A stretch of DNA of 64,000 nucleotides from Brevundimonas halotolerans (GTDB lineage: Bacteria; Pseudomonadota; Alphaproteobacteria; Caulobacterales; Caulobacteraceae), in assembly GCF_003730275.1 (NCBI RefSeq), contig NZ_QTTA01000016.1:1-64000 (forward strand), read 5' to 3'. Positions within the stretch are counted from its first letter, which is position 1. Every line of letters begins with the position of its first letter. Below the pieces are notes generated by a model. That model did no database searches, was not told where the DNA came from, and saw only the letters and a program-made list of their open reading frames with translations. Below, piece after piece: positions 1 to 64,000 of the stretch. A program made the translations under genes and the position numbers.

Positions 1-127
1 TGGCTCCACCGGCCTTCGCCAGCGTCATCGTGATCGCCGCCGTCAGCGTCGTCTTGCCATGGTCAACGTGACCAATCGTGCCGATGTTGCAGTGCGGCTT
101 GGTGCGTTCAAACTTTTCCTTGGCCAT
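1..127 (-). CDS. tuf: Elongation factor Tu, N-terminal fragment (cut by window edge)
   Basis: This is the first 42 codons of EF-Tu, the GTPase that carries aminoacyl-tRNA to the ribosome. The start ATG is at 127-125 and the frame is open to the window edge. The translated start [19 protein letters not shown] and the P-loop GHVDHGKT at residues 19-26 are those of bacterial EF-Tu. It lies 91 bases downstream of fusA on the same strand, the usual last position of the str operon. The remaining roughly 350 residues are outside the window. Identification is secure; whether this is the only tuf copy cannot be judged here. Confidence 0.97.
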
Positions 128-181
128 TCTCTTCTCTCCGTCCCCTGAACAGGGGGCTCGTCCTTGGGGTTTCAGGGCCCC

Positions 182-201
182 CGGCGGACCGGGGTCCGCC
201 G
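182..201 (-). other. Intercistronic hairpin between fusA and tuf
   Basis: CGGCGGAC at 182-189 pairs perfectly with GTCCGCCG at 194-201 around a 4-base loop. It sits in the 91-base fusA-tuf gap. No run of T follows on the minus strand, so it does not look like an intrinsic terminator; an RNA processing or stability element is possible. Confidence 0.4.
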
Positions 202-218
202 AAAGCAGGGGTTGGGGT

Positions 219-2297
219 TTAGGCGTACTTCTTGATCACTTCGTCGGCGACGTGTTGCGGCACCGGCTCATAGTGGTCGTACTGCATGGTGAACTGGGCG
301 CGGCCCTGTGACATGCCCCGCAGGGTGTTCACATAGCCGAACATGTTGGCCAGCGGCACGAAGGCGTTCACGACGGTGGCGTTGCCGCGCATGTCCTGAC
401 CCTGGATCATGCCGCGACGACCGTTCAGGTCGCCGATGACCGAGCCCAGGTATTCCTCGGGAGTCACCACCTCGACGGCCATGATCGGCTCGAGCAGCTT
501 GGGTCCACCCTTCTCGCGCAGTTCCTTGAAGGCGGCGCGGGCCGCGATTTCAAAGGCCAGCACCGAGGAGTCGACGTCGTGGTAGGCGCCGTCGACCAGG
601 GTCGCCTTGACGTCGATGACCGGGAAGCCGGCCAGCAGACCATTGTCCTTGGCGGACTTCAGGCCCTTCTCGACGCCCGGGATGTACTCCTTGGGCACGG
701 CACCGCCGACGATGGTCGACTCGAAGACGAAGTCCGAGCCGGGCTCGCCGGGTTCGAACACCAGCTTGATGCGGGCGAACTGGCCCGTACCCCCGGTCTG
801 CTTCTTGTGGGTGTAGTCGATCTCGGCCTTGCGGCTGATGGATTCACGATAGGCCACCTGCGGCGCGCCGATGTTGGCCTCGACCTTATAAGTGCGCTTC
901 AGGATGTCGATCTTGATGTCCAGGTGCAGCTCGCCCATGCCCTTCAGGATGGTCTGGCCCGACTCGTGGTCGGTCGAGACGGTGAAGGACGGATCTTCCG
1001 AGGCCAGCTTGGCCAGGGCGACGCCCAGCTTCTCCTGATCGGCCTTGGACTTGGGCTCGACGGCGATCTCGATCACCGGCGCCGGGAATTCCATCTTCTC
1101 GAGGATCACCGGGGACTTCATCGGGTCGCACAGGGTGTCACCCGTGCGGGTGTCCTTGAGGCCGGCCAGGGCGACGATGTCGCCGGCATAGGCTTCCTTG
1201 ATGTCCTCGCGGTTGTTCGAGTGCATCAGCAGCATACGGCCGACGCGCTCCTTCTTGTCGCGGGTCGAGTTCAGCAGGCCCATGCCCGTTTCCATCTTGC
1301 CCGAATAGATGCGGCAGAAGGTCAGCGAGCCGACGAAGGGGTCGTCCATGATCTTGAACGCCAGAACCGACAGGGGCTCATCGTCCGAGGCCTGACGGAC
1401 GACGGGCTCTTCGGTCTTGAAGTCGATGCCCGGGGTCGGCGGAATGTCGATCGGCGACGGCAGATAGTCGACGACGGCGTCAAGCAGGGTCTGGACACCC
1501 TTGTTCTTGAAGGCCGAGCCGCACAGGATCGGGTAGAAGGCGCCGGTCAGAACGGCCTTGCGGATGCATTTCTTGATGGTCTCTTCCGACGGCTCATTGC
1601 CCTCGAGATAGGCTTCCATCGCCTCGTCATCCAGCTCGACGGCGTTGTCGATCAGGTACTGGCGGGCTTCATTGGCCTTGTCGACCAGATCGGCGGGGAT
1701 TTCCTCGTCGCGGAAGCTGGCGCCAAGGTTGTCGTTATCCCAGATCACGGCCTTCATGCGGACCAGATCGACCAGGCCGGTCAGGTTCGATTCCGAACCG
1801 ATCGGGAACTGGATCGGCACGGCCTTGGCGCCCAGACGGTCGCGGATCGACTCGACCGACTTGTCGAAGTCGGCGCCGATCTTGTCCATCTTGTTGACGA
1901 AGACGATGCGCGGCACGCGGTACTTGTCGGCCTGGCGCCAGACGGTTTCGGTCTGCGGCTCAACGCCGGCGTTGCCGTCCAGCACGGTCACGGCACCGTC
2001 CAGCACCCGCAGCGAGCGCTCGACTTCAATGGTGAAGTCCACGTGACCGGGGGTGTCGATGATGTTCAGGCGCTTTTCGCGCCAGAAAGCGGTCGTGGCG
2101 GCCGAGGTGATGGTGATGCCGCGCTCCATCTCCTGGTCCATCCAGTCCATGGTCGCCGCGCCGTCGTGCACTTCGCCGATCTTGTGGTTCTTGCCGGTGT
2201 AAAACAGGATCCGCTCGGTCGTCGTCGTCTTGCCCGCGTCGATGTGGGCCATGATGCCGAAGTTGCGGTAGTCCTCGATCTTGTTGATGCGGGCCAT
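219..2297 (-). CDS. fusA: Elongation factor G
   Basis: EF-G is the GTPase that drives ribosomal translocation and, with RRF, ribosome recycling in the cytoplasm. The 692-residue length is normal for the family. G1 HIDAGKTT lies at residues 19-26, G3 DTPGHVDF at 81-88 and G4 NKMD at 135-138; the rest matches domains II-V in order, ending in [17 protein letters not shown] start at 2297. It follows rpsG after 148 bases and precedes tuf, so it should be co-transcribed from the promoter upstream of rpsL. Nothing in it looks truncated or unusual. Confidence 0.98.
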
Positions 2298-2369
2298 GGG
2301 AAAACGTGCCTTGAAGTGAGATCAGGACGCGTTCAGCGCCCTCGGGAAAGTCGGTCTGTGCGGATAAGC

Positions 2370-2402
2370 GGCGCGGGCGATTTAGCTGAAACCGCCCGCG
2401 CC
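2370..2402 (-). promoter_or_regulatory. Strong hairpin between rpsG and fusA
   Basis: GGCGCGGGCG at 2370-2379 and CGCCCGCGCC at 2393-2402 form a perfect 10-bp stem with a 13-base loop. It is in the 148-base rpsG-fusA gap, about 72 bases upstream of the fusA start on the transcript. No U-tract follows, so readthrough is expected. It could tune fusA translation or be an RNase III processing site. Confidence 0.45.
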
Positions 2403-2445
2403 GTGAACCCTCAGATAGTCAGTGCAGGTGACGCTTTGAAGGCGC

Positions 2446-2919
2446 CTACCAGCGATAGTGGCTGAAAGCGCGGTTGGCTTCAGCCATCTTGTGGGTGTCT
2501 TCGCGCTTCTTGACGGCGGTACCGCGGTTGTTGGCGGCGTCCAGCAGCTCGGCGGCCAGCTTTTCCGTCATGGTGTTTTCACCGCGCTTGCGGGCGGCGT
2601 TGACCAGCCAGCGGATGGCCAGGGCGCGACGGCGCTCGGGGCGAACCTCGACCGGCACCTGATAGGTGGCACCACCGACGCGACGCGAGCGAACTTCGAC
2701 GGCCGGAGCGACGTTGTCGAGCGCGGAATGGAAGGTCGCGACCGGCTCCATGTCCTTCTTCTTGTCGGCCAGGATGTCGAACGCGCCATAGACGATGTTT
2801 TCGGCGACGGCCTTTTTGCCCTCGTACATGACGTAGTTCATGAACTTGGTGACGATCAGATCCCCGAATTTGGGATCCGGCAGAACTTCACGCTTCTGGG
2901 CGCGGTGACGACGGGACAT
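2446..2919 (-). CDS. rpsG: 30S ribosomal protein S7
   Basis: S7 is a primary 16S rRNA-binding protein that nucleates assembly of the 30S head. The product has 157 residues, typical length, starting [20 protein letters not shown] and ending [10 protein letters not shown], both family hallmarks. ATG start at 2919. It is the second gene of the str operon, 65 bases downstream of rpsL. In Escherichia coli S7 is the translational repressor of this operon; whether that holds here is unknown, but hairpins in the gaps around this gene are noted separately. Confidence 0.98.
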
Positions 2920-2984
2920 GGCTTGCTCTTCTTGGTTGTCTGGGGGCCGGCCTCAGCCGGGCATGTATCGGAGGGCGCGAAGGC

Positions 2985-3356
2985 TTACTTCGGACGCTTG
3001 GCGCCGTAGTGCGAACGGCGCTTCTTGCGGTCCTTGACGCCTTGTGTGTCGAGCACGCCGCGCAGGATGTGGTAGCGAACGCCGGGCAAGTCCTTCACGC
3101 GGCCGCCGCGGATCAGCACCACCGAGTGCTCCTGCAGATTGTGGCCTTCGCCGGGGATGTAGCACACCGCCTCGATGCCCGAGGTCAGGCGCACCTTGGC
3201 GACCTTACGCAGAGCCGAGTTCGGCTTCTTCGGGGTGGTGGTGTACACGCGGGTGCAGACGCCGCGGCGCTGGGGGCAACCCTTCAGGGCGGGGACCTTG
3301 TTGCGGGCCACCTTGGGCTGACGGGGCTTGCGGATCAGCTGGTTGATCGTGGGCAT
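2985..3356 (-). CDS. rpsL: 30S ribosomal protein S12
   Basis: S12 lies at the decoding centre of the 30S subunit. The 123-residue product starts [14 protein letters not shown] and contains [17 protein letters not shown] and [16 protein letters not shown], the two conserved loops where streptomycin-resistance changes occur; both lysines (equivalent to K43 and K88) are wild type. The frame is open further upstream, but the ATG at 3356 gives the exact family N-terminus. First gene of the str operon. A promoter (3599-3627) and a terminator-like hairpin (3503-3531) lie in its leader. Confidence 0.98.
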
Positions 3357-3502
3357 TCGAACGCGTCTCTCTTTTTCAAATCGCGGGAGCGTGTGCCTGT
3401 CGGCCGGTGCGCCCCTCATGGCCTTCTTTTTGGAGCGCCCCTGAAGGCGTCCCGGGTTTGGGTTCGAGGCGGCTGGGCCACCCGGTCACGACAAACGCAA
3501 AA

Positions 3503-3531
3503 GCCGGAACGTGCGCTATGGACGTTCCGGC
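3503..3531 (-). terminator. Terminator-like hairpin in the rpsL leader (candidate attenuator)
   Basis: GCCGGAACGT at 3503-3512 pairs perfectly with ACGTTCCGGC at 3522-3531 around a 9-base loop. Read on the minus strand the stem is followed directly by TTTT, the form of a weak intrinsic terminator. It lies between the putative start of transcription near 3590 and the rpsL start codon at 3356, so it could attenuate the str operon. The T-run is short, so termination would be partial at best. Confidence 0.5.
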
Positions 3532-3598
3532 GGGCACAGCCCGTTCAATCTCGATTGTCACGTCCGGTCCGGACCGGGGCCCGTCTCGAAGGTGGCGC

Positions 3599-3627
3599 CT
3601 TCTACGCGCGGGAGGGGCCGGGGTCAA
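3599..3627 (-). promoter_or_regulatory. Putative housekeeping sigma promoter of the rpsL-rpsG-fusA-tuf operon
   Basis: On the minus strand TTGACC (3627-3622) is followed, after exactly 17 bases, by TAGAAG (3604-3599). This is a good sigma-70-type promoter, giving a start near 3590 and a leader of about 235 bases before rpsL. No better candidate was seen closer to rpsL. Confidence 0.5.
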
Positions 3628-3781
3628 GGGTTGCGGCAGGGCAGAGCCGGGGCGGGCCACCTTCATCTACGGTTCTGCGGGTTTCGTGCTGAGTTTGCGA
3701 CGGAAACGCCGGATCACGGCGTTAAGCCTTCACGTCCCTGCTCCCCGGCAGGCGCCCACTGACCGATGAGATCCGATCCGC

Positions 3782-5359
3782 ATGACCTCGACCCTATCGA
3801 CCGGCCCTGCCCCGTCCAAACCCCGTCCGCGCAGGCGAAACCGTCGCGGCTGGATCATCGGCGGCGTCGGTGTCCTGCTGGTCGCCTTGGCGGTCTGGTT
3901 CTTATTCCTGCGCGGCGGCAGCGACGCCGATCCCTACCGGACCGAAGCGATCCGCACGGGCGAGATCGTGCGCAGTGTCTCGGCCTCGGGTACGCTGGAG
4001 GCCCTAGTCACCGTCGAGGTCGGCTCGCAGATTTCCGGTCAGGTGACCGACGTGCTGGTCGACTACAATGACCGGGTGCGGCGGGGTCAGGTGCTGGCGC
4101 GGCTGGACCCGCAGAACCAGCAGTCGTCGGTCGAACAGTCGCAGGCCGCCATCGCCTCGGCCCAGGCCGGGATCGCCCAGGCTGAGGCCCAGGTCGCCCT
4201 GGCCCAGGCCGAGTATGACCGCCAGAAATTCCTGTTTGATCGGCAGATCATCGCCCAGGCCGCGCTGGACACGGCCGAGGCTTCGCTGCGGACTGCCCGC
4301 GCCAATGAGCAGAGCGCCCGCGCCCAGGTGCGTCAGCAACAGGCGCAGCTGCGCGCCAATCAGGCGACCCTGGGCCGGACCACCATCACCGCCCCGATCG
4401 ACGGCATCGTCATCGACCGCCAGATCGAGCCGGGCCAGACGGTCGCCTCGGGACTGAACGTCGCCGTCCTGTTCACCCTGGCCCAGGACATGTCGCGGGT
4501 GCAGGCGCTGGTGACGGTCGATGAGGCCGACATCGGCGCCGTGCGGGTCGGCCAGACAGTGCGCTTCACCGTCGATGCCTTTGCCGACGACAATTTCACC
4601 GGACAAGTCACCCAGATCCGGGTGCTGCCGACCACGGAATCCAGCGTTGTCGCCTATACGGTCGTGGTCGAGGCGGACAATCCGGGCGAGCGGCTGCTGC
4701 CCGGCATGACGGCCAATGCCGACATCATTCTGGAAGAGAAGCGCAATGTGTTGCGCGTGCCCAATGCGGCCCTGCGGTTTACTCCCGGCGATGTGCTGGC
4801 CGAGCAGCAGGCGCGTCGGGCTGGGGGTGGGGGATCGCCGTTCGGGCCGGCTGCGGGAGGTGGCAATCGCCAGCGCGGCGCGGGACGCGGCAATATCGTC
4901 ACCACCCTGGTTGAGGAACTGAAGCTGGACGCCACCCAGCGGACCACCGTCATGCCGATCCTTGAAAAGGCCCAGCAGGACATGCGGGCCCAGCGGGGCG
5001 CGGGCGGAGGCCAGCGACAGCGGGGCGGCAATCCGGCCTCGGCGGCGATCCTGAATGCCGCCCTCGACGAGATCAAACCCCTGCTGCGCCCGGACCAGCA
5101 GGCGATCATGGAGACCCAGCGCCTACGCCTCGCTGGCGGTGGCAACCGGGGCGTGGTCTGGGTGCTGCGCGACGGCAAGCCGGTGCGCGTGCCCGTCCGG
5201 ACCGGGGCGACCGACGGCTCCTATACCGAGATCATCGATGGGGAGCTCAAGGCCGGCGATCAGGTCATCACCGGCGGCGGCCCGCGTGCGCCCGATGCCC
5301 GCGCCAAGCAACAGGCCGCCCGCGTCACCGGCGGTGGCGGTGGCCCGCGTGGCTTCTAG
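3782..5359 (+). CDS. MacA-like periplasmic adaptor (HlyD/RND-MFP family) with an inserted Spy/CpxP-like segment
   Basis: Membrane-fusion adaptor that should link the downstream ABC transporter to an outer-membrane channel. There is a basic N-terminus, one membrane anchor (about residues 24-43), a biotinyl-lipoyl half-motif ending near 110, a long Gln/Ala-rich helical hairpin (about 115-198), the second lipoyl half TTITAPIDGIVIDR and a beta-barrel domain (about 235-330). MacA proteins are usually near 370-400 residues; this has 525. The excess is mainly residues 337-455: Gly/Arg/Gln-rich linkers around two helices with LDATQ (382-386) and LRPDQ (435-439), resembling the LTxxQ repeats of Spy/CpxP. 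The C-terminal membrane-proximal domain resumes at VVWVLRDGKP. Ends 9 bases before the ATPase gene. No TolC-type gene is nearby. Confidence 0.9.
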   Translation: MTSTLSTGPAPSKPRPRRRNRRGWIIGGVGVLLVALAVWFLFLRGGSDADPYRTEAIRTGEIVRSVSASGTLEALVTVEVGSQISGQVTDVLVDYNDRVRRGQVLARLDPQNQQSSVEQSQAAIASAQAGIAQAEAQVALAQAEYDRQKFLFDRQIIAQAALDTAEASLRTARANEQSARAQVRQQQAQLRANQATLGRTTITAPIDGIVIDRQIEPGQTVASGLNVAVLFTLAQDMSRVQALVTVDEADIGAVRVGQTVRFTVDAFADDNFTGQVTQIRVLPTTESSVVAYTVVVEADNPGERLLPGMTANADIILEEKRNVLRVPNAALRFTPGDVLAEQQARRAGGGGSPFGPAAGGGNRQRGAGRGNIVTTLVEELKLDATQRTTVMPILEKAQQDMRAQRGAGGGQRQRGGNPASAAILNAALDEIKPLLRPDQQAIMETQRLRLAGGGNRGVVWVLRDGKPVRVPVRTGATDGSYTEIIDGELKAGDQVITGGGPRAPDARAKQQAARVTGGGGGPRGF

Positions 5360-5368
5360 GACCGACCG

Positions 5369-6049
5369 ATGATCGATATCCGGAAGCTGACCAAGACCTA
5401 TGTCATGGGCGACAATGTCATCCACGCACTCGGCGGCGTGTCGCTGACCATCGGGCGCGGCGAGCATGTGGCCATCGTCGGACCGTCCGGTTCGGGCAAG
5501 TCGACCCTGATGAATGTGCTGGGCGGGCTGGATCGCCCGACGGCGGGCGACTACCGGTTCGAGGACGACCCCGTGGCCGACTATGACGACGACGAACTGG
5601 CCAGTTTCCGTAACCGGCGGATCGGCTTCGTCTTCCAGTCCTTCCAGTTGCTGCCCCGCCTGACCGCCGTGCAGAATGTCGAACTGCCGATGATCTATGC
5701 CGGCATCCCGGCGGCCGAGCGTCGGGATCGCGCCGTGGCCCTGCTGGAGCGGGTCGGTCTGGGCGATCGCCTGGCCAACAAGCCGACCCAGATGTCGGGC
5801 GGGCAGCAGCAGCGGGTGGCCATCGCCCGCGCGCTGGCCAACGCCCCCGACCTGCTGCTGGCCGATGAGCCGACCGGCGCGCTGGACACCGCCACCGGTC
5901 AGGAGGTGCTGGCCCTGTTCGACGAGTTGAACAGTCAGGGGCTGACGCTGTGCATCGTCACCCACGACAATGAGGTCGCGGCCCGCGCCCGTCGCCGCAT
6001 CGCCTTCCGCGACGGCCATATCGTATCGGACGACCGCAATGTCGGATAA
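5369..6049 (+). CDS. ABC transporter ATP-binding protein (MacB/LolD type)
   Basis: Cytoplasmic ATPase of the efflux cassette. At 226 residues it is a stand-alone nucleotide-binding domain of the LolD/MacB-N class. Walker [10 protein letters not shown] is at residues 38-46, the Q-loop near 90, the signature SGGQQQR at 143-149 and Walker [13 protein letters not shown] at 162-173. ATG start 9 bases after the adaptor stop; its end overlaps the permease start by 11 bases, so the three products are probably made together. In MacB of Escherichia coli this domain is fused to the permease; here it is separate. Confidence 0.95.
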
Positions 6050-7319
6050 CCGCCCTCCCCTGACCGCCGGCGGCACGATGAGCCCGTTTGAACTGGTGCG
6101 CTTTGCCGTGGGCGCGATTGCCGCCCACCCGATGCGTTCGGCCCTGACGTCGCTGGGAGTCGTGATCGGCGTGGCCGCGGTTATCATGATGACCTCGATC
6201 GGTCTGGGCGCCCAGCAGAGGGTCGAGGAAGCCCTGTCCAGCCTCGGCACCAATATGCTGGTCATCCGGCCGGGCGCGCCGCGGGGCGCCGGCGGCGGTT
6301 TTGTGCGTGGCGGCGGCGGCTCGGGCGACAGTCTGACCGTTGATGACGCCGAGGCCATGCGCACCCTCGACGGCGTCAGGGCGGTATCGCCTGCGGTCAA
6401 TGGCGGGGCGCAGCTGGTCTATGACGGCGCCAACTGGGCCAGCCGGATCGAGGGGGTGACCCCTGACTATCTGGTCGCGCGCGACCTCGAAATCGTCTCG
6501 GGCCAGATGTTCGATCAGGCCGCCGCCGACAGTGGTCGCAAGGTCGCCGTCCTGGGCCAGACGGTTGTGCGCGAACTGTTCGGCGAAGGCGTCGACCCCG
6601 TCGGCCAGCGGATGCGGATCGGGCCCATCCCCTTCACGGTCGTGGGCGTGCTGGGGGCCAAGGGCCAGTCCGGCTTTCAGGACCAGGACGACATTGTCGT
6701 GATCCCGCTGGATGCCGCGCGCAGTCGCGTGATCGGGCGGGGTTCAGGCTCGCGCGGGAACAGCGTCAACCAGATCTATGTGAAGGCGGTCGATGAAGAC
6801 GCCCTCTATCGGCTGGAGCAGGACGTGGCCGAGCTGCTGCGTGACCGGCACCGGATCCGCCCGGGTCAGGACGACGACTTCAATGTGCAGAACCTGACGT
6901 CCATTCAGGAGGCGGCGCAGTCCTCGACGGCCACCTTCACCATCCTGCTGGCCGCAGTGGCCGGGGTGTCGCTGCTGGTCGGCGGGGTCGGGATCATGAA
7001 CATCATGCTGGTGTCGGTGACCGAGCGGACGCGTGAGATCGGCCTGCGGATGGCCATCGGCGCGCGGCGCAGCGATGTGCTGACCCAGTTCGCGCTCGAA
7101 TCGGTGGCCCTGTCGTTGCTCGGCGGCCTGCTCGGCCTGGTGCTGGGCGTCGGCGGGGCGCTGCTGATGTCGAAATTCGGAGACTGGCCGGCGGCCATTC
7201 CCGCCTGGGCCGCGCCGCTCGCCATCGGCTTTTCGACCTTTGTCGGCGTGGTGTTCGGGGCCTATCCCGCCTGGCGCGCGGCCCAGTTGGACCCGATTGA
7301 GGCGCTTCGCCGCGAATAG
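6039..7319 (+). CDS. ABC transporter permease, MacB/FtsX family
   Basis: Inner-membrane subunit with the MacB topology: a first transmembrane helix (about residues 37-57), a large periplasmic MacB_PCD domain, and three further helices in the C-terminal FtsX domain, ending YPAWRAAQLDPIEALRRE, which is the family C-terminus. I choose ATG 6039, overlapping the ATPase gene by 11 bases (426 residues); an ATG at 6078 is also possible. With the two upstream genes it forms a tripartite efflux system, whose substrate (macrolide, peptide, lipid or metal-related) cannot be told from sequence. Confidence 0.93.
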   Translation: MSDNRPPLTAGGTMSPFELVRFAVGAIAAHPMRSALTSLGVVIGVAAVIMMTSIGLGAQQRVEEALSSLGTNMLVIRPGAPRGAGGGFVRGGGGSGDSLTVDDAEAMRTLDGVRAVSPAVNGGAQLVYDGANWASRIEGVTPDYLVARDLEIVSGQMFDQAAADSGRKVAVLGQTVVRELFGEGVDPVGQRMRIGPIPFTVVGVLGAKGQSGFQDQDDIVVIPLDAARSRVIGRGSGSRGNSVNQIYVKAVDEDALYRLEQDVAELLRDRHRIRPGQDDDFNVQNLTSIQEAAQSSTATFTILLAAVAGVSLLVGGVGIMNIMLVSVTERTREIGLRMAIGARRSDVLTQFALESVALSLLGGLLGLVLGVGGALLMSKFGDWPAAIPAWAAPLAIGFSTFVGVVFGAYPAWRAAQLDPIEALRRE

Positions 7320-7388
7320 GCCCTCATTTCGGCCCCAACCCGGCCACGGTTGGCCGCTTGTCTCCCCCGACCGGGGAGGCTGCGACAC

Positions 7389-8180
7389 GTGAACCCATCC
7401 GAACGGCTGAAGGCGATCACGGCGGCGGTGGCCAGACCGCGGGTCCGCAACCCTTTGGTGGTGGCCGGATCGGTTCTGGCCCACGGTCTGGTGCTGAGCC
7501 TGCTGGCCCTGAACACCTTCGATCCCACGGTCCCTGCCCAACCCTTTAATCCCCCGATCTATCTCGAGATCGAGCCGCGCCCGCTGCTGGAGGGTGAGAC
7601 GCCCCGCATCCCCCGCGTTGCGCCCCCCTCACCTTCAGCCGACGCCGTGCCGTCGGATCGTGTGCCCCTGCCCCGCGACCTGCTGACCCGCCCGGAGGAT
7701 GAGGAAGACGAGGCCGTTCAGACCGAGAGCCGCCCGGCTGCGCCCGGGGCGCCCGGCTCCGACCTGGTCGACCCGGCCTGGTTGGCCCGACCTGCGGAGG
7801 AGCGTGCGCTTGTCGCCCGCAGCCTGCGCACCAGCACGCTCGGCTGCAATGCCCGCAACGGTCGCATGCCCGCTGCTGAGCAAGCGCTTTGCGATGAGGC
7901 CTTCAACGAAGGTGCGGCCCTCGCCCGGCCCATCTCGGGCAGCGGCAACGCCGCCCGCGACGCCCGCTTCGCCGCCGAGGGCCGTCGCGAGATGGAAGCC
8001 TATGAGGCCCGCCGCAGGCCGCTGGCAGGGGGTACGGGCGTGACCGGGGTCGGCGACTGTCCCGGCTCGAACTTCGGCATGGGCTGCCCCGGTGCGCACC
8101 TCGACCCCGGCTTCCGTCGGGATGCCAATGACACCCTCGACGAGGGACTCGGCGACCGGCGGCGAGACCCCGAGGAGTAA
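7389..8180 (+). CDS. Proline-rich membrane-anchored protein of unknown function
   Basis: I do not recognise the family. The frame encodes about 263 residues from the GTG at 7389 (a TTG at 7350 would add 13). There is a short basic cytoplasmic head, one transmembrane segment near residues 23-42, a long Pro/Glu/Asp-rich stretch and a C-terminal part with cysteines in LGCNARNG, QALCDEAF, GDCPGSNF and GMGCPGAH. The single N-terminal anchor plus proline-rich spacer recalls TonB-like proteins, but no TonB C-terminal domain is visible. It follows the efflux permease by 69 bases on the same strand, yet two small dyads lie in between, so co-transcription is uncertain. It runs convergently towards rpoC. 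Confidence 0.75.
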   Translation: MNPSERLKAITAAVARPRVRNPLVVAGSVLAHGLVLSLLALNTFDPTVPAQPFNPPIYLEIEPRPLLEGETPRIPRVAPPSPSADAVPSDRVPLPRDLLTRPEDEEDEAVQTESRPAAPGAPGSDLVDPAWLARPAEERALVARSLRTSTLGCNARNGRMPAAEQALCDEAFNEGAALARPISGSGNAARDARFAAEGRREMEAYEARRRPLAGGTGVTGVGDCPGSNFGMGCPGAHLDPGFRRDANDTLDEGLGDRRRDPEE

Positions 8181-8186
8181 GAAAAA

Positions 8187-8210
8187 GGGCGGTGCCTTTC
8201 GACACCGCCC
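8187..8210 (-). terminator. Intrinsic terminator downstream of rpoC
   Basis: GGGCGGTG at 8187-8194 pairs with CACCGCCC at 8203-8210. On the minus strand the stem is followed by TTTTTC, giving a good terminator just after the rpoC stop. On the plus strand the tail CGTTTCATTT is weaker, but the element may also stop transcription of the convergent gene ending at 8180. Confidence 0.75.
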
Positions 8211-8237
8211 CGTTTCATTTCATTGCTCAGGCTGAAC

Positions 8238-12434
<4,197 letters not shown>

Positions 12435-12472
12435 CTTGAGTTCCTTGCTGCGGGATAGCCCGCGAAATTAAT

Positions 12473-12564
12473 GAAGAGTGGCGAGAGGCGAGTGGTCAGT
12501 GGCGAGTGAGGTCTGAACGGCGGCGACGATTTCTCGTCACTCGCCACACGTCACTCGCCACTTC
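12473..12564 (-). repeat. Repeat-built stem-loop between rpoB and rpoC
   Basis: The 134-base rpoB-rpoC gap contains several copies of the unit GTGGCGAG(TGA): direct copies near 12477-12485 and 12499-12509, and inverted copies at 12537-12547 and 12554-12562. The inner arms 12499-12509 and 12537-12547 are an exact 11-base inverted match, and the outer arms 12477-12485 and 12554-12562 an exact 9-base match, so the RNA can form a long hairpin immediately after the rpoB stop. Confidence 0.7.
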
Positions 12565-12568
12565 GAAC

Positions 12569-16684
<4,116 letters not shown>

Positions 16685-16984
16685 TCCTGTTTCCCAATCA
16701 GCAGGCCGGGCGGCCCGCATTCAAAGCAACGACCCGCGGCCGCCGACGGCGGTCCCGGGCCTTACGGTTGTCGGTGTCCACCCTCGATCGCGGGCCACGG
16801 GCCTCTGCGATCAGGACACCAGTCATGTCGGCTCCCTTGGGGAGGAGCGCGCCTTCGCACCGGTCGGAGGGCAACGGACCGGGCCTCGGCGCTGTCGCGC
16901 GGACTCGTTACAGAGTTGTGCGGAACGCGGTGATATACTCGCTTTTCCGACGAAATAAAGGCCTGTGGAAAAATTCCTGCCGCC
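16685..16984. other. 300-base leader region upstream of rpoB
   Basis: No gene seen. It contains GC-rich dyads (for example CCGCCGACGGCGG at 16740-16752) and an AT-richer stretch around 16930-16975 with GTATATC on the minus strand that could be the -10 of an rpoB promoter, but no well-spaced -35 element. A long, structured rpoB leader is likely. Confidence 0.4.
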
Positions 16985-17266
16985 TCAGCCGCAGGTGACC
17001 CGCTCGATGACGCCGGTGTCCTGATCGAAGAACACGTTCATGCGGTCGGGGTTGTAGTCCATGGTGACCGCGCAGGTGGTGCAGGCGACCCGCACATTGG
17101 CGTCCGAGGCAAAGCTGACCGCCGCCACATTGCGTCCGATAAGGCTCTGGGACCCGGCCGCACCACAGGTGTCGGCCATGCCGTCCGGCGCCGGCATCTC
17201 GGGATTGGCGGCGCAGGCGGCCAGCAGGGCCAGTCCTCCGCTCAGGATCACGTTACGCAGCAACAT
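16985..17266 (-). CDS. I78 peptidase-inhibitor-like lipoprotein
   Basis: A 93-residue lipoprotein: hydrophobic signal with lipobox LAAC, Cys18 being the lipidated residue. The mature part has the I78-inhibitor pattern: CGAAGSQSLIGRNV, then AVTMDYNPDRMNV and a C-terminal VTCG. In family members I remember, the segment before TMDYxPxRLN reads RPG; here it is VRVACTTC (Cys62 and Cys65), so a CxxC pair replaces it. Remaining cysteines are 34 and 92. It lies just downstream of a related lipoprotein gene on the same strand. Inhibition of an envelope protease is the family expectation; the extra cysteines leave room for another role. Confidence 0.8.
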   Translation of the reverse strand: MLLRNVILSGGLALLAACAANPEMPAPDGMADTCGAAGSQSLIGRNVAAVSFASDANVRVACTTCAVTMDYNPDRMNVFFDQDTGVIERVTCG

Positions 17267-17317
17267 CGGAAGGCTCCTTCATTCTAAAAATAAACCGTGG
17301 GCACCATGGCCGGTTCC

Positions 17318-17677
17318 CTAGCCACAGCTGACCTCGGTCACCCGGTTGGTGCCCGCGTCGTACAGAATGTTCAGCAGATAGGGCGAATGGGCCTCGGTCC
17401 GCGGGCAGGTGGTGCAGGCGACCCGCCGGTTGGTCAAATCAACCGGGACCGGGATCTCGCTGCGATCCCGCCCCACCAGCCACTGGAGCGGGGTGGCGTG
17501 ACACAGGTCATTGGGATCCTCGACCTCGACCGGCGCGCTGGCATAAGGCGTGCGTCCCTCGGCACTGGCTTGCGGCAGAACCACCACCCCGACCGGACGG
17601 GTCGGCATGGGCTCAGGCGCAGCACAGGCGCTTAACGCGACCGCCAAGGCGCCGACAATCAGCCCGCCTTTTCCCAG
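17318..17677 (-). CDS. Second I78-like lipoprotein (start codon unclear)
   Basis: Paralogue of the gene at 16985: it shares the C-terminal half, RRVACTTCPRT, LLNILYD and VSCG, and has a lipobox LSAC. The problem is the start. The only upstream GTG (17797) lies 139 bases inside holC and would put 57 residues before the lipidated Cys. A CTG at 17677 would give a good lipoprotein signal (Met-Gly-Lys, hydrophobic stretch, Cys18; 119 residues), and another CTG at 17662 overlaps the holC TGA stop as CTGA. A TTG at 17647 is too close to the Cys. I show the 17677 choice. Overlaps or abuts the holC end, suggesting translational coupling. Confidence 0.6.
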   Translation of the reverse strand: MGKGGLIVGALAVALSACAAPEPMPTRPVGVVVLPQASAEGRTPYASAPVEVEDPNDLCHATPLQWLVGRDRSEIPVPVDLTNRRVACTTCPRTEAHSPYLLNILYDAGTNRVTEVSCG

Positions 17678-18120
17678 CGACCTTCGAGAGTTTGCCGCCA
17701 GTAGCTGATGTCCGCGCCCGTGCCCTTGAGGGCCTTCCAGCGCGCGCGCGCCGCCGTGAGCGCGTCCTCGTCCTGACCGTCGAATAGAATGAAACACCGT
17801 TGGAAATCCTCCGTCGGCTCAAAGCCTGCGCCATCGACAATGAACAGGGCCTGAGCCTGGTTCACATTGTCGGTTCCTGACGTGAACAGGATCGGTTGTC
17901 GCTCGGGATGCGGGCCGGAAGTGTGGCCGTTGGCGAGAAAGCTGTCGTCCCGCCAGGTCCACAGCGCCTCGGCCAGTCGGGCAGCGAGATCGGCATCGGC
18001 GACCCGCACCTGGGCCCTGAGGTCAGCCTGCAGCACCTTGTCCAGCAGGGTCGGGAGCACCTGCTCCAGACCCGACCGTTCGAGGTGATAGAACCAGATC
18101 TGTGGTCCCGCTGCGGTCAT
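17659..18120 (-). CDS. holC: DNA polymerase III subunit chi
   Basis: Chi is the clamp-loader accessory subunit that contacts single-strand binding protein. The 153-residue product starts MTAAGPQIWFYHLERSGLEQ and contains the typical chi features WFYHL, LLDKVLQADLRAQVR and LANGHTSGPHPERQPILF. The frame is open further upstream, but ATG 18120 gives the family start. It lies 34 bases downstream of pepA, the same pepA-holC order seen in Escherichia coli, and its end abuts the lipoprotein gene. Confidence 0.92.
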   Translation of the reverse strand: MTAAGPQIWFYHLERSGLEQVLPTLLDKVLQADLRAQVRVADADLAARLAEALWTWRDDSFLANGHTSGPHPERQPILFTSGTDNVNQAQALFIVDGAGFEPTEDFQRCFILFDGQDEDALTAARARWKALKGTGADISYWRQTLEGRWEKAG

Positions 18121-18154
18121 GGCCGACCCCGGCTCCCTGCCCTTGCCGCTCGCC

Positions 18155-19630
18155 TCAGCCCTCGTAGGTATCGGCGACCATGCGATCCAGCGTGCGCACG
18201 CCGAAGCCGACACCGCCGTCCGGCACCGTCGACCGCTGGCTCTTGCTGACCCAGGCGGTCGGCGCGATGTCGATGTGCGCCCAGGGCGTGTCGTTAACGA
18301 AGCGCTTCAGGAACAGGGCCGCAGTGATCGAGCCGCCGGCGCGGCCATTGCCCATATTCTTGACGTCCGCCGCCGGAGAATCGATGTGGCGGTCGTACTG
18401 CTCCGGGATCGGCATGCGCCAGAAATTCTCGTCCACCTTCAGGCCGGCGTCGAGAATGGGGCCGGCGACCGCGTCGTCGTTTGAGAAAACCCCCGCATAG
18501 TCCATGCCGAGAGCGACGATCATCGCCCCGGTCAGGGTCGCCAGATCGATCATGAATTTCGGCTTGAAGCGGTCCTGCGTGTACCAGAGGCAATCGGCAA
18601 GGACGAGGCGACCCTCGGCGTCGGTGTTCAGCACCTCGACCGTCTGGCCGGACAGGGATTTGACGATATCACCCGGGCGCTGGGCATTGCCGTCCGGCAT
18701 GTTCTCGACCAGGCCGATAACGCCGACCGCATTGACCTTGGCTTTACGGCCCGCCAGTGCATGCATCAGGCCGGACACAGCGGCGGCGCCGCCCATGTCC
18801 CACTTCATGTCTTCCATGCCCTCGGGCTGTTTCAGCGAAATGCCGCCGGTGTCGAAACAGACGCCCTTGCCGACAAAGGCCAGGGGCGCATCGCCCGCCT
18901 TGCCGCCGTTCCACTTCATGATGGCGACCTGGCTTTCCCGGCGGCTGCCCATGCCCACGGCCAGCAGGGTGCGGAAACCCAGCTTTTCCAGTTCCTTCTC
19001 GTCCAGAACCTCGACCTCAAGGCCCAACTTTTCCAGCGCCTTGCAGCGCTTGGCGAATTCTTCGGGATAGAGGACGTTGGCCGGCTCGGACACGAGGTCG
19101 CGAGCGAAGATCACGCCATCCGCCACGGCCGACATCGGGGCGAACGCGGATTCGGCGGCCTTCGCGTCAGCACAGACGATGTTCAGGGCGGTCACTGACG
19201 GAACCTTTTCCGGCTTCTGACGCGTCAGATATTTGTCGAACCGGTAGGCGGCCAGCTTGATGGCGAAGGCCACGCGCGCGGCCTGTTCGGCGCTGAGCGA
19301 CCGAGCATCGACGGTCAGGCTTTCCGCACCGCTCATCTTCACGGCGTGATAGGCGGCCCCGACCGCCTCCTCGATCGCCAGATCGGTCAGGGCCTCGCGA
19401 TCCCCCAGCCCGGCCAGAACCACGACCGAAGCGTCCAGCCCGTGCGGCGCGGTCACGACCAGGGTCTTGCCCTTGCCACCGGTGAAGCGGCCCGACTGCA
19501 TGGCGCGGCTGAACGCGCCGCCCGTCTGGGTATCGAACGCCTTACCCCCGTCGCACAGCTTCCGGCCTTCACCCACCACCAGGGCCAGGGCCTGCGGGCT
19601 TCCGAGATCGGCGACGAAGGCGATTTTCAT
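18155..19630 (-). CDS. pepA: Leucyl aminopeptidase (M17)
   Basis: Cytosolic zinc/manganese aminopeptidase releasing N-terminal residues from peptides; in Escherichia coli PepA also binds DNA in site-specific recombination and carAB control. 491 residues from ATG 19630 (MKIAFVADLG). The metal and catalytic motifs are present: GKGVCFDTGGISLK in the centre and the family signature NTDAEGRLVLAD. A small dyad (CCGGAG at 19644-19649 with CTCCGG at 19656-19661) lies in its leader. Divergent from lptF, with 140 bases between the start codons. Confidence 0.96.
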   Translation of the reverse strand: MKIAFVADLGSPQALALVVGEGRKLCDGGKAFDTQTGGAFSRAMQSGRFTGGKGKTLVVTAPHGLDASVVVLAGLGDREALTDLAIEEAVGAAYHAVKMSGAESLTVDARSLSAEQAARVAFAIKLAAYRFDKYLTRQKPEKVPSVTALNIVCADAKAAESAFAPMSAVADGVIFARDLVSEPANVLYPEEFAKRCKALEKLGLEVEVLDEKELEKLGFRTLLAVGMGSRRESQVAIMKWNGGKAGDAPLAFVGKGVCFDTGGISLKQPEGMEDMKWDMGGAAAVSGLMHALAGRKAKVNAVGVIGLVENMPDGNAQRPGDIVKSLSGQTVEVLNTDAEGRLVLADCLWYTQDRFKPKFMIDLATLTGAMIVALGMDYAGVFSNDDAVAGPILDAGLKVDENFWRMPIPEQYDRHIDSPAADVKNMGNGRAGGSITAALFLKRFVNDTPWAHIDIAPTAWVSKSQRSTVPDGGVGFGVRTLDRMVADTYEG

Positions 19631-19770
19631 AGAACACTCCCAGCCGGAGCGGTCACTCCGGGTTTCAAACACAAATACAAATGGCGACGTTCCGTTTCGT
19701 CCGCGCGCCTCCGTGTGTAATAGATGGGCGTTATCGACACAGCCTGCAACCGGGCGAAAATTTCCCACGC

Positions 19771-20910
19771 ATGACCCTGATTCAAGGCTACCTTTTTCGC
19801 CAGCTGCTTCTGCCGGTCGCCGGGGCGTGCGGTGCGCTGGTGGGAATCGGCGTGCTGAGTCAGAGTCTTGAACAGCTGGAATTCGTGGTCGAGCGCGGCC
19901 AGAGCCTGTGGCTGATGCTCAAGCTGACCCTGCTGGCCGTGCCCCAGTTGCTGGGGGTCGTCCTGCCGATCGGCCTGTTTGTCGGCGCGCTGATCGCCCT
20001 GACGCGTTTGCAGCGCGAACAGGAACTGACAGCGGCGCAGGCCGCAGGCCTGACCCGCACCGCCCTGATCCGCCCGGCCGTGCGGCTGGCCCTGATCGTC
20101 GTAGCGCTCGGGCTGCTGATCAATGCCGTGGTGCAGCCCTGGTCGCAGACGACGGCGCGCACCGAAGCCTTTGCCGTGCGGTCCGATCTTGCGGCCCTGC
20201 TGGTCGAGGAAGGCGAATTCGTTCAGGGCCCCGACGGGCTGACCGTCTATGTGCAGGAAATCGAGCAGAACGGCCTGCTGAAAAACCTGTTCATCTATAT
20301 TGAGAACGACGGAACCACCGAGACTTGGAATGCCAGCGAGGCCCGGTTCGGCCGGGTGGACGGGGAGCCGATGCTGACCTTGATCGGCGGATCCAGCCAG
20401 CGCTATTCGTCGGCGGGAGTGCTGAACCTGTTGTCGTTCGACACCTATGTCTTTCCGCTGGGCGCCTTTGCCGAGGTGGCCGATCAACCGCGCTTCAAGC
20501 CGGCCGACCTTGGGCTGAGCGACCTGTTCATGCCCCGGCCCGAGATGATTCCCTCGGTCGGGACCCGCAATGAGCTGATGGCCGAGGGGCACTCGCGGCT
20601 GGCCTCGCCGCTCTATGCCCTGACGGCGATGGCGCTGGCGCTGGCGGCGATCCTGGCCGGATCGTTCAGCCGTACGGGCTACGGCATACGGGTCGCCAAG
20701 GCGGCGGCGGTCTTTTTGCTGGTTCGCATTTTTGGCTATGGCCTTGTCGCAGCGGCGGCATGGACCCCTTGGCTGAACATCCTGCAATACGCCTTCCCGC
20801 TGGTTGTGGCAGGGCTCGCCACCGCCATGCTGTTCCGCACGCCGAGGCGCGGTCGACGCCTGGCCCTGTTCGACATCCGGGCGCTGCTGCCGCGGGGTGC
20901 CGGCGCATGA
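19771..20910 (+). CDS. lptF: LPS export ABC permease LptF
   Basis: One of the two membrane subunits of the LptB2FG transporter that extracts lipopolysaccharide from the inner membrane. 379 residues from ATG 19771 (MTLIQGYLFRQLLLPV). Three N-terminal transmembrane helices, a periplasmic beta-jellyroll part (about 120-275) and three C-terminal helices are visible. The last codon overlaps lptG through ATGA. The order pepA (divergent)-lptF-lptG matches that of Escherichia coli. Confidence 0.93.
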   Translation: MTLIQGYLFRQLLLPVAGACGALVGIGVLSQSLEQLEFVVERGQSLWLMLKLTLLAVPQLLGVVLPIGLFVGALIALTRLQREQELTAAQAAGLTRTALIRPAVRLALIVVALGLLINAVVQPWSQTTARTEAFAVRSDLAALLVEEGEFVQGPDGLTVYVQEIEQNGLLKNLFIYIENDGTTETWNASEARFGRVDGEPMLTLIGGSSQRYSSAGVLNLLSFDTYVFPLGAFAEVADQPRFKPADLGLSDLFMPRPEMIPSVGTRNELMAEGHSRLASPLYALTAMALALAAILAGSFSRTGYGIRVAKAAAVFLLVRIFGYGLVAAAAWTPWLNILQYAFPLVVAGLATAMLFRTPRRGRRLALFDIRALLPRGAGA

Positions 20911-22028
20911 GTTTCAGGGCCACCCGCATACTCAGCCTCGGGCGTATCGAACGCTACGTCCTGATCCAGCAGGCCCGCGCCCTGACGGTGGCCCTGGCGG
21001 TGATCGCCAGCCTGATCATGTTGATCGATTTCGTCGAGATTTCTCGCGGCGTTGGCTCGGACGTTGACCTGTCGGCCCTGCGTATCCTCGGCCTGATGGG
21101 GATGAAGTCTCCGGCGGTGATCCTGCAGCTGATGCCGTTCGTCTTCCTGTTCGGGACGCTGGCGGCCTATGTCGGCCTCAACCGACGCAGCGAGTTGATC
21201 GCCATGCGGGCCGCCGGGCTTTCGGCTTGGCGATTCGTGCTGCCGGCGGCCGGAACCGCACTGATCTTCGGTGTGCTGACCATCACCGTACTTGGCCCCG
21301 TCGCCGCCTGGGGCGATGGCCTGTTCCAGCGGGAGCGCACTCGGCTGTCCTCAGCCCCGGTGGAAGTCGACCAGCCCAAGGCCGTCTGGATCCGCGAGGG
21401 CGACAGCCAGCGCCAGATGATCATCCGCGCGGCGCGGCAGAACAGCGCCACGGCCCAACTGCAGGACGTAACGGTCTTCATCTATACTGTCGGCGAGGGC
21501 GGCGCGCTGAGCTTCGTCGAGCGGATTGATGCGGCCTCGGCGGCCCTGACCTCGGGCAGCTGGCGTCTGACCGATGCGGTCGGGGCCCAGACCGGCCAGC
21601 GGGCTGTGTCCTATGCCCGGCTGGACCTGCCCTCCAGCCTGGCGCGGGATGAGGCGTTCGCCCGGTTCGCCCGCCCCCAGTCGACCTCCCTGTGGGCCCT
21701 GCCGACCCAGATCCGGCGCGTCGAGCAGGCGGGCTTTTCGTCGACAGCCTATCGGCTGCGGCTGCACCAGCTTTTGGCCACGCCCCTGATGTTCGCCGCA
21801 ATGTCGATTCTGGCGGCGGCATTTTCCCTGCGCCTGATGCGGCTTGGTGATCTGGCGCGCATGTCGATTGCGGCCGTCATCCTCGGTTTCGCCTTTTTCT
21901 TCGTAAATCAGACCTTCGCGGCGTTCGGGACGGCAGAGGTGATTCCGCCGTTCCTGGCCGCATGGTTGCCTCCGGTGCTGACCGGGCTCGCGGCCTTCAC
22001 CCTGCTGTTCTATACCGAGGACGGCTGA
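20907..22028 (+). CDS. lptG: LPS export ABC permease LptG
   Basis: Partner of LptF in the LptB2FG complex. 373 residues from ATG 20907, which overlaps the lptF stop as ATGA. The N-terminal RIERYVLIQQ, NRRSELIAMRAAGLS and the six-helix layout with a periplasmic domain between helices 3 and 4 fit the family. Followed after 23 bases by lptD, so transport and outer-membrane insertion subunits are made from one transcript. LptB, LptA and LptC are not in the window. Confidence 0.93.
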   Translation: MSFRATRILSLGRIERYVLIQQARALTVALAVIASLIMLIDFVEISRGVGSDVDLSALRILGLMGMKSPAVILQLMPFVFLFGTLAAYVGLNRRSELIAMRAAGLSAWRFVLPAAGTALIFGVLTITVLGPVAAWGDGLFQRERTRLSSAPVEVDQPKAVWIREGDSQRQMIIRAARQNSATAQLQDVTVFIYTVGEGGALSFVERIDAASAALTSGSWRLTDAVGAQTGQRAVSYARLDLPSSLARDEAFARFARPQSTSLWALPTQIRRVEQAGFSSTAYRLRLHQLLATPLMFAAMSILAAAFSLRLMRLGDLARMSIAAVILGFAFFFVNQTFAAFGTAEVIPPFLAAWLPPVLTGLAAFTLLFYTEDG

Positions 22029-22051
22029 GCCCGCCCCCGCTTGAGGTTGAC

Positions 22052-24532
22052 GTGAAGCAAGACAGGATTTCGTCCGGCCAAGGGGCCCCGCGACACCGCC
22101 ATTTGCGCGGGCGTCTGCTGGCGGGCGTCGCGACGCTGGCGTGCGGGCCCCTGTTTCTGGCCGGTCAGGCTTTCGCACAGGACGCCACGCCACCCGCTCC
22201 TGCTGCTGGCTCGGCGGATGGCCTTGCCGCCGAGGCCGTCTACATGGATGCAGGATCGGTCTCCCGCGACGGCGATGTGCTGACGGCCGAGGGCCCAGCC
22301 GATGGCGCCCGCGTGTTCGCCCGGTTCCGCGATCACACGCTGCAGGCGCGTCGCATCGACTATGACCTGGCGAACCAGACCGCCAGCGCCTCGGGCGAGG
22401 TTGAGCTGACCGCCCCGGATGGAACGGTCGTCTTTGCATCCCTTCTCGAACTGGAAGACGACCTGCAGACCGGTATCGCCGTCGATTTCGCCACGCGCCT
22501 CGAGAACGGCGCCAGCCTGATGGCGGCCACGGCCGTGCGCCGTTCGGATACGCTGAACGAGCTCAACTACGCCCTCTTCACCCCCTGCCCGATCTGCGAC
22601 GAGGAGGGCCGGCCCAAGACACCCAGCATTTCCATTCAGGCCGAGCGCGTGGTCCAGGACGAAGCCCTGCGGGCCATTCTGTATCGAAATGCCGTCTTCA
22701 AGATCGGTGGCGTGCCGGTTCTTTACCTGCCGTTCTTCGGTCACCCGGATCCAACGGTCGAGCGGGCCAGCGGCTTTCTGGTGCCGATCATCGATTTCGA
22801 CGAGGAACGGGGCGTTTCATACGAACAGCCCTATCTGATCGTCGTCTCGCCCTCAGAGGACTGGCTGATCAGCCCGCAACTGAATACCAGCGTCGCCCCC
22901 CTCCTGAATGTGCAGTGGCGCAGGCGCTTTGCGGACGGCACCGTCGAAGTCCGCAGCGGCTATACCTATGAGCGGACCTTCGGGGATTTCGATATCGACG
23001 GCGACGGCATTGACGATGTCGCCACGCCGCTGGATCGGGAGCATCGCAGCTATCTTCTTGCCTATGGGCGCTTTGATCCGGACGGACCCTGGCGCTGGGG
23101 TTTCACGGTCGAGCGGGTCTCCGACAAGACGCTGTTCGACCGCTATGACGTGCGCAATCCCTATCCGGACAATGGCCTCTACTATGGCGACGAGCGCCGC
23201 CTGATCAGCCAGATCTATGCTGAGCACCAGACGCGGCGCAGCTATGTCTCGCTCGCAGCCTTCGACATCCAGAGCCTGAGGGTTGCCATTCCGAATGAGG
23301 CCGCGCCCGGCCTGAATGTGTTCGAGTCCGACAGCAGCCTGCCGGTGGTCGCGCCCCTGATCACGGCCCGGTGGGAGCCGCGCGGCGAGGTGATGGGCGG
23401 ACGTCTGCGCCTGAGCGGTTCGTCGGTCGCGCTGTTCCGCGACGATTTCGTCGGCAGTCCTGTCCTTCGCCCCGAGATCGTCCCTGATCCGGTGCCGGCC
23501 GGCCTGTCGGGCGTCGACAGTCGCCGGGTCAGCGGGCAGCTCGACTGGCGCCGGGCCTTCGTCAGCCGGGCCGGGGTGATCTGGGAGCCGTTTGTCGACG
23601 GACGGGTGGACCTGTATTCGCTCGACGATTTGCCCGCACCCTTCGAGGCTGGCACGCAAACCCTCAGCCGGGGCCGGTTCAGCGCGGGTCTGGACGTCCG
23701 TTATCCGCTGGTACGGTCCTTTGCCGGAGGCGGAGACCTGATCGTGGAGCCCCAGGCCCAGCTGTCTGTCTCCACCGCGACCGACCTCGACCCCCGCATT
23801 CCCAACGAGGACAGCCAGACGCTGGAGCTGGACGAAAGCTCCCTGTTCCGGATGGATCGCTTCCCGGGATACGACTTCTATGAGGGCGGCGTGCGCCTGA
23901 CCCTGGGCACGCGGGCCACCTATCGCTGGGGCGAGGCGCGCGAAGCTTCGCTGTTCATCGGCAAGAGCTGGCGCGACGATGATGAGCCCGGTCTCAGGGC
24001 CCTGATCCCCAACCCGGACCCGTTGGCACCCCCGGCCTTTTACGATCCGAGCGGCCTGGTCTCGGCATCGTCCGACTGGGTGGTGCAGGGCAGTTTCGCG
24101 CCGTCTGAAGGCGTGCGCGGCTGGGCCCATGCCACGATCGACGACTCGGGCAATATCCGCCGGGCAGAAGCGTCGGTCGAGGCGACCTGGCGTCGCCGGG
24201 ACCGGGCCTCGGTCACCTATATCGTTGATCGCTCGAACCCCCTCGGCGGCCCCCTGAACCGCAACTATGAGTTCGTCGAACTGCGCGGCCAGCAGTTCAT
24301 CTGGGGCAATTGGGGCATTGCCGGCGCGGGGGTGATGGATCTGGAGCGCGACCTGATCACGCGTTCGGAAATCGGCCTGCTGTTTGACGACGACTGTTTC
24401 CGGTTCGAAGTCGGCTATCGACGCGACAACACCCGGGTCAGACCCAGCGGTCCGTCCGACGGCGTCTACATCCGCCTAAACCTCGCCACTTTTGGAGGGT
24501 CAGGCTATGACCGGAATGAAAGGCGCTGGTAG
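22052..24532 (+). CDS. lptD: LPS-assembly protein LptD
   Basis: Outer-membrane beta-barrel that inserts lipopolysaccharide into the outer leaflet. From GTG 22052, 826 residues: a basic head and signal sequence cut near AFA-QD (residue 43), an OstA/LptA-like beta-jellyroll (about 60-175), then a long barrel rich in alternating aromatic strands. CPIC (Cys179, Cys182) follows the jellyroll, and DDDCFRFEVGY near the C-terminus has Cys782; these are placed to form the inter-domain disulfides needed for LptD maturation. LptE is not seen. Followed by surA, whose product helps fold LptD in enterobacteria. Confidence 0.95.
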   Translation: MKQDRISSGQGAPRHRHLRGRLLAGVATLACGPLFLAGQAFAQDATPPAPAAGSADGLAAEAVYMDAGSVSRDGDVLTAEGPADGARVFARFRDHTLQARRIDYDLANQTASASGEVELTAPDGTVVFASLLELEDDLQTGIAVDFATRLENGASLMAATAVRRSDTLNELNYALFTPCPICDEEGRPKTPSISIQAERVVQDEALRAILYRNAVFKIGGVPVLYLPFFGHPDPTVERASGFLVPIIDFDEERGVSYEQPYLIVVSPSEDWLISPQLNTSVAPLLNVQWRRRFADGTVEVRSGYTYERTFGDFDIDGDGIDDVATPLDREHRSYLLAYGRFDPDGPWRWGFTVERVSDKTLFDRYDVRNPYPDNGLYYGDERRLISQIYAEHQTRRSYVSLAAFDIQSLRVAIPNEAAPGLNVFESDSSLPVVAPLITARWEPRGEVMGGRLRLSGSSVALFRDDFVGSPVLRPEIVPDPVPAGLSGVDSRRVSGQLDWRRAFVSRAGVIWEPFVDGRVDLYSLDDLPAPFEAGTQTLSRGRFSAGLDVRYPLVRSFAGGGDLIVEPQAQLSVSTATDLDPRIPNEDSQTLELDESSLFRMDRFPGYDFYEGGVRLTLGTRATYRWGEAREASLFIGKSWRDDDEPGLRALIPNPDPLAPPAFYDPSGLVSASSDWVVQGSFAPSEGVRGWAHATIDDSGNIRRAEASVEATWRRRDRASVTYIVDRSNPLGGPLNRNYEFVELRGQQFIWGNWGIAGAGVMDLERDLITRSEIGLLFDDDCFRFEVGYRRDNTRVRPSGPSDGVYIRLNLATFGGSGYDRNERRW

Positions 24533-24580
24533 GCGGGGGCTTGGACACGCGCCAGCGAGTTTGACCTCGCGCCGATCTAC

Positions 24581-24610
24581 GTTGATACGGGGCTGAGTTG
24601 ATACGGGGCT
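24581..24610 (+). repeat. Short tandem duplication upstream of surA
   Basis: GTTGATACGGGGCT occurs twice, at 24581-24594 and 24597-24610, separated by GA. It lies in the 114-base lptD-surA gap, 37 bases before the surA start. Only two copies, so likely a slippage duplication. Confidence 0.8.
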
Positions 24611-24646
24611 CCTGCGCCGAACCGGTATGAGGACTAAGAACGAACC

Positions 24647-25975
24647 ATGCGTTTCATGCGTACAGTGATCGCGGTTGCGGCGCTTCTGGCCGTGGCCAGC
24701 CCGGCCCTCGCCCAGACTGCGCCGACCTCGGCAGGCACCCTCGACCCGGCAGCCAACCGTCCGGCCCAGCCGCGTGCGGTGGCTGAGCCTCAGTTCGTCC
24801 TGGCCGACGGCATTGTCGCCACGGTGAATGACCGGATTATAACCGGCTTTGATCTGCGTCAGCGGATGCTGCTGATCATCATCATGAGCGAGGTCCAGCC
24901 GACCGCCGAGAACGTCGCCCAGATCCAGCGCGAAGCCCTGGACATGCTCATCGAGGAGCACCTTCAGGCCGAAGAGATCGCCAAATTTCCGACGCTGATC
25001 ATTACAGATGCGGATGTCGATGCCGAAATCGCCGCCATGGCCGAACAGGCCGGCATGGCGCCCGACCAGTATATGCAGGCCCTGGCCTCGGCCGGCATTC
25101 ACGCGCGTACCATCCGCGAACAGATCCGCACCGCCATCGGTTGGCGCGAACTGGTCGGCGGCCGCTTTGCCAGCCGGGCTCGCGTCAGTCGCAGCCAGGT
25201 CGAACAAAGCCTCCGCAAATACGAGGAAGCCGCCACCAAGAAGCAGTACCTGATCGGCGAGATCTACATCGACGCCAACCGGGTCGGGGGCATGCAGGCC
25301 GCCATCACCGGCGGTCAGCAACTGATCCAGCAGATGATCCAGGGCGCGCCCTTCCAGGCCGTGGCCCAGCAGTTTTCGGCCGCACCGACGGCCGTGCGCG
25401 GCGGAGATGCCGGGTGGGTGATCGAGGGTACTGTCGCCCCTGCCCTGCAGCAAGCGTTCGACAATCTGGACATCGGCCAGCTGTCCAACCCCATCGTCGT
25501 CGAGGGTGGGGTCTACATCATCTATATGCGCGACAAGCGTGAGGGGTCGGGCACCAGCCTGGTGCAGCTGAGCCAGATCATGGTCGAACTGCCTGAAACC
25601 GCGAGCGAAGCAGAGGTCGAGGCCGCCGCCCGGCGCCTGATGGCCGTTCGTCCGGAATTGACCTGCCAGACGATGGTCGCGCGTGCAGCCTCCGAGCCCG
25701 GCCTGCTGGGGTCTGACCTCGGCGAAAGCGACGTGCTGAACCTTGCGCCGCAGTTCCAGCCCTTCGCCCGCTCCGCTGAAGTCGGACAGGTCAGCGAGCC
25801 GATCCGCACGCCTCTGGGTCTGCACCTGGTCGGCGTTTGCGGACGCCGTGTCGGATCGGCGGACATGCCGACCTATCGCGACGTCGAATCGCAACTGCTG
25901 CGTGCCAATCTGGCCATGCTGGGCCGTCGCTATATGCGTGACCTGCGCGCCGACGCCCTCATCGAGATGAAGTGA
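24647..25975 (+). CDS. surA: SurA-like periplasmic peptidyl-prolyl isomerase/chaperone
   Basis: Periplasmic chaperone for outer-membrane proteins. 442 residues with signal peptide cut after ALA at residue 22. The SurA N-terminal helical domain starts near 60 (DGIVATVNDRIITGFDLRQR), followed by two parvulin-like segments (about 200-300 and 305-410), of which GGDAGWVIEGTVAPALQQAF and GLLGSDLGESDVLNL are the clear pieces. Divergent from enterobacterial SurA but in the same lptD-surA-pdxA-rsmA order, which supports the name. Confidence 0.88.
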   Translation: MRFMRTVIAVAALLAVASPALAQTAPTSAGTLDPAANRPAQPRAVAEPQFVLADGIVATVNDRIITGFDLRQRMLLIIIMSEVQPTAENVAQIQREALDMLIEEHLQAEEIAKFPTLIITDADVDAEIAAMAEQAGMAPDQYMQALASAGIHARTIREQIRTAIGWRELVGGRFASRARVSRSQVEQSLRKYEEAATKKQYLIGEIYIDANRVGGMQAAITGGQQLIQQMIQGAPFQAVAQQFSAAPTAVRGGDAGWVIEGTVAPALQQAFDNLDIGQLSNPIVVEGGVYIIYMRDKREGSGTSLVQLSQIMVELPETASEAEVEAAARRLMAVRPELTCQTMVARAASEPGLLGSDLGESDVLNLAPQFQPFARSAEVGQVSEPIRTPLGLHLVGVCGRRVGSADMPTYRDVESQLLRANLAMLGRRYMRDLRADALIEMK

Positions 25976-26970
25976 TGACCCGGCCTGTGCCGCCGCTTGC
26001 CCTGACCATGGGCGAACCGGCCGGCGTGGGCCCCGAGATCATCGCCGCAGCGTGGAAGGCTCACCTGTCACCGTTCGTGGTGGTCGGTGACGCCCGGCTT
26101 ATGGCCACGCATGCCCCGGTCGAGGTTGTGACGGACCCTGCGTCGGCTTCGGCTGTGTTCGATCGTGCCATCCCGGTTCTGGACCAACCTCTCAGTGCAC
26201 CCGTCACACCGGGACAGCCCGATCCGGCGCATGCCTCGGCCATCACCGGCTGGATTGAAACCGCGGTCCGGCTGTGCCTCGACCGCGCGGTCGCGGGCAT
26301 GGTCACCGCCCCGATCGCCAAGGCACCGCTGTATCAGGCCGGCTTTCGCTTTCCGGGCCATACGGAGTTCATCGCCGAACTGACCGCCGACGCCCCGTGG
26401 GGCCAGACACGCGGCCCGGTGATGATGCTGACCGCCAAAGACCTTCGCGCCTGTCTGGTCACCATCCACACGCCGCTGTCGCAGGTCCCCGAAATGGTCA
26501 CCGCCGAGCGGGTCAGCCGCGTGGCCCGCGTGGTCCATGAGGCCCTGATCCGCGATTTCGGCATCGCCTGTCCCCGCCTGGCGCTGGCGGGGCTGAACCC
26601 GCATGCAGGCGAAGGCGGCTCCATCGGTCTGGAGGAACAGGAAGTGCTGATCCCCGCCGCCACCGCACTCAGGGCCGAGGGACTTGACATCAGTGACCCC
26701 CGCCCGGCCGACACCCTGTTCCATGACGAGGCGCGCACCACCTATGACGCCGTCCTGTGCCTGTATCACGATCAGGCGCTGATCCCGGTCAAGACCCTCG
26801 ACTTCTGGGGCGGGGTGAACGTCAGCCTGGGTCTGCCCGTGGTCCGGACCTCGCCCGACCACGGCACCGGGTTCGACATCGCCGGGCGCGGCATTGCCCG
26901 CCCCGACAGTCTGATTGCCGCCCTCCATCTGGCGCGAACCATGGCCGACCGCAGGGCCGCCGCCGTATGA
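25975..26970 (+). CDS. pdxA: 4-hydroxythreonine-4-phosphate dehydrogenase
   Basis: NAD-dependent enzyme of the DXP-dependent pyridoxal phosphate pathway. I take ATG 25975, which overlaps the surA stop as TGATG (331 residues); the GTG at 25972 would add one residue. Metal-binding histidines are visible in FPGHTEF, NPHAGEGG and LYHDQALIPVK. The start MTRPVPPLALTMGEPAGVGP is typical. pdxJ of the same pathway is also in this window (32355). Confidence 0.95.
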   Translation: MTRPVPPLALTMGEPAGVGPEIIAAAWKAHLSPFVVVGDARLMATHAPVEVVTDPASASAVFDRAIPVLDQPLSAPVTPGQPDPAHASAITGWIETAVRLCLDRAVAGMVTAPIAKAPLYQAGFRFPGHTEFIAELTADAPWGQTRGPVMMLTAKDLRACLVTIHTPLSQVPEMVTAERVSRVARVVHEALIRDFGIACPRLALAGLNPHAGEGGSIGLEEQEVLIPAATALRAEGLDISDPRPADTLFHDEARTTYDAVLCLYHDQALIPVKTLDFWGGVNVSLGLPVVRTSPDHGTGFDIAGRGIARPDSLIAALHLARTMADRRAAAV

Positions 26971-27776
26971 CCGATCTGCCCTCCCTTCGCGAGTCGCTGG
27001 ATGCCCATGGGCTGATGGCGAAGAAGAGCTTTGGCCAGCATTTCCTGCTGGACCTCAATGTCACGCGCAAGATCGCCCGGCTGGCCGGACCGTTTGCAGG
27101 TGACGCCGTGATCGAGGTGGGCCCCGGCCCCGGCGGTCTGACGCGCGCCCTGATAGAAAGCGACGCCGGGCGGGTGATCGCCATCGAAAAAGACGCCCGC
27201 TTCCTGCCGCTGCTGCGGGAACTGGACGACGGCAGCGGTCGCCTGCGGCTGGTCGAGGGCGACGCCCTGAAGGTTGATGAGCGGTCACTGGTCGATGGCC
27301 CGGCCCATCTGGTGTCGAACCTGCCCTACAATGTCGGCACGGCGCTGCTGATCAAATGGCTGACCGGACCGTGGACGCCCGCCTCCATGACGCTGATGTT
27401 TCAGAAAGAGGTCGCCCAGCGCGTCGTGGCTCAACCGGGTGAGGATGCCTATGGCCGGCTCGCGGTCATCAGCCAGGCGCTGTGCGAGGCGCGGATGGTC
27501 ATGTCCTTGCCTGCCGCAGCCTTCACACCGCCGCCCAAGGTGGCCTCGGCGGTCGTGCATCTGGTGCCCCATGCCGAGCGGCTGGCCGAGGCCCGCATCC
27601 GCAAGCTGGAGCGGGTCACCGCCGCCGCCTTTGGCCAGCGCCGCAAGATGCTGCGCTCCAGCCTCAAACCTCTGGGTGGAGCGGCCCTGTGCGAGGCCGC
27701 CGGGATCGAACCGGACGCCCGGGCCGAGACCATCGACGTCGCCGGCTTCCTGCGCCTCGCCGACGCCCTCACCTGA
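26967..27776 (+). CDS. rsmA: 16S rRNA (adenine1518/1519-N6)-dimethyltransferase
   Basis: KsgA/RsmA dimethylates two adenines in the 3' hairpin of 16S rRNA and acts as a late 30S-assembly checkpoint. 269 residues from ATG 26967, overlapping the pdxA stop as ATGA. Motifs: KKSFGQHFLLDLNV, SAM-binding IEVGPGPGGLTR, and the NLPYNVGT catalytic motif. Last gene of the lptF-to-rsmA operon; its TGA stop is directly adjacent to the stop of the convergent serine hydrolase, with no intergenic base. Confidence 0.97.
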   Translation: MTDLPSLRESLDAHGLMAKKSFGQHFLLDLNVTRKIARLAGPFAGDAVIEVGPGPGGLTRALIESDAGRVIAIEKDARFLPLLRELDDGSGRLRLVEGDALKVDERSLVDGPAHLVSNLPYNVGTALLIKWLTGPWTPASMTLMFQKEVAQRVVAQPGEDAYGRLAVISQALCEARMVMSLPAAAFTPPPKVASAVVHLVPHAERLAEARIRKLERVTAAAFGQRRKMLRSSLKPLGGAALCEAAGIEPDARAETIDVAGFLRLADALT

Positions 27777-28994
27777 TCAGGTGCGCGGGGCCAGGCGCTC
27801 GGGAAAGGGGCGTCCCAGCGCCTCGGCCACAGCCTGCTGGCTGATCAGGAACACCTCTTCGCGCCGGTGATAGTTGTTCGACAGGACGATCACGACAATC
27901 CCGGCGTCGGGCTGCCAGACGACCATGTTGCGAAAGCCGGACCAGCTGCCGGTGTGATAGATCTGGCGGTCGTCGAAGGCCGGCTCAACCTGCTGTCCCA
28001 GCGCCCGGCTGAACAGGCCATAGCCCCAGTGGCGACGCGGTCCGCCCCGGCGCTCATCAGGCGTATCGACCGGCGCATGGTCCGCGATCAATGCCGCATA
28101 GGCCTCCGGGCTCAGTAGTCCGCCCCGATGCAGGGCCCAGGCCCAGGCCAGCAGGTCGTCCATGGTCGAGGACAGGGCGCCCGCGCCCGGGATGATGCTG
28201 ACATTGGCCTCGGGCTGGGGCGTGATCCCGGCGGGAAAATGAGCATAGCCCATGGCCAGGTCCGGCAAGGCGTCATGGCCCGTCCGGGTCATGCCCAGCG
28301 GCTCAAAGAAGGTCTGATCCAGGTAGGTCTGGAAGGGCACGCCCGTCGCGGCCTCGACCACGGCGGCGGCCAGGTTGAAGCCCGCGTTGTTGTAACGCAG
28401 GTCGGTGCCTGGTTCGAACTGCAGATTATAGAGGGCACTGTCGCGTGTCAGTTCATCGAGCGTCGCGGGGGTGACGCGTCGGGTGCCCCAGCCGGGCCGC
28501 GCCATCAGGTCGGGGATGCCCGACTGGTGCGAGATCAGATGGCCGATGCGAATGTCGGCCCAGGCCTCCGGACAGTCGGTGATCCAGTCGCAGACCGGAT
28601 CACCGACGCTCAGCACGCCCTCGTCCTGCAGGCGCAGGATGGCGGTCGCGGTGAACATCTTGCTGACCGAGGCCAGTCGCAGGGGGGTGTCGAGCTCGAA
28701 CGGGCGACCGGCCTCGCGGTCGGCCATGCCATAGACCTGCCGGAACAACACCTGATCCCCGCGCGCAACCAGCACAGCGCCGGTAAACCTGTCGCGAGCC
28801 GCCAGATCATCGAGCGAGGCCTTCAGCTGCGGCAGGTGCTCGACCACGACAACCGGTGGGCGGGCCCGGACGACAGGGCCGGACACAGCCTCGGCCTCGT
28901 CCTGACCGGTGTCGGTTCGTGACGTCACCGTCCAAGCGGACGAGATCAGCACAGCCAGGGCCGCCAGCCCTGCGAGAATCGGTAAGGGTCTCAT
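27777..28994 (-). CDS. Serine hydrolase, class C beta-lactamase-like
   Basis: 405 residues with an N-terminal hydrophobic signal or anchor (about 5-24) and a beta-lactamase/transpeptidase fold. The three active-site motifs are present: SVSK (Ser109, Lys112), YNN (Tyr202, Asn204) and HTG (348-350). The family includes esterases, D-aminopeptidases and penicillin-binding-like hydrolases as well as true AmpC enzymes; the overall sequence looks like a generic serine hydrolase rather than a resistance enzyme. It starts 6 bases after era, so may be the tail of that operon. ATG 28994. Confidence 0.88.
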   Translation of the reverse strand: MRPLPILAGLAALAVLISSAWTVTSRTDTGQDEAEAVSGPVVRARPPVVVVEHLPQLKASLDDLAARDRFTGAVLVARGDQVLFRQVYGMADREAGRPFELDTPLRLASVSKMFTATAILRLQDEGVLSVGDPVCDWITDCPEAWADIRIGHLISHQSGIPDLMARPGWGTRRVTPATLDELTRDSALYNLQFEPGTDLRYNNAGFNLAAAVVEAATGVPFQTYLDQTFFEPLGMTRTGHDALPDLAMGYAHFPAGITPQPEANVSIIPGAGALSSTMDDLLAWAWALHRGGLLSPEAYAALIADHAPVDTPDERRGGPRRHWGYGLFSRALGQQVEPAFDDRQIYHTGSWSGFRNMVVWQPDAGIVVIVLSNNYHRREEVFLISQQAVAEALGRPFPERLAPRT

Positions 28995-29000
28995 TCGACC

Positions 29001-29957
29001 CTAGATATCGAAAGTCAGGCCGAACTGGGCATAAAGAGCGCGTGAGTCCTGCCATTTCGGATCAACCTTGACCGTCAGGAACAGGTGAACGGGCCGGTCC
29101 ATCAGCAGGGTCAGCTCCTCGCGAGACTTCTGGCCGATCCATTTCAGGGTCTGGCCCGAGCGGCCCAGAACGATCGGACGCTGGCTCTCGCGCTCGACAT
29201 AGATGGTCTGCTCAATCCGAACCGATCCGTCGTCGCGCTCCTCGAAGGCTGTGGTTTCGACCGCCGCCGAGTAGGGTAGTTCCTCGTGCACCCGCAGGAA
29301 CACCTTTTCCCGCGTGATCTCGGCCGCCAGAACCCGCAGCGGCAGGTCCGCGCTCTGGTCCTCGGGATACAGCCAGGGGCTTTCCGGCATCAGGCCCGAG
29401 AGGTGGGCCTTGAGATCCAGCACCCCGTCGCCGGTCGCCGCCGAAATCAGGAAGACGTCGCTGTAAACACCCGTGTTGAACAGCTCGGTCATCACGGCCA
29501 GCATCGACTCGCGCTTCAGGCCGTCGATTTTGTTGAGCGCCAGGATCGCCTTGCTGTCGCGGCCCTTCAGGGCCTGGATGATGGTCTCGACATCCTCGAC
29601 CGAGCGACGGTCAGCGGGCGAGCCCTTGCCCTCCCCGATGGCCATCTGGGCCGAGGTGTCGACCAGATGCACGACGGCGTCGGCCTCCTCTGCGCCTTCC
29701 CAGGCCGAGGCGACCATGGCGCGGTCCAGCCTGCGTCGCGGGTTAAAGATGCCGGGCGTATCCACCAGCACCATCTGGGTCTGGCCGTCCATGACGATGC
29801 CCCGCACGGGAAAGCGCGTGGTCTGCACCTTCTGGGTGACGATCGACACCTTGGAGCCCGTCAGCCGGTTGACCAGCGTCGATTTGCCGGCGTTGGGCGC
29901 GCCGATCACGGCGACGAAGCCGGCCCGCGTTCCGGTCTGGGAGGTATCTGAGGTCAA
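29001..29957 (-). CDS. era: GTPase Era
   Basis: Essential GTPase that binds the 3' end of 16S rRNA during 30S maturation. 318 residues: G1 GAPNAGKST, G3 DTPGIFNP, G4 NKID, and a C-terminal KH domain ending with WIGQKSREELTLLMDRPVHLF. The start is a TTG (29957-29955) that overlaps the rnc stop as TTGA. Follows rnc, the widely conserved lepB-rnc-era order. Confidence 0.96.
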   Translation of the reverse strand: MTSDTSQTGTRAGFVAVIGAPNAGKSTLVNRLTGSKVSIVTQKVQTTRFPVRGIVMDGQTQMVLVDTPGIFNPRRRLDRAMVASAWEGAEEADAVVHLVDTSAQMAIGEGKGSPADRRSVEDVETIIQALKGRDSKAILALNKIDGLKRESMLAVMTELFNTGVYSDVFLISAATGDGVLDLKAHLSGLMPESPWLYPEDQSADLPLRVLAAEITREKVFLRVHEELPYSAAVETTAFEERDDGSVRIEQTIYVERESQRPIVLGRSGQTLKWIGQKSREELTLLMDRPVHLFLTVKVDPKWQDSRALYAQFGLTFDI

Positions 29958-30670
29958 ATCACGCCTTCACGCATCATCAGGGCCAGGGCGGCCGCTTTCT
30001 CCGCCTCCTGACGCGAACGACCGGTCGCGGTCAAGGCATCCGTGCCGCTGATCGTCACTTCGACGCGGAAGGTCGGAGCGTGATCGCTGCCGGTTCGCTC
30101 GACCACGCGATAGGCCGGAAGCCCCCGGCCGACCTTGAGCGACCACTCCTGCAGAGACGATTTCGGGTTGCTGAGGCTGCGTGAGGAAGGATTCTCCAGC
30201 TCGTTCCGCCACAGGTGATCGAATGCCGTGCGGGCCGCATCCAGGCCGCCGTCGAAATAGATCGCCGCCAGAATGGCCTCCATGGCGTCGGCCAGAATGC
30301 CGTCGCGGCGCCGCCCGCCCTGTTTGCTCTCGCCGGGGGACATGCGCAGGGCCGGTCCCACGCCGGCGGCCTCACCCACCCGCGCACAGGCGGCCTTGTC
30401 GACCAGACCGTGCAGGCGCGAGGACATCTCACCCTCATCCGCTTGGGGGAAGTCGCGCATTAGCCGTTCGGCGACCAGCAGGCCCAGTACCCGGTCGCCG
30501 AAGAACTCCAGCCTCTGGTTATCCAGAATGGGACGCCCGACGGCGTCGTGGGCCGCACCCTCACCCACGCTGGGGTGGGTCAGGGCGCGTTCCAGCAGGG
30601 ACGGATCGCGGAACTCATATCCCAGCGTCTGGGCCAGCGCCCGGACAGCCTCATTCCGGCGATCCGCCAT
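29954..30670 (-). CDS. rnc: Ribonuclease III
   Basis: Double-strand-specific endoribonuclease for rRNA processing and mRNA turnover. 238 residues: the catalytic signature LEFFGDRVLGLLV (variant of NERLEFLGDAVL), the second acidic site ADAMEAILAAIYFDGG and a C-terminal dsRNA-binding domain (ATGRSRQEAEKAAALALM). The signature has Arg in place of the usual Ala/Ser (GDRVL), common in alphaproteobacteria. ATG 30670, 3 bases after lepB. Confidence 0.96.
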   Translation of the reverse strand: MADRRNEAVRALAQTLGYEFRDPSLLERALTHPSVGEGAAHDAVGRPILDNQRLEFFGDRVLGLLVAERLMRDFPQADEGEMSSRLHGLVDKAACARVGEAAGVGPALRMSPGESKQGGRRRDGILADAMEAILAAIYFDGGLDAARTAFDHLWRNELENPSSRSLSNPKSSLQEWSLKVGRGLPAYRVVERTGSDHAPTFRVEVTISGTDALTATGRSRQEAEKAAALALMMREGVI

Positions 30671-30673
30671 CCC

Positions 30674-31906
<1,233 letters not shown>

Positions 31907-31956
31907 TGCAGAACCCCCGGTGTGCCGCGCGCAAGCGTGACAGGCCTATAGCCTGA

Positions 31957-32358
31957 TTATGTGACGGGCAAGACTTCGATCACCACGAAGGCGAGCGCAT
32001 AGGGATGCTCATCGCTGAGCGTCAAGTGGATGCTGGAAGTGTGGCCTGACGGTGTCAGTCGCGCCAGATGCTCGGCGGCATGTCCGGTCAGTATCAGGGT
32101 CGGCCGACCGCTCGGCAGGTTCACTACCCCCATGTCGCGCCAGTAGACATCGGCCCGCATGCCGGTACCCAGTGCCTTGGCGCACGCCTCTTTCGCCGCG
32201 AACCGCTTGGCATAGCTCCAGGCCGGGTCCGGCTTGCGGTCGGAGCGGGTGCGTTCCAGCTCGGTGAAGCAGCGCTGTTTGAAGCGGTCGCCGAAGCGGT
32301 CCAGCGAGGTCTGGATGCGGCGGATATCGCACAGATCGGCGCCGACCCCGACGATCAA
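31957..32358 (-). CDS. acpS: Holo-[acyl-carrier-protein] synthase
   Basis: Transfers 4'-phosphopantetheine from CoA to acyl carrier protein. 133 residues; [14 protein letters not shown] at the N-terminus holds the magnesium-binding Asp and [15 protein letters not shown] the second acidic site. The start is a TTG (32358-32356) overlapping the pdxJ stop as TTGA, the same kind of overlap as rnc-era. Part of the pyrE-pdxJ-acpS-lepB-rnc-era run. Confidence 0.95.
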
Positions 32359-33095
32359 AACGCCGCTCCGTCGATGGCGGACCGCATCCGGGCAATGGCC
32401 TCGTCCAGACCGATGAAGATGGCCTCGCCGATCAGGAAATGGCCGATGTTGAGCTCGCGGATCTGCGGCAGGGTCGCGACCTCGGCGGCGGTCTCATAGT
32501 CCAGCCCATGCCCGGCATGGACCTCAAGGCCGACGCTGTGCGCCATCGCTGCTGCGGCCGACAGCTCGGCAAAGGCCGCCTGACGCGCCTCGCCCTCGGC
32601 GTGGCAGTACCGACCCGTATGAAACTCGACCACCTGGGCGCCGACACCGGTCGCGGCCATCACCTGCTGTTTCGACGGATCGATGAAAAGGGAGACGCGG
32701 ATGCCGGCCTCCTTCAGCTGCTGCACAGCAAAGAACAGCGGCCCGATGTGGGCCTGCACGTTCAGCCCGCCCTCGGTCGTGACCTCCTCGCGACGCTCCG
32801 GCACGATGCAGACCGCGTGGGGCCTGTGGCGCAGGGCGATGTCCAGCATCTCCTGCGTCAGGGCCATCTCGAAATTCAGCGGTCGCCCGGCCCGCGCGCA
32901 CAGCGCGCTGAGCGCCTCGATGTCGGGATCGGTGATGTGGCGGCGGTCCTCGCGCAGATGGGCGGTGATGCCGTCGGCCCCTGCGGCGAGCGCCTGCTCG
33001 GCCGCGCGGACCGGATCGGGATGCAGGCCGCCCCGGGCATTCCGCACAGTGGCCACATGGTCGATATTGACCCCCAGACGCACCCGCTCGGCCAT
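32355..33095 (-). CDS. pdxJ: Pyridoxine 5'-phosphate synthase
   Basis: Condenses the PdxA product with deoxyxylulose 5-phosphate to give pyridoxine phosphate. 246 residues, TIM barrel: [17 protein letters not shown] at the N-terminus, [13 protein letters not shown], and the C-terminal [22 protein letters not shown] 33095, 3 bases after pyrE. Adjacent to acpS as in many proteobacteria. Confidence 0.97.
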
Positions 33096-33098
33096 GGT

Positions 33099-33686
33099 CT
33101 ATCCCTTTGCCAGTCTGCGGCTGCCCGGGTCCTCGACCGGCAGGGCTGCCAGTTCGGGCGGCAGGGCGTCGGCCGGGTATGCGGGCACATCCAGCGTCGC
33201 CAGCGCGATCAGCGGCACGCCCACGTCCGCCCTGCCCCCCGACCGGTCGACGATGCAGGCGGCCGCCACGACCTCGCCGCCCGCCTTGCGGATCGCCTCG
33301 ATGCATTCGCGCGACGACAGGCCGGTGGTGACGATGTCCTCGACCATGACGACGCGCTCGCCCGGCTCGACCGTAAAGCCGCGCCGCAGCTTGAACTCGC
33401 CGCCCTCGCGTTCGACGTAGAGGGAGCGGACCTTCAGATGCCGCGCGGTCTCATAGCCGGGGATGATCCCGCCTACGGCCGGTGAGATGGCCACATCGAC
33501 CGGCCCGACCGTAGCCGTGATCTTGTCGGCCAGCGCCTTGCACAGCCGCTCGCAGCGGGCGGTGTCCATAAACACCAGATTCTTCTGCAGGAAGACCGGG
33601 CTGTGCAGCCCGGAGGACAGGACGAAATGGCCCTCGCGCAGGGCGCCGGCATCACGGAATTCGGTCAGGACGTCTTCGGTGTTCAT
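33099..33686 (-). CDS. pyrE: Orotate phosphoribosyltransferase
   Basis: Makes orotidine monophosphate from orotate and PRPP in pyrimidine synthesis. 195 residues; the PRPP-binding motif [14 protein letters not shown] is near residue 110 and [13 protein letters not shown] near the N-terminus. ATG 33686. First gene of the tight run to era, 51 bases downstream of the LOG gene, so it could belong to a longer transcript starting at rpoZ or rsh. Confidence 0.96.
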
Positions 33687-33737
33687 GCGCTGTTTCTAGC
33701 CCCCACAGGCGGCCGGAGGAAAGGCCGAAGCGCGGCC

Positions 33738-34496
33738 TTATTCCAGGTTCTGGTGCGGCTTCAGGCCACGGGCCAGCAGTTCACGCCAGATGCCCCCGGC
33801 GTCATCGGCAAATCCCATCAGGTCCAGATCCCTCGCGGCGATCACGCCGTGCTCGACCATCGCCTCGAAATTGATGATCGAGCTCCAGTACGCCCGATCC
33901 ACCAGAACGATCGGGATGGGCGGGGCCTTGTCGGTCTGGCGCAGGGTCAGCAGCTCGAACAACTCGTCAAAGGTGCCAAAGCCGCCCGGAAAGACCACCA
34001 GCGCATTGGCGCGCATGGCCAGATGCATCTTGCGCATGGCGAAATAGTGAAAGCGAAATGTCAGCTCCGGCGTCGACCAGGCGTTGGGCTCCTGCTCGTG
34101 CGGCAGGGTGATGTTGAAACCCACGGAAGGGGCGCCCACGTCCGTCGCGCCACGGTTGGCCGCTTCCATGATCCCCGGCCCGCCGCCGGTGGCGATGACG
34201 TTGTTGCGCAGTTCCCCGACCTCGCCGTCCAGGGCCCCGCCCCGCTCGGAGGCGAGGCGGCCGAACGCGCGCGCCGTGTCGTACCAGGGCGTGCCGGGCT
34301 TCACGCGGGCGCTGCCGAACACAACGATGGTCGAGCGCACGCCCCATGCCCTGAGCGCCTCCTCGGCCTTGGCGTATTCCAGCAGGAAACGCACGCCCCG
34401 CATGGAGTCGCCCAGCAGGAAGTCCTGATCGAGCGCCGGCAGGCGATAGGACGGCGAGTCCCTCTGGGCCGAATTATCGGGCGGCCGATCCGCCAT
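33738..34496 (-). CDS. LOG-family protein (larger type)
   Basis: Rossmann-fold protein with GGGPGIMEAANRGA and PGGFGTFDELFELLTLRQT, the two signatures of the LOG family (formerly annotated as lysine decarboxylase). LOG enzymes release the base from nucleoside 5'-monophosphates (cytokinin-type substrates in plants and some bacteria); larger 250-residue forms such as this resemble PpnN-related proteins. In Escherichia coli PpnN binds (p)ppGpp, and this gene overlaps the stop of rsh by one base, an interesting association but only contextual. ATG 34496. A second LOG gene is at 59166. Confidence 0.88.
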   Translation of the reverse strand: MADRPPDNSAQRDSPSYRLPALDQDFLLGDSMRGVRFLLEYAKAEEALRAWGVRSTIVVFGSARVKPGTPWYDTARAFGRLASERGGALDGEVGELRNNVIATGGGPGIMEAANRGATDVGAPSVGFNITLPHEQEPNAWSTPELTFRFHYFAMRKMHLAMRANALVVFPGGFGTFDELFELLTLRQTDKAPPIPIVLVDRAYWSSIINFEAMVEHGVIAARDLDLMGFADDAGGIWRELLARGLKPHQNLE

Positions 34497-36658
34497 CAGC
34501 CGCGCACGCGCTCGACGGAATCGACAAAGGCATTGGCGCGCAGGGCCGCCATCAGCGTCGTGGCGTGGCGCGCATCGCGGACCTCGACGTCGATCTCGAC
34601 GTCAAAGAAGTCCTGCTGACGGTGGGTCATGACCAGGTTCAGGATATTGCCGCCCGCCTCGCCGATCTGGGTGGCCACCTGACCCAGAACGCCCGGGGCG
34701 TTGCGAATGGTGGCCTTCAGCCGCGAGGCCGCCGTGGCGTTCATCTCGGCGCGCGGAGTCCACTGCAGATCCTGCCACAGGCTGTCGTCGTCGCTGAACT
34801 CGACCAGTCGCCCGCAGTCGATGGTGTGGACGGTCAGGCCCTTTTCCGGCTCGAGGATGCCGACGATGCGGTCCCCCGGCAGCGGCGAACAACAGTGGCC
34901 AAAATGAATGCTGATGCCGGGCGTCAGGCCGCTGCCTCGCACATACAGCTGGGCCTCGCTCTCCTCGATCCGCCGCCGGTCGTGGGCCACCTTGACCTGG
35001 CCCTTGAGCGCCGGAAACAGCATCTCCACGACCTTGGTCGCCTGGACCTGGCCCCGTCCGATCGCTTCGAACAGGGCGTCCTCGGTTTCGATCGACAGGG
35101 TTTCGAGCACCGGCGCCAGCGCCAGATCGCTCAATCTCTTGCCTGCGCGTGACAGGGTCTGCTCAAGCGTGGTGCGGCCCAGCTTGTAGAATTCCTCGCG
35201 CTCCGAGCTGCGGATCGTACGCCGGATCGACGACCGTGCGCGGCCCGTCACCGTCAGCGAGCGCCAGTCGACGGGCACCTCGCGTTTGGACCCGCGAATG
35301 ATCTCGACGACATCGCCATTGGTCAGCTGGGTGCGCATCGGCTTCAGCTCGCCGTTGATCTTCACCCCGACCGCGGTCTCGCCGACCTCGGTGTGGACAG
35401 CAAAGGCAAAATCCAGGGGCATCGCCCCGCGCGGCAAGGTGATCAGCTGCCCCTTGGGCGTGAAGACGAACACCTGATCGAGGAACATCTCCAGCTTGGC
35501 ATGTTCGACCCAGTCGTCGCCGCCCTCGCCGGTCTCGATGATCTGGACCAGGCGGCGCAGGTTCTCCAGCGGATCGCGCCCGCCAGACCGCTCCATCGCC
35601 TCCCGATCAAACCCGTAGGACTTGTTCTTGTAGCGCCAGTGCGCGGCCACGCCGTCCTCGGCGATCCGGTCCATCTCCCGCGTCCGGATCTGGGTCTCGA
35701 TACGCACGCCACCGCGACCGACCAGCGTGGTGTGAAGCGAGCGATAGTTGTTCGACTTGGGCGTCGAGATGAAGTCCTTGAACCGGTCCGGCACCATGGG
35801 CCAGGCGCGGTGGATCACGCCCAGCGCCCGGTAGCAGTCGTCCTCACTGTCCACGATCACGCGAAAGGCATAGATGTCGGACAGGGTCGAAAAGCCGACC
35901 GACTTGCGCTGCAGCTTGCGCCAGATCGAATACGGCGTCTTCTGCCGGCCGATGACTTCGGCCTCGACGCCCCTGGCGCCCAGCAAGTCCTGGACCTCCT
36001 GGGCGACGTCTTCCAGCGCTGTGCCCTGCTCCTGTTTCAGCGCCTCCAGCCGCCGCTTGATGGCGGTGTGCGCGATCGGGTTCAGATGCTCGAAGGCCAG
36101 TTCCTCAAGCTCGAGGGCGATCGAATGGATGCCGATCGACCGGCCCAGCGGCGCATAGACCTCCAGCGTCTCGCGGCTGATCCGCTCGCGCTTCTCGGGC
36201 TTCACGTAATGGAGGGTGCGCATGTTGTGCAGCCGGTCGGCAAGCTTGACCAGCAGCACCCGGACGTCGCGGGAAATGGCGAGGATGAATTTCCGCAGGT
36301 TCTCGGCCTGACGGGTATGCTCGGCCTGAAGCTCGAGGCGGCTGAGCTTGGTCACGCCCTCGACCAGTTCCGCGACCTCTTCGCCGAACATGGCTGCGAT
36401 GTCGTCGCGCGTCGCCGAAGTGTCCTCGACCACATCGTGCAACAAGGCGGTGACGATGGTGGCGGTGTCGAGCTTGTAGTCGGTCAGGATGCCCGCGACC
36501 TGGATCGGATGGGCGAAATAGGGATCGCCCGAGGCCCGCAGCTGCGAGCCGTGCATCTTCATTGCATAGACATAGGCCTTGTTGATCAGCCCCTCGTCCG
36601 CAGACGGGTCATAGGCCTTGACCATCTCGACCAGCTCGAACTGGCGCAACACGCGCAC
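34496..36658 (-). CDS. spoT: Bifunctional (p)ppGpp synthetase/hydrolase (Rsh)
   Basis: Makes and degrades the stringent-response alarmone. 720 residues: an HD hydrolase domain with HDVVED at 74-79, a synthetase domain with YAFRVIVDSEDDCYRALG and TPKSNNYRSLHTT, a TGS domain (about 400-460) and a C-terminal ACT domain (from about 645). Both catalytic centres look intact, as expected for the single Rsh of Caulobacter relatives. Start is GTG 36658. Lies 122 bases downstream of rpoZ, a conserved pairing. Confidence 0.96.
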   Translation of the reverse strand: MRVLRQFELVEMVKAYDPSADEGLINKAYVYAMKMHGSQLRASGDPYFAHPIQVAGILTDYKLDTATIVTALLHDVVEDTSATRDDIAAMFGEEVAELVEGVTKLSRLELQAEHTRQAENLRKFILAISRDVRVLLVKLADRLHNMRTLHYVKPEKRERISRETLEVYAPLGRSIGIHSIALELEELAFEHLNPIAHTAIKRRLEALKQEQGTALEDVAQEVQDLLGARGVEAEVIGRQKTPYSIWRKLQRKSVGFSTLSDIYAFRVIVDSEDDCYRALGVIHRAWPMVPDRFKDFISTPKSNNYRSLHTTLVGRGGVRIETQIRTREMDRIAEDGVAAHWRYKNKSYGFDREAMERSGGRDPLENLRRLVQIIETGEGGDDWVEHAKLEMFLDQVFVFTPKGQLITLPRGAMPLDFAFAVHTEVGETAVGVKINGELKPMRTQLTNGDVVEIIRGSKREVPVDWRSLTVTGRARSSIRRTIRSSEREEFYKLGRTTLEQTLSRAGKRLSDLALAPVLETLSIETEDALFEAIGRGQVQATKVVEMLFPALKGQVKVAHDRRRIEESEAQLYVRGSGLTPGISIHFGHCCSPLPGDRIVGILEPEKGLTVHTIDCGRLVEFSDDDSLWQDLQWTPRAEMNATAASRLKATIRNAPGVLGQVATQIGEAGGNILNLVMTHRQQDFFDVEIDVEVRDARHATTLMAALRANAFVDSVERVRG

Positions 36659-36780
36659 GCGCTCGACCTGCGGCCGCTCAGCGGCCGCAGGGGAAGACGT
36701 TTCAGCTTCGGCAAGTTTGGCTACCGGGGCGGTACGGGACCGCTTCGGGCGGAGTGGAACAACCGTGTTCGGTTCCGCTG

Positions 36781-37140
36781 TCAGTAGCGCTCCTCCTGGC
36801 CGCCGTCACGGTCGCTTTGCAGCGCGCGGATCAGTTCGGCCTCGGCCATGTTCATGTGCTGCGGCTCGGCCAGCAGGGCGCGGGTCTCGGCCTCATCCTC
36901 GGCCTCGGTGCGCTCATCAACCCGTTGCAGGGTGGTGATCAGGTTCTCGCTCAGTTCATCCGGCGACACAGTGTCGTCAGCCAGTTCGCGCAGGGCGACG
37001 ACCGGGTTCTTGTCATTGTCGCGATCAATGGTCAGCGCCTCGCCCTTGGCGATGTTGCGGGCGCGGTGACCGGCCAGCAGGACCAGACCAAAACGGTTCG
37101 GCACCCTTTGGATGCAGTCTTCGACAGTGACGCGAGCCAT
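36781..37140 (-). CDS. rpoZ: RNA polymerase subunit omega
   Basis: Small subunit assisting beta' folding; it also forms part of a ppGpp-binding site in proteobacterial polymerase. 119 residues: [36 protein letters not shown] and [10 protein letters not shown] are the family core. ATG 37140. Precedes rsh, so polymerase subunit and alarmone enzyme are neighbours. Confidence 0.96.
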
Positions 37141-37224
37141 GAATTTCCTCGAACTCTGGGAGAACCAGACAAAATAGAGACTTCCCGCCCATTGTGCAAC
37201 GCCACATCGGCAGGAATGAGGCGT

Positions 37225-37725
37225 CTAGCGATCCAGCGGCACCGCGTCGCGTCCGACGCGGGCGGTCTCGACCAGCGCGGTGACCGGGCGTCCGGAGACA
37301 GGATCCCTCCAGCCCGGCACCAACTCCGCCAGCGGGCCCATGACGAAGACGCGATCGACGGCCCGCGGGTGGGGCAGGATCAGATCGGGCAAGTTCAACA
37401 CCTGTCCACTGAAGTCGATCAGGTCGAGGTCCAGCATCCGGGGCGCATTTTTCACCGACCGTTCGCGCCCAAAGCGCGCCTCAATGCCGGAAAGCGTGGT
37501 CATCAGTTCAAGCGCTGTCCCGGCCCACGCGCCTTGCGCCACGCCATTCAGAAACGGCGGATCGGTCGGGTCGGGCCAGGCGGCCGACCGCCACCAGCGC
37601 GAGCGGCGAACGTCGCCCAGTCCCGCGCTCTCCAGATCGTGAACAGCGGCGTCCAGCAAGGCGCTGATATCCGGCCAGGCCCCCTTGTCATTGCTGCCCA
37701 GAGCGATGATGACGGATGTGCTCAT
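37225..37725 (-). CDS. folK: 2-amino-4-hydroxy-6-hydroxymethyldihydropteridine pyrophosphokinase
   Basis: Pyrophosphorylates the pterin precursor in folate synthesis. 166 residues from ATG 37725 (MSTSVIIALGSNDKGAWPD). Motifs: GRERSVKNAPRMLDLDLIDF with the metal-binding Asp pair, and LPHPRAVDRVFVMGPLAEL. Divergent from the NYN gene with only 52 bases between starts; 84 bases upstream of rpoZ. Confidence 0.94.
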   Translation of the reverse strand: MSTSVIIALGSNDKGAWPDISALLDAAVHDLESAGLGDVRRSRWWRSAAWPDPTDPPFLNGVAQGAWAGTALELMTTLSGIEARFGRERSVKNAPRMLDLDLIDFSGQVLNLPDLILPHPRAVDRVFVMGPLAELVPGWRDPVSGRPVTALVETARVGRDAVPLDR

Positions 37726-37777
37726 ATTCTCTCCGGGGGCGTCCTTCCGCCCCCTCATATTTCAAAGGACATCGACG

Positions 37778-38326
37778 ATGCACCTCTATCCCGACGAGCG
37801 CCTGGCGCTGTTCATCGATGGCTCAAACCTTCACGCCGCGGCCCGGTCGCTGAGTTTCGATCTGGACTTCAAGGCCATGCTGGACGACGTGCGCGAACGA
37901 TCGCGTTTCGTCCGCGCCTACTACTACACCGCCGTGGTCGAGGGGGAGGAATTCTCACCCGTGCGTCCGCTGGTGGACTGGCTGGGCTACAATGGCTTCT
38001 CCACCGTGACCAAACCGGTCCGGCGCTTTACCGATGCCTCGGGCCATGTCCGCATGAAGGGCAATATGGATGTCGAGATCGCCGTCGACATGATGCAGAT
38101 GGCCCCTCGGCTCGACCACGCCGTGCTGTTCTCGGGCGATGGCGACTTCCGCCGTCTCGTGCAGGCGGTTCAGGCGGAGGGCTGCCGGGTGTCGGTGGTC
38201 TCGACGCTCAAAACCCAGCCCCCGCACATCGCCGACGAACTGCGCCGTCAGGCTGACGACTTCGTCGAGCTGGCCGACCTCAAGACTCTGTACGGCCGCC
38301 CCCGCACGGTCCGCGAAGACGCATGA
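37778..38326 (+). CDS. NYN-domain (LabA/DUF88-like) putative ribonuclease
   Basis: 182 residues from ATG 37778. PIN-like NYN fold: LFIDGSNLHAAARSL near residue 12 and VLFSGDGDFRRLVQA near 120 hold the conserved acidic residues, with MDVEIAVDMM between them. Such proteins are predicted metal-dependent nucleases acting on RNA; the physiological role is unknown. Overlaps the downstream uracil-DNA glycosylase gene by ATGA. Confidence 0.88.
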   Translation: MHLYPDERLALFIDGSNLHAAARSLSFDLDFKAMLDDVRERSRFVRAYYYTAVVEGEEFSPVRPLVDWLGYNGFSTVTKPVRRFTDASGHVRMKGNMDVEIAVDMMQMAPRLDHAVLFSGDGDFRRLVQAVQAEGCRVSVVSTLKTQPPHIADELRRQADDFVELADLKTLYGRPRTVREDA

Positions 38327-38970
38327 CGACGCCTGCTCCGGTCGCCGAGCCGCCCGCCGACTGTCCACTCTGCCCCCGGCTGGTGGCCTATCGCGCCGAG
38401 AATGCGCGGCGCGAACCCGACTGGTTCAATGGCGCCGCACCTTCGTTCGGCGACACGCAGGCCCGGCTGCTGGTGGCGGGCCTCGCCCCTGGTCGCACCG
38501 GGGCCAACCGCACGGGTCGACCCTTCACCGGCGATCACGCCGGCTGGCTGCTATATCAGACGCTGATCGAGACCGGCTTTGCGCGCGGCACCTATGACGC
38601 CCGGCCCGATGACGGGCTGGAACTGCTCGACTGCATGATTACCAATGCCGTCCGCTGCGCCCCGCCCGGCAACAAACCCCTGCCGGCCGAAGAGGCGACC
38701 TGTCGGCCCTTCCTGACCGCCCGCCTTCAGACCCTGCCGCAGCTGAAGGTGATCGTCACCCTGGGCGATGTCTCGCGCCGCAATGTGCTGAAGGCGCTGG
38801 GCAAGCCTGCCTCGGCCATGGCGCCGGGGCATGGGTCCGAGGCCCGGGTCGGCCCCTACGTCCTGCTGAACAGCTATCACTGCTCCCGGTTGAACACGAA
38901 TACAGGGCGGCTCACGCCCCTGATGTTCCGGGAGATTTTCGAGCGGGCTCGCATCCTCATCGAAATGTGA
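38323..38970 (+). CDS. Uracil-DNA glycosylase, family 5 (UdgB-type)
   Basis: DNA repair enzyme that excises uracil and related bases. 215 residues. Iron-sulfur ligands are Cys14 and Cys17 (CPLC), Cys112 and Cys127; the active-site region LAPGRTGANRTGRPFTGDHA and C-terminal HCSRLNTNTGRLT are features of the 4Fe-4S family 5 enzymes rather than Ung. Translationally coupled to the NYN gene (ATGA). A 26-base imperfect dyad follows the stop directly. Confidence 0.9.
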   Translation: MTTPAPVAEPPADCPLCPRLVAYRAENARREPDWFNGAAPSFGDTQARLLVAGLAPGRTGANRTGRPFTGDHAGWLLYQTLIETGFARGTYDARPDDGLELLDCMITNAVRCAPPGNKPLPAEEATCRPFLTARLQTLPQLKVIVTLGDVSRRNVLKALGKPASAMAPGHGSEARVGPYVLLNSYHCSRLNTNTGRLTPLMFREIFERARILIEM

Positions 38971-38974
38971 TCGA

Positions 38975-39000
38975 ACATTGTTCGCCTGGCAGGCGAATGT
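38975..39000 (+). other. Imperfect inverted repeat after the uracil-DNA glycosylase gene
   Basis: ACAT plus TCGCCT (38975-38978 and 38982-38987, with a 3-base bulge) matches AGGCGAATGT at 38991-39000 in reverse. It starts 5 bases after the stop codon. No T-run follows, so a poor intrinsic terminator; a protein site is also possible. Confidence 0.4.
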
Positions 39001-39051
39001 GGCGGGCCGGACACATCCTTTTCCCCTCGCACGTGTAGACTAACTTTCGCG

Positions 39052-39077
39052 GGAACATCTCCGCGAGAGCCCGCGTT
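39052..39077 (+). promoter_or_regulatory. Putative sigma-EcfG (general stress) promoter
   Basis: GGAAC at 39052-39056, exactly 17 bases, then CGTT at 39074-39077: the full consensus of alphaproteobacterial general-stress sigma factors (EcfG; SigT in Caulobacter). Transcription would start about 39084, just before AGGAGG (39087-39092) and the ATG at 39098, so the leader is very short. Confidence 0.65.
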
Positions 39078-39097
39078 TCGGCCCACAGGAGGCTGTC

Positions 39098-39286
39098 ATG
39101 CGTACAAACACTCACTTCTTTTCCCGCGGCGAACGAAAAGCCGCTCTCTGGGCGGTTGTCGCGGCTGTCGCGCTGTCCGCAGCCGGCTTTGCCTGGGACT
39201 GGGCCCAGGGGCCGTCGCTGGGCCTGTATGAGCGTATGGGCCAGACCCAACTGGTCGGCGTCATCGAGGCGCAGCCTCTGGGCTAA
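39098..39286 (+). CDS. Small membrane protein of unknown function
   Basis: 62 residues, not recognised. A basic head (MRTNTHFFSRGERKAA) is followed by one transmembrane helix (about 17-36) and a short tail with Trp and Gly. The ribosome-binding site AGGAGG is perfect and 5 bases from the ATG, which makes this a real gene despite its size. The promoter just upstream is of the EcfG stress type, so induction in stationary phase or osmotic/oxidative stress is the prediction. Convergent with smpB; 3 bases separate the two ends. Confidence 0.75.
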   Translation: MRTNTHFFSRGERKAALWAVVAAVALSAAGFAWDWAQGPSLGLYERMGQTQLVGVIEAQPLG

Positions 39287-39289
39287 GGC

Positions 39290-39793
39290 TCAGCCCTTGT
39301 CGCGCAGCAGGCGGGCCTTGTCGCGCTGCCAGTCGCGTTTGGCGGAGGTTTCGCGCTTATCGTGCAGCTTCTTGCCCTTGGCCAGCGCCAGCTCCACCTT
39401 CGCCTTGCCCGATTCGTTCAGATACAGCTTGAGTGGGATCAGCGTCTGGCCGTCCTTCTGCACAGCCCCGATCATGCGGTCGATCTGGCGGCGATGCAGC
39501 AGCAGCTTTCGCGGGCGCCGCGGTTCGTGGTTGAACCGGTTGGCCTGGGCATAGGGCGGAATGTCGGCATTGATCAGCACGATCTCGCGCCCTTCGATGG
39601 CGGCATAACTTTCAGCGATATTGGCCCGCCCGGCCCTTAGCGCCTTGATCTCGGTGCCGACCAGGATGATGCCGGCCTCGACCGGCGCGTCCAGAAAATA
39701 GTCGAAGCGCGCGCGCCGGTTCTCGGCGATGATCTTCGGCTCATACTTCTTCTTGTCCGACTGAGGACGCCTTTGGGCGGGTGCTTGCGCCAT
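39290..39793 (-). CDS. smpB: SsrA-binding protein SmpB
   Basis: Binds tmRNA and delivers it to stalled ribosomes for trans-translation. 167 residues: [40 protein letters not shown] and a basic C-terminal tail [22 protein letters not shown] 39793; its start overlaps the dapA stop by one base. In Caulobacter relatives tmRNA is a two-piece molecule; I found no ssrA in this window. Confidence 0.96.
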
Positions 39794-40677
39794 TATTGAA
39801 CGCCCGCCGCCTTCATGGCGCGATCGATCGCGGGCTTGACCGCGTCCGCCGTCGGCGCCAGCGGCAACCGAACCTCCTCACCACACAGACCAAGGCTCGC
39901 CAGGGCGTATTTCGTCGGCGCGGGCGAGTTGTCCATGAACAGCGCCTTGTGCAGGTCGATCAGCCGATCCTGCCACAGACGAGCGCTCTCCAGATCGCCG
40001 GCCTGAACCGCGTCGTACAGGGCGACCATGGCCTCGGGCGCGACGTTGGACGTCACTGAAATCACCCCGTGCCCACCATGCGCCAGATAGCCGAGGAAAC
40101 TGGGGTCATCGCCCGAGATCAGGTCAAAACGCCCGTCGACATGGGTCCGCATCCAGCTGGCGCGGGCGAGGTCCGCCGTGGCGTCCTTGATGCCGACGAT
40201 GTTGGGGTGCTTCGCCAGCCGCGCCACCGTGTCATTCGACAGGTCCACGCCCGTGCGACCGGGCACATTGTAGAGCAGCACCGGCAGCTGCACGGCCTCG
40301 GCGATCGCCTCGAAATGCAGGGCCAGCCCTTCTTGCGAGGGCCGGTTGTAATAGGGGGTCACAACCAGCGCCCCGTCAGCGCCGACCGTCTTGGCGTGAC
40401 GCACCTTGTCGATGGCGACATCGGTCGAGGACGAGCCTGCGCCTGCGATCACGCGGATACGTCCGGCCACGGTCGAAACCACGGATTCGACCACATGGGC
40501 GTGCTCTTCCGCCGTCAGGGTCGCGCTCTCGCCGGTCGTGCCCATGGGCACCACGCCGTGCACGCCAGCCGCGATCTGGCGCTCGACCAACGCCTTCAAA
40601 GCGTCGTCGTCCACGTTTCCGTCACGAAGAGGTGTGATCAAGGCGGTGATCACGCCCTTGAAAGTCGGGCCGGTCAT
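39793..40677 (-). CDS. dapA: 4-hydroxy-tetrahydrodipicolinate synthase
   Basis: First committed enzyme of lysine and diaminopimelate synthesis, condensing pyruvate with aspartate semialdehyde. 294 residues: [16 protein letters not shown], catalytic Tyr in [10 protein letters not shown], and Schiff-base Lys in [12 protein letters not shown] 40677. Divergent from the lytic transglycosylase; its stop overlaps the smpB start, so smpB follows on the same message. Confidence 0.96.
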
Positions 40678-40782
40678 GGGAACGATGGTCCTTCGCGTGG
40701 GCTTTACCGAGTCTGCGGAAGGTTTCGAACGTAAGGGGCGCCTCGTGCTGCCGCAACCGAGATGATGGGGTTAGGACAAACC

Positions 40783-42858
40783 ATGCTGACATCGATCCTG
40801 GCCACGATCCTGGCCCTCAGTGCCCCTGCGCCCGAGGTGCTGGTCTCGAACCTGTCATCGGTGAACTGGTTCTCGTCGTCGAAGTCTGACGCCAACGCGC
40901 AGGAAGTGCCTTATGGCGCCACGGTCCGCCTGCTGAACGAGACCGAGGCTCGCCTGCTCAACCAGGCCCTCGAGGCCGCCCGCGCCCGCGACATCGACCG
41001 GGCCCGCAGCCTTGCAGCCGGAATCGACAACGCCACCGCGCGCAAGCTGGTCGACTGGGCCCTTGTCGACACCTCGGCCGATCTGATGAGCTTCGAGGAA
41101 CTGGCCCGCGCCCGAGTCACCTTCGCCGACTGGCCCCGCGCCGAAAGCCGCATCATGGCCGGTGAGCGTGCCATTGGCCGCAGCTCGGCCAGCCCCGCAG
41201 CAGTCATCGGCTTCTTCGACGGCCACCCGCCCCTGACCATCGACGGGGCCATCGGGCTGGCGCTGGCGCTCGAAGCCTCGGGTCGGGCGGACGAGGCCCG
41301 CCCGATCATCCGCGACTGGTGGCGGAACCAGTCGTTCGAGTTCGACGCCCAGAGCCGCATCCTGTCGATCTGGCCGAACTGGATCGCGCCTGCCGATGAT
41401 GAGGCGCGACTGAACATGCTGCTGCTGGGGCCGCACGGTCCCGCCACCCGCGCCATGATCGCCCGGGTCAGCCCCGCACAGCGCACGATCGCAGAGGCCG
41501 TGCTGGCGCTCCGCACCGCCTATGCCCCCGACGCCATCGTTGCCGGACTGACTCCGGCCCAGGCCGGTCACCCCGCCGTGGTCCTCGAACGGGTCCGCAT
41601 CCTGCGCTCGCAGGGCCGGAGATCCGAGGGCTTTGCCTTGCTGGCCGGTCTGCCCGCCGCCCCCACCCATTCCGATGGCCAGAACACCCTGTGGAGCGAA
41701 CGCCGCAACTATTTCCTCGACGCGCTGGAGGTCCGGAACTGGCAGGCCGCCTATGACTCCATGGCCGGTCATGGCTTCCCCGGCGGCGAGCGCATGGTCG
41801 ATGCCGAATTCTTTGCCGGCTGGGTCGCCCTGGTGAAGCTGAATGATCCGGCCCGGGCCGGCCGCCATTTCGAGTCCCTGCGCCAGATGTCCGAGACCCC
41901 GATCACCCAGGGGCGGGCGCTCTACTGGCTGGGTCGGGCCGCCGAGGCCCAGGGCGATATGGGCGCCGCCCGAGGCTACTATGGCGCCGGCGCCATTCAC
42001 ATCCAGTCCTTCTATGGCCAGCTGGCCGCCGAAAAGGCAGGCCAGACGCAGATCATCCTGCCCGCCGACCCGGAGATCACGCCCGAGGCCCGCGCGGCCT
42101 TCGAAGGCAATGAAGTGGTCCAGGCGGCCCGTATGTCGGGTGAAGCCGGAGAGATGGGCCTGCTCCGGGCCTTTGCCTATCATCTCGACGACACCCTGCC
42201 GGCCGCCACCGATGTCGCCCAGTTGATGGATATGGTGCTGGGCTTTGGCGACCGGTTCGGCTCGATGATGGTCGGACGTGCCGCCAGCCAGCGCGGCTGG
42301 CTGATGCCCGTGCGCCAATACCCGATCCGCATCCCGCCCGAGGTCGCGGGCGCCGCCCCCCTGCCCTTCACCCTGGCCATCACCCGTCAGGAATCCAGCT
42401 ATGACCCGCTGGTGGTGTCGAGTGCCGGGGCGCGTGGCATGATGCAGTTCCTGCCATCAACGGCCTCGGGCGTCGCCCGCCGTCTGGGTATGCCCTACTC
42501 GCTCGATCGCCTGTGGGATCCCGACTATAATATGACGCTGGGCAGCTATCACCTCGGCGAGCTGATGGTGGCCAATGGCGGGTCCATGATTCTGGCAGCC
42601 GTGGGCTATAACGCCGGTCCGGCTCGCGCGCCGCAGTGGGTGGCACGCTGCGGTGATCCGCGCGGAGGTATCGTGGACCCCGTCGACTTCATCGAGTGCA
42701 CGCCCTTCACCGAGACGCGCAACTATATGATGCGGGTCATGGAGAATATGCAGATCTACAAGGCGCGACTGGGCGACGGCACCGGCGAGCTGACCCTCTC
42801 GGCCGATCTGGCGCGCGGTGGCTCCGGACCGACCCCCTATCTGTCGCTGGCCAACTAG
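40783..42858 (+). CDS. Soluble lytic transglycosylase (Slt70-like)
   Basis: Periplasmic enzyme that cleaves peptidoglycan to 1,6-anhydromuropeptides. I choose ATG 40783, 6 bases after AGGA (691 residues); ATG 40762 would add 7. A weak signal sequence is followed by a long alpha-helical superhelix and a C-terminal goose-lysozyme-like domain: ITRQESSYDPLVVSSAGARG with catalytic Glu in RQES, MMQFLPSTA, and the AVGYNAGPARAPQW segment. Its TAG stop is inside a CTAG (42855-42858) that also provides the stop of the convergent ABC ATPase gene. Confidence 0.92.
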   Translation: MLTSILATILALSAPAPEVLVSNLSSVNWFSSSKSDANAQEVPYGATVRLLNETEARLLNQALEAARARDIDRARSLAAGIDNATARKLVDWALVDTSADLMSFEELARARVTFADWPRAESRIMAGERAIGRSSASPAAVIGFFDGHPPLTIDGAIGLALALEASGRADEARPIIRDWWRNQSFEFDAQSRILSIWPNWIAPADDEARLNMLLLGPHGPATRAMIARVSPAQRTIAEAVLALRTAYAPDAIVAGLTPAQAGHPAVVLERVRILRSQGRRSEGFALLAGLPAAPTHSDGQNTLWSERRNYFLDALEVRNWQAAYDSMAGHGFPGGERMVDAEFFAGWVALVKLNDPARAGRHFESLRQMSETPITQGRALYWLGRAAEAQGDMGAARGYYGAGAIHIQSFYGQLAAEKAGQTQIILPADPEITPEARAAFEGNEVVQAARMSGEAGEMGLLRAFAYHLDDTLPAATDVAQLMDMVLGFGDRFGSMMVGRAASQRGWLMPVRQYPIRIPPEVAGAAPLPFTLAITRQESSYDPLVVSSAGARGMMQFLPSTASGVARRLGMPYSLDRLWDPDYNMTLGSYHLGELMVANGGSMILAAVGYNAGPARAPQWVARCGDPRGGIVDPVDFIECTPFTETRNYMMRVMENMQIYKARLGDGTGELTLSADLARGGSGPTPYLSLAN

Positions 42859-43616
42859 AGGCGAGCCAGGGTCAGGACAGGGCCGTCCTCGCTGTCCAGC
42901 CAACGACCGCCGAGGCCGAACACGTCGCGCAGGACGGCGGTGTCGAGCGCCCCCGCGGGAGAACCGTCAGCACGGACCTCGCCCTGATCCATGACGATCA
43001 CCCGGTCGGCGAAGCGCGCCGCCAGCGACAGGTCGTGCAGACTGGCCACCACAGTCTGGCCCGCACCGGCCCGTGCCTTCAGCCTTTCCAGAACCAGCAG
43101 CTGACCCTCCGGATCGAGACCGGCGACCGGTTCGTCCGCCAGAATCAGCCCCGCATCTGACGCCAGCACCCGTGCCAGCAGCACCCGGGCGCGCTCGCCG
43201 CCGGACAACTCAGCCACCCCGCGATCCGCCAGCGCGCTCGCCTCGACCTCCTCCAGCGCCGCCATCGCGCGGGGCCGGGCACCGTCGGTCTGCAGGAACC
43301 CCGCGCCCAGCGCCACGACCTCAAGCGCCGGCAGGTTCCAGGCGACGGTCCCGTCCTGCGGCAGATAGGCCAGAGCTCTGGCGCGATCACGCGGACCGAG
43401 GGTCACAAGTTCCGCTCCTTCCAGCCAGACCCTTCCTGCATCCGGCTTCAGCAGGCCGCAGACGGCCTGGATCAGACTGGTCTTGCCGGCGCCGTTCGGC
43501 CCCACCAGCGCCACCAGTTCACCCGGCATCATCGACAGGCTGACGTCGCGCACCACCGCCCGCTTGCCCCGCGACAGGCTCAGGCCTTCGATCTTCAGGC
43601 GAGGTGTCGCGCTCAT
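42855..43616 (-). CDS. ABC transporter ATPase, BtuD/FecE/HmuV type
   Basis: ATPase of an iron-siderophore, heme or cobalamin importer. 253 residues from ATG 43616. Walker A VGPNGAGKTSLI, signature ELSGGERARVLLARVLA and Walker B LILADEPVAGLD are intact. Two bases downstream of the permease gene. Shares a CTAG stop with the transglycosylase gene. Confidence 0.92.
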   Translation of the reverse strand: MSATPRLKIEGLSLSRGKRAVVRDVSLSMMPGELVALVGPNGAGKTSLIQAVCGLLKPDAGRVWLEGAELVTLGPRDRARALAYLPQDGTVAWNLPALEVVALGAGFLQTDGARPRAMAALEEVEASALADRGVAELSGGERARVLLARVLASDAGLILADEPVAGLDPEGQLLVLERLKARAGAGQTVVASLHDLSLAARFADRVIVMDQGEVRADGSPAGALDTAVLRDVFGLGGRWLDSEDGPVLTLARL

Positions 43617-43618
43617 AC

Positions 43619-44605
43619 TCAGACCCTCCAAGCGCGGGCAGCGCGCCAGGCGATCAGGGCGAACAGCGGCGCGCCGACCAGGGCGGTGAACACGCCCAGC
43701 TTGAGTTCCTGATCCGTCGGGGTGATGCGCGTCATCAGGTCCGCGACGACGAGGATCAGTCCCCCCGCCAGCGCCGACGGCAGCAGCACCCGCCCCGGAT
43801 CCGCGCGAACCGATGCCCGCACCAGATGCGGCGCAACCAGTCCGACAAAGCCGATCACTCCTGCGGTCGCCACGGCCGCTCCTGCGGCCAGACTGGCGGC
43901 GAGCAGGGCCAGCAGCCTCAACCGATCGAGCGGCAGGCCCAGGGTCCGCGCCGTCTCGTCGCCCAGCGACAGGGCCTTCAGACCCGGCGCGCTGAGGCCT
44001 GCCAGGATACCTGCTGGCACCAGCGCGGCAGAAACCCACAGCACGTCGGCCCAGCCCCGGTTCTGCACCGACCCCAGAAGCCAGGCCATGACCTCGGCGG
44101 TCGCGATCGGCGACGGCGACAGGTTGAAGATCAGCGCGGTCGCGGCCCCGGCGAAACTGGACAGGGCCACCCCGAACAGGATCAGCGCCTCGGGCGCCCG
44201 GATGCGCGCGGCAAAGGCGACCAGGGCTGCCGCCCCGATGCCCGCGCCCGCCATGGCGGCCAGCTCGACCGCCCCGGTGACCATTCCGGCCCCGGCGACC
44301 AGAACCAGAGCCCCGCCCAGACTGGCCGTCGCCGACACGCCCAACACCCCCGGCTCGGCCAGCGGATTGCGCAGCAGGCCCTGCATCAACGCCCCCGACA
44401 GGCCCAGCGCCGCGCCCACGGCCACGGCACAGATCGCCCGCGGCGCCCGCACCTGCCACAGGATCAGGCCCGGTCCCGACCCGGGGTCGCTGAACGCCTG
44501 CGCATATTGTGCCCCGCTCAGCCCGACCTCGCCCAGCGTCAACGCCGCGATCAGGGCCACTGCCAGCGCCACCGCCAGCATCAGATTGATCCGCGCCACG
44601 GTCAT
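43619..44605 (-). CDS. ABC transporter permease, BtuC/FecCD family
   Basis: Inner-membrane subunit of the same importer, 328 residues with about ten hydrophobic segments. Family features include GAALGLSGALMQGLLRNPLA, GVLGVSATASLGGALV and the cytoplasmic coupling region GFVGLVAPHLVR. ATG 44605 overlaps the binding-protein stop by 4 bases. Confidence 0.93.
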   Translation of the reverse strand: MTVARINLMLAVALAVALIAALTLGEVGLSGAQYAQAFSDPGSGPGLILWQVRAPRAICAVAVGAALGLSGALMQGLLRNPLAEPGVLGVSATASLGGALVLVAGAGMVTGAVELAAMAGAGIGAAALVAFAARIRAPEALILFGVALSSFAGAATALIFNLSPSPIATAEVMAWLLGSVQNRGWADVLWVSAALVPAGILAGLSAPGLKALSLGDETARTLGLPLDRLRLLALLAASLAAGAAVATAGVIGFVGLVAPHLVRASVRADPGRVLLPSALAGGLILVVADLMTRITPTDQELKLGVFTALVGAPLFALIAWRAARAWRV

Positions 44606-45444
44606 CGCGCGTCCCGCAGCCCGGCCAGCACCGGCACGGCCTCGGCCATGAACCAGGCCGGACAGGTCAGCATGGCGGCCGGTAGCCGGACGTCGGGACG
44701 ATCCTCGACGAGACGCTTCACCAGCGGGTGCCGGCCCTGACCGCGCCGGTCGGCGCGCGTCTGGTCAAAAAAGCCGAGCGCGAACCGCTCGGGTGGGTCC
44801 AAGGCCAACCGCTCGACTCGCACCGCGCCAAAGCCGGCATGCCCTGCCGCGTTCTCAAGCCCCGCGGCCCTCAGGCTGGCATCGATCAGGGTGCCGGAGC
44901 CACTCGTGAACCCGCCGGCGGTCAGGTAGAGGGCGGTCAGAGGCCGCGCCCCGTCCGACGGCGCCCCGTCCCTGAGCGTCGTCCGCATCCGGCCGATCAG
45001 GGCCTCACCCTCAGTCTGGCGGTCCAGCGCCTCCGCCACCTCGGCGATGCTTTGTTCGACCGAGGCGAAATCAGCGGCATCGGCGATCGTTACGACCGTC
45101 ACCCCCTGCCCCTCCAGTTGGGCCAGCAGCCGGGCATCGCCGCCCCAGTAGCGCACGACGACATCGGGGGCCCAGGCCACCACCGTCTCCAGCGTCGGCC
45201 GCAGCATCCTGTGCCCCGCCGCTTCGGCGCGCAGCCACGAGTCCGGGTCATCCGCGCGCGGCGACAGGGCCAGCTCATGCCCCTCGCCCAGCGCCAGCAC
45301 ATACTGGTCCGCGCACTGGTCCAGCGACAGGACGCGCAGGGCATCACCCTCCGGCTCGTCGAAGGATGACCCGCATCCCGCCAGCAGCAGGACCGTCGCA
45401 ATGACCGACGCGGCCGCCCGTCTCACGCGCGGATCCCGGCTCAC
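44602..45444 (-). CDS. Periplasmic substrate-binding lipoprotein, BtuF/FecB type
   Basis: Substrate-binding component, 280 residues with lipobox LLAGC (Cys24). RVLSLDQCADQYVLALG and APDVVVRYWGG are typical of the class III binding fold (TroA/BtuF). Similar proteins in alphaproteobacteria are often annotated as cobalamin binders, but siderophore or heme cannot be excluded. Starts with GTG 45444, overlapping the TetR stop. No cobalamin riboswitch is visible ahead of the operon. Confidence 0.85.
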   Translation of the reverse strand: MSRDPRVRRAAASVIATVLLLAGCGSSFDEPEGDALRVLSLDQCADQYVLALGEGHELALSPRADDPDSWLRAEAAGHRMLRPTLETVVAWAPDVVVRYWGGDARLLAQLEGQGVTVVTIADAADFASVEQSIAEVAEALDRQTEGEALIGRMRTTLRDGAPSDGARPLTALYLTAGGFTSGSGTLIDASLRAAGLENAAGHAGFGAVRVERLALDPPERFALGFFDQTRADRRGQGRHPLVKRLVEDRPDVRLPAAMLTCPAWFMAEAVPVLAGLRDAR

Positions 45445-46067
45445 GCGCGGATCAGGCCGTCGAACACGGTGTCCAGCATGGCCTTGACCAGCGCTTCCCG
45501 CTCGACCCAGTCGAAATAGGGTTTGGTGATCAGCAGCGACACGACGCCGTGCCCTCCGGCCCAGATCACCTGGGCCGCCGTGCGAGGCGAGACCTTCAGC
45601 CGCCCGGCGGCGTCAACCTCACGGACCACCGTCTCAAACGCCCGGAACAGGCCGATACCCACCTCCTGGGCCGCCGACTGGGCCCCCTCGGCCTCCTGCG
45701 GGCGGGTCAGATAGATCAGGCGATAGGCATTGGGATTGTCAAAGCCAAAGGCGATGTATGACTCGATCAACCGCCGGAGGCGCTGCTCGGGCGGCAGGTC
45801 GGCCTCCATGATCACGTCCTGCGCCCGCGTCAGGGCCTGGAACGCCTCCTTGCAGATCTCGTGCAGGATCGCGGCCTTGTCGGGGAAGTGCATGTACAGA
45901 GCGGTCGACGACAGGCCGACCGCATCGGCGATTTTGCGGATCGTCGCGCCCTCATAGCCGTGATCGACGAAGATGCCCTCGGCGGCCGTCAGGATCTCCT
46001 CGCGCCGGAAATGCCCCTCGCCCTTGGGTTTGCGCCGGGATCTGGAACGGGGGGCTGTCGCAGGCAA
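45441..46067 (-). CDS. TetR-family transcriptional regulator
   Basis: 208 residues with an N-terminal TetR helix-turn-helix (about 22-68: REEILTAAEGIFVDHGYEGA followed by TIRKIADAVGLSSTALYMHF) after a strongly basic head. The C-terminal domain resembles the WHG-type ligand-binding domain. Start appears to be TTG 46067. It is the first gene of a four-gene coupled run with the importer, so is probably its regulator, and is divergent from the glycosyltransferase gene, with a palindrome between them. Confidence 0.88.
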   Translation of the reverse strand: MPATAPRSRSRRKPKGEGHFRREEILTAAEGIFVDHGYEGATIRKIADAVGLSSTALYMHFPDKAAILHEICKEAFQALTRAQDVIMEADLPPEQRLRRLIESYIAFGFDNPNAYRLIYLTRPQEAEGAQSAAQEVGIGLFRAFETVVREVDAAGRLKVSPRTAAQVIWAGGHGVVSLLITKPYFDWVEREALVKAMLDTVFDGLIRA

Positions 46068-46169
46068 ACCTGTCCTCCATGCGGTTGCGGCCAGCCATAC
46101 TGACTCTTGTCGCCGGGCGCCAGTTCGCGGTCCGGTCGCGCCCTCCGGCTTGTCCAGAGAGATCAGGAT

Positions 46170-46185
46170 GGTTTACCCGTATACC
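46170..46185. promoter_or_regulatory. Candidate TetR operator
   Basis: GGTTTACCCGTATACC at 46170-46185: arms GGTTTAC and GTATACC match in 6 of 7 positions around CC. It lies in the 129-base gap between the divergent TetR and glycosyltransferase genes, 11 bases before the latter's ATG, where a repressor would block transcription. A TTGTCC 17 bases before TTACCC may be part of the plus-strand promoter. Confidence 0.4.
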
Positions 46186-46196
46186 GGGGAGGGAAC

Positions 46197-47684
46197 ATGG
46201 ACGCCCATGCAACCGAGGAGCAGCGAACCGGTCCGGGCGCAGATTTCGGCCCGGCTCGCGCGCTGAGCGCTGCGCGACGATCCCTCACCTGGGGTCAGGG
46301 GCTTGGACTGGTCGCTTTGGGCACAGGGCTGGCGGCCTGGGCCTGGCGCGATCCTGCCGGCTTTCAGACCACAGTGTCCGTCGTGGTTCCCGCAGGCTTT
46401 CTGATCTGCGCCCTGTGGCGCCTTGCGCTCCTCCTCACCTCAAGGCGGCCGCCGTGTCCCACGCCCGGTCCCGGTCCACTGCCCCGCTATACAGTGGTCG
46501 CCGCCCTCCATGACGAGGCCGAGGTCATGCCCCAGCTGGTGGAGCATCTGGCGGCGCTCGACTATCCCGCCGACCGGCTGGAGGGCTTTCTGGCGCTCGA
46601 GGCCCACGATCACGCCACCATCGAGGCCGCCTATGCGGCCGACCGACCCGACTGGCTGTCGATCCTGATCGTTCCGCCGGGGGAGCCGCGCACCAAGCCG
46701 CGCGCCCTGAACCATGCCCTGGCCCGGGCGACCGGCCGGCTGATCACCGTCTATGACGCCGAGGATCACCCCGACTCCCTGCAGTTGCGCGAGGCCGCGG
46801 CCCGCTTTGCGCACGACACGACCGGCACCCTCGCCTGTCTTCAGGCCCCCCTGCGCATTCGTCGACGTGCCCGCAGTCCGGAGGCCTCCCCCTTCCTCGA
46901 CCGCCAATTTGCCGTCGAATATGCCGCCCTGTTCGAAGTCGTCCTGCCCGGCATGACCCGGCTGGGCCTGCCCTTTCCGCTGGGCGGCACCAGCAACCAC
47001 TTCCGCGTCGACACCCTGAAACAGGTCGGCGGCTGGGACGCCTGGAACGTCACAGAGGATGCCGACCTCGGCTTTCGCCTGTGGCGCGCCGGCTATCGCC
47101 TGGGCGTCCTGACGCGTCCGACGTGGGAGACACCGCCGGGAGGCCTGCACGCCTGGCTGCCCCAAAGGAACCGGTGGATGAAGGGCTATATGCAGACTTG
47201 GGGCGTGCACACGCGCCAGCCCCTGTCGCTGGGGCCGCGCGGGCTGCTGGCCCTGGTCATGACCCTCGGCGTGTCGCTGGCCTCGGCGGCCGTGCACGCC
47301 CCCTCGGTCGCCTGGGTCGTGGCCTCGGTTCTGGTGGCCGCGGTCGCTGGCATCTCGCCTTCGACCCCGATCCCTGCGGTCAGTGTCCTGATGCTCGGCG
47401 CGGGCATGGCCTGGGTCTCGGCCTTTGTCGGGGCTAAACGTGCCGGGATTCCCTACAGCCTGATCGATATCATCCAGGCGCCGGCCTACTGGTCTCTGCT
47501 CAGCCTGGCCTTTGCCCACGCGGCGTGGCGGCTGGTGACCCAGCCCTTTGCCTGGGACAAGACCCGCCATCGACCGGACCCGGAGCCTGACCTGACGCCC
47601 GAAACCGGGGCCGCCCCGCTGGACGCAGGGCCGCCGGTGCGCTTAACCAGCCCCCATGGCCTCGAGACTGTCCCCCCACCCTGA
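46197..47684 (+). CDS. Membrane glycosyltransferase, family 2 (processive type)
   Basis: 495 residues from ATG 46197 with a good GGGGAGG ribosome site. Two N-terminal helices (about 36-55 and 58-80), a cytoplasmic GT2 domain with YTVVAALHDEAEVM, DAED (187-190), TED (286-288) and QRNRW (323-327, the QxxRW motif of cellulose/hyaluronan-type synthases), then about four C-terminal helices and a proline-rich tail. It is probably a polysaccharide synthase or glycolipid transferase; product unknown. Divergent from the TetR gene and possibly controlled by it. Its end overlaps a possible upstream start of the next gene by 29 bases. Confidence 0.88.
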   Translation: MDAHATEEQRTGPGADFGPARALSAARRSLTWGQGLGLVALGTGLAAWAWRDPAGFQTTVSVVVPAGFLICALWRLALLLTSRRPPCPTPGPGPLPRYTVVAALHDEAEVMPQLVEHLAALDYPADRLEGFLALEAHDHATIEAAYAADRPDWLSILIVPPGEPRTKPRALNHALARATGRLITVYDAEDHPDSLQLREAAARFAHDTTGTLACLQAPLRIRRRARSPEASPFLDRQFAVEYAALFEVVLPGMTRLGLPFPLGGTSNHFRVDTLKQVGGWDAWNVTEDADLGFRLWRAGYRLGVLTRPTWETPPGGLHAWLPQRNRWMKGYMQTWGVHTRQPLSLGPRGLLALVMTLGVSLASAAVHAPSVAWVVASVLVAAVAGISPSTPIPAVSVLMLGAGMAWVSAFVGAKRAGIPYSLIDIIQAPAYWSLLSLAFAHAAWRLVTQPFAWDKTRHRPDPEPDLTPETGAAPLDAGPPVRLTSPHGLETVPPP

Positions 47685-47691
47685 TGTCCTG

Positions 47692-48552
47692 ATGACGCGC
47701 GACTGGGCCGACTACGCCCTGCTCGACTCCGGACATGGCCGCAAGCTGGAACGCTATGGCCGCTACACCGTGGTCCGGCCCGAGCCCCAGTGCGTGTGGG
47801 AGCCGCGCGATGCCTCGGCCTTCGACCGGGCCGATGCCGTCTTTGATCCGCAGGACGAGGATGACGACGGCCGCTGGCGCTTTGCGGGCAAGCCGGTCGA
47901 TGCCTTTCCGCTCGGCTGGGGCGAGACGCGGTTCACCGCCCGCTTCACCCCCTTTCGCCACCTCGCCTTCTTCCCGGAGCAGGCCGCCAACTGGGAATGG
48001 CTGGACCAGCGGATCCGCGCCCGCAAACAGCCGACCCGCATCCTGAACCTGTTCGGCTATACCGGCGTCGCCTCGCTGGTCTGTTCGGCCGCCGGAGCCG
48101 AAGTCACCCATGTGGATGCCTCGAAGAAGTCGGTCGCCTGGGCGCGCGAGAATGCCGAACTGTCGGGCCTTGCCGACCGGCCGATCCGCTGGATCGTGGA
48201 GGACGCCCGCCGCTATGTCGCCCGCGAGCGCAAGCGCGGCTCGCTCTATGACGGGATCATCCTCGACCCGCCCAAATACGGACGCGGCCCGACCGGTGAG
48301 GTCTGGCGCCTGTTCGAGGACCTGCCGGGCCTGCTGGCGGACTGCGCTGCTATTCTGGAGCCGCAGGCCGATTTCCTGCTGCTCAATGCCTATGCCGCGC
48401 GCATCTCGGGCCTGTCGCTGGCCCATCTGATGGATCAGGCGACCGCCGGCCGCGAGGGCCGCATCGACTGGGGCGAGCTGGCGCTGGCCGAAACCGGCGA
48501 GAACGGCCGTGCCATCGGTCTCAGCTTCTTTTCCCGGTGGTCCGCGACATGA
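47692..48552 (+). CDS. Class I SAM-dependent methyltransferase, RlmI/RlmK-like
   Basis: 286 residues from ATG 47692; ATG 47656 (298 residues) would overlap the glycosyltransferase gene. Contains the start DWADYALLDSGHGRKLERYG, the SAM motif RILNLFGYTGVASLVCSAAG, VDASKKSVAWARENAELSG and the catalytic-type DPPKYGRGPTGEVW. This is the family of 23S rRNA 5-methylcytosine/7-methylguanine methyltransferases without the PUA domain; the exact target base is not known. Stop overlaps the next start as ATGA. Confidence 0.88.
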   Translation: MTRDWADYALLDSGHGRKLERYGRYTVVRPEPQCVWEPRDASAFDRADAVFDPQDEDDDGRWRFAGKPVDAFPLGWGETRFTARFTPFRHLAFFPEQAANWEWLDQRIRARKQPTRILNLFGYTGVASLVCSAAGAEVTHVDASKKSVAWARENAELSGLADRPIRWIVEDARRYVARERKRGSLYDGIILDPPKYGRGPTGEVWRLFEDLPGLLADCAAILEPQADFLLLNAYAARISGLSLAHLMDQATAGREGRIDWGELALAETGENGRAIGLSFFSRWSAT

Positions 48553-49346
48553 CCGAGCGCCTGATCACCTCCCTGACCAATGACACCGTCAAGTCGGTCC
48601 GCGCCCTGCACATGCGCAAGGAGCGCGAGTTCACCGGTCAGTTCCTGTCAGAGGGCCTGAAGTTCATCGGCGAAGCCCTTGATATGGGACGCACACCCCG
48701 CCTGCTTATGGTCGGGATGGAGGCCCGCCCCCACGCCCTGCTCGACCGGGCCCGCGCCGCCACCGAGGCCGCCGGCGGCGAGATCGTCGTCGTCACCCAC
48801 CCCATCCTCGAAAAGATCAGCCGCCGCGATAACCCCCAGACCGTGCTGGCCGTCTTCGATCAGGTCTATACCCCGCTGGACGCCATTGACCCGAGTTCGG
48901 CTCCGGCCTGGATCGCGCTGGAACAGGTCCGCGACCCCGGCAATCTGGGCACCATCATCCGCACCGCCGATGCGGCCGGTTGTGGCGGCGTCATCCTGAT
49001 CGGTGACTGCGTGGATCCCTATTCGGTCGAGGCCGTGCGGGCCACCATGGGCTCGGTGTTCGCCGTGACCCTGAGCCGGACCACGCCCGAGGCCTTCCTC
49101 GAATGGCGAAAGACCTGGCCCGGCAGCGTCATCGGTACCCGGCTGGACGCGACCGAGGCCCCGGGTTCGGCCCATTTCACCCGACCCAATCTGGTGCTGA
49201 TGGGCAATGAACAGGCCGGCCTGACCGACGCCCTCGCCGCCGCCTGTGACGTCAATGTCAAAATCCCGATGCGCGGCCGCGCCGACAGCCTGAACCTCGC
49301 CGTCGCCACCGGCATCATGGCCTATGCCGCGACGGAGGACCGCTAG
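48549..49346 (+). CDS. TrmH/SpoU-family RNA 2'-O-methyltransferase
   Basis: 265 residues from ATG 48549 (MTERLITSLTNDTVKSVRAL). N-terminal substrate-binding region then the SPOUT knot: LEQVRDPGNLGTIIRTADAA, LMGNEQAGL and IPMRGRADSLNLAVATGIM, the three SpoU motifs. Likely modifies a 2'-hydroxyl of rRNA or tRNA. Coupled to the upstream methyltransferase by ATGA. Its TAG stop shares CTAG (49343-49346) with convergent hrpB. Confidence 0.9.
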   Translation: MTERLITSLTNDTVKSVRALHMRKEREFTGQFLSEGLKFIGEALDMGRTPRLLMVGMEARPHALLDRARAATEAAGGEIVVVTHPILEKISRRDNPQTVLAVFDQVYTPLDAIDPSSAPAWIALEQVRDPGNLGTIIRTADAAGCGGVILIGDCVDPYSVEAVRATMGSVFAVTLSRTTPEAFLEWRKTWPGSVIGTRLDATEAPGSAHFTRPNLVLMGNEQAGLTDALAAACDVNVKIPMRGRADSLNLAVATGIMAYAATEDR

Positions 49347-51799
49347 GTCCCCCTCGGCTTGACCCGGGTCGTGGGTAGGGCGGCGGCGGGGTCTTCGGGC
49401 CAGGGGTGGCGGGGATAGCGACCCCGCATCTCGGCGCGCACGGCGGCCCATGAGCCCTTCCAGAAGCCGGGCAGGTCCTTCGTCACCTGCACCGGTCGCC
49501 GCGCGGGTGATAACAGGGCCAGGGTCAGCGGCACCCGGCCCTCGCCGACCGTCGGATGGGTCTTGACCCCGAACAGCTCCTGCACGCGGATATCGACGCG
49601 AGGTCCGCCCTCGGCGGCATAGTCGATGGCGGTCGAGCCCAGCGGCGTCTCGAGGCGCGCGGGGGCCAGCCGGTCAAGGTCGCGCTGTCGGTCCCACGGG
49701 ATCAGCGTCCGCAGACCTGTTTCCAACGCGCCATCCGCAATGCCTTCCAGCCCCTGCACGCTGGCCAGCAGCGGCCACAGCCACACCTCGCGCGCGGCCA
49801 GCAGCCCCTCATCCGACACATCCGGCCAGCCGTCATCCAGCCCCCGCAGAAAGGCCAGCCGCGCCCGCAGCGCCGAGGCCCGCTCGCCCCAGCGCAGGCC
49901 CTTGAGGCCGTCCCGCTCGATCTCGCCCTTCAGCAGGTCCGCGATCTGCGCCTTGTCGGGGGCACCCAGCGACACCTCCTCGACCACCAGTTCGCCGATC
50001 CGCTTGAGGCGGCGCACCTCCATCCGGCCGGACGGGGTGCGGACCATCCGCTCCTCCTCGATCATCCGGTGGCCCAGCGCCGCGATTTCCACCGGACAGG
50101 CCAGACGGATGCGGTCGCCGCTGATCCCGCCGCTCAGCTCCGCCACCGCCAGCCAGGGGGACCCAGCCAGCGCATCGGTCGGCTCCAGAAAGGCGCCCCG
50201 GCCCGAGGCCAACCGCACCTCGCCCGGTTTGCCGCGCGCCCGCGCCACCCGCTCGGGAAAGGCCTCGACGACCAGAAGGCCAGCATCAACCTCGCCCCCC
50301 TTTCCGCCGCCCGCCAGCCGCGCCCAGCGGTCGGCCAGCTTCAGCGCGTCGCGGGCGCGTGGCGAGCGGTCGCGGTCCAGCGCCTCCAGCCGGTCGCGCA
50401 GATCGGTCGAGGTCCCGCCGAGACCCGGTTCCCCCAGGATCGCGGCGATACGGGCACCCGTCAGGGCATCCCCCCGGTCGGACGCCACCGCCACCATATG
50501 CGCCAGCCGCGGGCTCATCGGCAGCTCGGCCATCCGCCGCCCATGCGGGGTCAGATCGCCCCGGTCGTCCAGCGCCCCCAGTCGGGTTAGCACCGCCCGC
50601 GCCTCGGCAAAGGCCCCCGCGGGCGGCGGGTCGATCAGCGCCAGCCCCTCGGCCGACCGTGCCCCCCACCGAGCCAGATCCAGCGCCAACCCGGTCAGGT
50701 CGGCCTCCAGAATCTCTGCCGGTTGTTCGGGGATCAGACCCCGGCTCTGTTCCTCGTCCCACAGGCGGTAGCAGGTGCCCGGCCCGACGCGCCCGGCCCG
50801 GCCCCGGCGCTGATCGGCCGAGGCGCGGCTGACCCTCACGGTCGCCAGCCGCGTCAGTCCGCTGGCTGGATCAAAGCGCGGCACCCGCGACAGGCCGCTG
50901 TCGACCACGGCTGTAATCCCCGGCAGGGTCAAACTGGTCTCGGCCACGGCCGAGGCCAGGATCACCCGGCGCTGGCCGGGCGGTGGCGCGGACAGGGCCC
51001 GGTCTTGCGCCGCGCGCTCCAACCCGCCGTACAGCGCCACGACCTCGACATTCGACGGCAGCTTCGCTTCGGACAGTGCCCGCCCGGTCCGGTGGATTTC
51101 CGACTGGCCGGGCAGGAAGACCAGCACGGACCCGCCCGTCTCGCCCAAGGCCCGGCGCACGGCCCGGGCCACCGCCACCTCCAGCCGTTCCGAAGGAGTG
51201 CTGCCCAGATGCACAGTCTCGACCGGAAAGGCCCGGCCCTCGGCCTCGATCACCGGCGGGCCGTCCAGCACCCGCACCATCGATGCCACATTCAGCGTCG
51301 CCGACATGACCACCAGCTTCAGGTCAGGCCGCAGCAGTTCCTGCGTCTGGCGGGCCAGGGCCAGTCCCAGATCGGCGTCGAGACTGCGCTCGTGAAACTC
51401 GTCGAACAGGACGGCGGACACGCCCTCGAGCCCCGGATCGGCGATGATCCGGCGGGTGAAGATGCCCTCGGTGATGACCTCGATGCGGGTCTTCGGACCG
51501 ACCCGGCTTTGCAGGCGGGTGCGATAGCCGACGGTCTCGCCCACCGGCTCACCGCGCATGTCGGCCATGCGCTCGGCAGCTGCCCGGGCAGCCAGCCGTC
51601 GCGGTTCGAGTACAAGGATGGTCCCGGCCCGGCCGATCTCGCTGTCCAGCAGGGCCAGCGGCACGCCGGTGGTCTTGCCCGCGCCCGGCGGGGCACCCAG
51701 CACAACGGCCGGGTGGTCCCGGACCGCCGCAATCAGGCGGTCCAGAACCTCATGGATGGGCAGGTCGGACGCCGCAGGGCGGCCAGGCGTGGTCGTCAC
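49343..51799 (-). CDS. hrpB: ATP-dependent helicase HrpB
   Basis: DEAH-box helicase of 818 residues, usual length. Walker A LGAPPGAGKTTGVPLAL near residue 37, DEFHERSLDAD, SAT motif VVMSATLN, and the HA2/HrpB C-terminal domain including ATRVKPRGT at the end. The cellular role in bacteria is not well defined. GTG start 51799, 20 bases after the transporter gene upstream, so may be co-transcribed with it. Confidence 0.94.
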   Translation of the reverse strand: MTTTPGRPAASDLPIHEVLDRLIAAVRDHPAVVLGAPPGAGKTTGVPLALLDSEIGRAGTILVLEPRRLAARAAAERMADMRGEPVGETVGYRTRLQSRVGPKTRIEVITEGIFTRRIIADPGLEGVSAVLFDEFHERSLDADLGLALARQTQELLRPDLKLVVMSATLNVASMVRVLDGPPVIEAEGRAFPVETVHLGSTPSERLEVAVARAVRRALGETGGSVLVFLPGQSEIHRTGRALSEAKLPSNVEVVALYGGLERAAQDRALSAPPPGQRRVILASAVAETSLTLPGITAVVDSGLSRVPRFDPASGLTRLATVRVSRASADQRRGRAGRVGPGTCYRLWDEEQSRGLIPEQPAEILEADLTGLALDLARWGARSAEGLALIDPPPAGAFAEARAVLTRLGALDDRGDLTPHGRRMAELPMSPRLAHMVAVASDRGDALTGARIAAILGEPGLGGTSTDLRDRLEALDRDRSPRARDALKLADRWARLAGGGKGGEVDAGLLVVEAFPERVARARGKPGEVRLASGRGAFLEPTDALAGSPWLAVAELSGGISGDRIRLACPVEIAALGHRMIEEERMVRTPSGRMEVRRLKRIGELVVEEVSLGAPDKAQIADLLKGEIERDGLKGLRWGERASALRARLAFLRGLDDGWPDVSDEGLLAAREVWLWPLLASVQGLEGIADGALETGLRTLIPWDRQRDLDRLAPARLETPLGSTAIDYAAEGGPRVDIRVQELFGVKTHPTVGEGRVPLTLALLSPARRPVQVTKDLPGFWKGSWAAVRAEMRGRYPRHPWPEDPAAALPTTRVKPRGT

Positions 51800-51819
51800 G
51801 GCGTCCGGCTACTCCAACG

Positions 51820-53250
51820 TCAGCCCAGCAGTTGCGGGAACAGGCCCAGCACCAGAATGGCCGTCACCGCCAGGGGACACACCCAGGCGATCAGGAAGCG
51901 CCAGGCGCCCAGGCCGCCGCCCTTCAGGCCGGTCTCGGCGTTGACCAGTTTGCGGTCCGCGACCCAGCCAATGAAGATGGCTGTGATCAGGCCCGACAGC
52001 GGCAGCAGCAGCTTTCCGGTGACCCCATCGATGGCGTCGAACCAGGTCGCGTTCTCAAATCCCGGAATGAAGGGAATGGGGCGTTGGTCGGCCAGCACAT
52101 TGAACGAGAGGGCCGACAGCAGACCGACCAGAAACACCAGCACGCCGATGCCGATGGCGGCCTTGGCACGCCCGACGCCGAACTTCTCGATCACCCAGCC
52201 GACCGAGATCTCGAGCAGCGACACCGAGGACGTCAGCGCCGCAAACAGGGCCAGGACGAAGAAGGCCAGACCGACGATGGCGCCGCCCGGCATGGCGTTG
52301 AAGGCGGCCGGCAGGGTCTGGAACATCAGGGTCGGGCCGGCATTCGGCTCCATCCCGACGAAGAAGACGATCGGGAAGATGGCGAGACCAGCGATAATGG
52401 CCACGCCGGTATCGGCGAAGGCGATCATACCCGAGGTCTGGCCCAGGTTGGTCTCGCGCGAGGCATAGGCGCCATAGGCGATCATGGCGCCGCCGCCGAG
52501 GCTCAGTGAGAAAAAGGCCTGGCCAAGCGCCGCGCTCAGCACGCCCGGCTGCAAGGCTCGCTCAAAGTCGGGCGTGAACAGGAAGGTCAGGGCTGCAGCG
52601 AAGTCGCCGATGATGGCGGCATAGACGGTGATGCCGATCAACAGGAAGAAGAAGGCGGGCATCAGCCAGGTCGCGGCCGCCTCGATGCCGCCCTTGACGC
52701 CCCGGGCGACGATCCAGACCGTCAGGACCACAAAGGCGAGCTGGAGCCCAACCAGGAGAACGGGGTTGGCGAACAGGGTCGGCATCATCTCCTGGATCTG
52801 CGCGACCGACTGTTCGGCATAGGCGCCCCTCAGCGGGTCCCCGGCTCCGATGGCACCGGCCAGATCGGCGGCGCTGGTCCCGACGAAGTAGATCACCCAG
52901 CCTGCCACCACGCCGTAGAAGGTCAGGATGGCGGTGTTGGCGATCAGGCCGACGATGGCCAGCAGGCTCCAGGCCGGGCTGGCCCCCGACTGGCGCGCCA
53001 GGTGGACGGCGCTGCCGATGGTCGAACGCTGGCCGTGGCGACCGATCAGGCTCTCGGCCAGCAGCAGCGGCAGGGCGATCAGCACCACGCACAGAATGTA
53101 CAGGATGACAAAGGCGCCGCCGCCATTGGTCCCCGCCTCGGTCGGAAAGCGCCAGAGGTTGCCGAGACCGACGGCAGACCCCGTCGCTGCGAGAATAAAG
53201 GCGGCCTTGGACGACCATTGCGCCTGACCGGCGGGCGAAGACGAGACCAT
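51820..53250 (-). CDS. Sodium-dependent transporter, NSS/SNF family
   Basis: 476 residues, about 12 hydrophobic segments. N-terminal WSSKAAFILAATGSAVGLGN and LWRFPTEAGTNGGGAF are the sodium- and substrate-site signature of the neurotransmitter:sodium symporters (LeuT-like). Probable amino-acid import driven by sodium. ATG 53250. Divergent from another amino-acid-type transporter, with 236 bases between them. Confidence 0.94.
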   Translation of the reverse strand: MVSSSPAGQAQWSSKAAFILAATGSAVGLGNLWRFPTEAGTNGGGAFVILYILCVVLIALPLLLAESLIGRHGQRSTIGSAVHLARQSGASPAWSLLAIVGLIANTAILTFYGVVAGWVIYFVGTSAADLAGAIGAGDPLRGAYAEQSVAQIQEMMPTLFANPVLLVGLQLAFVVLTVWIVARGVKGGIEAAATWLMPAFFFLLIGITVYAAIIGDFAAALTFLFTPDFERALQPGVLSAALGQAFFSLSLGGGAMIAYGAYASRETNLGQTSGMIAFADTGVAIIAGLAIFPIVFFVGMEPNAGPTLMFQTLPAAFNAMPGGAIVGLAFFVLALFAALTSSVSLLEISVGWVIEKFGVGRAKAAIGIGVLVFLVGLLSALSFNVLADQRPIPFIPGFENATWFDAIDGVTGKLLLPLSGLITAIFIGWVADRKLVNAETGLKGGGLGAWRFLIAWVCPLAVTAILVLGLFPQLLG

Positions 53251-53486
53251 ATAAACACTCCCCCGCGTCGGTGACCGGCTCGGCCCCGTCGCTGTTTGGT
53301 TACCGTTGCGGCGACCTTGAAGGCGCCCCCCCCTTGAATCAACCCCGCAGGCCCTGACCTTGGCGTTACCAAATAACTCTCACCGACCCTCAAGATGACG
53401 ATTGCGTGAAGACCGGGGCCGATCTAGCTTCCGCCCCGGAGCGGTGGCGGCCCCTTCGGACCGCCCGCTGGAGGCGACGTTCACCC

Positions 53487-55181
53487 ATGAGTACACCCCC
53501 TGTTTCGGGAGGCGGCAACCGCCTGTTCCTGAAGAAATCGATTGCCCAGATTCAGAATGAAGCCGCCAAGAGCGAGCTGAAGCGCAGCCTGGGTCCCATC
53601 AACCTTATGAGTCTCGGCGTCGGCGCCATCATCGGTGCTGGCATCTTCGTTCTGACCGGTCAGGTAGCCGCAGACTATGCTGGTCCGGCCATAATGCTGA
53701 GCTTCGTGGCGGCGGGCATTGCCTGCGCGCTGGCCGGACTTTGCTATGCAGAACTGGCCTCGACCATGCCTGTGTCGGGTTCGGCCTACACCTACGCTTA
53801 CGGAACCTTGGGCGAAGTCTTCGCCTGGATCATGGGCTGGCTGCTGGTACTGGAGTACGGCATCGCCGCCTCCACGGTCGCGGTGGGGTGGTCCGGCTAT
53901 GTCGTCTCGATCATGGGCGACTTCGGCCTGGCCGATAACCTCTTCCCCTCATTGACCTACGCCGGACAGGAGGGCGCCCGCTGGGCCACCCCGATGATCG
54001 AAGCGGTTCGCGGAGATGCCGGCACGGCGCTGCAGGCGACCGGCACCTTCAACCTGGTCGCGGCCGTCGGCATCGCCGCCGTCTGCGCCCTGCTGGTGCT
54101 GGGCGTCAGTGAATCGGCGAACGTCAACAACATCATCGTGGTCATCAAGATCATCGTGCTGCTGACGTTCATCGCTGTAGGCATCACCTATGTGAACCCG
54201 GACAACTGGGTGCCCTTCATCCCGCCTGCAGACCCGGCCGAGCCGGGCCGCTATGGCGTCGACGGAATCTTCCGCGGGGCCGCGATCATCTTCTTCGCCT
54301 ACGTCGGTTTCGAAGCGGTCTCGACCGCTGCCGCCGAGGCCAAGAATCCGTCGCGGGACGTCCCGGTGGGCATCCTCGGCGCCCTGTTCATCTGCACGCT
54401 GATCTATATGGCCGTGGCCGCCGTAATGACCGGCGTGGTGCCCTATATGGAGCTGTCCAGCCCCGCCCCCGTGGCCGTGGCCATCGACCGGATGAACCTG
54501 ACCTGGGCCGACGTCCCGCTGGCCGCCGCGCCGGGGGGACAGCTGAACCTGATCAGCTTCCTGATCAAGATCGGCGCCATCACCGGCCTGTCCTCGGTCA
54601 TGCTGGTGCTCTGCTACGGCCAGACGCGCATCTTCTACACGATGTCGCGCGACGGCCTGCTGCCCAAGGTGTTCTCGCAGATCCACCCGAAATTCCGCAC
54701 GCCGTGGATGGGGACGATCGTGCTGGGCGTCCTGATCGCCATCGCAGCGGCCTTCCTGCCGATCAGCCTGCTGGGTCAGCTGGTGTCGTTCGGAACGGCG
54801 GTCGCCTTCTCGATCGTCTGCCTGTCGGTCATCTATCTGCGGGTCAAACACCCGGAGCTGGAGCGTCCGTTCAAGGTGCCGGGCGGCATCATCACCGCCT
54901 GCCTCGGCATCGCTGCCTGTCTCTTCCTGGCCTGGAACAACTTCAAGCCAATGGTCGAACAGGCCTTCCCGACGCAGGAGCAGATTGCAAACGGGGCGGT
55001 TTCCGACCCGTTGACGCTGCAGCTGCTGGCCGGCTATGCCGTCATCGGCGCGGTCATCTACGCCGCCTACGGCTTCTGGCACTCCAAGCTGGCCAAGGGC
55101 ATCGACATCACCGAAGAGACGACCATCAACTCTCCGGCCGACGCTTTCGGCCACGGTGTCGACAACATCAAGGAAGACTGA
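53487..55181 (+). CDS. APC-family amino acid permease (cationic amino acid transporter type)
   Basis: 564 residues from ATG 53487. LGPINLMSLGVGAIIGAGIF and VLTGQVAADYAGPAIMLSF are helix 1 of the APC superfamily, followed by CYAELASTMPVSGSAYTYAY and about 12-14 hydrophobic segments. N-terminal LKKSIAQIQNEAAKSELKRS is common to the CAT-like group (YfnA/YhdG relatives). Substrate not known. Ends before a good terminator at 55207. Confidence 0.93.
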   Translation: MSTPPVSGGGNRLFLKKSIAQIQNEAAKSELKRSLGPINLMSLGVGAIIGAGIFVLTGQVAADYAGPAIMLSFVAAGIACALAGLCYAELASTMPVSGSAYTYAYGTLGEVFAWIMGWLLVLEYGIAASTVAVGWSGYVVSIMGDFGLADNLFPSLTYAGQEGARWATPMIEAVRGDAGTALQATGTFNLVAAVGIAAVCALLVLGVSESANVNNIIVVIKIIVLLTFIAVGITYVNPDNWVPFIPPADPAEPGRYGVDGIFRGAAIIFFAYVGFEAVSTAAAEAKNPSRDVPVGILGALFICTLIYMAVAAVMTGVVPYMELSSPAPVAVAIDRMNLTWADVPLAAAPGGQLNLISFLIKIGAITGLSSVMLVLCYGQTRIFYTMSRDGLLPKVFSQIHPKFRTPWMGTIVLGVLIAIAAAFLPISLLGQLVSFGTAVAFSIVCLSVIYLRVKHPELERPFKVPGGIITACLGIAACLFLAWNNFKPMVEQAFPTQEQIANGAVSDPLTLQLLAGYAVIGAVIYAAYGFWHSKLAKGIDITEETTINSPADAFGHGVDNIKED

Positions 55182-55206
55182 CGACCCTTTCCGTCAGACG
55201 CGCGAA

Positions 55207-55234
55207 GGCCCGGAGATCACTCTCCGGGCCTTTT
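55207..55234 (+). terminator. Intrinsic terminator after the APC permease
   Basis: GGCCCGGAGA at 55207-55216 pairs perfectly with TCTCCGGGCC at 55221-55230, followed by TTTT. It is 25 bases after the permease stop. Pgm converges from the other side, and the stem may act on both strands, though the minus-strand side has few T residues. Confidence 0.85.
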
Positions 55235-55257
55235 CGTATTCGGGAGGCCGCGTCGCC

Positions 55258-56892
55258 TCAGGTGATGACCGAAGGCTCCGTCCGGCCCAGGCGGGCCTCG
55301 ATGCCGGCAAAGGCGCGCGAGACCTCGGCCACAGCGGCCAGCGCCTCGGCCGGATCGCGGTGCAGGTCGCCGGCCGGATCCTCGAACCGCTCCAGATAGA
55401 CCCTCAGCGTCGCCCCCGACGACCCGGTGCCCGACAGGCGATAGGTGACGCGGGCGTCCGGGCTCAGCCGAACGGTCACGCCCTGGTGCTTCACCTCTGA
55501 GCCGTCCACCGGATCGCTATAGGCAAAGTCCTCGGCCGACTGCACGAGATAGCCGGCGATCTGCCGCCCCTCTGCGCCGGCGGCCGCCTCGCGCAGCCCC
55601 TTCATGAAATCCTGCGCCGGGCCGACCTCCAGCCCCTCATAGTCGTGCCGCTGATAGTAGTCCCGGCCGAATCGCGACCAGTGGCCGACCACCACCTCGC
55701 CCACGCCCTTCCCGGTCGCCGCCAGCACATTCAGCCAGAACAGCACGGCCCACAGACCGTCCTTCTCACGCACATGGTCGGAGCCGGTGCCAAAGCTCTC
55801 CTCGCCGCACAGGGTGATCCGCCCGGCATCCAGCAGATTGGTGAAGAACTTCCAGCCGGTCGGCGTCTCGTGCATCTCGATCCCCAGCGCTGCGGCCACG
55901 CGGTCCGCCGCGCGGCTGGTCGGCATGGAGCGCGCCAGCCCCTTCAGACCGTCCCGGTAGCGCGGCACACAGTCGGCATGGGCCGCCAGGATCGCCAGAC
56001 TGTCGCCGGGCGACACCACCATCGCCGGCCCCATGATCATGTTGCGGTCCCCGTCTCCGTCCGAGGCGGCGGCAAAATCCAGCGGATCCTCGCCGAACAT
56101 CCGGGCCGTCAGTTCGGGCGTGTGGTCCGGATGCGGATCGGGATGCCCGCCGCCAAAGTCAGGCAAGGGCTCCCCCCGCAGCACTGTGCCCGCGGGCGCC
56201 CCCAGCCGCCGCTCCAGAATCTCGGTCGCATAGGGGCCGGTCACCGCATTCATGGCGTCAAACGCCATGCGGAAGCCGGGCTGCGAGACCAGCGCCCGGA
56301 TGGCGTCAAAGTCGAACACCGTCTCCATCAGACCGGCATAGTCGGCGATGGGATCGACGACCTCGACCACGCCGTCGCCAAGCCGGGTCTCACCGACCAC
56401 GGACAGGTCGGGCGCCTCGTCCTGCAGGATGCGATAGGCCGTCAGCGCCTTGCTGCGCGCGAACACGCCGGCGGTGAAGGTCGTCGGCGCCGGGCCTCCG
56501 CTGTCCGTATTGTATTTGACGCCGAAATCGCCGTCCGGGCCGCCCGGGTTGTGGCTGGCCGACAGGATCACCCCGCCCTTCGCCCCGCGCTTGCGGATCA
56601 GGTGTGAGGCCGCCGGCGTCGACATCAGGCCGTCACGGCCCACGATGACACGGGAAAAGCCATTGGCCAGCGCCATCCGCACCACGATGGCGGCCGCCTC
56701 ACGACAGAAGAAACGCCCGTCGCCGCCGACTAACAGGGCGTCGCCCGGCTGCGGCGCCGCTTCATCGAACACAGACTGCAGAAAGGCTTCCAGATAGCCG
56801 GGCCGCATGAAGTCGCGCGTGGACTTGCGCAAGCCGGACGTGCCCGGCTCCTGATCCTGCCACGGGGTAATGCTGACGCTCTGGATGGACAC
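55258..56892 (-). CDS. pgm: Phosphoglucomutase (alpha-D-glucose phosphate-specific)
   Basis: Interconverts glucose 1- and 6-phosphate, linking glycolysis to nucleotide-sugar synthesis. 544 residues from GTG 56892 (VSIQSVSITPWQDQEPGTSGLRKS). The phosphoserine loop GVILSASHNPGGPDGDFGVK, metal loop SDGDGDRNMIMG, and sugar loop CGEESFGTGSDHVREKDG are all present. The start is chosen because family members begin shortly before TPFxDQKPGTSGLRK; the longer frame adds 15 atypical residues. Confidence 0.95.
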   Translation of the reverse strand: MSIQSVSITPWQDQEPGTSGLRKSTRDFMRPGYLEAFLQSVFDEAAPQPGDALLVGGDGRFFCREAAAIVVRMALANGFSRVIVGRDGLMSTPAASHLIRKRGAKGGVILSASHNPGGPDGDFGVKYNTDSGGPAPTTFTAGVFARSKALTAYRILQDEAPDLSVVGETRLGDGVVEVVDPIADYAGLMETVFDFDAIRALVSQPGFRMAFDAMNAVTGPYATEILERRLGAPAGTVLRGEPLPDFGGGHPDPHPDHTPELTARMFGEDPLDFAAASDGDGDRNMIMGPAMVVSPGDSLAILAAHADCVPRYRDGLKGLARSMPTSRAADRVAAALGIEMHETPTGWKFFTNLLDAGRITLCGEESFGTGSDHVREKDGLWAVLFWLNVLAATGKGVGEVVVGHWSRFGRDYYQRHDYEGLEVGPAQDFMKGLREAAAGAEGRQIAGYLVQSAEDFAYSDPVDGSEVKHQGVTVRLSPDARVTYRLSGTGSSGATLRVYLERFEDPAGDLHRDPAEALAAVAEVSRAFAGIEARLGRTEPSVIT

Positions 56893-56980
56893 GAAATATC
56901 CTTGGCCTGCGGCGGCACCCGGCCACCCGAAAGCCATGTGTCTAGAGCGTTTTGAGCTTCAGGCGAAGGTCAGGCCGCAC

Positions 56981-57103
56981 TCAGGCGATGGGCGCCGTCA
57001 ACCATCCCAGAAGACTGGCCGCACTCACGGCACCTGTCACCACGCCGACGGTCACCGCCAGACGGGCGTTACGCACTACGAAACCAAAGACATCACTGAA
57101 CAT
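56981..57103 (-). CDS. 40-residue putative membrane peptide
   Basis: MFSDVFGFVVRNARLAVTVG then a continuous hydrophobic helix to WLTAPIA. Start ATG 57103 is preceded by GGGGAGACTGCC, a good ribosome-binding site, supporting a real small gene. Not recognised. It lies alone between pgm and the RNA methyltransferase, both on the same strand. A TTG at 57163 would add 20 residues that look non-coding. Confidence 0.55.
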   Translation of the reverse strand: MFSDVFGFVVRNARLAVTVGVVTGAVSAASLLGWLTAPIA

Positions 57104-57187
57104 GGCAGTCTCCCCGGACGCCCCAATATCGACACAATCCGGGCCGTTCAGCAAGGTGTACAAAGGGTTAACGCCCTAACAACTGCG

Positions 57188-57210
57188 TGATTCGCCTCAG
57201 CGGCGAATCA
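57188..57210 (-). other. Perfect 9-bp dyad spanning the end of the RNA methyltransferase gene
   Basis: TGATTCGCC at 57188-57196 and GGCGAATCA at 57202-57210 with a TCAGC loop. The stop codon of the minus-strand gene is in the loop. No T-run follows, so at best a factor-assisted terminator or 3'-end stabiliser. Confidence 0.5.
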
Positions 57211-57997
57211 GGTGATGCAGAACGATCGCCGAGGTTGCCGCCACATTCAGCGAATCAAAGCCCGACGCCATGGGAATGCGCACCGGCCGGGCGCGGGCCA
57301 GTACCTCTGGCGACAGCCCCGGACCCTCCGCCCCCAGCAGCACCAGCGACCGCGCGGGCGGCTCCAGCTCCAGTAGATCGGGGCCATCCCCCGGCGTCAG
57401 CGCCAGCGGCACATAGCCATAGGCCTCCGCCTGCTCGACCATCGTCAGGGCCGACAGGCCGGCCATCAGCGGCGTCCTCAACACCGCCCCCACCGACACC
57501 CGAATGGCCTTGCGGTAGAAGGGGTCGCAGCAGCCGGGATCGATCATCACCCCGCACGCCCCCAGCGCCGCCGCATTGCGGAAGATGCCGCCCATATTGT
57601 CAGCATTGCCGATGCCCACCGCCCCGACCAGCACAGAACGCTCCGGTCGCGTCGCCAGAAACGCATCAGCGTCCAGCGGTGCGGGCTTTTCCCCCAGGGC
57701 CAGAATGCCCCGGTGCAGGTGAAAGCCCGCGATCCCGTCCAGAACCTCCTGCGGGGCCGTATAGACGGGCACATCGGCCTCCAGCCGCGACAGCACCGGC
57801 TCCAGCTTCGCCAGCCGCTTGTCGGCCAGCAGCACCGCCCGCGCCCGGCACCGTGACCAGGCCGAGGTCAGAACGTTCAGCACCACCTCCCCCTCAGCGA
57901 TGAACAGCCCCTCGCGGCCCGTCAGATCGCGCTCACGCACGTCGCGAAAGGCGGCGATCCGGGGATCATCGGCAGAGGTCAGGGATATCGGCGTCAT
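57197..57997 (-). CDS. TrmH/SpoU-family RNA methyltransferase (TsnR-like)
   Basis: 266 residues from ATG 57997. N-terminal L30e-like substrate-binding region and C-terminal SPOUT domain: VGAVGIGNADNMGGIFRNAA, LLGAEGPGLSPEVL and RIPMASGFDSLNVAATSAIV. The family includes 23S rRNA 2'-O-methyltransferases and thiostrepton-resistance enzymes; without closer comparison the target is open. It resembles, but is clearly distinct from, the SpoU protein at 48549. Divergent from the tRNA gene. Confidence 0.9.
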   Translation of the reverse strand: MTPISLTSADDPRIAAFRDVRERDLTGREGLFIAEGEVVLNVLTSAWSRCRARAVLLADKRLAKLEPVLSRLEADVPVYTAPQEVLDGIAGFHLHRGILALGEKPAPLDADAFLATRPERSVLVGAVGIGNADNMGGIFRNAAALGACGVMIDPGCCDPFYRKAIRVSVGAVLRTPLMAGLSALTMVEQAEAYGYVPLALTPGDGPDLLELEPPARSLVLLGAEGPGLSPEVLARARPVRIPMASGFDSLNVAATSAIVLHHLIRR

Positions 57998-58012
57998 GGT
58001 GTCGATTTATCG

Positions 58013-58042
58013 TTGCACAGTCCGGCGGGCCGCTGCTATAGC
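58013..58042 (+). promoter_or_regulatory. Promoter of the tRNA-Asn gene
   Basis: TTGCAC (58013-58018), 18 bases, TATAGC (58037-58042), the latter inside GCTATAGC as preferred by Caulobacter sigma-73. The start would be near 58050, about 14 bases before the mature tRNA. Confidence 0.6.
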
Positions 58043-58063
58043 GCCCCCCTCTTGAGTACCTGT

Positions 58064-58138
58064 TCCGCGGTAGCTCAGTGGTAGAGCAGCCGACTGTTAA
58101 TCGGCTGGTCGTAGGTTCGAATCCTACCCGCGGAGCCA
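58064..58138 (+). tRNA. tRNA-Asn (anticodon GTT)
   Basis: 75 bases including an encoded CCA. Acceptor arm TCCGCGG (58064-58070) pairs with CCGCGGA (58128-58134); the T arm contains GGTTCGAATCC; the anticodon loop CTGTTAA has GTT at 58096-58098. Complete cloverleaf with no mismatch seen in the stems I checked. Confidence 0.97.
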
Positions 58139-58164
58139 CTCACCCTTCCCTCGACATCGCCATG

Positions 58165-58198
58165 AAAAAAAGAGCCCGACGCAGAGCGCCGGGCTTTG
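58165..58198 (-). terminator. Intrinsic terminator of the lipoprotein gene at 58275
   Basis: AGCCCG (58173-58178) pairs with CGGGCT (58190-58195), extended by weaker pairs. On the minus strand the stem is followed by C and seven T (58171-58165 as A on plus), a strong terminator 77 bases after the gene's stop. On the plus strand it may help end the tRNA transcript. Confidence 0.75.
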
Positions 58199-58274
58199 AA
58201 AAGGCTTGGTGATGGTGGGTGCCTCGCTAAAGGAATCCCGAGACCTTTGGTCGGCCGATTGGCTTAAGAAGCCG

Positions 58275-59087
58275 TTAACGCCGTGGCAGCCAGCTGGTCT
58301 GGGGCGCACCGTCCGGGGCCTGCCATTTCAGCAGAAAGCCATCCTCGCGTTCCAGCCGGTTGATCGCCGACGCAGCGCCGTCACCGCTGTCGACAGACAT
58401 GGACGGAACCGCAAAGACCTGCCCGTCGACCCGGACCTCGGACGGCGGGCTCCCGTCCATACCGATCCGCCAGTGGCCCGAGGCATCCGCCTGCACCTGG
58501 ATCGGGCCGCGGCCCGGCACTTCCACCCGGACGTCCGACCCGGGGTTTGCCCGCCCCGACAGGATCACCGCCCGGCCGTCGTGATCGACACTGGACAGCA
58601 CCGGGCCGTCGCCCAGCCGCCGGCTGGTGCCGCCCGCCGAAATCAGCACCGCTGATCCCCGGGCCGCATCCAGAATCACCAGTCGCCCGGGCGCCGGCAC
58701 CGTCTCCTGTCCCGATTGCGCCTCGGGCGTCAGGACCAGGCCGTCCACGGCCGTCAGGCGCACCTCGAACCGGCCTTCGGCATCCGCCACGGCCGCATAG
58801 GCCCGGCCCGCAGGTGTTCGCAACACGACGCGACCGCCCGGGTCCGCCTGTCCCGAGACGACAGATTCGGTGCCGTCACGGCGCAGGCCTGTCACCGAAG
58901 GCGGCATGATCCATCCGGACCCGGCTCCGGCCACCGGGGTATCGGCGGCGGCGCTCCCGGCCGCGGCCGGCCGCGCCTCGTCACCGCCGCAGCCCACCAA
59001 CAGCAGCGCCAGGCCAAGGCCGGCCAGCACCCTCCCGCTCACGGGCTGGATGCCATATCGTTCAATTGCGCGTTTCACCGGGGCCAT
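58275..59087 (-). CDS. Lipoprotein with Ig-like repeat domains, function unknown
   Basis: 270 residues. Signal region LAGLGLALLLVGCGG with lipobox Cys33, a Gly/Ala/Pro linker, then two segments of about 70 residues with the pattern V(V/I)(S/L)SG(Q/R)A(D/N)PG followed by G(R/H)(F/W)(E/R)(V/I), typical of bacterial Ig-like or carboxypeptidase-regulatory repeats that often occur in cell-wall proteins. Exact role not recognised. ATG 59087. Ends 77 bases before a strong terminator. Confidence 0.75.
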   Translation of the reverse strand: MAPVKRAIERYGIQPVSGRVLAGLGLALLLVGCGGDEARPAAAGSAAADTPVAGAGSGWIMPPSVTGLRRDGTESVVSGQADPGGRVVLRTPAGRAYAAVADAEGRFEVRLTAVDGLVLTPEAQSGQETVPAPGRLVILDAARGSAVLISAGGTSRRLGDGPVLSSVDHDGRAVILSGRANPGSDVRVEVPGRGPIQVQADASGHWRIGMDGSPPSEVRVDGQVFAVPSMSVDSGDGAASAINRLEREDGFLLKWQAPDGAPQTSWLPRR

Positions 59088-59165
59088 GCGCCCTGTATGG
59101 CAAAAACCACCGCCCGCTGACAGTCATCCTGACCGTCGATCGTTCCGTCTGCTTTTCGAGGTTCC

Positions 59166-59771
59166 ATGCCCACGACTTCCGCCGAGATCCGTCCTTTCAG
59201 CGGCCATTCCGTCTGCCTGTTCTGCGGATCGTCTGAAACCGCCGACCCCAAATATACCGAGGCCGCGCGGGCCTTCGGTCAGGGCGTGGCGGAAAGGGGC
59301 TGGCGTCTGGTCTATGGCGGGGGCGGTGTCGGCCTGATGGGGGCCTCGGCCCGCAGCGCCCATGCGGCGGGCGGCCGGGTGCTGGGTGTCATGCCCGAGT
59401 TCCTGCGCAGCCGCGAGCGCCTGTTCGACGAGGTCGAGACCCTCGTGGTCGGCTCCATGCATGAGCGCAAGCAGATCATGTATGACGAGTCCGATGCCTT
59501 CGTCGTCGCACCGGGTGGCATCGGCACCCTTGAGGAAGTGATCGAACTTCTGTCGTGGAAGCGTCTGGATTTGCACGGAAAGCCTGTGATCTTCCTCGAC
59601 ATAGACGGCTTCTGGCAGAGCCTGTTTCGCGTCATGGAGCATTCGGTCGAGGCCGGAATGACCCCCGCCTCCTTCCTACAGGCATGGACAGTATGCCGCA
59701 CGGTCGACGAAGCTCTCGAGGCGCTGAACAGCATGGACACGCCGTCGAATTTGAAACATGATCAGCGATAA
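59166..59771 (+). CDS. LOG-family nucleoside 5'-monophosphate phosphoribohydrolase
   Basis: 201 residues: SVCLFCGSSETADPKYTEAA, VYGGGGVGLMGASARSAHAA and PGGIGTLEEVIELLSWKRLD, the standard short LOG type (Type I), with catalytic Arg/Glu in the last motif. Likely hydrolyses AMP-type or cytokinin-riboside monophosphates to the free base. ATG 59166, with few upstream signals. Second LOG in this window (other at 33738). Confidence 0.9.
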   Translation: MPTTSAEIRPFSGHSVCLFCGSSETADPKYTEAARAFGQGVAERGWRLVYGGGGVGLMGASARSAHAAGGRVLGVMPEFLRSRERLFDEVETLVVGSMHERKQIMYDESDAFVVAPGGIGTLEEVIELLSWKRLDLHGKPVIFLDIDGFWQSLFRVMEHSVEAGMTPASFLQAWTVCRTVDEALEALNSMDTPSNLKHDQR

Positions 59772-59888
59772 GTGATCATCGGTCACTAAAACGCATCGAT
59801 CTCGATCACGACCCTTGACAGTTTTCAAAAACAACGGACATTGCGCCGTCACGGGCTCCCCTGCCCGGTCCAAGCTGGAGCTTTCCCC

Positions 59889-60188
59889 ATGCGCACTCTT
59901 CTGATCGCGGCAATCCTTGCCGTCGCCACCCCGACCCTGGCCACCCCGGTTCAGGCGCCTGTCACCTCGGCCACCCTGGCTGACGCCACCTCGGCCCCGT
60001 CGGGCCGCCTGATCATCGACGGCGCCACCTGGCGCTGCGAAGGCGACAGCTGCACCGCCACCGGCGGCGCCAACCAGCCGGCCACGCGCGCCTGCCGCCG
60101 GGTCGTCGCCCGTCTGGGCGAAGTCACCGCCTTCTCGTGGAAGGGCACCGCCCTGTCGGCCGAAGAACTGGCCGCCTGCAACGCCTGA
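59889..60188 (+). CDS. Small secreted protein with four cysteines
   Basis: 99 residues from ATG 59889: a signal peptide (about 1-23), then a compact domain containing WRCEGDSCTATGG, RACRRVVARLGEV and the C-terminal LAACNA. Four cysteines suggest two disulfides. It resembles small lineage-restricted extracytoplasmic proteins annotated in Caulobacter, but I cannot name the family. A perfect TTGACA (59815-59820) lies about 70 bases upstream, with no clear -10. Convergent with gltX, 24 bases apart. Confidence 0.75.
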   Translation: MRTLLIAAILAVATPTLATPVQAPVTSATLADATSAPSGRLIIDGATWRCEGDSCTATGGANQPATRACRRVVARLGEVTAFSWKGTALSAEELAACNA

Positions 60189-60212
60189 TCGGTCTGAACT
60201 CTGGCGGGACGG

Positions 60213-61562
60213 TCAGGCCGTCTCGCCAGAGAGCCGCTTCAGCATCCGCTCGCGCCCGATCAGCGGGATCAGCGACGCCATGTCCGGCCCGTGTTCCTGA
60301 CCCGTCAGGATGTGACGCAGCGGCATGAACAGAGCCTTGCCCTTGGCTCCCGTGCGCGCCTTGATCTCTCCGGTCCAGGCCGACCAGCTGTCGCCGTCGA
60401 TGGTCTCCGGCAGGGTCTCGGCAGCCACCTTGGCAAACTCCGCATCCGCGATCACCGGCGTCACCGGCCCATTGACGATCCGCACCAGCGCCGCGACGTC
60501 GCCGAACCGCTCCAGGTTCGGCCGCACGGTCGCCCAGAACTCCTCCCCCAGATCACAGTCCATCGCCGCCAGACGCCCCCGCGCCTCGGCATAACTCATG
60601 GCGTGCAGCGCCTGGGCGTTCAGCCGGTCCAGATCCGCCGTGTCATAGCGCGCCGGTGAGCGGCCCATTTTGTCAAAGCTGAAGTCCTGCCCCAGCTCGG
60701 CCATCGACGGCGCGATTTCCAGCGCGTCGGACGTGCCGATCTTGCCCAGATGACTGGTGATGGCGATCGGCTCATAGCCCTGCTCGCGCATATCCGAGAT
60801 CGACAACGAGCCCAGCCGCTTCGACAGCGCCTGACCATCGGCCCCGACCAGCAGCGGCATATGGGCAAAGCCCGGAAGGGCGCCGGTCCAGCCCAGCGCG
60901 ATCAGCGCCTCGAAGATCTCGATCTGCGCGCCCGTATTGGTCACATGGTCCTCGCCCCGGATCACATGGCTGATGCCCATGTCCAGATCGTCGACCACCG
61001 ACGGCAGGGTATAGAGGAACAGCCCGTCCTCGCGGATCAGCACCGGATCGGACATCGAGGCCGTGTCGACCTCGGCCGAACCGCGCGCCAGATCGACCCA
61101 ATGCACCCGGCGGCCGTCCAGCTTGAAGCGCCAGTGCGGACGGCGCCCCTCCGCCTCATAGGCCTCGCGCTGAACCTCGCTCAGCTGCAGCGCCGCCCGG
61201 TCATAGATGGGCGGCTGGCCGCGCGACAGCTGCACCTTGCGGCGGCGATCCAGCTCATCGGCCGTCTCATAGCAGGGGTACAGCCGCCCCGCCGCCTTCA
61301 GCCGCTCGGCCGCCTCGCGGTAGCGGTCAAAGCGCTGCGACTGGTTGTGCCGCTCGTCCCAGACCAGACCCAGCCAGGTCAGGTCTTCCTCGATGCCGCG
61401 CTCATACTCCGCCGTCGAGCGTGCCAGATCGGTGTCGTCGATGCGCAGCACGAACTGGCCGCCCTGCCCCTTGGCGAACAGCCAATTGACCAGGGCCGTG
61501 CGGACATTGCCGACGTGCAGCTTACCCGTCGGCGACGGGGCGAAACGGACTTTGACAGGCAT
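60213..61562 (-). CDS. gltX: Glutamyl-tRNA synthetase
   Basis: Charges tRNA-Glu. 449 residues: RFAPSPTGKLHVGNVRTALV with the HIGH-type KLHVG, VIRGEDHVTNTGAQIEIFEA, and LSKR (in GQALSKRLGSL) as the KMSKS-type loop. Some alphaproteobacteria have two such enzymes, one charging tRNA-Gln for amidation; this copy alone does not tell which. ATG 61562. 71 bases upstream is the esterase gene, same strand. Confidence 0.95.
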   Translation of the reverse strand: MPVKVRFAPSPTGKLHVGNVRTALVNWLFAKGQGGQFVLRIDDTDLARSTAEYERGIEEDLTWLGLVWDERHNQSQRFDRYREAAERLKAAGRLYPCYETADELDRRRKVQLSRGQPPIYDRAALQLSEVQREAYEAEGRRPHWRFKLDGRRVHWVDLARGSAEVDTASMSDPVLIREDGLFLYTLPSVVDDLDMGISHVIRGEDHVTNTGAQIEIFEALIALGWTGALPGFAHMPLLVGADGQALSKRLGSLSISDMREQGYEPIAITSHLGKIGTSDALEIAPSMAELGQDFSFDKMGRSPARYDTADLDRLNAQALHAMSYAEARGRLAAMDCDLGEEFWATVRPNLERFGDVAALVRIVNGPVTPVIADAEFAKVAAETLPETIDGDSWSAWTGEIKARTGAKGKALFMPLRHILTGQEHGPDMASLIPLIGRERMLKRLSGETA

Positions 61563-61633
61563 GGAGCGGTAAACCTTGAACGTGAGGCGCGTAGGTCGCG
61601 CTCCGCCCGGGCGAAGTCAAGGCGCAGGCCGCT

Positions 61634-62479
61634 TCAATCGCCCTGCTCAGCCTGCGCGAACAGCCACAACATCCCGGCGCGATAGGCGTCCGGCGCATTG
61701 GCGGCGTGGGTGCCTCCGGCGATCGGGATCAGGCGCACCTGCCAGGGACGCTGGTCCGCATCCCGGCCCGACCAGGCCTCGACCCAGAAGGCTGCTTCCG
61801 TACGAAGATCAGGCCTGTCCCGCTCACCGCTGGTGACGGCGACCTTCAGGTCATTCCGGCCCGCCGACGCGGCGTCGCCGATGATCGAGCCCATGCCGGG
61901 CGTCAGCGACGGATTGCTGGCGATCCGCCCCAAAAAGACATCGGGGTGGGCCACAGCCGAATACAGCACCAGATTGCCGCCCCGCGACTGGCCGAACAGC
62001 ACGCGCCGGTCCGGGTCGACGTGGAACCGCCCTTCGACGAGGGGGATCAGGTCATCGGTCAGGAAGGTGTGAAACGCTTCGGCGCCGGCCTGTCCGGCCG
62101 GAAGGCCCTCGTCCGGAGACTGAAAGTCGAGCCCCCGGCGGTTCACCGAGGCGTCGAAGCCGCCATAGGCGATGCCGACCACCACGGCCTCGGGCAGGCC
62201 TTCATCGTAGGTCAGGAAGAGGTGGTTGGCCGCCAGTATGGGGAACAGGCTGTCGCCATCCAGCAGATAGACGACCGGATAAGCCGGGCCCTCGGGATCA
62301 TACTCGGGCGGCAGGCGGACGTAGATGTCAAAGCCCCGGCCGAGGGTGGCGGACTCCAGCCGGAAGGCCTCGCCGCGGAGGGCCGCTGGAAACGGAACTT
62401 CGCCGACCTGCTGCGCGATTGCCTGCGGCGCGGTGGCCAACAGAAGAAGACCGAACAGGATGCTGACAAGGCCCCGCAT
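61634..62479 (-). CDS. Secreted alpha/beta hydrolase, esterase D-like
   Basis: 281 residues with a signal peptide cut near AIAQQ (residue 22). Fold of the putative esterase family (IroE/Fes-related): YPVVYLLDGDSLFPILAANH, nucleophile Ser in LFGQSRGGNLVLY, and a C-terminal GGTHAANAPDAYR with the likely catalytic His. Substrate unknown; siderophore-type or acyl esters are possible. ATG 62479. It follows dksA by 13 bases. Confidence 0.85.
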   Translation of the reverse strand: MRGLVSILFGLLLLATAPQAIAQQVGEVPFPAALRGEAFRLESATLGRGFDIYVRLPPEYDPEGPAYPVVYLLDGDSLFPILAANHLFLTYDEGLPEAVVVGIAYGGFDASVNRRGLDFQSPDEGLPAGQAGAEAFHTFLTDDLIPLVEGRFHVDPDRRVLFGQSRGGNLVLYSAVAHPDVFLGRIASNPSLTPGMGSIIGDAASAGRNDLKVAVTSGERDRPDLRTEAAFWVEAWSGRDADQRPWQVRLIPIAGGTHAANAPDAYRAGMLWLFAQAEQGD

Positions 62480-62492
62480 CCCGTCCGCCTCC

Positions 62493-62942
62493 TCAATCGT
62501 CGCGGTGGACGCGCTCGCGGCGCTCGTGGCGTTCCTGGGCTTCGACCGACAGGGTCGCGGTCGGCCGGGCTTCCAGTCGTCCGAGGCTGATCGGCTCGCC
62601 GGTCTCCTCGCAATAGCCGTAGGAGCCGTCCTCGATCCGGCGCAGCGCCTCGTCGATCTTGGCGATCAGCTTGCGCTGACGATCCCGGGTCCGCAGTTCC
62701 AGCGCGCGGTCCGATTCCGACGAGGCCCGGTCCACCAGATCCGGGTGGTTCTCGGTCTCGGCCTTCAGATTGACGACCGTGCCCTTGGACTCCCGAAGGA
62801 TGTCATCCTTCCAGGCGTTCAGCTTGCCCTTGAAATAGGCCAGCTGCCGCTCGTTCATGAAGGGTTCGTCGTCGGACGGGCGATAGGCCACCGGCCCTTC
62901 ATCCACCACAGAGGCTAATGCGTTCATCGCACTCACGCTCAC
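62493..62942 (-). CDS. dksA: RNA polymerase-binding transcription factor DksA
   Basis: Binds the polymerase secondary channel and, with ppGpp, alters promoter choice. 149 residues from GTG 62942 (ATG 62927 gives 144). Coiled-coil tip HPDLVDRAS keeps the two aspartates (68 and 71), and ELRTRDRQRKLIAKIDEAL is typical. In the zinc-finger region only Cys111 remains (GYCEETGEPISLG); the other three cysteines of the classical C4 finger are Thr114, Ser132 and Ala135. This pattern resembles zinc-independent DksA2-type proteins. ppGpp enzyme Rsh is also in this window. Promoter at 62972. Confidence 0.92.
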   Translation of the reverse strand: MSVSAMNALASVVDEGPVAYRPSDDEPFMNERQLAYFKGKLNAWKDDILRESKGTVVNLKAETENHPDLVDRASSESDRALELRTRDRQRKLIAKIDEALRRIEDGSYGYCEETGEPISLGRLEARPTATLSVEAQERHERRERVHRDD

Positions 62943-62971
62943 TTCTCACGCCCCCCTGTGGCGCATGCAGG

Positions 62972-63000
62972 CCTATAGGGAAGGCGACGAGTCGTCTCAA
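62972..63000 (-). promoter_or_regulatory. Promoter of dksA
   Basis: On the minus strand TTGAGA (63000-62995), exactly 17 bases, TATAGG (62977-62972). Transcription would start near 62965, about 23 bases before the GTG start of dksA. Confidence 0.6.
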
Positions 63001-63079
63001 GCCGTTTCCCCACATCTGTCAGCTTTGCCGGGTCACTATGCCGTGAGCCGTGACAATTCGCCCTCACCCTTGAAAGGGC

Positions 63080-63511
63080 TCAGTTTCCAGCGACGGCGGC
63101 CTTGGCCAGTTCCACGGCGACACGCAGGTCCACCTGGTCCAGCACGGCGTTCAGGCTGGCATCCTCGGAGTCGGGGCGATCCTCCCCTCCGGTCCGGGAC
63201 AGGGCCCGCAGCGCATCGGCATCCCCCTGCCCGGCCAAATGGGCCAGTTTCAGGGCTTCCAGACGGTCCAGCAGGCGGTGACCGCGGCGGATCGCCCGGC
63301 GGCGACGCTCCTGCGGCCCCTCGACGCCCTCGACGCCCTGAAGCGCCATCAGCGAGGCGACACTGGTCGGGCCAGACATGGCCGCCACGCCGGACTTGGC
63401 ACCGGCGGCGGACGCACCCGCCGCGCCGCCCAGGCTGAAGCCCCCCGCCGCCTGACCCGGGCGAGTCGGACGCGAGGCAGGGCCACTCGACTGCGGACCA
63501 TTGATCTTCAT
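63080..63511 (-). CDS. fliX: Flagellar assembly regulator FliX
   Basis: Trans-acting factor of Caulobacter-type flagellar hierarchy: FliX couples class II basal-body completion to activity of the sigma-54 activator FlbD. 143 residues from ATG 63511 (MKINGPQSSGPASRP). Gly/Ala-rich N-terminal half, then the conserved SLMALQGVEGVEGPQERRRR, GHRLLDRLEALKLAHLAG and C-terminal LDQVDLRVAVELAKAAV. Divergent from flgI, as in Caulobacter. A CtrA-like box lies 55-69 bases before the start. Confidence 0.92.
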   Translation of the reverse strand: MKINGPQSSGPASRPTRPGQAAGGFSLGGAAGASAAGAKSGVAAMSGPTSVASLMALQGVEGVEGPQERRRRAIRRGHRLLDRLEALKLAHLAGQGDADALRALSRTGGEDRPDSEDASLNAVLDQVDLRVAVELAKAAVAGN

Positions 63512-63565
63512 GAACGGGCACTCCGGACCATGACCGATATCTGAGCCCACGAGGTGAGGGTTTGG

Positions 63566-63580
63566 TTAACGGCCCGGCAA
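63566..63580 (-). promoter_or_regulatory. CtrA-like box in the fliX promoter region
   Basis: On the minus strand TTGC-N7-TTAA (63580-63566); the CtrA consensus is TTAA-N7-TTAA, so six of eight positions match with correct spacing. It is about 60 bases before fliX, a gene of the CtrA-controlled class II tier in Caulobacter. Confidence 0.45.
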
Positions 63581-63592
63581 AATCTGCTGGCC
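63571..63592. promoter_or_regulatory. Possible FlbD (ftr-like) binding site
   Basis: Imperfect palindrome with CCGGCA (63574-63579) and TGCTGG (63585-63590), extended by GGCC on both sides, around AAATC. It resembles the GGCAAA-type ftr elements I remember from Caulobacter. Its centre is about 87 bases before the predicted flgI start of transcription, a normal enhancer distance, and it overlaps the CtrA-like box. Confidence 0.35.
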
Positions 63593-63641
63593 AGAAGCGT
63601 GCCGTCAACAGTCAAGCCCTTGTTTTTCCTCGCATCATGTT

Positions 63642-63659
63642 CCGGCATGGAATTGGCAT
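63642..63659 (+). promoter_or_regulatory. Putative sigma-54 promoter of flgI
   Basis: CCGGCATGGAATTGGCAT: GG at 63644-63645 and GC at 63656-63657 with the invariant 10-base spacing of -24/-12 promoters; CGGCATG-N4-TGGC against consensus TGGCACG-N4-TTGC. The flgI ATG is 34 bases after the -12 GC. Class III flagellar genes in Caulobacter use sigma-54. Confidence 0.55.
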
Positions 63660-63690
63660 GACGTAATCCGCAATTGTCAGGACCCTTTTC

Positions 63691-64000
63691 ATGACGTCAG
63701 TTCTTGCCCGCCTCGCCTCCTGCCTCGCCGCCGGTGCCCTGGCGCTGGTCGCCCTGCCGCAGGCCGCCCAGGCCCAGTCGCGCATCAAGGACATCGTCTC
63801 CATCGAGGGGGTCCGCTCCAACCAGCTGGTCGGTTACGGACTGGTCGTCGGCCTGAACGGCACCGGTGACAATCTGCGCAACTGTCCCCTGACCCGCCAG
63901 TCACTGGAGGGCATGATGGAGCGTCAGGGCGTCAACATCCGCGGCGCCAACGCCAACACCAAGAACATCGCCGCCGTCATGGTCACGGCCGAACTGCCGC
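63691..64000 (+). CDS. flgI: Flagellar P-ring protein FlgI, N-terminal part (cut by window edge)
   Basis: Periplasmic P-ring subunit around the flagellar rod. 103 codons from ATG 63691 are present: a signal peptide cut at AQA-QS (about residue 29), then [31 protein letters not shown] and [15 protein letters not shown], exactly the FlgI N-terminal domain. The frame is open to the window edge. Divergent from fliX. Confidence 0.96.

Follow-up and report, generated by a model that had tools for sequence, protein, structure and literature searches.

Does a 62-codon open reading frame lying behind GGAAC-N17-CGTT in Brevundimonas halotolerans represent a genuine gene of the general stress response, or a short frame that merely follows a chance match? 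Within the 64,000-nt stretch of DNA analysed here (hereafter the window), the forward strand carries a candidate sigma-EcfG-type promoter, with its -35 element GGAAC at 39052–39056 and, after a 17-nt spacer, its -10 element CGTT at 39074–39077. These are followed by a Shine-Dalgarno sequence AGGAGG (39087–39092, read from the sequence), 5 nt upstream of the ATG, and by the coding sequence of a 62-residue membrane protein (39098–39286), which runs from an ATG at 39098 to a stop codon ending at 39286. The flanking genes are a member of the uracil-DNA glycosylase superfamily upstream (38323–38970, forward strand, PF03167) and the convergent smpB downstream (39290–39793, reverse strand, PF01668), with 3 nt between the small ORF and smpB. 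An earlier, sequence-only reading had presented GGAAC-N17-CGTT, AGGAGG and the 62-codon ORF as a compact stress-induced unit; every part sits where it had been placed, and with only 20 nt from CGTT to ATG, the leader would be near-minimal, as it had suggested.

Taken alone, the motif is insufficient to justify a stress-gene claim. The window has a single GGAAC-N15..19-CGTT where 1.89 matches would be expected, and GGAAC-N15..18-CGTT occurs 57 times genome-wide against 68 for the reversed pattern; these counts are not above chance, and genome-wide counting is therefore useless as evidence by itself. They favour a reading in which the motif is fortuitous and the ORF, if expressed at all, depends on some other signal. 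The loci of homologous genes argue against it. We assembled 75 such loci, window included (the first 55 through tblastn, 20 later ones through a profile), and read the 120 nt before each start codon. A strict promoter, defined as GGAAC-N16/17-CGTT, was present in 68 of the 75, starting 46–72 nt 5' of the start codon, and the remaining seven departed from it by one mismatch. The first 55 loci comprised 48 strict promoters and the seven with a mismatch, and all 20 loci found later were strict, whereas a single match was obtained from 1814 other 120-nt stretches used as controls (both strands, first 55 loci). Such conservation makes the promoter match more than chance, and it is the outcome of the very test, conservation upstream of orthologues, by which the sequence-only reading had proposed to be judged. 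Because the loci are related, their counts cannot be treated as independent; when the proteins were clustered greedily at 60% identity, 22 of the resulting 26 clusters had at least one strict promoter.

The conservation is concentrated in the two core elements. Across 42 non-identical upstream regions of the N16 class, each anchored in the alignment at its best match (no more than one mismatch allowed), GGAAC reached 1.84–2.0 bits per column and CGTT 1.72, 2.0, 2.0 and 2.0 bits, whereas the spacer columns stayed below 1 bit except the last, and the spacers of the 68 strict promoters represented 57 distinct sequences. The description of the window promoter as 'full consensus' thus holds for both cores, GGAAC and CGTT, and fails for the spacer, which is N17 here and N16 in most homologues (58 of 68 strict promoters, the other 10 being N17). 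A ribosome-site core (GGAG, GAGG or AGGA) also lay close to the start codon in 74 of the 75 loci. Mismatches consisted of TGTT in G130 and G057, GGAGC in G098, and GCAAC in G089, G017, G081 and G123; judging from this substitution, EcfG control may have been lost or changed in the latter four. GCAAC with an N17 spacer is common to four homologues (upstream regions L010, L012, L013 and L029).

The distribution of the gene offered a further view of the unit. Among 131 genomes of the genus, own genome included, the protein was recovered in 55 by tblastn and in 74 by the profile search; no profile match was found in the other 57, which indicates that the gene is dispensable. Extending the profile search to 299 genomes of the family yielded 43 hits, namely 35 from the genus, one from another genus (G138) and seven false ones, while an order-wide search of 398 genomes gave 25 hits, of which 24 belonged to the genus and one to G568 (E 5e-4). 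Support from sequence for the G138 copy is modest (E 7.8e-5); when its protein served as the query, G086, which belongs to the same genus as the window, was recovered at E 6.8e-4. Hits in G206, G241 and G178 were rejected as pieces of one transporter-like frame, which we take to be ABC-transporter-like, as were those in G157, G250 and G142, corresponding to the N-terminus of a transporter frame presumably of the MFS type. A hit in G297 (a frame without resemblance) and a match of the G138 protein in G134 (out of frame within another gene) were also discarded. A search of viral contigs found no relative. Judged by these searches, the gene is nearly confined to Brevundimonas.

Among the 57 genus members without a profile match, 56 retained smpB, and 30 of these smpB-bearing genomes were inspected around that gene. 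In none of the 30 gene-less loci did the 420 nt past the smpB stop contain G[GC]AAC-N15..18-CGTT in the orientation pointing to smpB; the strict motif appeared anywhere in these ~3.4-kb loci in only two, both times outside that region. Promoter and ORF are therefore missing together. A glycosylase gene was identified near smpB in 20 of the 30 loci and not found in 10, and in 18 of the 30 the coding ends of glycosylase and smpB lay 10–36 nt apart, stop codons included. In G006, a genome without the small gene, the smpB match (G006:C5:3533-4021) contains one in-frame TGA. With the strict promoter present in 68 of 75 gene-bearing loci, in all those found later, and missing with the ORF in the 30 gene-less loci inspected, a fortuitous match is extremely improbable.

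The proximity of smpB raises another possibility, in which the promoter mainly produces an RNA antisense to smpB that damps trans-translation under stress, the peptide being secondary. Of the 56 loci with a measured distance, 50 have the stop codons of the two genes within 0–30 nt of each other, and a terminator-like site, looked for around the two stops, was not found, both of which would suit such read-through. Against this stand the strong amino-acid constraint on the ORF, described below, and the persistence of promoter and ORF at loci with no smpB next to them (G007 and G138), so that we regard a mainly antisense role as very unlikely. By tblastn, both neighbours were detected at 53 of the 75 loci, glycosylase only at 12, smpB only at nine, and neither at one (G138); 11 of the 12 glycosylase-only loci span just 121–594 nt downstream, and smpB may lie beyond. 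In the G007 locus (L018), which extends 1491 nt downstream, a different convergent ORF replaces smpB and the promoter is strict. Nine loci had no glycosylase in the 584–1500 nt upstream examined, and eight of them carried a strict promoter, L007 having one mismatch; the promoter of G138, in another genus and with neither neighbour found, was strict. As read from these loci, the unit of promoter and ORF persists when its neighbours change. A scan of the locus against Rfam at E <=1 returned no match.

The ORF is coding and constrained at the protein level. Ten pairwise comparisons among the five closest sequences gave dN/dS values of 0.07–0.27, and in every pair third codon positions carried more than their share of the changes. 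Protein length was 60–71 aa across the 75 loci, and every homologue (75/75) combined a hydropathy peak of at least 1.77 with more K/R residues before the span than after it. The motif F-S/T-x-x-E was found in 74 of the 75 proteins. Towards the C-terminus, 71 of them have [EDAQ]A[QR]P, and neither A58 nor P60 varies among the 28 rows of alignment A3; in the window protein, the C-terminal motif reads GVIEAQP (codons 54–60, 39257–39277, forward strand) and is predicted to be periplasmic. AlphaFold2 models of six sequences placed a helix at residues 10–36 (39125–39205, forward strand), coinciding with the membrane span predicted from hydropathy, with a mean pLDDT of 90–91 for residues 11–30. The models also drew a second helix in the tail at residues 41–58, with a mean pLDDT of ~50, and this modelled helix is not trusted. 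From hydropathy and charge we infer an N-in/C-out topology. The earlier description of a one-helix membrane protein is thus borne out by the single predicted span and by the protein-coding constraint on the ORF.

Compared with known families, the window protein reached at best 13.9 bits against Pfam, for a cut-off of 31.6, and had no match in NCBIfam. When 28 members were compared with both collections, no family matched more than two of them at E <=1, and the best single match (LBF_2804_fam, E 3.6e-4) concerned one member of the 28. With fewer than ~75 residues and one predicted helix, the protein has the size and the predicted span of the descriptive class of stress-induced single-pass small membrane proteins; the family is new and the kind of protein ordinary. 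Nor was it described in titles or abstract openings among the matches listed in a search of mainly open-access literature.

The same architecture could be read in two other ways. A positive N-terminus, then a hydrophobic helix and a conserved motif beyond it, would also suit a cleaved signal peptide releasing a secreted peptide of ~25 residues; no conserved A-x-A was visible by eye in alignment A3, however, and the modelled helix is 27 residues long, which makes this product unlikely. Alternatively, the size and the single helix recall a membrane-active toxin or growth brake, roles that small hydrophobic proteins linked to stress can have, and YohP of E. coli lowers the membrane potential when made, according to the accessible part of PMC12719787. 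That protein is, in the same portion of the source, also small, membrane-bound and stress-linked, but it has 27 residues and comes from another organism, and it is likened to ours by description, not homology. Conserved polar ends would, in our judgement, be unexpected for simple membrane damage, and a toxin is accordingly a highly improbable product.

Upstream of the promoter, many loci (e.g. L018, L022, L032) have in common a second element, TGTKGYTCNCNNGNCACRCGAATC, which includes a GANTC site and lies about 30 nt 5' of GGAAC, the distance being exactly 30 nt in 46 of the 63 measured. Of the 75 upstream regions, 64 match at least 15 of its 20 specified positions, compared with 4 of the 2286 control stretches, a count that is flattered because the pattern was derived from the same sequences; one of the 30 gene-less loci reached 15 positions. 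Three of the 64, namely the window together with two close relatives, have their match at another place (122 nt 5' of the ATG), and the match in L088 overlaps the promoter itself. In the window, a candidate degenerate counterpart, TGTGGCGGGCCGGACACA (38998–39015, forward strand), was placed by eye and is uncertain, and a genome search allowing up to three mismatches gave no TGTKGYTCNCNNGNCACRCGAATC match at this locus in G000, the window's genome, or in G072. GANTC itself occurs between -120 and -51 in 60 of 75 loci against 173 of 2149 controls. The element reaches 15 positions in eight of the nine glycosylase-less loci, L007 falling below, and this persistence without the glycosylase speaks for its belonging to the small gene. 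Searched with up to three mismatches in 13 whole genomes, it gave 16 matches, 11 at the locus and five elsewhere, against seven for the reversed control; copies elsewhere are not above the control, save three at one orthologous place. The latter lies between two divergent genes, which we take to be ntrZ-like and DUF3576-like, at G000:C4:73848-73871 (L166), G104:C1:227507-227530 (L167) and G012:C40:8618-8641 (L168). As a candidate for the second element, the ChvI motif TTGC-N3-GCAA, in the form given in the accessible text of PMC9731502, did not fit by eye. GANTC is the CcrM site in the part of PMC4287350 available to us. The gene might then be an integration point, where an EcfG promoter and a GANTC (CcrM-type) element would join stress to the cell cycle or another regulator, with the periplasmic A-Q/R-P tail docking on an envelope machine; we consider this extended scheme unlikely.

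Control by sigma-EcfG would draw on machinery that the genome encodes. EcfG, NepR and PhyR are all present in G000, where a single NepR match was obtained; an ECF sigma factor gene overlaps nepR, phyR is divergent, and a pair of GGAAC-N16-CGTT sites is directed at nepR-ecfG and phyR. After phyR, the segment L031:2687-2840 (G000:C24) contains GGAAC-N16-CATT and then a C-rich sequence resembling a hairpin, possibly a homologue of the sRNA GsrN by its sequence features; gsrN homologues typically lie near the general stress response (GSR) locus in Caulobacteraceae, as stated in the accessible part of PMC5869019. The same portion of that source allows GGAAC and CGTT a spacing of 15–17 nt, and Caulobacter sigma-T/EcfG promoters are written GGAAC-N16-CGTT in the portion of PMC4287350 consulted. 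The window promoter has the same -35 and -10 elements and falls in the same spacing range, but differs in the N17 spacer of its clade, and EcfG dependence in Brevundimonas is a prediction from sequence. Three sequence traits expected of members of the EcfG/SigT regulon were found, namely elements spaced by 15–17 nt, conservation upstream of homologues, and a genome encoding EcfG, NepR and PhyR; together with the coding constraint and the single helix, they support the reading of this ORF as a general-stress-response gene.

Thirty-one strict N16/N17 sites of G000 (29 loci) lie outside the window and the GSR locus, and their downstream ORFs were assigned by a rough rule. Three sites had no ORF, and 22 ORFs were scanned, five implausible-looking ORFs and L151 being left out. 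Families over the cut-off include DUF1328, DUF883_C, glycine-zipper, OmpA, AhpC/TSA and DUF4168, as well as MliC, BrkB, PAS, Crp-type HTH and DAGK_cat, while seven of the 22 ORFs had no family match. By the same rough rule, many strict sites fall inside other long frames, so some of them are chance matches. Small ORFs with a hydrophobic stretch follow strict sites at L153:698-868, L137:704-925 and L143:379-615; the first belongs to DUF1328 and the other two had no Pfam match. The DUF1328 protein, encoded behind a strict GGAAC-N17-CGTT in the same genome, is likewise tiny and hydrophobic with an EcfG-type site. The protein of the window gives no match to DUF1328, however, and has one span with longer polar ends, whereas the DUF1328 protein, of 57 residues, is mostly hydrophobic along its length.

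In the established pathway, PhyR activated by stress takes NepR off sigma-EcfG. EcfG-RNA polymerase would then initiate from 39052–39077 under stress, producing an mRNA whose leader is short and whose ribosome site is strong. The protein would cross the inner membrane once as a helix, its short, positively charged N-terminus (F-S/T-x-x-E) on the cytoplasmic side and its tail of ~25 residues, which ends in G-V-x-x-A-Q/R-P, on the periplasmic side. Binding is its likeliest mode of action: the two conserved ends might engage an envelope protein or complex and modulate it under stress, a role also proposed for other stress-induced single-helix proteins; this last step is put forward tentatively, by analogy, and we hold it somewhat less probable than not. 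That promoter and ORF form a sigma-EcfG gene unit is, on comparative sequence evidence, very probable, and the explanation as a whole, a single-gene general-stress unit encoding an inner-membrane microprotein, appears likely. The sequence-only reading was very probably right on EcfG control, and its promoter guess has been settled by conservation despite a motif at chance level. Very likely a real, undescribed stress-response gene, the locus gives Brevundimonas a well-supported and testable stress-response microprotein, and it might be used to report on the general stress response within the genus.
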